From Chrysemys picta bellii (taxonomy: Eukaryota; Chordata; Testudines; Emydidae), in contig NC_088799.1 in NCBI RefSeq assembly GCF_011386835.1, positions 73,117,302 to 73,181,301 of the forward strand: 64,000 bases of DNA, in the 5' to 3' direction. Positions 1-64,000 of this stretch are shown piece by piece. Each line of letters opens with the position of its first letter. The first letter of the stretch is position 1. A program made the translations under genes and the position numbers. The notes below the pieces were generated by a model, which was not told the origin of the DNA, ran no database searches, and saw only the letters and a program-made list of their open reading frames with translations.

Positions 1-306
1 AAGTAGCATGCTTCCACAGTGCAATCACCACGCACTTCTCCAATGGCAGGGCAGCTCTCATTCTCATGTCTTTGTACCGCAGGGCTGGGGCGAGCTCATC
101 ACACAGTCCCATGAATGTGGCTTTCCTCATCTGAAAGTTCTACAACCACTGCTCATCATCCCAGATGTGCATGACGATGTGATCCCACTACTCAGTGCTC
201 GTTTTCCAAGCCCCAAAACAGCGTTCCACGATGGTCAGCACCTCCGTGAATGCCACAAGCAACCATGTGGCGAGATCAATGTCAAACTGCTCTTGCCTTT
301 GTAGTT
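1..306 (-). pseudogene. Harbinger (HARBI1-like) transposase, N-terminal part, dead
   Basis: Reading the minus strand from about 306 to 1 in one frame gives the helical region that precedes the DDE nuclease of turtle Harbinger transposases: motifs TEVLTIVERCFGAW, WDHIVMHIWDDEQWL, MRKATFMGLCDELAPALR and LPLEKCVVIALWKHAT are readable. Harbinger nucleases cut and join element ends and normally act with a Myb/SANT-like partner, which is not visible here. Two in-frame TAG codons interrupt it: 188-190, in place of the Trp expected before WDH, and 140-142, in place of the Gln expected after WL. An in-frame TAG also lies upstream of the recognisable part. The frame runs off the window at base 1, so the catalytic region is not seen. 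The copy is clearly inactive. Confidence 0.75.
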
Positions 307-752
307 TATGTAATAACTACACACTGCCACTTGTGACGTGTTAGTGAGAGCGAACAGAATATTAGGCAACAGTGCGGGATCCATTCCTGTAGACCGAAGA
401 GGCAGAGCAAAGCGCACAGTACACAAACCGTTGAAAGATGGCGCCAAATGCAGATGCAAGCACAAGGATTGCTGGGATGTGAATCAATGCATCACAGGGT
501 CTTGGGACAGGACCCAGGATGCCCTGCGACCCCCTTCTGCCTTCCCACAACTCTTAGCGCCAGAAGAGGAAAAGATGCTCTGTGGGATAGCTGCCCAAAG
601 TGCACTGCTCTGAATACGGCTTCAAGTGCCACAAGTGTGAACACGCTCCCAGGCAGCTGACAGTGTGAACACACAACAGCACTTTCCCTTCAGTGCTCTC
701 TGAGCAGCGCTGTAACTGCCAGAGCTGAAAATCTGCCAGTGTAGATGTACCC
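1..752 (-). mobile_element. PIF/Harbinger-type DNA transposon, 5' part, truncated by the window edge
   Basis: The minus strand carries a Harbinger-like nuclease remnant (1-306) preceded by about 440 bp of non-coding 5' sequence. The outer end at 738-752, read on the minus strand, begins GGGTACATCTACACT, the kind of terminus seen on Harbinger elements and on the two miniature elements at 14661 and 52211 in this window. The adjacent trinucleotide TCA (753-755) may be a mutated TWA target duplication; the partner lies outside the window. The leader is GC- and CpG-richer than its surroundings. The end position is a judgement from the terminal motif and not from a two-sided duplication. Confidence 0.7.
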
Positions 753-1498
753 TCAGTATTTAGTAGGCAGTCTAACCAAGCTTTATGCTCCCAACTTAAA
801 CTTGTTAAAAGGGAGGCAGGCTTGAATTTCATAGGCTCTGCCAAGACCTTTTCCTTTGGTGAATGCCAAGGGATACAAGTCTACATACAGAGCTGTACTT
901 CCAGGAAATTGGCTTGCCTCTTCCAACTATTCCTGGCCTCAAGCCACAAAATCTGTCAAGATATATGACTGAGAGTGTGATGCATGTCGCTTGTCACAAC
1001 TGTATTGGCTTCAAGTGTCCTTTGAAAAGAGAGTGCTATACATGAAATGCAACTTTTGAAGGTTCTGAAGGTGGCAAAGGATACTTAAAATGGCAAGATA
1101 GGCTATTATTTTATATCTGACATTATTTATCAATGGGATAAAGCAAGAAATCTGGGGACAGGCATCATCTGGTTTCTTTTAGTTCTGACTTCAGTCCCTC
1201 AATAGTCTTAGTCATCAACCTCTCTCTCCTTGGCTTAAAGAAAGCATCCTTAGAAAAGGATATTGTAGCCAGCAATTTTATGTGCAGCCAAATCTAAAGT
1301 ATGAGGGGAAGAAGAAGTAGGTCATTGATGGTCGATGAGTTAAGGGCAGATTTTAGGACTTAACTAGTGTTTTTGCTTTTGTTGCTTTCTATCAACACCT
1401 TTATCTTTACTTAGTACTTTATGATTTAATACTGTACATACAGTATTTGTGAAATATCAAGGCAGCCACAGCATTGCTGAGGGAAGTTTTGCCATAGC
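753..1498. other. AT-rich stretch, no feature recognised
   Basis: No coding frame with family resemblance, no RNA gene and no clear repeat was seen between the Harbinger end and the hAT miniature element. Short open frames here have ordinary AT-rich composition. Confidence 0.5.
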
Positions 1499-1506
1499 CT
1501 TTAGGC

Positions 1507-1835
1507 TAGTGGTTCTCAAACTTGGGCCGCCGCTTGTTCAGGGAAAGCCCCTGGTGGGCCGGGCCTGTTTGTTTACCTGCTGCGTCCACAGGTTCGGCCG
1601 ATCGCAGCTCCCACTGACCGCAGTTCGCCGCTCCAGTCCAATGGGGGCTGCAGGAAGTGGCGCGGGCCGAGGGACGTGCTGGCCGCCCTTCCCGCAGCCC
1701 CCATTGGCCTGCAGCGGCGAACCGCAGCCAGTGGAGCTGCGTTCGGCCGAACCTGTTTACTGCAGGTAAACAAACCAGCCCGGCCCACCAGGGGCTTTCC
1801 CTGAACAAGTGGCGGCCCAAGTTTGAGAACAATTG
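1507..1835. mobile_element. hAT-type non-autonomous miniature element with intact 8-bp target duplication
   Basis: A 329-bp GC-rich block lies in AT-rich sequence. Its ends are inverted copies of each other: TTCTCAAACTTGGGCC on the left matches the reverse complement of the right end, and the similarity continues inward for about 70 bp through the CCCCTGGTGGGCC and TTTGTTTACCTGC segments. It is flanked by identical 8-bp direct repeats CTTTAGGC at 1499-1506 and 1836-1843, the duplication length produced by hAT transposases. There is no coding capacity; open frames across it arise from its high GC content. A related hAT miniature element lies at 44403-44717. Known: hAT elements make 8-bp duplications. 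Inferred: mobilised in trans by an autonomous hAT. Confidence 0.88.
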
Positions 1836-1843
1836 CTTTAGGC

Positions 1844-4800
1844 TACATATCTGCTGAATGTTTCTGCAAAAGTAATAATTCAAGCTGGTTTGTTGCTAAA
1901 TGGGAGTATTTAAAAATAACTGTGAACAGGCTTCAGTGGTAAATGAAATTAGCAAAAATTGTTTTCTTCCAGTCGGACAAGAGTGGGAGAGGGGAGGTTG
2001 TGGGAGCAGTAAATAATTTTATGGAGTGTTTAAGGTATCTGTTACAGGCTGCTTGCTCTCAGGCTGGAGAGCCTGGGGCTAAACAAGATGAGAGCCCCAC
2101 TTGAGGGGAATCAGATAATTTCAAATGTAGAAGGCAGCAGGAAGAGGTGGGATGGTTGAAAGAAGCTCAGGAATTAGGAGCTACTAACTCCAAAAGGAAG
2201 CAGGGCTGAGCTCCACTCAGATGGAGCAGTCTGACAGTGGAAGAGCTCTGGATGTGGTTGAAGAACTGGAAATAAGTATGAATTCTTCAATTATGATTTT
2301 GGACTTTGTCTTGGGCTCATTGAGGATTGGATTATTTTATGAATAAGGACTCTGAGGTCTAGGTGAACTTTATTTGATATTAAACCAGCACTAGAAGTCT
2401 CTAGTGCAGCCCTATTTGGACTGCTTAAAGGGCCCAGAAGAAGGGGCTGGGGGCTAATAGGGACAGAGTGCCTGTAAAGTAATCCTAAAGGGGCTCTCAA
2501 TAAGTGACCACAGTGCTACAGTATCATTAGAGTCTAATGTTAACTTGCTGTTATATTTGGCAAGTAATTTCTTCAGATTTGGGGCTAAAGTAAAATAATT
2601 CAGACAAAACTGTTCTGTAGTTTAGGTGTTTCCTGTGTTTTGTCTTAACATTTCCAATAATGTTGCCCTCATATAAGAAAACTGAAACAATAAGGTTCAG
2701 TGTAAACCAGTTGCCCTTGCTTGATATTATTATCTATGGAGCTACATGAGCAATTTGTTAGTCTGTAGTGCCCCAAATAAATATTTGAATAAAAACCTGA
2801 AAAGATAGGTGGGGATATATTTTTCTAATAATAGAAGGAAGGTCATATTCAAACTTACATAATTTTGTCATAGCCTACTCATATGCCTATGTATAGTCGG
2901 CCATAATTGCAATAAGATTCACATCTCAGACAAGATTTATATTTTTAGTCACTGAAATACTGAATGAGTGATTAAAGGGAGTATATTAGAAGCTGGTGTG
3001 AATTATTTAAGCTTCATTTTGGCTTTATATTTCAGATTTAATTATTCTTCTACCACTTGGTACTACATGGAGTACTGTCATAGTATTGCTTAGAGCTGCT
3101 TGAAATTTGTTGACAATTTTTTTTCTTACTGGAAAATGTAATTTGAGGGCAATCAAATTTTTCCCACTGGAAAATGCTAATTTCAATAAAACTTTTTCCC
3201 CCTGATTGGGATGGGGGGGGGGGGAGTGAAAACACCAGAAACCAAGGATTGCTTCTAATCAACCTTTGAAAATTAGAAAAAAGTCTTATTCCACCATTTA
3301 CCAGTTAGAATAAGTAAATTAAAGTGAGAGTGGATTTGTTTTGGGGTTGGTTTTTTGGGGGGTGGGGAAGGGGGATTAGGGAGGAAAAAGCAGGGAGAAC
3401 TCCAAAAAGAAATGAAATGTGTCAGTTTTGAAAACCTGAAACAAACAACACATTGGAAAGAAATGTTCATTTGGCTATGAACCAACATTTCAAAATTAAA
3501 TGAAAGGGACACCGAGTGTATCAGTGGTGCTTACTATCCTCTTCCATGTGTCCTGCTGATGGTGAAACACATCAAGGCCATGCAATGAATTTCCTTTTCT
3601 TCTGTTTAGTGTCAGGGTTAATGTTAGACTGGTCTGTGGGATGCTAATTTAGTAAAGGTTCTTTTTATGCCTAAAACTTGTCTTTTATCGAATGAAGGCA
3701 AAACAGGGCTAAGACTTAACACACAATTTGAAACATTCTTAACTATGGATGGCTCTAATGCGAGGTTTCACTGTAATCTTTGTACTTTAGTCAAATCCTA
3801 TTCTTGGGTGGTTACATGGCTTCCATTGAAGAAAATGGGAGCCAAAAGCAGAATTTGGTCTATAATGTGTCTCCCGTGCAGCATCACTAACATTAACAAA
3901 GCTTAATAAATTGAATCTAATCTATTTCTGTGACAAATGCACATTAGAATGTTAGATTTTGAAGAATATTAGAGAAATATACTGTATATCAAGAGCAGAT
4001 TCTGCAGGTATATAATAGGATAGCCATAAAATAGTAAGATACTTGAGTTAAGTTAGAATATGGCCATTGCACCATTTTCATATGCACATTGTGCTAGACC
4101 TGCAAGACACATTTAACTCGCACTGTAAATTTGGGTGTACATTACTCTTTACTATGAGCCTCATTAATGGTTACATGTATTGCTTACGTGAAGAAACTAT
4201 CCCCTATAACAAATATGCCCACTTAAAGAAAAAAGAGAGCACTTTCTTATTTCAATATAGGGGTTTGTTCTAGAATCCAGTGTTACAGATGTTTGCTGTT
4301 TGACACAGGTGTAACTTCTAGAACATACAACTGGATCTGAAAAATCAATGGTTTACTGAAATATTTTATTAGAAGGGTTTGGTTTTCAATATGTGAAAAA
4401 ATTTCTAGCCTCTCGGAGAAACTTGAAGTTAGGCCATAAATACTCATTGCTGACTTGTATGAGCTAATCACTAGCAACCCTTACTAGAATCTTACCTCCC
4501 TAGGAAACCCCAGATTGCCCTCTTGGCCAAAGAAAGCCGCTCTCCTTTAAAGTGAATACAGATATAATCTGAAATACCGGCAGCCACAGACAGACACATA
4601 TACCATTTTACTTGGCTGATACCAGTCTAGTAGTATCCATATTGATAAGCAAGATAGGGTAACCTCTCCTCACCAGTATCCTGAATCTTGCTCTGACCAG
4701 TGGTTTGGATGCTCACTATGTTGCCCAGGCTCAGCAAGTGGCGCACCAATCACAAGACCATTCCCTACACAATTAAAGAGTGCTGAGCGAATAGTGGAGC

Positions 4801-7516
4801 AAAAGATGCTGAGCTGGGCGGGTCAATATCCCAGTACAGTCTACATGGTAGAGAGGGCCATAATAGCATGACAGAGTAGGGTGAAGGGGGGTGAGGCCTG
4901 AGAAGTAAATAGCAGACTTTGTTTACCCAGTCTAAAAAGCTGGATATGCTGCTGGCTTTCTCTTTTAACTTGTTCCTAAATTATATAAATTGATCTATAT
5001 GTCCCAAGAATAGTTATAGGTGAGTAAAATACAGCTGATACTTGCTCTATTATAATTCTTATATGGGATCAGATGGACCTAGCAAACACAACCTCTCCCA
5101 GCTCAGTCATTAGGTGAGTGTTAACAATGTAGCTAGGAACATGTGAAAACAGCATTAAAGGCGATGTTTCTTTTCCACATGTAGTGGAAGAATGTGAGCA
5201 TGCTTGTCTGGACTGAGATAGATATTGGTTCTTGGGTGCCTGATAGCCTGGTGGAAGAGACACTTTGAGTGTAGCCTGGGAGTTTTGTGTGTGTGGCAGG
5301 GGGTGGGGGTGGAGTAACCAGACCCAGGCACCCAGCAGATTGGGTAAAGGGTATATCTGAAGAAATAGAAAGAAAGGAACTGCCTCTGGCTACAGGTGCG
5401 GAGAACTGTATGTGGTAGATGGAGTTCTGAAGACAGAGTTTCTCTGATGGAGCTTTGCTGCTGTTGTTGCTATCTTTGTTCAAGGTCAAACAGGAATGCT
5501 GTACATATTGTGAATAAAATAGCCCAGGAGGAAATATCCTGAGTCTGTTTCATTTGCTTCTCTTCCAGTGAGGCCTCAACTTACGCAAAATCCCAAAACT
5601 CTTAGAAGCTGGAACTCCTGATAATTATGTATTTTATTTATTTAAGCACTTTGCGGCTGATGGGCTCCTTCAGTCTGTGTGGGAGACCTTCCTCTGTTTT
5701 CTGACAATGGGAAACTCGCTTGGCAAGTGCTCTGAATAACAGTGGTTGCATTGAAAACAGTGGCATGAGAGGGCTCATCCTACCTGTCTGTGGTAATTTA
5801 TCAGATGTATTGAAAGCTTTTATAGCAGCAGAGGAAAGAGAATATTTTCCTCTGAATTTTTTGTGGTTGATGATGAAGATTAAAAATAAATAAATGTCGT
5901 GACTTAGAAATGAAGAGAATTTCCTAAGTGTTATTTATAAAGCAATCAAAACATACTGGTAATGCTTTTGATCCAATTGTCATCACCCCCCCCTTTTTTT
6001 TTTTTAATAAATCTCACTACTTATTTCTAGGATGCTATCAATGTTTTGGGGGTCCTTACATATAACTGTTTTATGAATGTGTACAAAGCATAAGAACATA
6101 CATCTAAATAGATATGGATAAAGAACTATCTGATTGTAAGACGCTTTTTTTCTTGTTTTTTATACTGCAAGTCTGGTAGCACCATGGAGACATTTTTATA
6201 CTATTAACACTCCATCTCTGCTTTTCTGAGCTGAGACTGAGGAACACATTGCAAACAAATTTGTGATGTGTATTGTTGAGCACAGCAGCCTGCAATCATT
6301 TAATTCATATTCCCTATGACCTTGTCAAGGTCATTCAAAGAGAGATACCAGCCCTGGACCGATAAGAATGTGTTCTCAAAGTGTATTTGTTTTTTCTCTT
6401 CTGTAGGTGAGTGTAAAAGGGGGGGGTGGGAGAGTAATGGTGCTTGCTGACTAAACAGTAAAATTTGTAGCAGTGTAGTGCAGTTGTAGCAGTGTAGGGA
6501 TAACTTACAGATATATAATTACAAGGACTGTGTGACCAATGCACCAAACCCAGCAATTGCTCAGGGCCACGGAATATGACAGTGAACACTGCACTGTAGC
6601 AAACGCAGCTTTCAAATTTAAACAAATGAGATTCCATTTTTGACAATGACGTGTCCTGCATTCATTTCAAACAGCCAGTCTCTCATGCTATTTTATCCAA
6701 TATCCTCTTCTATCTGGAATACATAGATTTTAAAATTAGCTGTGGTCTGTATCCTTTCTCTGTCAAATCATCCTTTTGAAGTACTTCACAAAACACAGTG
6801 CCCTTTATTTTCCAGTGCATCTTCAGTGGCTTTGCTTGTCTTTGAGAATGAGCTTTGCTTCCAGCAGAATCAGTCAAAGCTTCAATCTAATATTCAGTCA
6901 AATCCTATTGGGGAAGAATGGGATCAAAATCAGAGTTTGGAAGGACAGCTATACCTGTTTGCATAGTTATGCTTGAATAATGCTACTGGTTTACCATTCT
7001 AGAGTGGAGAATGGAAAAATAGATCCTTTTTTTTTTCTTCAATTGCTTCAGAACATAACTTTTTCAAGGAAAAAAAATAGTCTATACTGTAGATAATTTA
7101 AAAATAACTCTTGATGGGATAGTCTTCCCCATAATAGCAAAATGCAGACCTATTAAGTGAGACATTATTGCTTTTCTTTCTATGCAGTATGCCTATGTCT
7201 TGTTTGTTTTCATCCTGTATAATCTCTTTCCAGTCTATCTTTTAAAAGCTAGCTCATCTTTAGTACAGTAAATAGTAAATTTTTCAGGCACAGATGAAAA
7301 CCACTGAGGGACTCAGGAGACCAGACTCCAGCAGGTATGGAAAGCTATCCATTCTTAGATTATTTTTTTTTGTAGTTCCAGAATTGCATCTTTAAGAGTA
7401 TCCATTCCCCTACTATTGATTTCTTTCCTGCAAAAACAAGCTGGATTGGATGTCTGCTCTAGTGTTTTTTAAATATAGGCTCTTATGTTCCCAGGTCCCA
7501 CTCACCCAATCTGAAG
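1844..7516. other. AT-rich intergenic or intronic DNA with simple repeats only
   Basis: No exon, RNA gene or well-bounded transposon was recognised. It contains homopolymer runs (G-run near 3212-3224, T-run near 5995-6005) and a moderately GC-richer patch at about 2040-2500 that could be an old anonymous repeat but shows no ends. Open frames such as 5133-5489 on the minus strand show no family motif and are taken as chance. Confidence 0.5.
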
Positions 7517-7520
7517 CAGG

Positions 7521-8449
7521 TGTTATGTTTAAACAAAGCATATGAGATCTTTTATAGGGGAGAAGGCAACATGCAGCATTTATTGAGAATACAGCAGTTA
7601 GCATATGCTTTTCAGTCACACACACACACAATGCACACCGTCCCACCAGTTGATGTTTATAGTTACCAGTCCAAAGTCTGGATCAATCTAGTGGCCAGCC
7701 AGATTGGTCGCAGAGTGGAGCCGGACTCTGTTGGTCGCGATCTGATGCTCCTGGAGTAGTGGCAAGACGAACCCAAAGCCCCATGGCAAAGCACCCTGTT
7801 CTTATAGTCCTTTTTCTCTGTTGAAGTTTATGGATTTTGCTGTTAGTTTATGACCGGTTACTCCTTAATTGGTGTTATCTTTTGATGTTAACATTCCAAA
7901 ACATCTCCGAGAGGGTCATCCTGTCCCGGAGTGATTTAATCACGTGTCTTTAGGGGTGCCAGCCTCCACCTCAAGGTCGTCAATCTGCCCTTCTTCAATC
8001 ATGGATGCACGTTGATGGTGCTCTGGCATCAATAAGTCTCGATAATGGCCTTCACACCTTATCTTTTCCTGATGCATGCATTCCTCATTCACACAAACAG
8101 TATTTTACAGAGACCTTTGAGAATACAAACAGCAGTATTTTATATCAAGCGAAAAGACATTGTAAATTAAACCTTGCTAAATTTTATAACCAAAACAATT
8201 CACATTGAGACCCAGGCCTTCAACGTTCCTCTAATCTACTTAGCATAGACACAATACAGGATCCTGTCTCTTACTAACTAAACCTTAAAACAAAGAACTA
8301 AAAGGGCCCAATTTGTAATGCATATGGGAAACAAAATCCCATAGTCCCAAAGGGTCATTCCTTTCTGCTATTCAAAAAGGGTGGCTGGCAGAATGAAATC
8401 AAATCATACATTAATTCTCATAGTACAATTATAAAATACTTCTCCAACA
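7521..8449 (-). mobile_element. Solo LTR of an endogenous retrovirus-like element, with 4-bp target duplication
   Basis: A 929-bp block begins TGTT and ends AACA, the inverted dinucleotides typical of LTR ends, and is flanked by identical CAGG at 7517-7520 and 8450-8453. Orientation is minus: an AATAAA polyadenylation signal lies at 7579-7584 (minus strand), about 60 bp before the 3' end of the LTR, and the minus-strand 5' end reads TGTTGGAGAAG. No gag, pol or env sequence adjoins it, so it is a solo LTR left by recombination between two LTRs. A 4-bp duplication is usual for class I (gammaretrovirus-like) elements and some Gypsy elements; the class is inference. Confidence 0.72.
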
Positions 8450-8453
8450 CAGG

Positions 8454-11400
8454 GTCCTGCTCATTTTGCCCCTCAGAGCCTGCTGTGTTAATGTTGAATG
8501 ACACACTTACAGACAATACAGTGAGCAGTTATAGGGGAGACTGTTTCATACTATCCGACTCTGGGACAGACAGTACATTTTGCGTGAAGTGGAGATGGAA
8601 GCCAGGTAGTAATTACTGTGGAGAAGGCAGTGTAGGTCCTATCAGTTTTACTTTCACTCTGTAAATGAGCACCTACATATCCCTTGGTTTTGGAATAAAG
8701 AGAAGCGGCATCTTCTGTCCTCCTCTACAGTTGTGACTACTGGTAGTCACTTCAGAAGTAGGGGGAATGTTATCCATGCTTGCAACAAATCATGTAATTT
8801 CTTAATAATGTGGGTGGAGCCATGCCCATATATAGGTGTGCTGCTCTTTCCATGCACATGTTCTCCCAGTGGGCAGGCTCTTGTAGCAAAGTGAAAGTGG
8901 GCTGTGGACAAAATTCAGATACTAAAGAAAGGATATGGCTTTCCTTTAAATTCACTGTGGGTGACTCTTGAGGATCACACTTCTTGCTATAACCCATACC
9001 TGTCTAAAGCCAAAACTCCTCACATCATTTAGATATGTGATGCAGTTCAGTATTTTCCATGTCCTACTGCATGTGACAAGATAAAGTGCAGTGCTGCTGA
9101 AACTTTCTATTGTGTTTTCATGGACCCCATCACCACCACACTTTTTTTTTTTTTTTTTTGGAAGTGGCTGTTTTCTTCAGTGACATTGAGTAAACCTCTC
9201 ATAAATACTGAAGAAAACCATTGTTGCTTATACAATACTTTCTTAAAGAGATTATAGATTCCTCTAAAAGCCCCCCAAATCTGGTCTCTTAAAATGTGTA
9301 AAACCTTATGAAAAAGGTGATTTCATTTAGTGCTCTCATTTCTGTAAGAATAGTGTCTTTGCCATGTCTTCCCAGTTTAAGATGACAATAACAAAATGAC
9401 AGTTTAAGGTATGTACATATAGTTAACTATACGTGCCATGTTTGTTCTGCTTACTAATCAAAATACTTTCATCCCCTCACTAACATCATGTCCTTCCTAC
9501 CTGATTCGTGTACATACATTTTGGCAGTCAAATACAGTGACAAACTGGGTGAATCTTAAATTACATTACCAGCTGCTATTTATTCATTTTTGTCAATGTT
9601 TTGTAAGTTTTATACAGCTATTCTATAGCACTATAAATTTTCAAATTTGAAAGGTGGCCACATATTACTGTGAATATACTACCATCATACTCATCACCAC
9701 TATCATGTTTACCACTTCTGTGCTACTTCAACTTATAAACCATAGTAAGAGAACGTTATTCATAATTAGTGATAGCAGCAGCAGCACACAATCAGCATAT
9801 ATATATATATATATTGAAGTAAATATTCAACTCTTAAGACAAACCAAAACCCAACTCATGGAGAGATCTGCACTGCTACATCTGAGTTGATTCTGTCTTG
9901 AATATTAGTGCATGTGCCTCTGAAATTATTCCAAGTCAAAAAGATAGGAAGGAAGGTGACAGAAGCAAAATTTCCAGCTTAGAAGCATAGTTAAGGTCTG
10001 AGTTGGAATCTTGAGATGAACAATACCTATCAGGAGAATGTCAGTCTTCAAAGCATTTAATATAAATTGCATTTCTAGGTTCTTTTGTTTGAAATAAGTT
10101 CAATTTACTAATGAAGAAATTGTATCTAAAAGTAATGAAGCACAATTCCAACTTGCTGACAGTGAAATATCCAATTTCAATTGGTCTTCACCCTAGACAG
10201 ACATATTACCCAATCATTGCTAATAAGTAAGATATTTTAATAAAGGGTTATTGAATTAGCACAGCTTGGCTTGCATATTGAATTATATGCTTTGTAAATG
10301 AAGTGATATTTTACATTAATTGGTGCTAATTACTTCAGAACTGTTAACATTAATGTTTTAATTTTGTATGATGGTGACTGAAATTGTACATGAATTTCAT
10401 GTACATCAATTGCTGTGGTAGTCTTGCATTATATAACTGCTGAGGATGGCAAGACTTTAAAGTTTTGGATATTTGTGAAAGATAAGCATTCCAACAGTAG
10501 AGTACTTCTCCATATTCCTTGGATCTGCCAGATAGGGCTGGAAACAGATTTCTAATATCTTTTTGCCATTTGTCTAATGTGTGAAGAACTGTGTGTGTGC
10601 AATTTGTCACTGAGACACTTTGTAACTAAGGAGTACAGCTGGTTAAATAGTAAACACATTGCGTTGTGTTTAGTTTTTGTTTTTCTACAAATAAAGGTGC
10701 CAGGTTTTGGCGTACTCAGATTCATGGACTCCCGTTATCATTGAATATTTGGACAACTACAACTATTCATGAAAATACAAATTCTAAAAGTATCTGACAT
10801 GGAAGCAATACCACATGATGTGGTTGCACAGCTCTGCAAAACAGTAGTCAAAGCAAGCAATTCACAATCAATCGACAGAACTATTTTTGTAAACTATTAA
10901 GTGAATTTCAATATTTTTTCATAATTAATCAGGATCTGTTTGACCTGTGCACTAAATAAACAAGAGGCTAACTTAAAAGATAAATGTAAATTAATCAACT
11001 TGCTGTACTGGGCTGTACAGACATGCAAACATGAAAATTGTGGGGGAAGGATTATTTCAATTTTTTCAACCTCCATTCAGTTTGTTTAATCTATGTATTT
11101 GTTAATTTATCCACATAAATTCTTTCATCCCAAAAAATGTTTAATTTGATCAGTCTCTAAAATGTCAGGGTCCACCATCTCATTTGATAGTCTAACTAAT
11201 GTAATCATTATAGTGTGAGATTATATCATGTCTTAATACACTGTCATAGAGTTTTCACATAACCTAAATTACATGGTAGGCTTTAAGAATGTACTTAAAG
11301 TTCATTTGCTTTGCTGACTCAGATACCTAAAAAGGAATGATAAAATAATATATGCACGGTAAAGAATTTTTGGATGAGCATAGATGATTGTATACAGATT

Positions 11401-11672
11401 ATATTGGATAGTCTTCTCCTCTGTGTTTTCCCTATTTTGAGACTAACCTGTTACATCACTCTTGTGGCTTGGGCTCTTTGAGAGCGAGAGATCTCTAATT
11501 AGTGTTTGATACAGCTGAATGATGATAGTGTTCAGGGAAATATTTTTATTAAGGTAACTATTTGTAGTATTGTGATGTTGTGCATTCTAATATTTATTTT
11601 TGCTACCTTTGGCCAGCAACTCATAAAATAAACTATTAAGCTTAAGGAGAATACGATGTAAAATAACATAAA
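8454..11672. other. AT-rich stretch, no gene; short simple repeats
   Basis: Contains a T-run near 9142-9159 and a short (AT)n at about 9798-9814. The segment around 10230-10340 has dense homeodomain-like TAATTA/TTAATT cores and could be a conserved non-coding element, but nothing in the sequence alone proves this. No coding frame with family similarity was found. Confidence 0.45.
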
Positions 11673-12001
11673 TAACACTGGTCTACAATTTTTGAGAAGT
11701 TGTCTGCTTCAGAGATAAAATGTGCTATTTATTATGTATTTTGATGTGCTGAACTCAAATATGACAATTACAACAACTGATTGGCTACTGTTTTTAAGAT
11801 ATTTAAGTTTTTAAATTTTATGTCTATGTCTATTGTGTAGATAGTAGAGTTTTAATCATAAATTGTAAACCTAGGTCTTTTCATGTGTTTATGGTTGCTT
11901 TACATGATAATATTTCACCTGTCCTGTTTATGTAAAACTTTAAAAATCAGCAAAAGTGTTATATAAATAAAATTTATTATGAAACAAAAGGCAAAAAACT
12001 A

Positions 12002-13708
12002 TTATTTACATAGTTTAGTCCTATTCGTGTCTACTCGGAGCTTCTTGGCTTGTCTCTTGTATTCATTAAATGGAGCATCTCTTGTCACTGTCCAGCAATA
12101 GTCTGCAAGCATTGATGGGCTCCATTTGCCCTGACAGCGTTTCTCCATTGTTGCAATGTCCTGTGGAAATCGCTCGCCATGCTTGTCGCTCACTGCTCCG
12201 CAGTTCGGTGGAAAAAAATCTAGATGAGAGTGCAAAAAATTTCTCTTTAGTGACACGTTGCAACCAAGGCTTTTGTATGCCTCGAGGAGGATTCCACCAA
12301 CAACCTGTAGTTGTCTGCCTTTTTGTTTCCGAGAAAATTTATTGCCACTAACTGGAAGGCTTTTCATGCCGTGTTTTCCTTGCCACGCAGTACCATGGTC
12401 ATGTCGAAGAAGTTCACGAATCTGAGGACCAACAAAGACATCTTCCTTTATCTTAGCTTCACTTAACCTTGAAAATTTTCCACGGAGGTACTTGAAAGCA
12501 GCTTGTGTTTTGTCAATGGCCTTGACAAAGTTCTTCATCAGACCCAGCTTGATGTGTAAGGGTGGTAACAAAATCTTCCTTGATTCAACAAGTGGTGGAT
12601 GCTGAACACTTTTCCTCCCAGGCTCCAATGACTGTCGGAGTGGCCATTCTTTCTTGATGTAGTGGGAATCTCTTGCACGACTGTCCCATTCGCAGGGAAA
12701 ACAGCAGTACTTTGTGTATCCAGTCTGCAGACCAAGCAAGAGAGCAACAACCTTCAAATGGCCACAAAGCTGCCACTGATGTTGGTCATAGTTTATGCAC
12801 CTCAAAAGTTGTTTCATGTTGTCATAGGTTTCCTTCATATGGACTGCATGACCAACTGGAATTGATGGCAAAACATTGCCATTATGCAGTAAAACAGCTT
12901 TAAGACTCGTCTTCGATGAATCAATGAACAGTCTCCACTCATCTGGATTGTGAACGATGTTGAGGGCTGCCATCACACCATCGATGTTGTTGCAGGCTAC
13001 AAGATCACCTTCCAGGAAGAAGAATGGGACAAGATCCTTTTGACGGTCACGGAACATGGAAACCCTAACATCACCTGCCAGGAGATTCCACTTCTGTAGG
13101 CTGGAGCCCAACAGATCTGCCTTACTCTTGGGTAGTTCCAAATCCCTGACAAGGTCATTCAGTTCACCTTGTGTTAGGAGGTGTGGCTCAGAGGAGGAGT
13201 ATGGGAGAAAATGTGGGTCCTGTGACATTGATGGCTCAGGACCAGAAGTTTCATCCTCTTCCTCTTCCTCATCTGACTCAAGTGAGAATGATTCTGGTGC
13301 ATCAGGAACCAGCAGTCCTTCTCCGTGGGGTACTGGGCATATAGCTGATGGAATGTTTGGATAATGAACAGTCCACTTTTTCTTCTTTGACACACCTTTC
13401 CCAACTGGAGCATCATGCAGAAGTAACAATTGCTGTTATGATCTGTTGGCTGTCTCCAAATCATTGGCACTGCAAAAGGCATAGATTTATTTCCTTTTCC
13501 TGTTCAATCTCTGGCGAAGATTTGTTGCACAAGTGTTGCAGCATATGTGTGGGGCCAACCTCTTGTCCTGATCTCCAATTTTGCAGTCAAAATAAAGGTG
13601 ATAGGCTTTCTTAACCATTGTGGTTATACTGCGTTTTTGTGATGCAAAAGTCACTTCACCACAAACATAGCAGAAGTTATCTGCACGGTTCACACAAGTA
13701 CAAGGCAT
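12002..13708 (-). pseudogene. Decayed gene of an unnamed animal transposase-like family (N-terminal Cys motifs, WDSR and GERF motifs)
   Basis: I recognise this as a family of uncharacterised proteins common in arthropods, hydra and vertebrates and probably transposon-encoded; I know no accepted name. The start is ATG at 13706-13708, giving an N-terminus with FCYVCG (C13, C16) and HICCNTC, probably a zinc-binding module. A 1-nt gain near 13483-13489 makes a TAA and shifts frame; the next segment carries MPFAVPMIWRQPTDH and CYFC. A second shift near 13405-13430 enters a 475-codon frame that ends at 12002. That frame has an acidic run (residues 52-60), EWRLFIDSS (164-172), LCGHLKV (221-227), YTKYCCFPCEWDSR (238-251), PPLHIKLGLMKNFVKA (289-304), FVGPQI (332-337), SHLDFFP (401-407) and GERFPQDI (418-425). 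Residues about 343-379 are out of the ancestral frame, which itself contains a TGA at 12364-12366. The copy is inactive. Confidence 0.78.
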
Positions 13709-13844
13709 CTCTGCTCACTTTGGCTAAACAGAAATGTGTCCCTTTGCAAAATCAAACACTGACAAATAAGAGAGCACAACACTGTATGATTTCTAGAGCT
13801 GATATAGGGCAATTTGTTCAGCAGAGTGATGTAAGCTTCGTTAT

Positions 13845-14004
13845 GATTGCATCATCCATGACTTCTAGGAATAACATGATGCAATTCATATCCTGTATGA
13901 CGCAATACCAGCTTCAGATTGCATCATTCATTATTTTGCCTAAAAAGCAAGTACTGTCCAAACCCAGTCATAGATGTATTCATAGATCCAGTCAAAGATG
14001 TATT
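13845..14004. repeat. Subterminal repeat cluster of the CACTG transposon
   Basis: GATTGCATCAT occurs at 13845-13855 and 13917-13927, with inverted or near copies ATGATGCAAT at 13876-13885 and ATGACGCAAT at 13897-13906. A second pair, CAGTCATAGATGTATT at 13965-13980 and CAGTCAAAGATGTATT at 13989-14004, follows. Clusters of short subterminal repeats are a known feature of CACTA elements, where they bind an element-encoded protein. Whether these do so is inference. Confidence 0.6.
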
Positions 14005-14660
14005 TTAGTCATTTCTGGTTTAAATTGAGATCCCTTCCCTTTATAACTCACTTATCCTCCGCCATTCCCAAGTCAAGGGTCGTATATACTGACCCAATAG
14101 CATATCTTGAAAACTAGAGCCAATCAAGAATTTTAAGCCTCATTTTCGTTCTCAGTGACCCAGAATTAGTAAAGTTTGACTACATTTATTTCAGAAGCAT
14201 TTTGGCTGTAGAGCAGTGTAATTTTACATCTACAGCATTCTTGCAGAAGAGTAAATCAGGGTTCTTAAGCTAGGGACAATCAATAAGCATCATGAAACAG
14301 TGAACTTCTAAAATTATGTGAAATGTACATGGATGCTATACTAACAAGCTTCAACTTTTCCTAATCTTTTTGGCCTTTAAGTTATGGGTTACAAAAAAAC
14401 CCAACAACATGCAAATAGAGATTTGAAAAAGAAAATTTGATTGTCATGCTTTTTTTTCATTTTAAAATATTTGTGTTCAGATTCCTATATTATGTAACAG
14501 AACAATGGAAAATAATGACCAATGTAACCGAAAGTTGATATCCTATACTACAACTTTGTTTGGTTAGACACCATTTATATATGTGTAACATCATGGATGT
14601 GACTGTGTAACTTCATTGTGTATTGAAAGTTTTAGATGCTTCTTGAAACTGTGATGCTAA

Positions 14661-14945
14661 GGCCTTGGCTACACTTACCCGCTAGTTTGGCGGCTGGCAA
14701 TCGAACTTCTGGGTTCGACTTATCGCGTCTAGTCTGGACGCGATAAGTCGAACCCGGAAGTGCTCGCCGTCGACTGCGGTACTCCAGCTCGGCGAGAGGA
14801 GTACCGCGGAGTCGACGGGGGAGCCTGCCTGCCGAGTGTGGACCAAGGTAAGTTCGAACTAAGGTACTTCGACTTCAGCTACGTTATTCACGTAGCTGAA
14901 GTTGCGTACCTTAGTTCGAATTAGGGGGGTAGTGTAGACCAAGCC
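14661..14945. mobile_element. Harbinger-type miniature element made of three hairpins
   Basis: A 285-bp GC-rich element lies between TAA duplications at 14658-14660 and 14946-14948. Ends are GGCCTTGGCTACACT and the inverted GGCTTGGTCTACACT. The interior is three consecutive imperfect hairpins: 14705-14729 with 14737-14761 (24 of 25 positions pair, 7-nt loop); 14767-14818 (about 20-bp arms); and 14853-14884 with 14890-14920 (about 30-bp arms, 5-nt loop). There is no coding capacity. A TAA duplication and such ends fit mobilisation by a Harbinger transposase. It is related, in opposite orientation, to 52211-52515. Confidence 0.85.
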
Positions 14946-14948
14946 TAA

Positions 14949-17900
14949 GACTAACCTTCAAAGTGATAGAACAGCAAGTCTGCCACTGTTTAACACATGC
15001 TTGCACACACAAAAAAATGTGGTGGTCTCAATGTCTTCACTTTGAATACTTCCTGGTTTTAGCACTCTTTGCAAAGGGTAGGAGATCTAAGATAGTTGCT
15101 TTTGAGTATGAGTAACTGAAACATCTTCTTGCAGTGTCTGATATCTAATGTAGGGCAACTAATGACAGCATTCTCTGCATAATTGCCTGAGGTACAAATG
15201 ATTATCTGTTTGAAGATTCTAAGCAGCATTAAAAATACAATGGGAGAAACTTGTTGAAGGCAAAAGCTTTTGCACTTTACCGTTGAGTTTAGAATTATAG
15301 AAAAGTAGTGCTTATTTAGACTATGAATGTATTTTATCTATTGCAAGAGTCAGTTCTTATTAGATATTTTAAAACTATAAAATCAGCAAAGCCATATTTA
15401 AAAAAAAAATCCCCTTCAAAATGCAAGAGAATCTCATCCCCAGCAAAACAAAAACAAAACAAAAAATCCAAAATTATGCATTACGTGCCACTTTCCTATT
15501 AGTAGTTTTCTCTAACTGAAGACAGAAGTATGAGAGAGAATTTCTTAGTATATCCTTCAATGGGATTTTTTGCACTTGTTCAGATGTTATTCATGGGTAA
15601 GTCATTGATTCAGAGAAGTGGCCAATTTGAAAAGTGCTATCATGTAAAGGAAAACTACTATAGTCAGTCATAATTTAAGTTCTACTGAGAAGTTGGAATT
15701 AGTTTCTAAGCCTGCATAGCTCATAAAGAAATATATGAAGAAGCCCTAGAAAAATATTTTTTTTCAGGAATAAATATAATAAAACTTTGTAGCCTCAGCT
15801 ATAGATTATGTAATAATTATCTTGATTACTTAAGAATTCCCCATTATCACTTTGAGGGTAGATAGGGTCTTGTCCCAAGATCTGGCCCAGTAATATTAAA
15901 ATTACTATATAGTTGGGAACTCCGATGTGCACAGTTGTAACACTCACATAATAGGAACTCTTCTATATTTACAAGTAGTTCATTAATACATTTAGCAAAC
16001 ACTTGAACTCAGTAGACTATAGAATATACATCTGCATGTCCATATACTCTCACCATCCCTTGTAGGACAACCTGAAATGTTAGCCATTATCCTCCTCATC
16101 ACCAGTGGACATTATTCTGGCCTCTTCCAAGGGTTACATCTCTTTTTCCTGCCCCAACAGGCTGGGATGCAACTTTTATAATATGTTGAGGTGTCCTCCT
16201 TCTATAGATTAGTATATTGATACATGCAACTACAATTTCAGCTCATGATCATATCAATCACTCCTTGCTTAAGTGGATTTGCAGTTCTTACTTCCACATT
16301 CCTTGCAGTAACACTTACTCAAACACTCTACTTCCTATCATTGGTCACTAAAAATGCTAAAATGTTGTTTGTTGGTTCTAAAAATAGTTATTTGTAAAGC
16401 TATTTTGAGATTTAAATCCACAAACTTGTATTCAAGCTCTGTAAACATAGTAAATTAAAGAAACAACATGGCATCTCTTGTTGAGCATTTTACCTAAAAA
16501 CAAAAAATGAATAGTTTCAGAGTAGTTACTTGCCAACGTCTGTCCATTATAAATCTTTCTTTATTATTAAAAAGACAGTCTTTGCTGACCACACACATCT
16601 AGAATGTTAAAGTTCACTTTATCTAACTGAAACACTCACTTGTTTTGGTCAAGAAATAGCAGAGGAGCTTTACTAACCATGTTCACCATATGTCTATTGT
16701 AAAGGTTCTTTCTAAATCAAGGGGGTGGTGGTGTTTGTATGTTTGCAGACTTTCTTTAAATCCGCTGGAGTTTCTGATGAACAAAAAATCAAAGGCTTAC
16801 CCCTTTAGTAAGAGATTCATAGCATAAATAACTATTTTCATGAGCTAACACATTGGCAATTGTCTATCCTGCTGTTTCCTATAGATACTGGACATGTAGA
16901 GCCAAATGAAATATAATGTATGAATCTGTATAATTAGTCACAAGATTGAATTTACCATTTTACAAGTACACATTTGACTAAGTATCTTGTTGGTTTTCTG
17001 TGGAATATAAAACACTGGATCTAAGTTTCTGCACTGCAGATTCAATGGCAATTGAATCATTTCTACTTGCACTAAAGCAAGAAGGCCAGACTTCCCTTTC
17101 AAAGAAGGGATGCTTCCTAAGGCAAATTTGGTACCTTTACTTGTGGGTTGGAGCACCACAGACTACGGAAAGGATTAGATACTGAGAAAGAATTCTGGCC
17201 TTTAAAATAAGGATGTTGTAAATAGTCAGGGGGTGGGGAATAGTGGGGGCTAGTTATGGCTTGCCTTTCAGGGAGACAACAGCAAAAAGAGACAGTTGAT
17301 CCAAACCATTTTTTCTGTGTGGCTTGAACAACAGCACAATTTTTTGCAAGGTTAGAATCTGGGTTTTGTATGGACAGAACATGTGCCATGTCACAGTGAG
17401 TAGTGTATCATTACAACATCCCTGCAAGATAAGAAGGGGTATTTTATCCCCTTTCAGCTATGGACAATTGAGAGAGTGCATTTTTCCTCTGGACTGTATT
17501 TAGCTGGCAAAAGCATAAATGGGGGAAGAAATGGCAGTCATGTTACCAGAGTATAGTTATGCAAATACAGGATGAAACCATATTTTAACTGCATAAGTTA
17601 AAATGCACAGACTTACTGGAAACAACTAAATCCCAATCTAGCTGCTATTTAAGAATGCAGGGAAAATACATATTAATGTCAGTGAGAACAGGAGTGGGCC
17701 CTGTGTGCATGTAAAGGTCACCTAATAGATCCAAACTTGTTTGACCATGACTCCAAATAACTTAGAGGGTAGAAGTGGCATTGTTTTGCTTTAAAGATAT
17801 GAGTAGCCAGACTACAGCAGGAGCCCTTTTTAAGTTTTGGGAGGCTGGCACTATTAATAGCATGGCACTGTGGTCATAAAAATAATTCTCCAAACCCTGT

Positions 17901-18959
17901 TGGTATCTGACATGGACAGGGTGTGTCTTTCTATCTTTTTGAACAGGGAAGTATAATGTATTGTATGACTGGGACTGCATTTGCTGTTTCTACAGTATTG
18001 ATTGGTTTTATTCTGCATGGGGAAGGGTAGTGTGACTATTCTAGCAAATCTTCTGCCAGTAACTCCCCTTGATAGGTTCTATTCCTATCTAAAATATGCT
18101 TGATCTAAAATATGCTTTTTTATTGATTGACTGTTTTTTTTCATTCTCCCCTTCTCACCCACCCCAAAAAAGCACTTTAGTTTAAGTCATTGGCACCCTG
18201 TCTTCCCATGATACATCTTTGTGGATACACTTTTACAAAATATATGGACTAGCTGATCTTCGATCAGCTGTGATTAACAGTGCACACAGTTTATCAACCT
18301 GAGGCATAAATGCCTCAGCCCTCTGTGTTTGTTTGCTATAAAACGCGGTTTGTTATAAAATGGTCAGATGTTGTTTGCATGAGGCTAACACTCAGCTTTT
18401 TCAAAAAGAGATGCTTACTTAGAGGCTCCCTTTCACAGAACTGTTTTGTGCCAACAGCTAATATAAACTAATTGCCTTTCCAGCAAAAAAAAAAAAAAGG
18501 TGCCTAGACATAATAACTTTTAGAGAGGAGTATCAAAAAACTTGGTAGTAGTCCTAATTCCATGGCAAACTTCAACTATGTCTTGACTACTTTAAACATC
18601 CACTGTAGTCTCCTCCATTTGAATGAATCGTTCTTTCCTTGTTGTACAGGGCTACCCAGCTCCATGTTCTACCCCATTTATTATTTTATGGGGATGTAAA
18701 GATTTATGTGGTCAATGCTCGTGAAGTGCTTTGGGATCTTTGGATGAAGATGCTGTAGAAGTGCTGCATATTGAAATGTTCATGCCTACCCCTAAATAGG
18801 ATCAGTTTCAAGTATTGTATCTCATTTACAAGCTGAGTAGCTATTTCCATGTGGAATTATATTTGACTCTGTCCTACGTGTAATCGGACACAGACCATAG
18901 TCACCTCCAGCCACTACAAAGTTGTGTTATGGTAATCCAGAAAACATTATGTGCTCATA
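14949..18959. other. AT-rich stretch, no gene
   Basis: No exon, RNA gene or bounded transposon was recognised apart from the two small hairpins at 18251-18318. Short A-runs occur (for example near 18486). Open frames reach at most 90 codons and show no motifs. Confidence 0.5.
18251..18318. repeat. Two adjacent perfect 8-bp-arm hairpins
   Basis: AGCTGATC (18251-18258) pairs with GATCAGCT (18262-18269) over a 3-nt loop, and CTGAGGCA (18299-18306) pairs with TGCCTCAG (18311-18318) over a 4-nt loop. Two TATAAAA strings follow within 40 bp (about 18337-18358). No transposon ends were found around them; function unknown. Confidence 0.5.
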
Positions 18960-19488
18960 GCAGATTAGGGGTATGGAATGGCTTCCATATGAGAAGAGAC
19001 TAATAAAACTGGGACTTTTCAGCTTGGAAAAGGGACAACTTAGGAGGGGTATGATAGAAGTCTATAAAATCATGAGTGGTGTGGAGAGCGTAAATAAGGA
19101 AGTGCTATTTACTCCTTCCCAGGACACATGAACTAGGGGTCACCAAATGGAATGAATAGACAGCAGGTTTAAAACAAACAAAAGGAAGTATTTTTTCACA
19201 CAATGCACAGTCAATTTGTGCAACTTCTTGCCAGAGGATGTTGTAAAGGCCAAGATGATATCAGGGTTCAAAAAAGAACTAGATAAATTCATGGAGGATA
19301 GGTCCATCAATGGCTATCCCTAGCCTCTGTTTGCCAGAAGCTAGGAATGAGCAACAGGGAATGGATCACTTGATGATTACCTGTTCTGTTCATCCCCTGG
19401 GAGGCACCTGGCATTGGCCACTGTCAGAAGACAGGATATTGGGCTAGATGGACCTTTGGTTTGAGCCTGTATGGCCATTTTTATGTTC
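18960..19488 (+). pseudogene. CR1 LINE 3' end: C-terminal ORF2 remnant plus 3' UTR
   Basis: The plus-strand frame through about 18965-19320 reads as the C-terminus of a turtle CR1 ORF2: LPYEKRLIKLGLFSLEKG, IEVYKIMSGVE, EVLFTPS, SRFKTNKRKYFFTQ and FKKELDKFMEDRSINGY. Two in-frame TGA codons (19129-19131 and 19153-19155) kill it. CR1 ORF2 encodes an endonuclease and reverse transcriptase that copies CR1 RNA at the target site; only the region beyond the RT fold is left, as expected of a 5'-truncated copy. The 3' UTR ends near GGCCATTTTTATGTTC at about 19488, and about 30 bp of the usual sequence after INGY appears deleted. It is the only CR1 here on the plus strand. Confidence 0.85.
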
Positions 19489-22400
19489 AAAATGGGAGGT
19501 GGGAGGGTATGAGTGCACGTGTGTGTGTCAATAGGACTGTAGTTAAAGGATTCCTTTTTTCTGGGGAGCCAAAGAAACACGGCCAGCAAACGGTATTGAA
19601 GGCCTGAACATGTGGCCAAATCTCTTAATCCAAAGTACTTATATATAATGAAACTGAATCAGCCTGATTACTTTTTTGCATTTTCACTCTTGTGTAGTGC
19701 ACTCACAGTGACAGGACACTACTCTTGGGGCCTGATCCACCCTCCCTCACACAGGGAAAACTCCCATTGACCCCAGCTCATCGGTGAAATTTGTGTCTGA
19801 ACATAGGTTTGCATTCGTGAATGAATTCCCTGTGCCTGACATGGAGGGAGGGCTTGGGGTGCTAGTACATCACAGATCCTGACTTCTACTACAGATGGAT
19901 TTGGCATTAGCAGACTTGCAAAGCATACATTTGCATTTCCACAGTTTTGCTCTTTTTGATTTGCTGTGTTGTGAGTTGCTGTGGAGCTCAGCTCTCTAGT
20001 GTACAGGAAAGTTGTCTCCCTTCATAGCTTCTTCATCTTCTCCCCCTGTGCTGTGAAACATTAGTAATTTCAATTAATTTTGGCCCTTCTGTAACAGTGG
20101 AAGAAGGTCTGTAATTTCACCCTAAAATATTCGAAAATCCATAATGAGTTTGGGTCTATAGCTAGTCTTGGTTTGGTCCAAGCTTTGAAAATCTGTTCTT
20201 AATATATTTGATTCTTTCCACTTATCCGCATAAATGTTCTGCATAATTAATAATCTCTGTTAAACATGACTGCATGAAAACGATATCTGAAACACACTTC
20301 TTTAATAGGATCACTTGGATGCTATATTGTGTCAGAAAGATGTTTCTCCAGTTTCCCTGTAAAGGTTAGGATAACTTTCTGAAAACTTTGATTTTGCAAC
20401 TCCACCTCTAGACTAATCTCAGCTCATATTAACCATGAGTCCATTTTATAAAATATGTGCTATAATAGATTGCATTAATCCATATTAATAAAAGACCCTT
20501 AACTGAGTTGTGAACAGACACATTAGGTATTCCATGGCAAGCTGTTACATATTTAGTTTAAGAAAATGATTTCACTCTTGGGATACTTTATTTTATTTTT
20601 TTAGATAAAAGCAAACTGACCTTTGTTTGTCATGGGGGCAGGGGAGTGGAAAATGAGCATTCTGTAGCTTTGATCACTAAGCTCTTCCATCTCCTGTATT
20701 TTAGATGGTGTGCCTCATTTCACTGAGGAATGGTGTGCATTTCATTTTTGCTTGTGGTTTTCTGCTGTGAGGCTCAGATTCCCACAGACCCCTTAAAGCC
20801 CAATTCTGGCTTTGATCTCCACACTAAGTTTACTTTGATCTCAGTGAGAGAATCTGACTGAGGGCAGTATCTTGTCCTTACATTTTCACAAAGGAGCACT
20901 TGAGACAGCTTTGCTTTCAGCCACTTAGCCCTGTCCGACTGTGGGTGAAGTCCTGGCCCCATGGAATTCAATGGGAGTTTTGCCATTGATTTCAGTGAGT
21001 ATGTCTACACAATAAAGAAAAAACAACAGCTGTCCCTGGGCTCAGGCTTTGAGGTTGTTTCATTGCTGTATAGACTTGTGGGCTCAGCCTGGATCCTGGG
21101 ACCCTGCAAGGTGGGATATAGGTGACCAGGGGGGCAGATAAGGACCTGAGACACTTTTTATTTTTGTTGGTTTTTTTTACTACGAGGATGTAGCACATCC
21201 TTCATTAATACAATTGGACCAAACCCAGACTCATTTAAATGAAGATGATGCAGGACTCAGGAAAATGTCTTGGATAACCCTTTGTTGCCTGTCTCTGTAA
21301 TGCTGGTGTCTTGGAAGGTGAGCTGATTGCTTGTGTGCCTAACTTTAAACGCCAAAAAAATCATATGAAGAAAACTGCAAACATTTGGTTTCTTTTCTTT
21401 GTTCCTACACCCTGTTAGACCCTGATCGTGCAGCACTGAAGTCAATGGACACTTCGCCATTGTCCTCAATGAGAGTAGAACTGGGTTTTTAGTGGGCACC
21501 TTGACAGGACTGGGTGGCTTTTTTTTTAGTCATGAGAATCTTACAATTTGTGCCTGTTTTACAATCATGTAACTGTAATAAATAGAGCAAAAAAAAATTC
21601 TTTCTAAAACTTGATCCTTGAAGGTCCTGATCCAGCAAAGCACTTAGCGCTTGTGTACACAGCACCGTGAAGTTTTGGCTACCACACTATGAATTGAAGC
21701 GTGTATTAATGTGCGGTGCTGTAACTCCCCTGTATGGATGCTGCAAGGGCAGCCTAAAAAGGAAGGTACCTAGTCTGTGTTAACTAAAGAGGACTATGTT
21801 AATGTGAACTAGGTAACTTTTTAGTTTGTGCCCACAGTGTTCACATGGAGAAGTTACAATGAAGCATGCTAATGTGCCTGCATTTCACACATACCCCTTT
21901 CCTGACCTCTCCCCCTCCACCTCCCACTGGGCAGTCTGAACTGCAGGGCTCGGTAGACATGATTCATGTGAGCAGTCCCACTGAAGTTTTTGAAGCCATT
22001 GAAATCAATGGGATTACTTACATAATTAAAGTTTAAGCACATGCTTAAGTGCTTTGCTGAATAGTAGTAGAGTGTTTAGCACCTTGCTGGATCTAGCCCT
22101 TGATGCTTATAGCCTATTTATGAATAGGATGACCATTCACTGGGAGATGAGAAACACTTTTTTTAATGTAGGGAGGGACTTTATAGGCTGAGTAACATTG
22201 TCCCTGCCTCAGTTTTCTGAGCCTTCTTGACTAACTTTTTAGCAGAGAAACCTTAGACATTAGAAACCTTTCCTGTACACTTAGAACTGTTGCTTCTCTT
22301 TTGAGCTCACTGGTGCCTTTCCCAAATCATCATTTCTCTCTCTAGACAAAACAAAATATTTTTTAAAGTAAATATGTAAATAACAGATGCTTTTAGACTT

Positions 22401-24837
22401 CCTGTTCCTTTTCTGGGCATATTGGGTGAATTGTTTGGTTCTCAATTTTTTTTCCAAAGCAGAACCAGGGGGACTTGTTCACTAGACATTTAACTCTCTC
22501 CAGACGACAGCTCAAAGAAGATGTAATTACCAGTTATATCATAATTTATTCAACAGTTAGAATTTATAATTTTTAAAATACTGATTTTTGTTTAATTTAA
22601 GCCAGTTTTCATCCTCAGTCCCTGCTTCACATCTTATTTCTGTACCTCTAATCAAAATAGCTACTAGGCACGTGAACTACAAAATAAAAAAAAAATACTA
22701 AAAACAAATAAGTAACTTAGGTTGTCTACAGCAAGAGGGGCATTAAAAACTAAAAATGACTTCCTAAGTGCGGGTAAACCATGACAGATTTAAAATGTGA
22801 GTCTTATTGTTCTGGTTTTAAATAACTAAACAAAGCCAAGCTCCCCCCTCCCTGCTGTTTAAATATGGCCTTATATCGTGTAGCCACCCTCTCCAAGCCT
22901 AAGCTCTGTTAGACCATCAAAATCACTGAATTCCAAAGTGGGAGGGAAAGCTGATGTAGCATGGTTTTTCTTTGTCTGTCTTCTCCAGGCCAGGACTTGG
23001 TAAAACACCTCCGTGGTGACAGTGAATTTAGAGTCCAAGCTGCTCTCCAGCAGCCTGAATGAAGAGATGTTCTTCCATTCATCACAACTGAATCCTCTCT
23101 TCCCTACTATGAATGAATGCTACAAAGGCCTTCATAGGTGAATGCATTGCTGCTGGTATTAGGTTAATATAAAGTATGCCTTAGCATTGGACTTCCTTAG
23201 TGAGAGTTTATAAGGTAACAAGTTCTCTAACTAGTCCTCTGGTGACTGAGTGTCTAGAAGCTATCAACACCTTGAACTGTGCATGGACGTGACCCAGGGA
23301 GTCAGTGCAGAGATATGAGAACTTTTGTTTGTACACTAACTGCAACTCAGCACATTCAAGAGGATAGTAGCTAGATTTTATATTGCCTAAAGCTTCTGGG
23401 TATGCTTCAAGACGAGTACCTTACAGTCTACGAATCTGAGCTTCAAGGCAAATAATACAGGTTCTTGTTTGCCTAAAGAAAGCAGTGCACGTCTTTCCCC
23501 TGAACAAAAGAAGACAAACTTTTTTTCATTATCAGGGGGGGAAAAACTATGTAATGTGTACAATACCACAAATGCATAGTGTTGGATCAAGCACCTTGGC
23601 AAAGAATAAATGAATGATGCATAATGACTAGCTCATTATGGAGGCCACCTGTTTCTGCATTGCTTGATCCTCAATAAGCAACTTCAAGATAAATGCACCT
23701 CTCCTAAGACCACCTGTCTGTAGAGATCTTTATTTTCTAATCACGGAGTAGCTGTTAATATCAGATTCCACTGTAATTGAAACATCTGGTGGCTGTTCCT
23801 CACTATGGATTACTCTTCAGCAGATAAACCTTTCAAAAATTGTTCACCAGGATGACAGTTACCTGTTTTCATTACTTTTTAACTGTTCACTACTAGAACC
23901 AATTACTTAAACTAATCAATTATTCCTTCATGAGGATAAATGAATGCCTTAAATGCTGAGAAATAACCCTACGCATAACATATTTGCTCCATTAACAATT
24001 CCATCTTGATTTTGGGGGGCAAAGGAATAACACTTTATAATTCTATATTCAACTGGAATTAGATTGCATTCCAATTGTATTTCTATTTTAATTTGTTACT
24101 CAAACAAATGAAGTGGTTTAACTGCACTGCACAGTATATTGTACCTTTATAAGAGTTGAACACTTACTGATTATTTGATTAGGGAGAAATAGATTACAAA
24201 GATGAATGTTAGAGGAAGTAAGTACTGATTCATTCTCAGTGGTTTAGCTAAGCAGATACAAAAGTTTCAAACACGATAAATAGTGCATTCTAAATACCTT
24301 AAACAGCACTAATATGGGTCATGGGAACGAGCTTAATGCAGATTACTTCAGTTTGAGGACCAGCAAGTGCAGGGAATGGGGTCTGTACAGTGGCATCCTG
24401 CTTCCCTTGGACTAGTGGGACAGGTTGGTCCCATCACTGCCATGGGATGCTAATCCACATAATTCATGCTGTCTCCTGCTGACTGTCCACTTCCTCCATC
24501 CTGTAGTTGTTGTCAAAGGAAAGCAAAGCTGGGACCTACTGGTCCCACAGCACTTCTATTGTGTCCACCGCAGGTGTTTTTTTAAATAAATAAATAAAAA
24601 ACTGCATACTCCCAGGACAGGAAAGGCTGCTGCTGTCACAAATCCATACCCTCATCTTCAGTCTGCTCCTCTGTGCTTTCCATAGCATTTAGTCTAGCTG
24701 TGAGAAGAGATTAAAGATGGCTGCTATTAATTCCCTATAGCAAGAGAGAGGACTGGAAAGGGTGAACTTGGGGAATGTCCTCTCTCTCTCCCAGCTTCAA
24801 CTTCCTGCCATTGGATCATGTTCTACCTTTCTATGCT
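19489..24837. other. AT-rich stretch with eroded repeat fragments, no gene
   Basis: Contains the palindromic repeat at 21621-22101 and related fragments near 19733-19785, 20945-21000 and 21415-21480, recognisable by CCTGATCC and TCAATGGGAGTTTT-type strings. A truncated miniature-element end, TATGTCTACACA, sits at 21000-21011. A hairpin with 8-bp arms (CATAATGA/TCATTATG) lies at 23620-23640. No exon-like frame was recognised. Confidence 0.45.
21621..22101. repeat. Old palindromic interspersed repeat split by a miniature-element-like insert
   Basis: GGTCCTGATCCAGCAAAGCA at 21623-21642 is the inverted counterpart of TAAGTGCTTTGCTGAATAGT near 22048-22067, with TCAATGGGATTACTTACAT at about 22005-22023 as the centre of the palindrome. 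Between them, about 21647-21962 begins with GCTTGTGTACAC and ends CGGTAGACATGA, resembling a degraded Harbinger-type miniature element, with no clear duplication. Similar palindromic copies are at 27908-28022 and 41964-42084. The family name is not known to me. Confidence 0.45.
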
Positions 24838-25675
24838 AGGTTAAAGAGCCCATTATTAAATGTTTCTCATGTAGGTATTTGTAATCATGTTACCCCGTAA
24901 TCTTTTCTTTAAGATAAATAGATTAGACTGAAGGTCAATCACTGTAATGCATGTTTTGTAATCCTTGAATCATTCTTGTGGTTATTGTTTGAATTCTCTC
25001 CGATATATCTTGAATTGTGGGCACCAGAACTGGACACAGTATTCCAGCAGCAGTTGCATCAGTGCCTAATACCTCTGTAAAATAACATCTCTCTCCTACT
25101 CGAGATTCCCCTGTTCATGCATTCCAGGATTGCAATTACTCTTTTGGACACAGTGTCACGTGGGGAGTTTATGTTCAGCTGATAATCCATCATGACTCCA
25201 AAATGTTTTTGGAGCCTCTGCTTCCCAGGATAGTTTCTTCCTCTCTCTCTCTCTCTCTCCCTCTCCCTCCCCCCCCCCTTGTAAGTATGTCCTACATTCT
25301 TTGTTCCTAGACATACGTCTTTACATTTTGCTATATTAAAATGTATATTGTTGACTTGTACTGAGTTTACCAATAGATGCTACTCACCACTCCCCCAATT
25401 TTTGACGTCTGCAAACTTTATCAGTGACTTTTGTTTTCCTTCAGGTCATTGGGGGAAAAAATGTTAAATAGCATAGGGCCAAGAATCAATCCTTGCAGGA
25501 CTCCACTGTAAACATACCTACTTGATGGTGATGATGATGATGATGATTCCCTGTTTACAGTTATATTCTGAGACCTATCACTTAGTTTGTAATCCATTTA
25601 ATGTATGCTGTGTTAATTGTATATTTTAGTTTTTTAATCAAAATTTTCTGTGGTAGTAAGTGAAATGCCTGAGAC
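24838..25675 (-). pseudogene. CR1 LINE fragment (ORF2 remnant), proximal part, interrupted by a hAT element
   Basis: The plus strand reads as the antisense of a CR1 ORF2 and the minus strand retains FNIAKCKDVCLGTKN, a degraded HFNVDKCKVMHIG-type segment downstream of the RT domain, in a frame at 25059-25373. Strings such as CACCAGAACTGGACACAGTA are diagnostic. Two microsatellites have expanded inside it: (CT)n at about 25238-25262 and (GAT)n at about 25527-25547. The fragment stops at 25675 where a hAT element is inserted; the LINE resumes at 27142. Confidence 0.82.
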
Positions 25676-27141
25676 CAGGGGTCGGCAACCTTTCAGAAGT
25701 GGTGTGCCAAGTCTTCATTTATTCACTCTAATTTAAGGTTTTGTGTGCCAGTAATACATTTTAACATTTTTAGAAGGTCTCTCTCTATAATATATAACTA
25801 AACTATTGTTGTATGTAACGTAAATAAGGTTTTTTTAAATGTTTAAGAAGCTTCATTTAAAATTAAATTAAAATGCAGATCTTATCAGTTTAGTGTGATC
25901 CTTCCCCTTGCTTTTCCTTGCTGAGTTTTCCAATGTCTGGCACATATTTGGATAGTTTAAGCTGCACACAGGCTTCTGAGAGATCAGTTGTTAACTGGCT
26001 CCGAGAGAGACAGAGGACAGATTTCATGTGTGAAAATACCTGTTCACACAGGTATGTAGATCCAAATGCTGAAAGCATTGCAAATGCAATTTTCTTCAAA
26101 CAGTTAAATTTCACTGTCAGGGACGTCCAGCAGGTCAGAAGAGAGGGCCAATGATCTCTTTCGGTAGCTTTAAGTGCACTCCGCAGATTTTCAATCTTTG
26201 ATGCCCACAATTCTGAGCTTTTTAACTGAATGAGCTGCATTTCGAAATCTTCAACACCCATCCACTTAAATACAGACAATTCCAAGTAGTTTTCATTGAA
26301 CTTTTCAGGTTTAATTAGAAAAGAAAGTGTTGGGCCAAATCGCTGGAAATCTTGAAATCTGTCAGAAAATTCTGATTCCAGTTCTTGTATGTACATTCCA
26401 GTCTCATCGACACTGACAGTGCAACGTGTTGATAGCTCTTTTCTGTGTTGGAAGTAGCAGAAAGTCGAAGTTCGAATATCCCGAGAAAAAACTGCTAGTT
26501 TTACAACAAATGCCTTCCAGATTTCATAAAGATCCAGAACTGTTTGCCCTGCACCCTGGAGACAGAGGTTGAATTCGTTTACGTGAGCGGTGATGTCAGT
26601 TAGAAACATGAGCTTACACAGTCATTTGTCATCATCCAGTTCGGGGTAGTTTTGTCCTTTTTCTGACAAAAAGGCCTTGATTGCATCAAAACAGTTTACA
26701 AAGTGCACCAAAACCTTGCCATGACTTAGCCACCAAATGTTGCTGTGAAGTGAAATGAATGGGCATCTAACTTTGCTTTCTTAGGAGCTGACATTTTGTC
26801 AAATGTACCCCTCAACTTACAGTGTGGCAAAAAATTGCTACAGACGGCATGCACAGTGTCAAACGCAAATGTGCTGTACAACATGACATGATAGTTATGT
26901 AGGCAGCAAATCAGGACTTAAAAATATCCTAGTACAGTGGTGCTGGGACAATTTTTAAGGTGGGCTGAGCTGCAGTGGGCCACAGCTGGGGACGGCTGCA
27001 GAGCCCCGGCCCGGCAGCCGGGATCCCAGGATGGCAGCAAAGCGCCCGGGACTGGTGGCCGGGACCCGGGCAGTGTGAGTGCCACTCAAAATCATCTTGC
27101 ATGCCGCCTTTGGCATGAGTGCCATAGGTTGCTGATCCCTG
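25676..27141 (-). mobile_element. Internally deleted hAT (Charlie-like) transposon nested in CR1
   Basis: Ends CAGGGGTCGGCAACCT and inverted CAGGGATCAGCAACCT match at 14 of 16 positions. The 8-bp duplication is imperfect: CCTGAGAC on the left (25668-25675) and CTTAGAC on the right (27142-27148). Both derive from the CCTTAGAC expected from the interrupted CR1, one by substitution and one by loss of a C. The interior keeps the 3' part of a transposase gene; near the right end a GC-rich block (about 26975-27070) resembles hAT miniature elements. The element post-dates the CR1 it sits in. Confidence 0.83.
25890..26760 (-). pseudogene. hAT transposase, C-terminal half, dead
   Basis: The minus strand encodes the end of a hAT transposase: NIWWLSHGKVL (about 26700-26741), FDAIKAFLSEKGQ, then FLTDITAHVNEFNLCLQG, and the C-terminal dimerisation region LKKIAFAMLSAFGSTYLCEQ (residues 171-190 of the 239-residue open frame at 25890-26609) followed by VFSHMKS. 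This arrangement resembles the Charlie group that also gave rise to the C-terminus of vertebrate GTF2IRD2. hAT transposases cut out elements carrying matching ends and act as multimers through this domain. An in-frame TGA at 26622-26624 stands where Trp is expected before LCKLMF, and the N-terminal half with the BED finger and first catalytic residues is missing. It cannot be functional. Confidence 0.82.
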
Positions 27142-27183
27142 CTTAGACAAGTCTAAGTATATTACATCATCACTGTTACCTTC
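27142..27183 (-). pseudogene. CR1 fragment, continuation beyond the hAT insertion
   Basis: AAGTCTAAGTATATTACATC at 27149-27168 is the CR1 antisense segment expected directly after the sequence ending at 25675, which shows that the hAT element interrupts one CR1 copy. Similarity fades after about 27183, the 5' truncation of this CR1 copy. Confidence 0.75.
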
Positions 27184-28066
27184 TTGCTCTATACTTCAGC
27201 TAACCTAGGAATCCCACTTGCAGTGCAAAGCTGTGGGTGTTTAGGCTATTAAGTGTGGAATAGTAAAGCTTTTCTGCACAACTGTTTTTGTATCAGAGAC
27301 TCTCTTTTTTTTAGTTTATAAAATGCCTCATTCAGCTAACACTAAGTGTCTGGTTCATACTGTAAAACCAAGTATTTCAGATACAAGGATGGAACACATA
27401 CATTCACCCTGTTAAATCAAGATATGGAAAAGTAAGCAATGTGTATTACTATACCTGGCTGTAGATGACTGTTGAGATATGGACCGAAAGACCCAGTGCC
27501 TTCAACCAGCTGACATGCTCCATGGACTGATATACCTCTTTTCATAGCTTTTGGCTAAGTATGTTTAAATATTGCAACAGACTGCTTGGAGCATTAACAG
27601 TATTGGAAAATGTCTAAGTGTTCTCTGTATTACAATTGCAGACAGTTTCTAAAGAGAGCAAACTGGTTAGTTTTTAGATCATTAAATATAGAGGAAAAAT
27701 GGAATCAAGTATGGGGGAGGATAAAGAACGAGTAAATATAAAGTAGGAAAACATGTAATTGGTATATGTTCTTACCTTGCATTGTTTTGAAGTCATTTCA
27801 TTTAGTGGTCTGATTTAATTCCTTAATGCTAGGCTGTGAATTTGTAAAGACAGCCTGATTTCCCTCTCACCCTATACTTAATATTTACATTTCCTCCCTT
27901 ATTGGGCGTTAATGCCCTGATACTGCAAACAGTTATGCCTATGGGTAAAAGGTAACCATAGGCATATGAGTAGTTCCATATTTAAAGTTAAGCACCTGCA
28001 TAATTGCTTTTAGAATTGAGGCATTAGAAAATTATCTGAGTTTAATAGATGGAGATATACCCATCT
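27184..28066. other. Intergenic stretch containing one palindromic repeat copy (27908-28022)
   Basis: At 27908-28022 strings such as GCCCTGATACTGCAAACAG and the inverted CACCTGCATAATTGCTTTT flank ATAGGCATATGAGTAGTTCC, a further eroded copy of the palindromic family at 21621. The rest shows no gene or bounded element. Confidence 0.45.
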
Positions 28067-28067
28067 C

Positions 28068-28237
28068 ATAGAACTAGAAGGGACCCTGAAAGGTCATTGA
28101 GTCCAGCCCCCTGCCTTCACTAGCAGGACCAAGTACTGATTTTGCCCCAGATCCTAAGTGGGCCCCTTAAAGATTGAATTCACAACCCTGGGTTTAGCAG
28201 GCCAATGCTCAAACCACTGAGCTATCCCTTCCCCCTA
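28068..28237 (-). mobile_element. tRNA-derived SINE with CR1-like tail (turtle polIII/SINE, CrySINE type)
   Basis: Read on the minus strand, it starts GGGGGAAGGGATAGCTCAGT and contains an RNA polymerase III A box (TAGCTCAGTGG) and a B-box-like GTGAATTCAATC (consensus GGTTCRANNCC, degraded), so the head derives from a tRNA. The body ends in a tail, TGACCTTTCAGGGTCCCTTC, close to the CR1 3' end. This is the known tortoise SINE design in which the tail lets CR1 reverse transcriptase copy the SINE RNA. It is about 170 bp, non-coding, and no clear target duplication was found. Confidence 0.85.
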
Positions 28238-29436
28238 AAGGGCTGAGGTTCTAGACACCCATCAGAAATACCAGATATTGTGCAACCAAGGCGATAGCTT
28301 ATTGTCTTTCCAATAAATCCTAGTATTCTTAACAGGAATGCTTTTCAAAATGTATCTTTATGGTATACTATTTAGTTAGAATATTGCCATTTCAGGAGAA
28401 GGCTGCACATTTTAATTATTTCATTAAAGGTTGTGAGATCACATTATTTCTGATCCCCAAAATGGCCTTTCCTTTGTTGTTGGCACCCATTTTAGTCGAT
28501 ATCAGGGAATATATTGTGTTTAAGCTGAATTGAAATTCTGCACCAAGGGCCCTGGACTCTGTGGCAAGCAGGTGTAGCAGGATGGAGATTCTAAGGCAGC
28601 TTGCTTTACATTTAAAAAAAAATTAAGTTTTTAATTAATGAAATAATAAAATAATCAATGCAGTCAATACTAGACCCCCTTGTTTTTTTAATGTTAAAAT
28701 TCAATTTGGTTTTAGGCACTATAACAAGGGTTTTCAAATACTTGAGATTTTAGCATTGGCAATGAATAACTTTGTTTCAGAAGCAGTCATGGGGAAACGG
28801 GAGTCTTTGGAACCTGGGGAGATTGAGTGTGGGATAAAAATGTTAGCCAGATGGTGTTTCATGCTGTTTCCACACTGAAAGGCATTGCTGCATGAATTTA
28901 TGTGGGGCTGATATTTGAAACATTTTTTTTTAAAAGCTTATCAAGTGAACAAATTCCATCACTGAGACACAAGAACTTTGGGACAAATTGCTGGTGGTTT
29001 TTTTGGTTGCTTTTAAGGTTGTTTTCTGAGTGAAAGGACTATTTTCTTCAAACTTGGCTTTTTTAATAGATCTCACTGTTTTGTAGATCTTACTGGTAAA
29101 TTTTTGGAAAGCTTTTGTGTTAAGTGGCCCTCTAATCAGGTTTGCAGATTCAGCAAAGTGAATTAGTTGACAGATGTGAGCAGCTCCATCAGCTAATCTT
29201 GCAAACACGTAATTAAGCTGTGACTGACATGTGAATGCATACCTGTATTTTACCTAATTTTAAAAGCTGGAAAGTATAGAGTTGTGATGCATTAGAGGTT
29301 TGCAGATTGTGGCAACTATGGTTTGCATAATGTGGACAAAAGGAACGTTTTTAAATGTTTCCTTTTTAGAAGTTAGTAAACATTTTTAAGACAAATGTAA
29401 TTGTCCTTTTCCTAATTGTGTAAAAGTTAGAATTAG
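28238..29436. other. AT-rich stretch, no gene
   Basis: No coding similarity, RNA gene or bounded repeat was recognised between the SINE and the target duplication of the PLE. A 92-codon open frame at 28930-29208 (minus) has no recognisable motif. Confidence 0.5.
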
Positions 29437-29488
29437 ATGTATTTTTCTGAAAAGTTTCAGAGTAGCAGCCGTGTTAGTCTGTATCCGC

Positions 29489-29942
29489 AAAAAGAAGAAC
29501 AGGAGGACTTGTGGCACCTTAGAGACTAACAAATTTATTAGAGCATAAGCTTTCGTGGACTACAGCCCACTTCTTCGGATGCATATAGAATGGAACATAT
29601 ATTGAGGAGATATATATACACACACAGACAGAGAGCATAAACAGGTGGGAGTTGTCTTACCACCTCTGAGAGGCCAATTAATTAAGAGAAAACAAACTTT
29701 TGAAGTGATAATCAAGCTAGCTCAGTACAGACAGTTAGATAACAAGTGTGAGAATACTTACAAGGCGAGATAGATTCAATGTTTGTAATGGCTCAGCCAT
29801 TCCCAGTCTTTATTCAAACCGGAGTTGATTGTGTCTAGTTTGCATATCAATTCTAGCTCAGCAGTTTCTCGTTGGAGTCTGTTTTTGAAGTTTTTCTGTT
29901 GTAATATAGCCACCCGCAGGTCTGTCACTGAATGACCAGACA
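29489..29942 (-). repeat. PLE inverted repeat, left arm (pairs with 31463-31916)
   Basis: Reading base by base, this arm is the exact reverse complement of 31463-31916 over 454 bp with no indel; I found no mismatch. It covers the last part of the GIY-YIG reading frame, its stop codon and the 3' UTR, including AGAGACTAACAAATTTATTA. Confidence 0.92.
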
Positions 29943-31299
29943 GGTTAAAGTGTTCTCCCACTGGTTTTTGAGTATTTTGATTCCTGATGTCAGATTTGTG
30001 TCCATTAATTCTTTTGCGTAGAGACTGTCCGGTTTGGCCAATGTACATGGCAGAGGGGCATTGCTGGCACATGATGGCATATATCACATTGGTAGATGTG
30101 CAGGTGAACGAGCCCCTGATGGTATGGCTGATGTGATTAGGTCCTATGATGATGTCACTGGAATAGATATGTGGACAGAGTTGGCATCGGGGTTTGTTAC
30201 AAGGATAGGTTCCTGGGTTAGTGGTTTTGTTCAGTGATGTGTGGTTGCTGGTGAGTATTTGCTTTAGGTTCGGGGGTTGTCTGTAAGCGAGGACAGGTCT
30301 GTCTCCCAAGATCTGTGAGAGTAAAGGATCATCTTTCAGGATAGGTTGTAGATCTCTGATGATGCGCTGGAGAGGTTTTAGTTGGGGGCTGAAGGTGACA
30401 GCTAGTGGTGTTCTGTTATTTTCTTTGTTGGGCCTGTCTTGTAGGAGGTGACTTCTGGGTACTCGTCTGGCTCTGTCAATCTGTTTTTTCACTTCAGCAG
30501 GTGGGTATTGTAGTTTTAAGAATGCTTGATAGAGATCTTGTAGGTGCTTGTCTCTATCCAAGGGATTGGAGCAAATGCGGTTATATCTTAGGGCTTGGCT
30601 GTAGACAATGGATCGTGTGGTGTGTCCTGGATGGAAGCTGGAGGCATGTAGGTAAGTGTAGCGGTCAGTAGGTTTCCGATATAGGGTGGTATTTATGTGA
30701 CCATCGCTTATTAGCACAGTAGTGTCCAGGAAATGGACCGCTTGTGTGGATTGATCTAGGCTGAGGTTGATGGTGGGATGGAAATTATTGAAATCATGGT
30801 GAAATTCCTCAAGGGCTTCTTTTCCATGGGTCCAGATGATGAAGATGTCATCAATGTAGCGCAAGTAGAGTAGGGGCGTTAGGGGACGAGAGCTAAGGAA
30901 GCGTTGTTCTAAGTCAGCCATAAAAATGTTGGCATATTGTGGGGCCATGCGGGTACCCATAGCAGTGCCGCTGACTTGAAGGTATATATTGTCCCCAAAT
31001 GTGAAATAGTTGTGGGTGAGGACAAAATCACAAAGTTCAGCCACCAGGTTAGCTGTGACATTATCAGGGATACTGTTCCTGATAGCTTGTAGTCCATCTT
31101 TGTGTGGAATATTGGTGTAGAGGGCTTCTACGTCCATAGTGGCCAGGATGGTGTTTTCTGGAAGATCACCGATGGATTGTAGTTTCCTCAGGAAGTCAGT
31201 GGTGTCTCGAAGATCCCACTGAGGATTACCTAAAGAAACTACACCATCTGCTAAAAAAACTCCCTGACAAAGCACAGGAACAAATCTGTACAGACACAT
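29776..31299 (-). CDS. Penelope-like reverse transcriptase with C-terminal GIY-YIG endonuclease, chimeric N-terminus
   Basis: A 507-residue open frame. Reverse transcriptase motifs: MDVEALYTNIP (55-65, motif A), SGTAMGTRMAPQYANIF (110-126, motif B), YLRYIDDIFIIW (145-156, motif C with the YIDD catalytic core) and VHFLDTTV (188-195). A Cys cluster CNKPRCQLC (367-375) precedes the GIY-YIG nuclease: VIYAIMC (405-411), YIGQTGQSLRKRINGH (419-434) and GEHF (448-451). RT plus GIY-YIG is the hallmark of Penelope-like elements, which nick a target and copy their RNA there. The frame has no stop or shift from residue 30 to the end. Residues 1-28 are not PLE protein: they come from the antisense of the inverted A segment, so the ATG at 31297-31299 is accidental. 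The 5' RT part (with LPKIHKP) is on the opposite strand, so no full enzyme can be made from this locus. Confidence 0.88.
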   Translation of the reverse strand: MCLYRFVPVLCQGVFLADGVVSLGNPQWDLRDTTDFLRKLQSIGDLPENTILATMDVEALYTNIPHKDGLQAIRNSIPDNVTANLVAELCDFVLTHNYFTFGDNIYLQVSGTAMGTRMAPQYANIFMADLEQRFLSSRPLTPLLYLRYIDDIFIIWTHGKEALEEFHHDFNNFHPTINLSLDQSTQAVHFLDTTVLISDGHINTTLYRKPTDRYTYLHASSFHPGHTTRSIVYSQALRYNRICSNPLDRDKHLQDLYQAFLKLQYPPAEVKKQIDRARRVPRSHLLQDRPNKENNRTPLAVTFSPQLKPLQRIIRDLQPILKDDPLLSQILGDRPVLAYRQPPNLKQILTSNHTSLNKTTNPGTYPCNKPRCQLCPHIYSSDIIIGPNHISHTIRGSFTCTSTNVIYAIMCQQCPSAMYIGQTGQSLRKRINGHKSDIRNQNTQKPVGEHFNLSGHSVTDLRVAILQQKNFKNRLQRETAELELICKLDTINSGLNKDWEWLSHYKH

Positions 31300-31547
31300 G
31301 CCTAGAACCCCGACCAGGGGTATTCTATTTGCTACCTAAGATCCATAAACCTGGATATCCTGGACGCCCCATCATCTCAGGCATTGGCACCCTAACATCA
31401 GGCTTGTCTGGTTATGTAGACTCTCTCCTCAGACCCTACGCTACCAGCACTCCCAGCTATCTTGTCTGGTCATTCAGTGACAGACCTGCGGGTGGCTATA
31501 TTACAACAGAAAAACTTCAAAAACAGACTCCAACGAGAAACTGCTGA
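31212..31547 (+). pseudogene. PLE N-terminal RT segment fused out of frame to the GIY-YIG end
   Basis: From 31218 the plus strand reads TEDYLKKLHHLLKKLPD, then GVFYLLPKIHKPGYPGRPI and SGYVDSLLRPYATSTPSYL. This is the RT segment that directly precedes the minus-strand core, whose first true residues are LRDTTDFLRKL. At 31463 it jumps to the C part (a SGHSVTDLRVAILQQ coding sequence, present in a different frame), so the 72-codon frame that begins at 31329 ends in nonsense residues at 31547. The C part keeps its own frame to the normal stop near 31627. It is a rearranged fragment without function of its own. Confidence 0.83.
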
Positions 31548-31916
31548 GCTAGAATTGATATGCAAACTAGACACAATCAACTCCGGTTTGAATAAAGACT
31601 GGGAATGGCTGAGCCATTACAAACATTGAATCTATCTCGCCTTGTAAGTATTCTCACACTTGTTATCTAACTGTCTGTACTGAGCTAGCTTGATTATCAC
31701 TTCAAAAGTTTGTTTTCTCTTAATTAATTGGCCTCTCAGAGGTGGTAAGACAACTCCCACCTGTTTATGCTCTCTGTCTGTGTGTGTATATATATCTCCT
31801 CAATATATGTTCCATTCTATATGCATCCGAAGAAGTGGGCTGTAGTCCACGAAAGCTTATGCTCTAATAAATTTGTTAGTCTCTAAGGTGCCACAAGTCC
31901 TCCTGTTCTTCTTTTT
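31463..31916 (+). repeat. PLE inverted repeat, right arm (pairs with 29489-29942)
   Basis: Reverse complement of the left arm over 454 bp. It lacks the terminal 39 bp or so that the left arm has outside the repeat, and abuts the target duplication directly at 31917. At its inner end it joins the A segment at ATCTT (31459-31463), which is inverted relative to AAGAT at 31210-31214. Confidence 0.92.
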
Positions 31917-31929
31917 ATGTATTTTTCTG

Positions 31930-34900
31930 TTTCAAATGTGTTTTATAATGTGTATATACAGTTTGTACTCAGATACACAATTTTATGAAGTGTAATTTAT
32001 AGCTATTTAATTACATTTACCTACACTAATACACAAAATCCTAGATTTACTTTATTAACTATTAAACAGATGCATTCAGCTTTCTGATTTTTACAGAAGT
32101 TATTTAGCTGAGCATGAGCCACACACTTCAGATCAAGGTCAAACTCCAAGAGTGTTGAGACCTGGTGTTCAGTTTGGCCTTGTCTCTATTTATAATATGT
32201 GTATTGCTTCCCCTTAAAAATTTTAGTTTACCAATGTAAACTGGAAGCTGTGACTAGATATGCGAAGGTAAGTGACTTCACTTTAACAAATTTAATCACT
32301 TGCTATTAGTAAACAGCTTGAGGAAGACTATTGAAAAAAAATCTAATTTATCAAGTGATATACTACAGTATGCAACACTGGAAAAAAAGGGAATATTTTA
32401 AACCAAATATAGGGCTTTAGTACAAGATTAACATTTTGCATAAAATGTGCCTGTTTTAAAGTGTTGGCTTCAGGGAGCCAAAGTAAGTCTAAAGTTTAAA
32501 CCATGGTAAAATACTACCCTCTGCTGGCATTCTAAAACTCTCTTTTCTTAGCTGTCTTTATAGTCTCTCTGAACGCTCTGTATTCAGTGTGAGAGAAGCT
32601 GTTGTTTGTAGTTCATGGCCGTCTTAAATATTGTGTATCACCTATTGTTTCTAAGAAGAAAATTTCTGTAAGTCAATTTGCAGAGCTAGTAATATATTTA
32701 AGTTTCAGATCATATTAGACAGAAATCATATACTGATCACTTAGTTAAGCAGAAGCAATGAAGAATCAGATATATTTGATGCAGTTGTATGTTTATCAGA
32801 TTAAATGTGATTATTTAATGTAAATTCTTGATAAGAAGATATAGATATAATTAGGAAGAATTTAAAGGATCTATGTTTGAGCTGGACTTTAACCTGTATA
32901 AGAGACACTCACCTTTTTGGCTGACAGTGAATTTATCCATTGTCTGTGTCCTGAATAGTCATTCCATTGTGAAATAGCACAGCCTCTTCAATAGTACTGC
33001 CAGAGAATTAAGCAATTTTGTTGTCTTTATTGTAGCTTTTTCTGGTATAGACAACCTGATTTCATTCATAGTATTAACTGAGATCTAGAGGTCTGGGTTT
33101 AAAAGTTTCTTTTCTAAGAGAGAGCTGCTTTCATATTCAGAGGAGTAATGTACTTACATTTTATCACTTCCCTTTTAGTTACAGAATGTGCTGTGAATTT
33201 TGTTTTTTGTTTTTGTTTTTCTTTTGTAGACAATGTATAAGGCGCTGGAAAGTGTGAGCTTGGGGTATGCATACCAACACAGGGAAATAAATGCATTGTT
33301 AATTTGTCTCTGTTATGATTCATTTGGGAAGCTATATTATTTGGCAGTTCTAGTCTCAGTAAAAATTTGTAGTCACTGACTAAAGGGATGGTGAAAATGG
33401 ATAATCAAGTACATCACAAGAGTATCCCTTTGAGGAACTTTAGTTGTCAGGGCTAGGTTTATTTGGTAAGAAAAAGCTTTGCATTAGAATTCTCATCATC
33501 ATCTTCTGGTTTTGGGGTAGAACATTTCTTTAACTACCATCTTGACTTGAGAGACGCTTTATATGTAGAAACTGGCCGGCTCTCTTAAGAGATGCAAAAC
33601 CTGATTTATATTTTCCTTTTATTAATGTTTTATGATTTTGCACTGTTATGTTAACAATATACCTGATAAATCTGATTATTTTCTACAGAAAATAAACAGC
33701 TTGTATCCCTCTTCAGATCTAACACTGTTTTATTCTGAAATGCTCACTACAAAGCATCTATCATGATTCATGATCTAGTCTGTGGCTTTTTGTAAACATT
33801 CTTTCCTATATTTTGTGACACTTCTATAATGAATCATCAGGCATGAAAAATGTACATTGTCATACACTAACACTAAAGAGTCGCTAAAGTAATAGGTTAC
33901 TATTCTGATTGCCATAAAACAGAGCCAGTCAAGATGACACAGTATGTTGCATAGTATATATGCTGACAAGTACAAATTATCATATGTCGCTTCCAAGGGG
34001 GTTGATTCATTAACCTGTGGAAATCTATAGCAAGCCTCCTATTTATGTCATGAGTGCTTTAGTTTTTAACACATTTCCCCTTTGACTGGCACTGAAGTGA
34101 AAGGTGATACAGCACCAGGCTGAGCACACCTCTCCCTGGATCTGCAGCTTTCTAACATGAGGTACTGAAAAACTGGAGTAACTCAATAGTGAATCAGACA
34201 TTGCTTTCCAGATTAATAAAAACCTTGATGGGAAACCTTTGGGACTTTGGTTTGCTTGAGCAGCCAAAACTGGAAATAGGGGGAAAACAAGACATGTTTA
34301 CAATGTTAGACTTGCTCTTTTTGGAAAACAATGATCCAATGCATTATCAAGCTGTATTTGGTACTGTATCAATTAATCATACCTATGTAGTGATTTATTT
34401 CTTGCTTGCATATGTTTTCATGAGACACTATAACCATTTTGTACTTGACAGATTGTTTGGGTTGGGACTTGTCACGGGAAAAAGTCAATTAAAATTTGAA
34501 AAGACTTTTTATAGAATTTTAGTCACCTGGCCCCTAATGTGGAGAGTGATTAACCTTTGAAAATGATAAATTAAGATGGTAACTCCTTTGAAATGTCCTA
34601 ATGGCAACCAGATTGGGTGTTGGTAAACATGGCAGAGTACCTAAGTATCTTAACCTGATGATGAAAACATTGACAGCAGCCTCTGCCAACCATAAAGGAA
34701 TTGATTTCTACAGAATTTTGTGGTCCTAATCCTCAGAGGGAGGGGTTGGAAGTCAAAAGACAAGCCAAGAAAGAGATTGGTAGAATCTGAACTCTCTGGA
34801 CTGAGAACAACCATTTGTTCTACTAATCTTTAGCCTTTGAGACTTAGCCTCATAGCCAACAGTACCACATCTCTTCACAGCCTGAGTCTAGACAAGAGTA

Positions 34901-36969
34901 AACATAAATGTGTTTTGTTTTCATGTTTTAGTTCAGTACTGAAAGGGGCAATATTTTGTGTAACTGGTGCTATAATTTGGATTGGAGGGGGAATGAGGGA
35001 GTACAGGTATTAACTATATATTTTGGGATGATTTCCTACTAACAGCTTGACAAACTTTTTTTTTGTCAAACTCTTTTAAATGAAAAATTGAGGTAGGAGT
35101 TGACAAAAACAATTTGTGTCAAATTTTGCAATTGTTTTGGTTGGAAATATTCCAATTTTCTAGTCAAAATAAAATAAAATCATTTTGGGTTGACCCAAAA
35201 GTAATTTTTTTTTTTTTTTTTGGTATGGCCAGTGAATCAATTAATCTCACACCTGGCTATCATAAGGGTAAAGAGACTCTGTGGTTCCTTCTTATATAGA
35301 AATATACACAATACACTGGGGTTCTTTCTATGATAGAGAAACATCAGATATGGGACACTGAGCCATAGCTGTATGCTATTACAGTATCAGTTCATTTTAT
35401 TATAGAAATGTAGGTTTTGCTTTATTATAACCAACTCAGTGGGCTGAATTCTGAAGCCAATGAGGTTGCAGCGGTGTGACTTGGAGGAAGATTTGGCTGT
35501 GTACTTCTAATATAAATCCCCTTTTCAGAGACACGTAGCGTGACTGTAAATAGAGGTTTGGGGATAAAGAGTATGTATGCAAGGACAGGTGAGCTGTATG
35601 AGTGCACTGTTTGATAAGTTAACATCCCCACGCCACTTTTGTCTGATTGCTCTTTTGTATCAGACATCTATACTGTCTGGGGATAACCCCAAATAACTTC
35701 ATTTGAAAATTGCCAGGCTTTGTTCTTTAATGTGAAGTGTGTCCCTTTTCTGTTCTTTTTAATATTTCAAATGAGTTTGCATTTTTTCAAAACTTACAAC
35801 TCGATATGTATGTTCACTCTTTTCATATGTCTCTCCATAGTCATGTTGTTGCTGCACAATATAAATAAACATGAAAAAGTAGATGTCATGCATTTTAATG
35901 AAAACTCTCTAAATATTTGAGTTCTATAAATGTTTAATAATTAAGCTGGAATCCAGCTAGTTTTGGGGTTTATCATCAGTCAGAAATCCAATCCATGTTC
36001 ATGCTCCTCGCCCATTTGCAGTAACCATGTGCTAATATATCACTTAGCTCTGGTTTTGGCTAGGTTTCCCTTTGAGCTTTTTAGTTAATTATTACACCTG
36101 AAACTTAAAACAAAACTCAGGAAGGGTTAAACCATTTGAATTTTAATGGAGAAAAATGACTTGTGTGAACCCTGCTACCAAAAAACTGTTCATACAGCAA
36201 TTTTTGAATCCAACACCTTTCATTCTAGCAGAACTGCCAGAGACCTTCAGTAGGAGTTTTACTTGAGTTTGAAGTATAAGATTAGGCCCACATGTTGACA
36301 TCTCTTATTGACTACATGCAGTAAAACAAGTTTTATACAGTGCCTAAATAAATTTATATAGATACTAATGGCACTGGATTAAATATACCACTAGTGTTTT
36401 GAAGAGATGTAATTTCACTTACTGTAATATGAACCAGTCAGTTGTACAGTGATTTATGACAAAAAACACTTGCCTTTTACATTATTTAACCACATTAACC
36501 AAGAGCAGAACAATAAAGCTAACTGACCTGCTAGAAATGTTTGACTCTCATTTTTATCAAAATTCCTGGATGTGTATTTGTAGTGGCATAAAGAAAACAC
36601 AAAGGTCTGAGACCTCAGAATGTACAGGAATGATATTTTTTTCAGTCAATTTGAAAAAAACAATCACCTGGATATTTAACATGAGATAAAACAGAAGTCA
36701 ACATTTTAAAGATCAAAAGCTAAACATAACAAAACTCTTTTGCAGATTCTTTCCCAATTAGTCTGATAGAAGTACTAGCCTCATGCCCAAAAAAGGAACA
36801 TCTTTTTAAATATTTCAGCATACTTGGAAGAGGTTAGATCTTATTTCTCGAGACCAAATGGGGAGATAAATGCAGATCATTTTGGAAGTAAGCATAATCT
36901 GAATGGACCTCTAGTTTTTTAAATTATTAAATACTGTTCATCTTAACTATTATTTCTCATTTTTAGAAT
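31930..36969. other. AT-rich stretch, no gene
   Basis: No coding similarity, RNA gene or bounded transposon was recognised. A T-run lies near 35203-35221. The 123-codon open frame at 34189-34560 (plus) is the longest without an explanation here but has no recognisable domain and is probably chance in AT-rich DNA. Confidence 0.5.
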
Positions 36970-36983
36970 GTAGCCTTCTAAAC

Positions 36984-37191
36984 AGAATGAGAAGTCCAGT
37001 GGCACCTTAAAGACTAACAGATTTATTTGGGCATAAGCGTGTTTGGGTAAAAAACCCACTTCTGCAGAAGTTTTTTTAAACACGAAAGCTTATGCTCAAA
37101 TAAATCTGTTAGTCTTTAACAGATTCTGTTAGCCACCGGACTCCTCATTGTTTTTGTCGATACAGACCAACACAGCTACCCCTCTGACACT
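36984..37191. mobile_element. Second PLE tail fold-back, older copy
   Basis: Left arm from GAGAAGTCCAGTGGCACC (36989) and right arm ending GCCACCGGACTCCTC (37146) are inverted copies of a PLE 3' end of another subfamily, sharing AGACTAACAGATTTATTTG and GCATAAGC. The right side continues through GATACAGACCAACACAGCTA (37160-37179), the terminal part. Flanks GTAGCCTTCTAAAC (36970-36983) and GGTACCTTATAAAC (37193-37206) look like a degraded target duplication. A local duplication of TCTGTTAG replaces a few bases in the right arm. No coding sequence. Confidence 0.75.
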
Positions 37192-37206
37192 TGGTACCTT
37201 ATAAAC

Positions 37207-39247
37207 AAGATATTCAAATCTTTCCTTTCAGTACTGAAGAACATTAAAATGAGTTCTTACAGTACGTGTCTAAATCCCAATTTTGTTACATAAATTCAAA
37301 TTTGTGTTTATTGCATTTGCCATATGCTAGATGCCCACATTTGAAAATTGTATTGCACAGCCATTTTATTTACCTAAATTTACCATATGCCCCAGACGTC
37401 AATGCAAAAGGCCAGTGTTCAACACTTCTGGAAAACAGTCCACTTAGTCATCTACACCTCTATTTATACACTTAAACTGTACAGACAATTTGATGTCTAA
37501 AGTTATCTCCAATGACTTGATTAATGTATTGAAATGGGCAAACTGCCTCCTAGCTTTGGCCGGTGGTTTGGTTTTATTTGCTGGTTTGAATAGTTCATAG
37601 ATTCATAGATTCTAGGACTAGAAGAGACCTCGAGAGGTCATCGAGTCCAGTCCCCTGCCCGCATGGTTCTCCATTTTATACTGCAGATGTTGTAGTCAAA
37701 ATAAAACCAACAGCTGTAGTAAAACCAAAATAAAAGGTGTGGCAGAACAGTCAGAAGTGTAACTGATCCTGTTATGTAGGAATGCTTAGTCAATAGCCAC
37801 AGCATAAACTAAAATGTCTGACATGTTATTCCAATCTAAATATAATAGATGAAAAACAAGAGACTAGAATGACAGCTGAGTAAATAACTGATTTTTTTGG
37901 TTTGTTTCGGTTCTCTGGAAGTTCTGAAAAAAAATATCTCTCTCACATCAGGCAGAGAGAGGGTAGGGAAATTTAAATGTGGGTCTGCCACATCTCATTG
38001 AACTAAATGTTATAAAGGAGACAGCATCGCCACCTTCACATCCTCCTGTTTCAAGAATGGTTCCTTGTGAATCTACCCTGAGTTTTTTGGCCCAAACTCT
38101 TCAGCAAATTGTCAAATCTGTGAATAATTTTGGGTTCACTGAAACTGATTTTTTTGGCAAATAAACTATTTGAAAAAAATTGCATAGTTCTAGAGTTGAT
38201 GCAGTATCAAAACAAAAAGAGTAAGAGTATCAAAGCAGCATTTTCTTGCTTTAATGGTCAGTTGTTGATGGAATGACATTGTTCTTAGGAACTGATTCCT
38301 TGGGAATTATCCCTTCTTTTCTCATTGTTGTATCAGTAATTTCCTTGCTGATTTATAGAATGATAGGAAGTATTTTCCCAGGAGAATTGGAATAATGCCA
38401 GGATTTGTGATGAAGTAGATTTGTTTTATGTGCTATCAATTGATGTTTTAAGTTCAATTGTCATATTGAAAATCCATCAAGACATCTGTATCATACATAT
38501 CCTATAGACTTTGGATTCCGGAAAGGCTGAAATTTAACAAGGAGACAAACTTTACCAATAAAATAATAAAATGGGGGGGAGACACCTTACAGAAAATGGT
38601 TATTACCATATTTAACAAGCACAATGAGATTTTTTTTTTAGTTTTTTTTGTTTTAGCTAGGTACAAATATTTAAAAAAAAATAAAAATGAGTGGGCAAAG
38701 TAGTAGATAATACAAATAGTGCATGCCGAATGAAAAAAAATCAATGAGCTGATGTTTTTTATTATTATTAAGGGTGTGCAAATATATATACTTGGTAATA
38801 TCATAAACAAAGTTACCTTTATACATCAGCTTTCATTCAGCAAGTTTCACTAAAATTGCAGTAAATGCATGTTTATACCTTGTGTTCAAAGGAGTATTAT
38901 ACTGTGAAAAGTGTAATTATTATGAACCGTTTGTACAGTTTAATTCTCCTTCAGATGTGGTTAAGCATCCATTACTGTAATTTAATGGATCATTCAAACA
39001 CATTTAATGCCCAAATACAAATTATCTTAAGATTTGCTATGATTTCAAAAAGCAATTCTTCCAGAAATTCAATAGTTAAGAAAACATTACCAACCAACAC
39101 TCAATGTATTGCAGAAAAAAATCGAAGAGACAATTTATATGACTGCAGGTAATGCGCCTTTTGTGGACTCTGCAGCTGCTGCAAACTAGTGTTGTTTTTC
39201 ATACATGAGCATCTACTAGTTTGAATAATCCCATGAGTTAGACCTAC
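37207..39247. other. AT-rich stretch with one CR1 tail, no gene
   Basis: Apart from the CR1 tail at 37598-37668 nothing bounded was recognised. Short A/T homopolymers are frequent around 38630-38700. Confidence 0.5.
37598..37668 (-). mobile_element. CR1 3' tail fragment
   Basis: CATAGATTCATAGATTCTAG followed by GACTAGAAGAGACCTCGAG and GTCATCGAGTCCAG on the plus strand is the antisense of the CR1 3' terminus with its 8-bp terminal repeat units. Only about 70 bp remain: a strongly 5'-truncated copy, though a SINE tail would look alike. Confidence 0.72.
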
Positions 39248-39251
39248 TTAT

Positions 39252-39640
39252 TGTCAAAGTTAGACTCAGGACTCATCGTTTGTCAGACCACTCTGTTTTA
39301 TTAGCACAGCGCTCTGCTAATACATTCAGATAATGTGAGCCTCCATGCAAGATTCAAACAGTCTTATTTATACAGATAAAAGGGTGCAAACTAAACAAAG
39401 GGACAGAGAGAGCAAAATTGTAAAATATGCATGGAGCACAATATGCATATCCTGCTTCCTTGTTAACTCTTATCGATCTAAGGCTAATGCTTCACCAATT
39501 GCCCTTAAGTGGCAAGTTAAGCAGTTAATGTCTGCGTTCCTGCCCCCCTGGCTTGCAGCATTTCTCATTTCTACTTAAAGGTACATACAGCATTCTTTAA
39601 TTCATTCTATTTCTTTAATATAATTCATTTCACTTTCACA
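39252..39640 (-). mobile_element. Solo LTR of an endogenous retrovirus-like element, short type
   Basis: A 389-bp block starts TGTCAAAG and ends CTTTCACA (7 of 8 bases inverted) between TTAT duplications at 39248-39251 and 39641-39644. On the minus strand it has an LTR layout: U3, a TATA-like TATAAATAAG (complement of 39363-39372), then AATAAA (39297-39302) and a short U5. No internal genes adjoin, so it is a solo LTR. The 4-bp duplication and TG...CA ends suggest class I; this assignment is inference. It is only a regulatory relic here. Confidence 0.78.
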
Positions 39641-39644
39641 TTAT

Positions 39645-42600
39645 CCTACCATAATGGGCAACGTAATTGTATAATTCCATTTCGTCATTTGAGTTCAGCT
39701 TCCCTCTGCTGGACTTCAGAAAGATTGCTCTCCAAACCCAATTACTCTGCCTCCATGACATCAGGCTCACTGTTCTCCACAATAGGTCTTCCTAAGGCCT
39801 TCTTTAAAAAAACAAAAAATATTAGCATGTTGAGTAAGACAAAGACCTAGAGAGTTATTACTATCTCTTCCTTGCACTCCCTCCCACATGTGGGGCAGGA
39901 CAAGTAAGAGTTTCTTCTAACATGATTCCCAAAACAGCATTCAGACATTGTTTTCCCTAAGGCAAACAATCCAGCAAAGAGGCTGAATTCGAGGAGAGGC
40001 AGGAGAGAAGCTACCCACTAAAGGTAGATATTTTTAAAGGTGGGTAGAGGCAGTGAAGAGGAGGGGATGTCTGTATCAGTATGACTTGCCTTAGGCATGT
40101 CAACCTGCCACTGTGCCAGTATCTGCAACATTCCAGGACTTGTGTTACTTACAACACAGTGATTATAGGCCCCAGAAGCAGTTATTTTGTGTTGATGATT
40201 TCAGTTTTTGAAGGAAAAGTACAAGTGTACATGACTTGCAGTTTAAAATGTGAACATATTCATAATACTCTAGGCCTACACACATTGTGTTAGTGATTAG
40301 GAATCTTTAACTGCTTTATCTATAAAAGCTTTACAGCTCATCTTTGAAAAGGAGCCTACCTGCATACAAATTGCTTGTGGCAATGGGAGCTTTGCAGATA
40401 TTCTTTCTGTTTAATTTTCTCTTCAAGGTTGATATATGGCAGAAGAGATGTTATCTCAACAATGCTATAGCTAATATTATATCTATATTTCTGAAGATTT
40501 GTAGAGAGATGTCTATCTCTGATCATTCTCTTTTTATAAACTAGTTTTATAGGGCTATTCTAACCCAAGAAAAGTTTAACAACCATCTCAGATGCAAGAT
40601 TGACTGATTGGCACATTCAAATTCCTGACCCAAAAGACATTAATATGTAAATTTGCTGACAGGAATTATTTCCAACAGTAATCTAATCACAAAAATATTT
40701 GTCTTGCTGTTATTTTCCTCATCTGATGTAAACAAATAGCTTTTGGAAAGCTACCAATAATTCCAATTAACACTTTTGCAGTAATTTCATGTGGACATTT
40801 GCATAAAAAAAACCCCATTGAACTCAGTGAAAACCATGGATTTTCACATTTTGTGCAAATTGCCTGACATGTTTAGTATGAAATGTAATTTGTGCTAATC
40901 AAGCTGAAGCAGAGGCAGTGAAAAATTTACTTAAAAGGTTAATTTAAAGCTTTGCTGCAATTAAAGCCTTCCTCTGCAAATTCCAACATGATAAAAAGCT
41001 AATAGTGGAATATGTTGCTACCTTGTCGTCTTTCTTCCATTGTGGATCGTCATGTCATTTATTTTTAAATTTTGGTTATGCTTAGTATCATGTATTAGAA
41101 GAAAGATTGTTCAGATTCATATAAACTTATAACATTTTTCCATTGCTCTAAGAGTTTCCAAAAAGAATTATGGTTTTCTGAGTCTGCTGGTGGATAGTTG
41201 GTTACTGTCTAATTTGTGAATAGTTGTAGAAAATGTATCGTTGAAATGAAATCAGCTGAGAAGAATTGAATTCATTTGAGAAATATTGCCAGTAAAAAGT
41301 TCTGCTCTTACTCATTAACCCTTTACTTGAGTTGTAAACCCCAGGCTGACTTATGATTATCATGAAAACCAGTTAATTTAGTAACACAGAAACATTCAAT
41401 TTACTCCATGTTTCTCCCACAACTTGAAACTGGGTGGAATAAGGATTCTTTCACACACTTCTCTTTAGCCCGGTATGATCTACAAATAAAACTCTATCTG
41501 CAGCACAATTGGCCTTAACTGCAAATAAATTGCTGAGACACTAATTATCTTTTTCTATTCTAAATCTAGTACACTATAAATTCAACTTGTGTTCCATAAT
41601 AACAGCAACAAATTAGATATGCTAACCCACCATTTCACTCAAGTGGCTTCAAGTTCTATTCTTGGCTTCCTCTCATGTCAAATGTTTGTTAATTTTGAGA
41701 TGATTCAAGTGATAAAATGTGGGCACAAAGACCTGCTTTGGCACATGAAGAAAAAGAAGAGTAACTTCATTAGAACATCCATTTAAATCTATGTTGACAA
41801 TATACTATTCACAGGTAGTGAACCTAATCTATCTAGGTCATTAACAATACCTACCTGTGTCCCATAAATAGCTCTATATAGATCTATATTATCAAGGGCA
41901 ATCTAAAGTGATACAAAGGTTTCCGACTGTAGCATAATTTATTTGCATTTTTTTTCCACTATAGACCAAAATCATGCAAATACTTATATGCATGCTTTAG
42001 TTTGTGAATTTGTCTATTGAAGTCAACAGGACCACTTACTTGCGTAAAGGGAAATATGTACACAAGTGCTTGTAGGGTCAAGGCTGTATTCTTTATCCTT
42101 TTATTATAGTATGTGTTGAAACTCTATGGCAGCCTTACTTCAGTTTCCCATCCCGTTATTTCTTTAGTGGATAAACCAGTATTTTTATTATTGCTGCGAT
42201 AGTTCCACTGTATACTGGAGAGTGTTATGTACCTTTTATTTTGACCAAATATGTTTTTGATTTGGTTCTCTTAGTTAACGTTAACAACATAAAAGAAGTG
42301 AAAGAATAAATTGCATCCTAACTTCTGAGACTACAGTACACATTTCAGAATCTGTCAAAACTCTGATTTTAACATTATTTTTAAAAATTTGAGACAAAGC
42401 AGAAGATGCATAATTTGTCTGAAACAGCATAAAAATAACTGTAGTTTAAGTGCTAGTCAGAAGACTTGGCACAGTAATTAAATTAAAAACATGTCCAATT
42501 TAATTGAAAACTAAAGTCAGTCTGTTTACTAACAGTTGAGTAATGAAAAATATTATAACCAAAGGACATAGGAGCTTTTCAAAAATAGGTTTTGATAGGA

Positions 42601-43900
42601 TTGAACTGCCTACAAGACAAGGCACAAATCCTCAAAGGAAAAAGAGTGAGTTTTTTGAAAATATGAAATAAGATAGGAAAGACATGATGTGGGCTGGTGA
42701 ATTAAGACTGTATAACATTGTGTAGTAATTATCTTCATTTTAGAAGGTACAGTATTGGATTGTTTCTTGTGCATGAACTTAGCATGAACTTCTAACTCAG
42801 TCTGTTGCCACAATTGCTCAAGGGAGAGACTTTGGGCTTTTTAAAAAAAAATGATCATTGCATCTCAGAGAATTGGGATGTGAAACAAGGTTACAGCAGT
42901 GGAGAAACATGCATAGTTGAGGCCTAAAAATTTTCTTTTCCAGGCTCCAAATTAATAAAGTGGTAGTATTTTAATGAGGCACTCCGTGAATCACTAGCGT
43001 CAGCCAGAGAAGGCAATTTGTCAAAAAATGAGCTGAAAGATTGTTTGACATTATTAACACTGAATTTCTTTGATAATGGCAGTTACTGGAAAAAATAAAG
43101 AACATATGATAGAAATTGGACAGCATAAAAGATGAGAATCACATATTTTGATAGTCATAAATTGTTTATGAAGTTTATGGAACCTGATAAGATCCAAAGC
43201 CATAAAAACTGCATCATTCTGCTTCTGCATTAGGTTAAAAAATATCTGGTTGTTTACAGGTTACTAAGGTTTGAAATTCTAATTACAGGGTCTGCTTGGA
43301 TTTTTATCAGACTTGCCTTGGACATCTCTAAGTTACAAATATGGGGACAAACAACAAATAACACAAAACTGATAACTGCAGAGTAGGCCAGCAGTGTGTG
43401 TCTTGCTGGGAACTTGGTTCTGTACAGTTTTTGGAAACTTGCAGTTCAATAAGAAGTAGAGCCATTAGGAGAAACTCGCGTGAATGGACACAGGAAGGAA
43501 GAAATCCCTTTACTGCTTTTGATGAAGTGGAAAATAATATAACTAGCAAGTATAATGGAGTAAATGGCTATGATAAGTTTTTTGCATGTGCACTTGCCTA
43601 AGGCTGATGATGTGTTCATAAAGGAACGTAAAGTGATTAGCATAACAAGCATTGCTTATTAATGTAGATAGCTAAATCTCTGTTGTAGGATTTACTAATC
43701 CGTATGCTAAGAATTTGAACGATTCAGTGAGAATTTGAGAGCGACTGCTATAGCAGCTATAAGAATAACATTTCCTATAGGAAGTCCCACATGCTAAGCT
43801 ATTGAAGCTGTTTTGGGTCATTCTCTGTACAGTGTGGGTCTTGAGAACAGCAATTTGGTCAGAAAGTGAAGACTTACTCACTCTCGCCATTAACTCAGCT
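39645..43900. other. AT-rich stretch with one palindromic repeat, no gene
   Basis: A palindromic repeat copy lies at 41964-42084. The part at about 40890-41060 has low-complexity-free, homeobox-site-like AT-rich sequence that could be a conserved non-coding element; this cannot be shown without alignment. No coding frame with family similarity was found. Confidence 0.45.
41964..42084. repeat. Palindromic interspersed repeat copy
   Basis: ATGCAAATACTTATATGCAT on the left and TATGTACACAAGTGCTTGT on the right are imperfect inverted counterparts around a centre ATTGAAGTCAACAGGACCAC. Same family as 21621-22101 and 27908-28022. It is non-coding and its age is evidently high given many mismatches between the halves. 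Confidence 0.45.
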
Positions 43901-43901
43901 T

Positions 43902-44060
43902 TTTTAATCACAAATTAATTTATTTAATTGTGATTAATCGCAGTGTTAAACAATAGGATACCAATTGTTTTTCTACATTTTCATATATATTGTATTTTGA
44001 GAAAAATTGCGGGAGTAAATTGTACCTCAAAAATATATGTATCTATTGTAATCGAGGGTA
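43902..44060. repeat. Probable interspersed repeat with TTAATCGC-type head
   Basis: AATTAATTTATTTAATTGTG followed by ATTAATCGCAGTGTTAAACA resembles an interspersed repeat I know from reptile and bird genomes, whose body includes TTTTCTACATTTTCA. The head is near-palindromic. Ends and class are not determined. Confidence 0.35.
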
Positions 44061-44402
44061 GCCTTGATTTAAGATTCTGACTATTTCTGAAACCCAAAGT
44101 TTCCATTTTTCATGAGAAGCAGTAAATGGTGTCTCCACTACCACTGAAGGTTAGCAGCTATTTAACTCCAAAAAGTCTCTGAAAAACAGACGTCAGACTG
44201 AGGAGGATATAGGTTCTGAATATCTCAAAAGCATATGAGAACTACTCAAAGGATGAAAGGTAGTTCTGAACTTCCAGCCACTAACCAGTTTCATCTTCCT
44301 CTGAAATAATTCCCTTAGAAACGTAGGGCTGGAAAAGGACCTCAAAAGGTCACCAGGCCCGCCCAGCCCCCTCTGCTGAGGCAGGACCAGGTAAATCTAG
44401 AC

Positions 44403-44717
44403 TAGGGGTCCGCAACTTCTGGCACACGGCTCACCAGGATAAGCACCCTGGCGGGCCGGGCTAGTTCGTTTACCTGCTGCATCCGCAGGTTCAGGTCTCA
44501 CTGGCCGTGGTTCGCCTATGGGAGCTGCTGGAAGCTGCGGCCAGCACATCCCTCGGCCCACGCCACTTCCCGCAGCCCCCATTGGCCTGGGACGGCAAAC
44601 CGCTGCCAGTGGGAGCCGTGATCGGCCAAACGTGTGAACGCGGCAGGTAAACAAACTGGTCCAGCCCACCAGGGTGCTTACCTTGGCGAGCCACGTGCCA
44701 GAGGTTGTCAACCCCTG
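44403..44717. mobile_element. hAT-type miniature element inside CR1, without target duplication
   Basis: 315 bp, GC-rich. Left end TAGGGGTCCGCAACTTCTGG and inverted right end CAGGGGTTGACAACCTCTGG match, and the similarity continues through GGCACACGGCTC, GGTAAGCACCCTGG and the GTTTACCTGC block shared with 1507-1835. Flanking 8-mers do not agree; the adjoining CR1 sequence shows a deletion of roughly 130 bp, so one side was probably lost with the duplication. No coding capacity. Confidence 0.8.
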
Positions 44718-44895
44718 ATGTAACCTAAATCTCCCTTGTTGCAGAATAAACCCATTACTTCTTGTCTTATCTTCAGTGAACAAGGAAAACTATTTGATCC
44801 CTGTCCTCTTTTTATAACAGCCCTTAACATATTTGAAGTATTCTTGATTCACCAATTCAGTCTTCTTTTCTCAAAATTAAGCATGCCCAGTTTGT

Positions 44896-45868
44896 TTACT
44901 TTTCCTCATAAATCAGATTTTGTAAGCCTTTTATCATTTTTGTTGCTCTCCTCTGTAGTCTGTCAATTTTTTCCACATCTTTCTTAAAACATGGCACCCA
45001 GAACTGGTCACAGTACACCAGATGAGGTGTCATCAGTGCTAGGTAATGCAGGACCGTTACCTCCTGTGCCTGACATGAGATACTCCCATTAATACACCCC
45101 AGAATGGTAAGCCATTTTCGAAACTGCCTCACATTGTTGACTCTCTCGTTCAATTTGTGATCCTCTATAACCCCAAATCCTTTTCAGCAGTACTACCTGT
45201 AGCCACTTTTTTCTCCATTTTGCAGTTGTGCATTTGATTTTTTTTCTTCCTAAATGGAGTACTTTGCACTTGTCTATACTGAATTTTGTCTTGCTGATTT
45301 CAGTCCAATTCTCTTACTTGTCGAGGTCCTCTTGAATTTTAATCCTATCCTCCAAAGAGCTTTCAACCCCTCCCAGCTTGGTTTCCACCACAAATTTTAT
45401 AAGTATATTTTTCACTCCATTATCCAAATAGTTAATAAAAATATTGCATAGTACCAGACCCAGGATTGACACCCTCCACCTTCCCATGGGACCCACTAGA
45501 TACATTCTCCCGGTTTGACAGTGGGCTATTGATAAGTAATATTTAACTACAAACTTTCAGCCAGTTGTGGATCATTTCATCTAGACTGCTTTTCCCTCAT
45601 TTTGCTTATGAGAATGTCATGTGGGACTGTCAATAACCTCACAAAAAACAAAATATATATCACATTTACATCTTTCCCCCAATCTACTACATTAGTAACC
45701 CTGTCCAAGAAGGAAATGATGTTGGTTTAGCACGATTTGTTCTTGACAAGTCCATGCTGACTATTCCTGATAACCCTATCATCCTTTAGGTGCTTACAAA
45801 CGGATTGTTTAATAATTGTTCCCGTATCTTTCTGTGTATCTAAATTAAAGTGACTGGTCTATAATTCC
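44896..45868 (-). pseudogene. CR1 ORF2 remnant (end of RT domain and C-terminus)
   Basis: Minus-strand frames give NKSC*TNIISFLDRVTNVVD (about 45670-45760), the KSCLTNLISFYDRVT-type segment of CR1 reverse transcriptase, followed downstream by LGCINGSISCQAQEV, MTPHLVYCDQFWVPCFKKDV and RRATKMIKGLQNL in the open frame at 44896-45153. Several stops and frame changes separate these pieces. The enzyme would nick target DNA and copy CR1 RNA; this copy lacks the endonuclease and most RT motifs and is dead. Confidence 0.82.
45790..45855. repeat. 66-bp perfect inverted duplication, source arm inside CR1
   Basis: Runs from GTGCTTACAAACGGATTG to CTAAATTAAAGTGACT and is contiguous with CR1 sequence on both sides, so this is the original location. 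All 66 bases recur, reverse-complemented, at 46893-46958. Confidence 0.93.
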
Positions 45869-46089
45869 ACATGCTATCTATCCAGTGGAAAGTAATTTAA
45901 ATTGGGGCTACCAATATTGGTCATCTAAAGTGTTCAAAGTAAGGTATTAATATGACTACTATTAGAAATCTTACAGCAGAGCTTAGAATCCCCAACTGAG
46001 ACCAGGCTTATGTGTTTATACAGTAAATAGGACAAGAGAGCTTATGATCTAAATAGACAAGAAAAAGGGGGGGTGAGAAAGTATTATCC

Positions 46090-46265
46090 CTGTTTTACAG
46101 ATGGGGAACTAAGGCGCAGAGTGTGTGTGTTGAAAAGATAGGTGTGTAAGCAAACTCCAGTACCTACATGGAACTCTATTGATGTCAATGGAAATATGCA
46201 TGATTGTCTCAGTAACTTGCTCAACAACCCACAGGAAATATGTGGCAGAGACAGATAGTATCTTT
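46090..46265 (+). repeat. MIR/CORE-SINE-like ancient repeat fragment
   Basis: CTGTTTTACAGATGGGGAAC at 46091-46110, then CAGTAACTTGCTCAACAACC and ATATGTGGCAGAGACAGA, follow the order of the body of old tRNA-derived SINEs of the MIR type (GATGGGGAAACTGAGGC, then ACTTGCCCAAGGTCAC, then GTGGCAGAGC). A segment between the two blocks is unlike the family. Heavily diverged. Confidence 0.5.
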
Positions 46266-46819
46266 ACCACCTGGCCACCTTTCCTTTCTAGACCCGCCTT
46301 ATGCATATATTACATTGAAATCACTCCAAGAAATTGAAGTTGATTCTATAATCCAAGATCCTTTTCTTTTTCTTGGGGAGTGAGGGTGGGGCGGAGGGGG
46401 AGGAGAAATTAGTTAGAGTGGAGGTACAGGGAAACAATGCAGAGGGTGGAAAATTCCAGGACACCATGGGGATGTTCCTAAAGAACACAAACAGGCTGGC
46501 AGAGGGCAAATGGAATATTGGAGCACTTAAAATCCATATAGAAAGCTAATGAAGCATTGGAGAAAGGGAAGTGCATGGAGAAGCCTGGAGAAATGCAGAC
46601 AGGAAAGCTTCCAGATATCACTGGAGAAGGTTCCAATATAGAAACCAAAACTCAACTTGCCCCAAGTTACTCACTGATTCAACACCAGTCCACTTTAAAA
46701 TACAGGTCTCCTGACTGTATTGCACTGTAAGTGGTACAGATGATCCCTCTAAACTAGTTTAAAGAAACCTATAACGCTACCACTAAGGTCTTACCTATTG
46801 CTCTACATTTGTAGATCTC

Positions 46820-47030
46820 AAACTCCTTTACCAAGGAAGTAAGTACAATTATTCCAGTTTCCCAAGTGGAGAAATTTGTGGGGGAAGTACTAAGTCACTT
46901 TAATTTAGATACACAGAAAGATACGGGAACAATTATTAAACAATCCGTTTGTAAGCACTAAGCGACTAAGTACCCGAAGTCACCCAGCAAATCGGTGGCA
47001 GAGCATAGGATTAAAACCCATATTTGAGCT
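46820..47030 (+). repeat. MIR/CORE-SINE-like fragment split by a 66-bp insert
   Basis: CAGTTTCCCAAGTGGAGAAA (46856-46875) and AAGTCACCCAGCAAATCGGT (46977-46996) followed by GGCAGAGC are neighbouring blocks of an MIR-like SINE body. Between them lies the inverted copy of CR1 sequence (46893-46958), flanked by ACTAAG at 46889-46894 and 46957-46962. Confidence 0.55.
46893..46958. repeat. 66-bp perfect inverted duplication, inserted arm inside a SINE-like repeat
   Basis: Exact reverse complement of 45790-45855, 66 of 66 bases, about 1.04 kb away. It includes bases where the CR1 arm differs from the CR1 form I expect, so it was copied from that CR1 copy and not from another. It interrupts an older MIR-like fragment. 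Confidence 0.93.
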
Positions 47031-48676
47031 TTACAGAGTGCGCACATTGAGCCAAATACCATTTGAAACTGATGTGGTGCATATGTTGTATATGCTCAGA
47101 ATAACAAAACGAATAGAAAACAAAGAGATAGTCCAATAGTAAAAATATTATTGCAACCATGCAACAATAAAAACTTTGATTTCGAGCAAATTTAGAATTG
47201 CTAAATGGGGTACATTTTTGTACATGCTGCACAAGGACCCAAACAATCATTGCTGGTTATTAGTTGGAATTTCACACTTACCTGCTTACCACTCTGCAAA
47301 GTTACCCAAGAAGTGTAATACACAAAATCAGAGAACTTCAGGTGGAAAAAAAGTTCTTTATTAAGCACCAGAATCTTTGTCTATGCGGTGAAAATATAAA
47401 GTAGAGAACCGATTAATCACAGTTTTCTAGGGCCCTATCCAATTGATATCCTGTGGATCATTGTAGCTACAAAAGCTGAACATTTCTTATTTTGAAAGGT
47501 ATATTTATCTGGTCCTCAGTAACCACCTAATTCCCATTTAGGAATGGATGTGATTTCTTATCTTGATAAGCTGCTCTGCAACTCTGTTGCACAGAACAAG
47601 GCTTCTTCACCTTCCTCATCAACTCTGCCATTCTCCCAAATAACTGACTTGTATCTGAGCCTTGGAAACCCAAAGCTGCTTGCTGCTGGATTTAGGCCCA
47701 GCATTGTTTTTGTTGTGTTTTTTGGGGCTGTACTCAAGGATAAAACTTTTCATCAATGAATGTCACAGGTGGTTTGAAATGATGTCGTTATCTCCAGGGC
47801 TGCATCAGGACATGATTATCCCTTCCAAAAGACCTCTAAAGAATGTACATAATGTATATTGGTATAGTTTATCCCTCTGGCTGAATCATGTCTTTCACAC
47901 TCAAGGGAAATGCAACTAGCCAGAGCTGGAGTTGGTATGGATCTTACTGCTTTGTTAGTGGGGATGAATAATGTACAGTAGTTGCCAGAGAAGTGTTCAA
48001 TGTTTTGCCAAAAATTCAGAGCCTTCAAATTTATTGGAGAAGGATGAGAATAGGGTAGCATTGCTGATGAATGAAAGGCTAGAACGGTTTAGGAGTCAAC
48101 TTGAAAACGAATGTGTAAGTCTTCTTAATGTAGCATAATACTGTTTTTATTGTTTTGTGTTAGATTATTGATATTAGGGTCAAGGACATAAAATATGAAA
48201 TGTTGAGTATGTTGCCAGGCATCTCTGTCCTCTAGCCAACATGCTGGCATCTTTGTGCAGAAGCATTGGGTTGTTTCTGGGAACTAACTTGCACTGAATG
48301 CACTTTTGGAGACTACAAAGGACTTAACATGACATCCTGATGTGAGAGCTCAAATTGCTGGCGTAACAGCTCAAATGTAAACATTGAACTTCCTCTTTTG
48401 AAATTGAAATAGGTCAAAAAAACCCCAATCTGTCCAAATCACTGAGAATGTTGGACATTTAAGCAACAGAAGGTCAACTCACTTCAGTCCATCCAATGAG
48501 ATGAAAGTTGAGTTATTCAGGGAGCAAATCAACTAGAAGTGTTTAAAGTTGGTGTGACACTGCATGGGGTTGCAATATGTATCTTTGTGGTGCAATGTTT
48601 TTTTTTTTTAAGTAATGATTTATATATGACTGTGTTCTACTCCATGGGGGAGAGCTACCACAGCAACTCCAGGAAT

Positions 48677-48726
<50 letters not shown>

Positions 48727-50141
48727 CGGGGGGGAGGGGAGGAAGAGGTTAAGGCAAATAAGCTAGGTTGTGTGGGCTCAGCCTCCCCCCCCAAGAGGCA
48801 CCACATCTCAGTGAGGCTCACATATACCAGCTGAACCTGGATTCTCCAGAGACCGACAAAGGACTTTTGGATAAATATCCTTAGTTTAAACTGACTTGAG
48901 GGCTTCTTTCTGATCCATAAAACGGACAGGACCTGTTGCCCAAGGTTGGAGGAGAGAGGGCAACACTTGCAGAGGGGTTGGAAAGACTTTGGCTTAATAG
49001 GGCCCTATAAGACTGATGGGTGACTTCTGGTAAGCTGTTAGCATGCACATAGGAATGGCTGGGGTTTGTTTTGTCTGTAAAGCTTTTATTGAAGAATAGA
49101 TGGGTGTGCTAAGAAAGAGCAACATGGTGATTTGTAGCTGCTGATAATTACACTGTTCATAGTCCTCTGAGAAAAAGCGAAGTGGAGGCACTGGCCTTTC
49201 TGGGCAGACTGGCTTACTGGAGATATCGCAGTAGAAAACAGGAAGCACTTCAGTCATGAAATCCCTGACAGAAGGGAGTGTGATGCGGTTTCTGCCTAAG
49301 AAAGGTGACAGCAGGGAGCTGAAAATCTTCTAAGTGGGTGCCTTTAATGTACTTCTGTGGGGAATACGGGTGCATGATCTCAAACAGTGACAGCAATAGA
49401 ATGCCTGAACTTTGATGGAAGAGAGAATGAAGAAGAAAATGTAAATAGGGGCAGATGAACCACAGCTACCAAAACTCTGCAAAGGAATTTTACTACTATA
49501 TTTACTTTGAATAAATGACTTTACAATATCTATTGTTTAATCAAGATTTGAATAGAGGCTACAAAATTATTTAAAATCTTTAAAGTCCCATAACAGCTCT
49601 GCACCCAACTCATGCTTCAGGTGTTTGGTTCTAATTTCGACCACAATCGACTAATTACGCAGCTTTGTGCTGCATGCCAACTGTCAGTTTACTGATCACT
49701 GAAGTCAGTTCAGAAATTTCATTTTGTTCCACCAAACTAAATGCTTCTAAAAAGGTGAAGTTGATAAAAATGATTTAGACATGCCAACAACCAGTGCTGA
49801 GAGTGTAGCTTGTGCTCTCTGTCAACTGGTGAATGATTTTACATGTATACATGGACAAAACTGATGGCAGATATTGAAGGGGAAAAAATCATTTCAGTAA
49901 ACCTAGGGCAACAATTTGGAACTTTTCAGATTTATAAGTTCTTTTTACGTAGGTTTTAAAAAGCTAATTATTTGAGTAGTTTTCTATTATGGCAAAATTT
50001 TGTCTACTTTTAAATACAGTGAGGTAAACAAGCTTTTGTTCCAAACTCAGTGTTTCCTTTATGCTTTAATACAACACCTCAACCCCAGTGCACCCCCCTC
50101 CTTAAGACCCTGGTTATATATGCCCATGTATAATGTGCTAT
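47031..50141. other. AT-rich stretch with a dinucleotide repeat, no gene
   Basis: Contains (GT)n at 48679-48725 followed by a G-rich run. No exon-like frame, RNA gene or bounded transposon was recognised. Confidence 0.5.
48679..48725. repeat. (GT)n microsatellite, 47 bp
   Basis: An uninterrupted GT tract of about 23 units followed by GCGGGGGGGAGGGGAGG. Length and purity suggest it is polymorphic. Confidence 0.97.
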
Positions 50142-51724
50142 TGTCATGGTCTTCTGGTGAAGCAATCCAAACCAGTGAGGAGTTGTCCCCTCTTATCCTG
50201 TAATCTTGAGTGCCTCATGATGCTTTGCTACTTTAACACTCTGTCTGGAACACTCTCTGTCAGCAATAAGCATGAAGCTCTCACCCTGAGTATCTGTGCT
50301 ATGCAGCCAGCCCTGGTTCAACAGCTGTGACCCCAGAAGCCTGGCTACAGCCCCACTCTGGCTTCCACCAGCCTTGGGGTCACCTTACTGGTTGGAACCA
50401 ACACACTCCCAGTCTTGAATTTCCCAAAAACTGAGAGTCCTGAAGTGTCCATCCATCTCCTAGGTCACTCAGAGAAGAAATAAGGTTTGTTGCCACTTTA
50501 ACTGGAGTTAACTAACACTTTAATTCAAACAAAGCACTGTTGGTTTAAATTAAAAGTAAAACAAGTTTATTAACAAAAAGAAAATAGGAGTTTAAGTGAG
50601 ATCAAGTACAAGATATAGATCTTGTATTGATTACAAGCAAATAAAAGTGAAATCATGCATCTAAAAGTTTAAAACTTAATCTAGAAAGTTACAGGCTTTG
50701 TTCAAAATGGTTTCTCACACCACTCATTCTACTTCCCAGCCATGGCTGACTTTCCCTCATGACCTTCTACAAAAGTACAAGATGCTGGATTCCTTTGTCT
50801 TCCTAAGTGAAAGATATTTGTCTACGTTGGCTTCTCACATATATTCAGTTCTCAGAAGCTTCAACCCTCCCTTCGTTGAAGGACTCATCTTTCTCAGCTT
50901 GAAAGAGCTCTGGCCTCTTGTGTCCATCTAGGGATGGATGCCAAAGATGGCTTCTCTCCTTGTTAATATCTTCCAATGTTTAATGACCTTGTTTCAAGAG
51001 GCAGGATGACCTCATATTATTCTTTCCCTCTTGGGGTCTTCCCATTCCCTGCTGTTTCCTATGCAAATTGGGCTGGCATTGATTTTGATCACACCTTGCT
51101 TAATTTATTTAGCTGCCTTCCCTCCTGTTTCTATCTACCTGTGTAAGGGAAATCCTATCTCTCTCTTTCTTTGGCCACAGACTGTAAAGCATAATATCAA
51201 TGTGTGTCCATAAATCCTTATGTAATTTTAATACATACAATTCACAATGATATCACCATTGTAATAGATTTTCATAGAAGACCTCACAATGTGCACTTTT
51301 ATAATATAGTAATATTGTATACAGTCAGTCGATTCAATTGCTTATCACTTGAGATTCAGCCTCCAAGTCTTTATAGACTAGTAAAACTTGGCAATGTATT
51401 CTTCAAAAAGTAAAACCCAGACCAAGTATCTCTCTCCTGTTAAGTATAGACACCATGCTGTCTCCTCCCCCATTTGCTTGATAGCTTTGTTTACCTAATA
51501 TGTAAACAGACTTTCATTGTCTTTGCTGATGACCGGGGTCCTCAAAGAAGTAAATACACATTTCTTTGCCTAGGGCAGACCTGTTTGCCACTGCCCCTGA
51601 TGTGGCTGGCTTAACCACATTTTAGGTGTCATTCTAGTATATATCTAGAACTCTTAATTCACACCACATACATACATCATGCAAGAATATTAATTATCAG
51701 GAAGTTATTAATTTTCCCATGACA
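50142..51724 (-). mobile_element. LTR (about 1.58 kb) of a Ty3/Gypsy-type element, 3' copy
   Basis: Ends TGTCATGG and CCATGACA are perfect 8-bp inverted repeats; the right side reads CCATGACATGACA, so the start is ambiguous by 5 bp. On the minus strand it lies directly downstream of an RNase H coding end (51870-52046), the position of a 3' LTR. No matching target duplication was found because the 5' half of the element is missing on the right. The interior is AT-rich and non-coding. Confidence 0.65.
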
Positions 51725-51869
51725 TGACACCTTTTAGACACAGATTATAACCATAGTGAGTTGTGGTACATTCCACAACTGTGGCCAGACCAGATGAAAC
51801 TCATTACCTGATACCAGTAAACCGCCTGCCCTCTGGCACTGGCATACTCTTAAGGTTACACCGCCCCTG

Positions 51870-52046
51870 TTACAAAGCTGCAGGAGGGTTAGCCCTTGAC
51901 TGATCCAGAGGCAGCAGGTCAAAGCCCTTTTTCCTGGACAGGGCATCTGCTACCATGTTTTCTTTCTCCTTTGTATAGGAGAAACTAGTTTTGTCATCTT
52001 TTTTTCTGTTTAGCCTCCAGGACATAATATGAAAGTATCCATAATT
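51870..52046 (-). pseudogene. Ty3/Gypsy-type polyprotein, RNase H C-terminal end
   Basis: Minus-strand frame: a tether-like SWRLNRKKDDKTSFSYTKEK, then ENMVADALSRKKGFDLLPL and a stop at 51870-51872. ENxVADALSR is the well-known motif at the end of the RT/RNase H region of Ty3/Gypsy elements, so the frame is the end of an RNase H that degraded template RNA during reverse transcription. An in-frame TGA at 52047-52049 limits it upstream. About 145 bp of non-coding sequence separate the stop from the LTR and no integrase follows. This order fits Gmr1-type elements, in which integrase precedes RT; loss of an integrase by deletion is the alternative. Strongly truncated, no function. Confidence 0.7.
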
Positions 52047-52210
52047 TCACCTACAGAGTTGTTACATGCACTTCAGAGAGACACTACTGACCAGTGTGGT
52101 GGTGGTTTTCAAACTATATATTGTATGTCGCCTTTTAAATAAATATGACACCAGTGTGTGAGAGGTATAATGAGCATGCCAGGCCTGACCAGAGTTGATG
52201 GCACATCTTA

Positions 52211-52515
52211 GCCCTGGTCTACACTGGGGGAAGAGGGAGAAGGGGAATCGATCTAAATTACGCAACTTCAGCAACATGAATAACGTAGCTGAAGTTGACG
52301 TACTTAGATCGACTTACCATTGTGTCTTCACTCAGGTGAGTCGACTGCTGCTGCTCCCCCGTCGACTCTGCCTGCACCTCTCGCGGCACTGGAGTACAGG
52401 AATCAATGGGAGAGGGCTTGGGGGTTGATTTATCGCATCTAGACAAGACACGATAAATCGATCCCCGCTGGATCGATTGTTGCCCGCCAATCCGGCGGGT
52501 AGTGTAGACATCCCC
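52211..52515. mobile_element. Harbinger-type miniature element, relative of 14661-14945 in reverse orientation
   Basis: 305 bp between TTA duplications at 52208-52210 and 52516-52518. Ends GCCCTGGTCTACACT and inverted GGGGATGTCTACACT. Interior blocks AACGTAGCTGAAGTTGACGT (52281-52300), GTCGAC, and a TTTATCGCATCTAGACAAGA hairpin (52430-52449 and onward) occur in the opposite order to 14661-14945. Non-coding. Confidence 0.83.
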
Positions 52516-52518
52516 TTA

Positions 52519-55500
52519 GTGAATCACGAATGCGTCTCTGTACCAAAACATAGTGGTCGGCAATCTTTATTACAGTCTAGACATTTTGTTCAAAGCATAA
52601 ACTAACGCACATTTTTATACTGAGGAGATGGGGATGTCAACAATTCATTAATTGCAAGCCTAACATATTATAATTTATGGAAATAAGAGTTTATCTTTTC
52701 AGAGCCACAAAGTGCTACTGAGGGCCTACTGGCAAAGATACAGCACTGGCGCATGAACTGTAAATTTGCAAAAAAGGACTGGATTGTGTACTACACATAT
52801 TCATTATAATCTTTATTGGGTGGGAGAAGGGAAGGCAAATATGAATTCATGCTATATGTACTTGGAAAATACAGTTTAGAACTTTGTCTTTTCTTTTAAC
52901 CTTATCTCTAGTGTTGTGGCACTATTACGAGATGCAGTAACTTGTTAGTGAGTTGTGTATTTCAGATGCTTGAAGCATATTTTTAATGACTTATTTTAAG
53001 TTCACATATTTCATTTTTTATTCCCAACTGCTTAAATAAGTCTACTTTTTCCCAAATAGTTAAATAGTATTGCAAATACAGAGAGTTGAGATCAGGTCTC
53101 TTTGAAAAAAAGTTTTACTTCCATTGTAACAGAATACATGCATATGATTTTATTACTCAAGCAATACAAAATGCTAATGATAAACTGCTGTGAGACACTT
53201 ATCTAAGTAAAACACGCTATCCTTTGTTTTAAGTGTATATTTATGGTTTTGGGGGGCATCAAAGGAACTAGAGCATATGGAATGTGCGTTAAATAAAGCT
53301 GACATACAACTTGCAGCGTACAGCTTAACATTGCAGGGCTTCCCACAGAAGTGTTAAAAAGAGGGTGGTGGGTTTTTGTTTTTGTTGTTTGTTAGCGTGA
53401 AGAAAATCTTAGTCAATATGAAGTTGTTGAAACGAGAATATACCAAGTTGCTGATATTTATGTTCACTGCAAGCTTTCAATGCATTGTCAGAGTGCTCAT
53501 TTCTGAAATTTTGAAATTAGAAATGAAAATCATCATTTAATCAGTTAGAACTATTTTCTTTTCTGTTACAAGAAAGGCTTTTGGAAAGACTTTGAACTGT
53601 TCTTCCTTTTTTGTTCTAAAACAGAATATAAACTATCTAACAGTAAGTTACAAATAATTGCCATCAAACAACCTGAAAATAAATTATCTCAAGGTGATTG
53701 ATCCTGCTTTGATGAAGTCTGTTCTCAACACTTCCACAGATATGTGCTGTAATTAATCTAATTTAGGAACTGAAGTAGAAGGTTGGAGGATATTTTATAC
53801 TGTATAGGAGTATTTGTAATTGTAGTTAATACTATCAGTTCTTGCTTATTGTTTTGTTAATGGTGGAAACCTTATAAGTTTGGCTGCAATTCTGCAGTAC
53901 ATTCCCATTTAGTAAAATATTTAATATGTGCCTACTAGCTTTAATGAATAGATGGGGACTTAAAAGCCTTCCTGAGGGCAAATGTTGCCATTATTGTAAT
54001 ATAAGGGAGGTGATATTACATTTTATTATTTTGTCTTTAAATTTTTGCTTCCAGTGGTCAGTGTCCAAACTTAGTTACGGTTATAAATTTCCTTTTAATC
54101 TCAATATGCAGGAATCTGTTACCTATAAGACATAGAGCTAAAGACTGCCATCCATACATTCACAACCTCTCATTGATATCCTTGAGAGTTCACTCTGTGG
54201 ATCACAAATCCTGTATAATAGAAACTGTGATGTGAAGTGGTAGCATCAAACTGATCTTCCTATTGTAAATCCTAAAATTGTCACTGTCTTGTATATAGTT
54301 TACATTTTATCTATTTCTCTGTATTTTATTAAATAGCCAAAAAGTGAGTTAGTCTCCCAAAATTTAGGAGTAAATTAATGAGGAATAAATAGATTTCATA
54401 GGAGGATGGGGCAGAGAGGGAGAAACTTTGTCTTATTAAAATTTGGATATTTTCATTGTAGGAGCATATGAATATATATTATAATATAGACTTACATTAG
54501 CATTCTACAGTAATGGTATAGTAGTATCAGAGCACAATAAGTAAATGTGCAGTGTCTGTGGTTGAGTTTTAGGCTGTCTGCTTTCTAAGACCCAGGAAAG
54601 GATGCAGAGTTCAAAATCACTCTCTGTGTAATGGACCCGTAGTTTCCTGGTTTTGAAACCCTGCAGTGAGTCTCTGGTTCATGTTGTAGTTGAGTGGGAG
54701 TTGGAAAGGTTATATTTCATTCTGAAAGGGCAGTTTAGCTACATTGCTCAAATATGCAGAGGTTCATCCATTGTTTCAAATCTTTTTCTTGGTGTGAATG
54801 CCTCAACTAATCAGCGACCTCTCCTTTTTGTGAAAATTATTGGCAGTGCCTGATAGCACCAAGTACATCTGGATTGGATAGGCTGGTTTGAAATCTCTTA
54901 TTATTTCATAGCACTGAAACCGTCTGACTTAATGGGGCTGTTTTTTCCCCTTGGTAACAGAGAATACAAGAAATGGTCTTCACAGATTTCTGTTCTCCAA
55001 CTTCTTTTGATAACTCTGATGATCCATGTTTGAAGATGCAGTACTTGGTGTGGATGGGCAGGCTACTCTTAGATGGTTGTGTTCATTCTTGAAGGAAGTA
55101 GAAGGGTTGAACTTCCAGGACAGCTACGGATACTTCCATCCCTTTATCTGGGCTTCTACTTTTAATGGAATGTAGCACAGTTCCTTTCTTTCTATCCCCT
55201 CCATCCCCCCACAAGCCAACCCATTGCTAGTCAGTATTGATTCTTAGCTGGTGGAGGTGGATTATATTAAATGCATAGGCCATGGTATCATCATTATGGC
55301 TGTGTACCTTGTTCATTATCAAAATGTTATGGGGCAAAATATTATAAAAATTATCTAGCTGACAATTTTTATTTGAATCATAGAATCATAGGGGTAGAAG
55401 GGGTCACAAGGATGAGAGATGCTGGTTAAAACTCCACCCTGACAAAACTGAGGGTGATGCTTGTGGTTAGGGAAAAGTGTTATGAAAGCTTGTTGCGATG

Positions 55501-58500
55501 AAATGCGTATATGTGGAATATTTTCAGGTGAAATAGTTCTAGAAATAGAAATGTCTCTGTTTCAAATGAAAATATACAATTGCCTTCTTCAGTTTTTCTG
55601 GATAATTCACTTTCTTTGGTCTTGGACGTGGAATTTACCAGCCTCCGTTATCCATATCTTCTGACATATTAGATGTATTCAACAATGAACTGATCCAGAA
55701 ACTGCAGCTGTTAGAGAATATTTTCATTCTTGTTTGCTGGCTCCTGGGACAGAGGTGTGGGAATCAGAAATGCTCATTCTTGGTGATCTACGTTGGCAGA
55801 TAATATGCTATGTGGTACAATTTAGGGACTAGATATTAGTATATAAATAATACTTTATAATAATCTTAAATATGAGAACTGATTCTCTCTCTCCCCCCAT
55901 GACTCTACCGGGCTGTTATGGTTGTCCAGGACAGATTTTCTCCTGACACCCACATTCAGTCAGAATTGGGCTGGAGTTAGGTTCCTCTTTGAGGAAAATC
56001 CTTTCCTGTGGAACTTAATCCCAGAGAAAATCTGCCGGGTATAACACATGCATGAATTAGTGTGTTTGGGTTCCCGGTATTTTATACAATAACTACTTAT
56101 CATATATTTTTCTAAATATATATAAATAAAAGGTGGAAAATGATTAAATATTTGTTACTTTCCATCACTAATTCAGGGAATTGGTTTGCTATTTAATGTT
56201 AATGCTAACAAATCCGTAATATTCCGTTTCATCTTTGATTATTGAAGATATGAAGTAAACAATGATTATATTGTCAGAGTCCAGTCTCCCTTTGTTATGC
56301 ACACAATTACTTGTGCATGCTTGTAAACTAACAGTTGTATGTTCAACCTTTACCTTAGCACCCATCCGCAGCCACATGTTAAACTATTTAAAGGATGCAC
56401 AGAGATGTTAGCTGTTATATGGGGTTTAAAGAACCAATATTAGCCTAAATAAATTATAGTTAATTCAGCAACTGAATAGATCTCCCCTAGAGGAGGAATA
56501 GCAAATGATGCAAAATAGCTCTTAGAAACCCCAAATCACAGCATAGAAAGAATGTTAGGATGAAACAATTAGGCTGTTTCAGAGAGTTAAAAGCGGAGGA
56601 AGAAAATATTGAATTTAAGGTCAGAAAACCTGAAACTAAGCAAAACATAGAGGGTATCAAAATGTTTGTATGAACCCCTGACAACAGAAAAGGGTGTTTT
56701 TTCACAGCTTTGTTGCATGGACTGTAATGTTTGGCAAATTAACCATTTTCTTACAGTAAGAAATTAGAAGCAAGTGTAAAGTGATTAGGTTATTATTTTT
56801 CATAAAAATCTGAATATTTTCAATTGTCATCAGCTTCAATCACACACACATATTTTATACAAATACCCTGGCAGAAAATATTCAGAAACAATGATTAGTG
56901 GTCAGGATTTGGATATTATCCCTGCACAAACACAGATTCTACAATATTTATTTTTTTCTTTAAATATCTGGTATTTAAACCCATTTTACAGCCAAATTTC
57001 CTCTTGCTTCCAAAACTGTCTCCGGGCAAGTATTGTCTTGTGATATGCCTCATTGAGTTGTCAGGTCCATTTACATCACATTACTTGATGTGATGGCTCG
57101 TATGACTGAACTGACATGACAAATGTTTTACCCATAAATAAGTCTACATTTTAAAAGGTTTTTTTTTTTCTTTGTGCTCAGTGAGTTTATTTTGAAGTAA
57201 GAAACAGAAGCATTGAAAGAAAAATAACTAGTAATGGTGTCAAGGTGTATTGAAGAAGCCACCAATTAGTGCATTTAGACTATATCCTCACTAGCCCTAC
57301 ATCACCCATACAAGGGAGTTAAATGGGGGTAAAGATCGCTATTACTCTCTTGCATTGACTACCTCTACCATGGATAGCAGTGCTAGAGGGAAAGCCAAAG
57401 GGGACATCGTAACTGGATATTAACCCAGTATACTGCATCTGTCACAAAGGTTCGGTATAATTATAGGGTAGACACCAAATACAATGCAAGTCCTGATTTT
57501 CAGTGGGAGTTGTAGATACTCAGCAACTTAGGCCACAAAAATAAAAATTCCAGCCAGCCAAGTACACATCAGCCAACAACACCCAAAAATCTGACAAGGG
57601 CGAATTTTGAAACTTCTTTGGCAAACTTCCTACCCCACAAAATGATCAACCTACAGTTAGTACAAACAATGCAGGAAAATAAGAAGCTACTAGTGGCAAA
57701 AACTGGAGAAGGCCAAAAAATGGTGAATAGACCAACTGAAATAAATGTGACTTGCAAGCAGTGTAGAGGGATAAAGTAGTGTCTTGTGCACGAGTTTCCT
57801 ACTTGTCAGAAAAGAAAGGCTCAGATAAGGGATCTAGCTGGCCAGATGTCAGGGAGCTCAACAGGAGGCAGGAGATGAGGCATGGAGAACAGTGGAATGG
57901 CTGAAGACTTTGTGTATTTCCACATATGCAACTACGTGGAAGGAGGTGTGGCAAGGATGAATGCAGAGAGCTGAAGCCAGCACATTGGTTCTCTTTATCT
58001 CTACAATAAATAAAATTATGAAGCCCTTAAATACTCTGCTTCAGATGGGTATGCTTCCCTTCAAGCACCCTTCCCCCCAGAAGCTTCAACCCATTTGGTT
58101 CTTCTTTGCTTAGCCAGCCAATGTAGTTCTGAAAAACATCCTAAACACTTTTAAAATAGTTCTTCTGTTACATCGTTGGCAGACGTGCATGATGGTGTTA
58201 CGTGATTTTAAAGGTTGCATAAGCATTCGTTTGGAATAGTCTGTGTGATTCACTGGTGGTCTTGCAAATATTACAATTAGAAAGCACTTAAATGAGTCGT
58301 TGTGATATAGTGTAATACAGGATGAGCACTGTAATGTGTGAAATTCTTCATTGGCTTACTTGGAGTATTATATTCTTGCAAGAGGAAGGAGGAGGACAGA
58401 AATGGTTCCACAAAAAGTTCAAAGCAAAGGTTCAAAGCTTGGCTCTGATTAATTGTTTTTCTCCCATCTCAGTTTATTCTGTATTGCCCCTGAATAAATA

Positions 58501-58928
58501 CTGTAAAAAGAGCTTAAGAACAAAGGGAAAGTCACAGGAAATTATCCAGGTCACTTCTTTTGCTTTTTCTATTCCTCGTTAGGTGAGAGAACACAAAACA
58601 TTATTAGGATATCTCACCATTCATTATGAACTCATGAATAGAATAATTTCCTTATTCACACATCTCTACAAATTACCTGCTTGATTTCCTGTCATCTAAA
58701 ACTACAAATGTGTTTAACAAAGAAAATAATGGAATCATAATAATTACTGCAGCCATTACAGTAATCTGCAAAGCTCATTGGTTTAATTGAAAGCTGATTA
58801 CTTCACAAAGGTCTGGGTTGCATCAACCAGAAAGTATAGGGGAAAAGTACTTGGCAACTTCATGTTCAAAACTTCAAAGTAAAGTTTAGAAAGAAGGTAG
58901 GAGCATTTATTCATTCATTTATTTATTT

Positions 58929-58959
<31 letters not shown>

Positions 58960-60904
58960 TCAGTTTATTTATTTATACATATTATTTATACTTGTTTTTT
59001 TGTTGTTTTGCCAATATTATTCTAAGCTTTGTTAAAAGAATTAGCAAAAACAATAAAAACGTTATGGAAAAATGACCTAATTCTGCCTTCATCTGCAGAT
59101 ATGTGGCTTCCATTATGTCTATAGGAATCCTACATGCATATATCATGACCGAAGACAGCCTAAAATATGCAAAGGCTTCACCCTCCAAGTTCCTGAGTAA
59201 TCTGCCCCAATCCAATATAGCACTGAAACCTGTGCTGAACGTTAAGCACATGAATAGTCCAATGGACTTAGGGGATTTGCTGATGACCACTGCAGGATCA
59301 AGCTCTAAATGCAGAAGTATGAACTCTTTAAAATACTATCTTACTGTATTTTTAGTAATTCAGAAGGACAGGTGTCCATAGACATCAGCGTTAGTCCTGA
59401 ACTTGTACTTTGAAAGCCAAAATACTGTCCTTCATAAACATATTAAAATCATGCACACCTTTCCTAGTTAAAGCTTTTGTTAGCATTTCCATTGTGTAGA
59501 TCTCTTTTCTGGGAACTACAATGACAATGACCATTTGCCCAAGACTTAAACTTTGTTAGGTCTCAACAACTTAAGCCAGTTCCCAATTGCTGATTGAGTT
59601 GATATTGCAGCACTGGCTGGCTAGTTGCAGCCCTCCTGAGTTAGGTGTTCTTGGTGAATACTGTCTAGAGCTGTGCAAGTAACTGACCTTTTTTGATTTG
59701 GCCACTGAAACAAAAAATATAAGTGAGAGAGGCTATTGTTTTGATCAACCTGAAACACACGTTTTTGGATCTTTGGCAAAGCTATATTTAAAAAAATTCA
59801 TTTAGATTAGAACACAATAGTTTGTTGGAGGGTGGGGGGGAGAAAGTTTAAAATGTGGTGGTCTGGGTTTTTACATAAAATTGAGGGAAATTCCAAAATG
59901 AAATGTTAATTTTTGATTCATTTAAAAAAATCATTTTGGAAAACAAATCTCTTCTCCTCCATCTTGCCCAGTTGCTGCAAAATGTACACACACACCGCCC
60001 CCCCCCCCCCGATAGATTAATGATTACAAGTGTCAAAATTAACTTTTGGTACATGGGATTTTGTTGTGTACCTCAGATTACCTGATGGTTATGCAGATTG
60101 TCAGGGTAAATTGGTATTTTGACTACAATAACAGATGGTATGGTAAATTTAAGGCTTGTTTTTTTTCACAAGATCATTATTCTGGGTGGCTTCTATTGGC
60201 ATCTGAAGTTAGTTAATCTTTGATAGAATTGGAATTATGGAATACTGGGAGATGGGGTATTGCTTTTTCTTGTGAATTAGGCATCAAGCCACTTTTTCAT
60301 GCTGAAGATGATGGAATCTGCAGGCATGCCTGAATTCTCATTGCAAGGTCTAGGGTTTCCTTTTGCAGTACTCTGCAAGGGGGTTGCAGGCTTGCTCTTG
60401 GAATTCCATGAGCGTAGGAGAGCCTTGTGTTTCAGCAAAGTGTTTAAGCTTTCAGTAGTTGGAATGTTCAGAATCTGAAAAATAAAAGAAATGAGCTAGG
60501 CCACTGACAGTTTAGGGTAGTTGTTGCTTCATATCATTCACTGCTTTGACACTTAAAAACCATTCATTTCCATAGCAATTGGGAAGTAAGAGGCAGACTC
60601 CTCTTCCGCCAGCCGCCCCCCTTCCCTCAACCTGTGAAAACATTTCCCCCCAGTATGCATAATTCAAGACCTTTGATCTTCTGTCTTTTTCTGCTAGGAA
60701 GTTGTAAAAGAGTGAGTGTAGTATGCAGTTGGCTGCAGGTAGGGAGAGTGGGGAGTACTCTTTCAGTAAGGGTGTATTGGGTGGGCAATTTCATTAGCTC
60801 TGTAGCTTTTTGACTGCATGGTAGATACAGAATTCCTCTGCTTCCGAAAAATAGAGCTAAAGTTAAATATTTTCTCTACCTTTTTGAGGACAGTATGAAT
60901 ATTT
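52519..60904. other. Long AT-rich stretch, no gene
   Basis: Simple repeats only: (TA)n at 58929-58951 within ATTT-rich sequence and a C-run at 59998-60010. A possible CR1 tail remnant, AATCATAGAATCATAGGGGT, lies at 55376-55395. About 58725-58810 is rich in TAATTA and TTAATTG cores and may be a conserved non-coding element. No coding frame with family similarity was found. Confidence 0.45.
58929..58951. repeat. (TA)n microsatellite
   Basis: A 23-bp uninterrupted TA tract preceded by ATTTATTT-type repeats and followed by TGTATATATT. Confidence 0.95.
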
Positions 60905-60929
60905 GAATATTTACTCATTAAGGATCACT

Positions 60930-61570
60930 GGCATGGCGCTTCCTGATGGTCTCAAGGAATTAGCTCCTTCCAGCCTGGGAGTGCCTCCTGCTGGCCAGTT
61001 TCTCCCTATCTGTACCTGTTTCGTCATCTCCACAACCTCTGGCCCCGTGTACCTCCCAGAGCCCCTTTCATTGGGGTGCTGCTCCCACATTCTGGGTCTC
61101 CCCTCCCAGGGGAACCCCCTCCCCCTATGCCCCCCTTGCCTCAGTGGCTACTGCCAGTCGTCATCTAGCCCCCTTTCTCTGGGGCAAACTGCAGTCTGTA
61201 ATGGCCACTCATAATTGGCAAGGGGGTTGGACCTGCTGCCTCTCTAGTCCCCAGCTGTCTCCCTGCAGCCCCAGTACCTCCTTAGGCCTTCCTGCCAGGC
61301 CTCAGCCTGGGAGGTAGCCAGGCCTGAGCTCCCCAGCTCAGCTTGCCCCTTCCCCAGCACTGCTCTGCCAGAGGTACCCTCTCCCAGGCAGCTAGGTCCT
61401 TCTCACTCCAAGGCTGGAGTGAGACTCTCTTGGCTCCTTACTCACTGCCCTCGTATCAGGGCCAGTTGTGCCCTGATTGAGCTGGGCCACCTGTGGCCAG
61501 CTACCTAGCTAGCCTTCCTCAGCTGTTCTCACTCCTTTTATCCCAGGAGCAGGGTAACTGTCCTGCTACA
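60930..61570 (-). mobile_element. Probable LTR of a retroelement, CT/GC-rich, ends not fully resolved
   Basis: A pyrimidine-rich block distinct from its AT-rich flanks. Read on the minus strand it starts TGTAGCAGGACAGTTACCCT and soon contains GGGATAAAAGG, a possible TATA box, which resembles a turtle LTR family beginning TGTAGTGGGGCAGT. The left boundary near 60930 (TGGCATGGCGC) is a guess, and no target duplication matching TGTAT after 61570 was seen. The block could instead be a truncated LTR. Confidence 0.42.
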
Positions 61571-63500
61571 TGTATGTTAATGTTTCATTGTAACTGTGCC
61601 TTTAAAAATTTAAATCCCAAAACCACACACTTAACTAAAAGTCCTAATTAAACAAACAGAAATATGAAGCTGAGTTTTGGGGGGAAAAATCCCCACTCTT
61701 CTCTATCTATGGTCCTTCTCTCTCTGCCCTTTCCTATACAGAGTCTTTTAGATGAACTATGGAACACCGCAAACATCAGCTTTGATATCCAAATATGTGT
61801 CATCTCTGGTAGAGATACTACAAGGTATTGACGTGGTGTGGTGTCTGCTATAAAGTAGAGGATGCTTTGGGGGAGAGGAGGGGAGAAACAACCTGGATAA
61901 AAATGAATTAAACCAACTCTGTGAATGAGTTATGAGTTAACCAGAATTCTGCTCAGTAGAGCACTTGTCAATGTTATTTATATCAATTTCTAGACAAAAA
62001 TGTAATAAAATGAACACTCTAAGAATAAAAAAGAACATTACGTACCCCTCAGGCAATCAAAATTCCCTGACTTTCACCAGCAGAGTTCTTTAGAGCTCAC
62101 ATTGATAATAAAGTTAAACAATTCTTTGATCAGATTTATCAATTTTGATCCCTTAGAGCATTGTGATTTAATGCTCTGCAAATTCAGTTGCACAGAATTG
62201 TATCACAGTTTGGTACTACTCCCATAAACGCAAACACAGCATCCCTGTAGCTGGGTCAACTGGAAATAAGAGTGCAAAATATTGAGAGAGGGGGGGGGTG
62301 TCACTCTGGTGGGCTCTAATGAACGTAAAATAACGAATACACTTTCTGCTTATGTTCCAATTGGACTTCTGCAATGTAGCATCAGAGTCTAAGAGAAATA
62401 TGTAATGTTTTTTAAGGGAAGAGGGATCAATATGGCCCAGTCCTACAGTTATTTTCTGTGCATGAAGAATAGATGGAGATTTCTAGTCAGAATTAACAGT
62501 ATTTTAGATTGTAAATGACAAAGTGGGATGTGGAAAGACAGAAACATACTGGCAGCCTTATTCTGTACTCGGAAATGTAAAGCAGAAGGTCTCTCAGATT
62601 CATTCATCCATCTCTTGTCCCATTCTGCGGAAGATTCCAGATTATCACTGTTATCTACCAAGAAGCAGTGAGGCAAAGAATAGTGAAAGGTGGAGGAAAG
62701 ATAAGGGTGGGCCACATCCCCACAAGTAGGGTTACCACACATTCTGATTTTCACTGGACAGTACTGAAACTACATGTACCGTACTATGTCAAATTGAGAC
62801 TGTTCACGTCCTAATCTTGATTAAAAGGAACTTGGTGATGTTTCAAAGCCCTGCTGTGCATGCATGGGGCTAGGGTAGATTTGGGGATAGGTTCATTAGT
62901 CAGTAGTGGCTGCTAAGTAGTGGAATCCGTAGGGTGATGGGAGACCTTGCCACCAGCTGTCATCACATAGTCACCTGGCAGTTGGGTGGAAATCCAGAGC
63001 TGGGTTCTTTGACTCTTGACTGTCACATGATGGTAAAGGTGGTGTTTCCCTGCAGGTGGGAAGTGGGAAAGAGAGAGAACAGAATGAGTTGCTCAAAAGG
63101 GGCAGAATGTGGGGAAACTTATTTCACTAACACTGTCAAGCTAATGCCTGCACTAGAAGTAAATCCATACCCTTTTTAAAAAAAAATGGTTTAGGGTTAT
63201 AAGAAGATTTTTCTTTCTCTGCTCCTGGGTGGCTAGTTTCCCTTTGACTTTTCTCTTGTTCTCCCTCTCTTGCAGGAGAAGGTTCCTGCACAGACACTGC
63301 ATCTTTGTGACTGTATGTGGCTGCCCTTCCTGCTTCTCAGACCTATCCAATGTCTGGGCGTGCTACTCCTGTAATACTCTGTGTCAAGCTAGAAAATGGT
63401 TTCTTCAGAGTGAGATTATGCTGAGGAACTGATCCTGAAGGGTGACTATTGCATAGAAGGGGTGGGAATAATTTTCCTGCAAGGGAATTTGGAATTATTT
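61571..63500. other. AT-rich stretch, no gene
   Basis: A G-run lies near 62291-62299. No coding similarity, RNA gene or bounded repeat was recognised up to the CR1 at 63501. Confidence 0.5.
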
Positions 63501-64000
63501 TCATAGAATCATAGAAGATTAGGGTTGGAAGAGACCTCAGGAGGTCATCAAGTTCAAGCCCCTGCTCAAAGCAGGACCAACCCCAACTAAATCATCCAAG
63601 CCAGGACTTTGTCAATCCGGGCCTTAAAAATCTCTAAAGATGGAGATTCCTCCCAAGAGGGAGATTGCACCCTAGGTAACCCAGTCCAGTGCTTCACCAC
63701 CCACCTAGTGAAATATTTTTTTCCTAATAGCCAACCTAGACCTCTCCCAATGCAACTTGAGACCATTGCTCCTTGTTCTGTCATCTGCCACCACTGAGAA
63801 CAGCCTAGCTCCATCCTCTTTGGAACCCCCCTTCAGGTAGTTGAATGCTGCTATCAAATCCCTCCTCACTCTTCTCTTCTGCAGACTAAATAAGCCCAGT
63901 TCCCTCAGCTTCTCCTCATAAGTCATTTGCCCTACACTGGACTCACTCCAATTTTTCCACATCCTTTCTGTAGTGGGGGACCCAAAACTGGACACAATAC
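63501..64000 (-). pseudogene. CR1 LINE 3' end with ORF2 C-terminus, continuing past the window
   Basis: The plus strand starts TCATAGAATCATAGAAGATT, then GGGTTGGAAGAGACCTCAGG, the antisense of the CR1 3' terminus. On the minus strand ORF2 is readable: [39 protein letters not shown] and [13 protein letters not shown], then a frame change near 63715 and [16 protein letters not shown] with FKARIDKVL. At least that one frameshift makes it a pseudogene. The tail region is the least diverged of the CR1 copies here, consistent with a younger insertion. The 5' part lies beyond base 64000. Confidence 0.87.

Follow-up and report, generated by a model that had tools for sequence, protein, structure and literature searches.

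Penelope-like elements (PLEs) typically comprise an ORF between direct pLTRs, with an inverted pLTR alongside, and one of the inverted copies may carry a 31-bp tail, according to the portions of PMC3846280 that we draw on here, including its Discussion, which puts inverted-repeat structures down to self-priming on an antisense template. The Poseidon PLE protein of Anolis carolinensis cuts and extends both strands in vitro and prefers AT-rich sites with an ATT motif; reverse transcription starts without apparent difference between the strands, and two adjacent internal start sites bound a ‘tail’ of 30–40 bp (PMC11167929). As to how a PLE insertion is completed, the main text of the same study calls the later steps yet to be validated. 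In L1 twin priming in human, excerpts from PMC12016303 report that the inner cDNA edges lie within 20 bp of each other in 132 of 287 insertions, and that overlaps are present in 44 of 106 germline insertions, with a median of 12 bp and quartiles of 4 and 17. A further L1 process, dual priming, has been proposed on the basis of poly(T) stretches and is called speculative in the part of PMC2837659 that describes it.

Our locus lies in the painted turtle Chrysemys picta bellii (NC_088799.1, 73,117,302–73,181,301; hereafter ‘the window’, the whole 64-kb stretch of DNA that was analysed). The insert with its target duplications (TSDs) occupies positions 29437–31929 of the window and has the order C'-B'-A-C. 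Along the plus strand, a TSD is followed by the tail and C' (minus), B' (minus), A (plus), C (plus) and the second TSD, with the following coordinates:

29437–29449: left TSD, ATGTATTTTTCTG, an exact match to 31917–31929
29450–29488, minus strand: 39-nt 3' ‘tail’, present on the left arm only
29489–29942, minus strand: C', the element 3' end, with the end of the GIY-YIG ORF and the 3' UTR
29943–31214, minus strand: B', the RT and most of the GIY-YIG region
31210–31214: left internal junction, with GAT (or AGAT) common to B' and A
31212–31463, plus strand: A, an upstream RT segment, inverted relative to B'
31403–31412, plus strand: CTTGTCTGGT within A, occurring again over the A/C junction at 31461–31470
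31459–31464: right internal junction, the end of A joined to the start of C with a 1-nt overlap, T
31463–31916, plus strand: C, the second copy of the 3' end, without the tail
31917–31929: right TSD, ATGTATTTTTCTG, 13 bp, exact

The anatomy of the insert is real. A sequence-only reading had placed a 13-bp target duplication around C'-B'-A-C, and this holds: the TSD pair is exact, with 13 matches expected by chance at one fixed position pair at about 6e-8 given the flank base composition, and C' and C are identical at 454 of 454 bp (29489–29942 minus against 31463–31916 plus). A repeat search gave the arm match as 459 at 100% (rounded), extending a few bases into B and A. The A-C part carries no TSD of its own, and one 13-bp pair encloses the whole insert. 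Both outer ends are formed by the element 3' region and differ by the 39-nt tail, the left arm reaching 39 nt further toward the element 3' end than the right arm. The outermost 4 nt of the tail are AAAA on the plus strand and may be added or may belong to the element. Among the variants of a known insertion process this arrangement is an unusual one, represented here by one locus and one copy with this order.

Judged by its domain content and layout, the insert is a Penelope-like element. The minus-strand ORF matches both RVT_1 (43.7 bits, cut-off 29.6) and GIY-YIG (26 bits, cut-off 22.6), and the 13-bp TSD, the 454-bp inverted terminal copy and the 39-nt tail confined to the left arm are Penelope-like traits. 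The RT plus GIY-YIG ORF, inverted terminal copy, short TSD and one-arm tail are shared with Pen2a of Adineta vaga and other elements in the sections of PMC3846280 that describe them. In Pen2a the inverted part is the pLTR, whereas in the turtle locus the inversion reaches into the ORF and holds an RT segment, A, that is absent from the cDNA of the other strand. No direct pLTR copy is present inside the insert, and no hammerhead ribozyme was matched in 28800–32600 at E up to 5; the copy is 5'-truncated, and a direct pLTR copy would be lost with the missing 5' part. The sole match listed in the RNA search of 28800–32600 was a sub-threshold lncRNA model.

Among the protein matches listed, the closest is P0001, a painted-turtle entry, to which A, B and the coding part of C' are together identical at 560 of 561 residues. 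Divergence between the arms has a 95% upper bound of about 0.7%, barring gene conversion. Because the arms are identical and the protein is nearly identical to P0001, the sequence suggests that this copy of the element is young.

The comparison with P0001 also defines the relationship between A and B. The translation of A corresponds to residues 26–109 of P0001 (84 of 84 identical), and translation of the minus strand from 31209 takes up at residue 110; B and the coding part of C' match residues 110–586 at 476 of 477 positions. Since A and B thus cover adjacent residues, they are, at the level of this protein, contiguous in the source element with nothing lost between them, which bears out the earlier claim that A ends and B begins at one point of the element. 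The A-B parts were also contiguous in 69 of 149 proteins in a motif search, the remaining 80 giving no motif match. At the DNA level, A and B overlap by 0–5 bp. Splicing of B from the RNA to give A-C was considered as a separate origin for this part and rejected, because neither way of placing the 1-nt overlap puts a GT-AG pair at the limits of B.

The exact extent of the left joint depends on the codon at 31209–31211, which is GAA at the locus. P0001 has Ser immediately ahead of the first Asp of A, as do 24 of the 37 proteins in which the pattern could be read (3 have Glu there and 10 have other residues); GAA is therefore most likely derived from B', not from A, so that the left joint would share GAT, lengthened to AGAT in the case of a TCA Ser codon. 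The shared stretch thus comes to 3–4 bp at the left joint, and to 1 bp (T) at the right joint. The AAGAT at 31210–31214 and the ATCTT at 31459–31463, which had been interpreted as a 5-bp inverted microhomology at the edges of A, correspond to a single site of the element, met first where B begins and again where A finishes. The pair shows that A and B come together at one point and provides no independent evidence for either a twin-priming-like model or a microinversion.

We consider it probable that the locus records a single PLE insertion in which both target strands primed the element RNA and the right cDNA switched template from C to A. The GIY-YIG enzyme would cut the two strands 13 nt apart to give two 3' overhangs. 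The left overhang would prime the RNA at an outer start site, yielding the tail, then C and then B, and the right overhang would prime at an inner start site about 39 nt upstream, yielding C for about 454 nt without a tail. The right cDNA would then switch template to the A/B border and copy A to its 5'-truncated end. The 3' ends of the two cDNAs could be joined through the 3–4-bp match (GAT/AGAT), and fill-in would produce the duplication of 13 bp. A would lie flush with B because it is the stretch still uncopied by the left RT on a presumed shared template.

The components of this model differ in strength. The TSD, the arms, the uneven tail, the junctions and the abutment of A with B are read directly from the sequence, whereas the two priming events, a common template for A and B, the sequence of steps and the hand-over are deduced from them. 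Two-ended priming is well supported: with a tail on the left and none on the right, the locus fits one putative RT start per strand, and we infer from the two outer ends that both target ends were primed in the element 3' region, as in L1-type dual priming. Inverted 3' ends also occur in a second, decayed copy in the window (about 36985–37195) and in one sea-turtle protein, P0006, both described below, and these cases speak for the model. The hand-over of the template to A is the best explanation for the inner part but is less certain, and the template switch in the right cDNA is an extra demand compared with classical twin priming. Of the two models put forward in the sequence-only reading, the better fit is that of priming at both ends with a jump of one cDNA from C to A. 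The asymmetry of the tail and published PLE biochemistry strengthen it; the 5-bp microhomology drops out as evidence for it.

Poseidon in vitro (PMC11167929) resembles this picture in its cutting and extension of both strands, its two start sites bounding a tail and its AT-rich target. The in vitro work covers cutting and extension only, and its main text contains neither a joined two-ended product nor a template switch. In the lizard element, reverse transcription starts in an AC-rich stem-loop within the beginning of the ORF (PMC11167929), whereas the tail region of the turtle element folds no better than shuffled sequence, being no stabler than shuffles over 81 nt (z 0.32), 39 nt (z −1.36) or 57 nt (z 1.28). 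The model in the consulted part of PMC3846280 is self-priming on an antisense template; the turtle locus agrees with two starts primed from the target, both on sense RNA.

Two oppositely oriented cDNAs within one TSD and abutting edges with an overlap of 0–5 bp are traits of L1-type twin priming, a process that Ostertag and Kazazian are said to have described in 2001, and both are present at the locus. In L1 twin priming, as far as excerpts of PMC12016303 and PMC2912911 describe it, opposite cDNAs likewise lie in one TSD pair; abutting or overlapping edges are frequent between them, as is shared microhomology. By the frequencies in the consulted part of PMC12016303 (inner edges within 20 bp for 132 of 287 L1 insertions, an overlap for 44 of 106 germline ones), abutment such as that of A and B is what two cDNAs on a shared template commonly look like. 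The difference lies in where the inverted cDNA begins: in L1 it starts at the target by internal annealing, whereas A is separated from the right TSD by 454 bp of C. L1 dual priming, in the passages of PMC2837659 that propose it, has both nicks primed at the RNA 3' end and inverted 3' ends at both edges, as here; the two 3' ends of the turtle locus are long, readable sequences, and a switch to A would follow in one of the cDNAs.

The sequence around the proposed switch offers a possible clue to its cause. The breakpoint in C falls at a stretch that matches A over 11 nt with at most one mismatch, a level reached by 7 of 1735 positions, and an exact match as long as the junction-spanning 10-mer, CTTGTCTGGT, exists at 2 of 1735 possible breakpoints. 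This suggests that the cDNA end may have been paired with A at the switch. We treat it as a hint: the 10-bp match was noticed after the fact, and within A it lies 58 nt from the point at which the switch lands, so that it does not directly explain the landing, for which the overlap is 1 nt only.

The leading alternative is an ordinary 5'-truncated PLE that carried an inverted copy of the 3' end at its head (C'-B'-A'-C) and in which A later underwent a microinversion. As the earlier reading had noted, flipping A back gives a contiguous A-B-C preceded by an inverted C, and the restored C'-B'-A'-C layout does match that of other described PLEs; the relevant part of PMC3846280 describes truncated PLE copies that have inverted pLTRs on their flanks. 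The AAGAT/ATCTT pair lies at the edges of A, and inversion partners of this kind are easy to find, since the plus strand of 29450–31463 holds 5 occurrences of AAGAT against about 2 expected. One edge of such an inversion must nevertheless hit the pre-existing C/A junction by chance, which for uniformly placed edges has a probability of 0.2–0.9% at a tolerance of 1–5 bp and 1.7% at 10 bp, and it is this coincidence that makes a later microinversion less likely than a single two-ended event. The element also looks young, leaving little time for later change, and flipping A back would give a seamless junction only with TCA as the Ser codon ahead of A. Overall we regard a microinversion as unlikely. 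Shuffling within the same event, with a C'-B'-A' / C intermediate rearranged by microhomology-mediated end joining before sealing, is compatible with the 3–4 bp and 1 bp shared at the internal joints. It needs a freed A fragment to be rejoined in reverse with no loss on either side, for which a template switch would be the simpler route, and we consider it quite improbable.

Identical inverted arms are a known assembly hazard, and the arms here are 100% identical over 454 bp, so that the arrangement might have been created in assembly. An artefact of this kind appears very improbable in view of the exact 13-bp TSD, of the position of both internal joints, at the edge of the identical arms or beyond it, and of a window with no N and flanks that match nowhere else in it. 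A B-C copy followed by the independent insertion of an internally deleted A-C copy is scarcely credible. A-C taken alone does read as a deleted element, but A and B would have to abut exactly by chance, and we rejected this nested order because there is no second TSD around A-C and the single 13-bp pair encloses both. Priming from both target ends, with a template switch in the right cDNA, remains our preferred reading.

Protein sequences provide a further view of these arrangements. The set of 149 proteins comprises the best 120 of 1095 matches, 11 from another search and 18 new ones from a third. In this set (best 120 of 1095 plus 29), four peptides spanning the inverted junctions, sought as exact strings, occurred in 0 of 149 proteins, which argues weakly against a master element with the C'-B'-A-C order. 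An exact k-mer scan found that 15 of the 149 proteins share a 5-mer with antisense C, and a 7-residue run occurred only in P0006 from the sea turtle Natator depressus; in 50 shuffles, no protein shared a 7-mer. P0006 has 7 residues of antisense tail followed, one residue later, by 5'-truncated A/B. This layout, a single example at the protein level, is as would be expected if the second cDNA were very short. A tblastn search of the 149 proteins against antisense C returned 78 rows, only one of them in the antisense reading (E 0.049) and situated midway along the element's own protein.

With edges that resemble the two RT start sites, one per strand, and an interior that looks as if two cDNAs had split one template between them, the locus ties PLE biochemistry to a genomic product. 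A more general reading, which we put forward tentatively and with some doubt, is that PLE integration may normally be dual target-primed, with two RT units passing the template so that the second cDNA finishes where the first stopped. One RT unit would act on each cut strand, for example within the dimer predicted in PMC11167929, each starting at one internal site, and inverted terminal copies would then arise without self-priming. The arrangement gives a signature that can be counted genome-wide, and we see the locus as a worked example rather than a new kind of element.

Literature pairing ‘Penelope’ with ‘twin priming’ included none on PLE insertions, judged by title, and no printed copies of the repeat sequence were found in the literature searched. 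In a search for relatives among viral contigs, 3 stretches matched a pattern, none of which was confirmed, and a further scan gave 0; among bacterial and archaeal contigs there were 38 such stretches, again with none confirmed, neither collection being meant for turtle DNA.

A decayed PLE relic is recognizable by reading the sequence at about 36980–37196, with two inverted 3' ends and a tail on one arm. It is about 74% self-complementary over 188 aligned positions and has no clear TSD, the longest shared word being 6 nt in the stretches compared.

The window also contains other repeats and open frames. Two related long palindromes at 1512–1830 and 44404–44716, which we presume to be MITE-like, are 85% and 65% self-complementary, respectively, and about 77% alike. 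A related repeat pair at 14657–14919 and 52248–52519 is 74% alike in opposite orientation, and a 66-bp inverted repeat with 100% identity lies at 45790–45855 and 46893–46958, about 1 kb apart. On the minus strand, a 477-aa open frame at 12002–13435 has no Pfam match at E 0.001, and a 243-aa open frame at 25890–26621 gives a borderline match to the hAT dimerisation domain (21.6 bits, cut-off 21.4).
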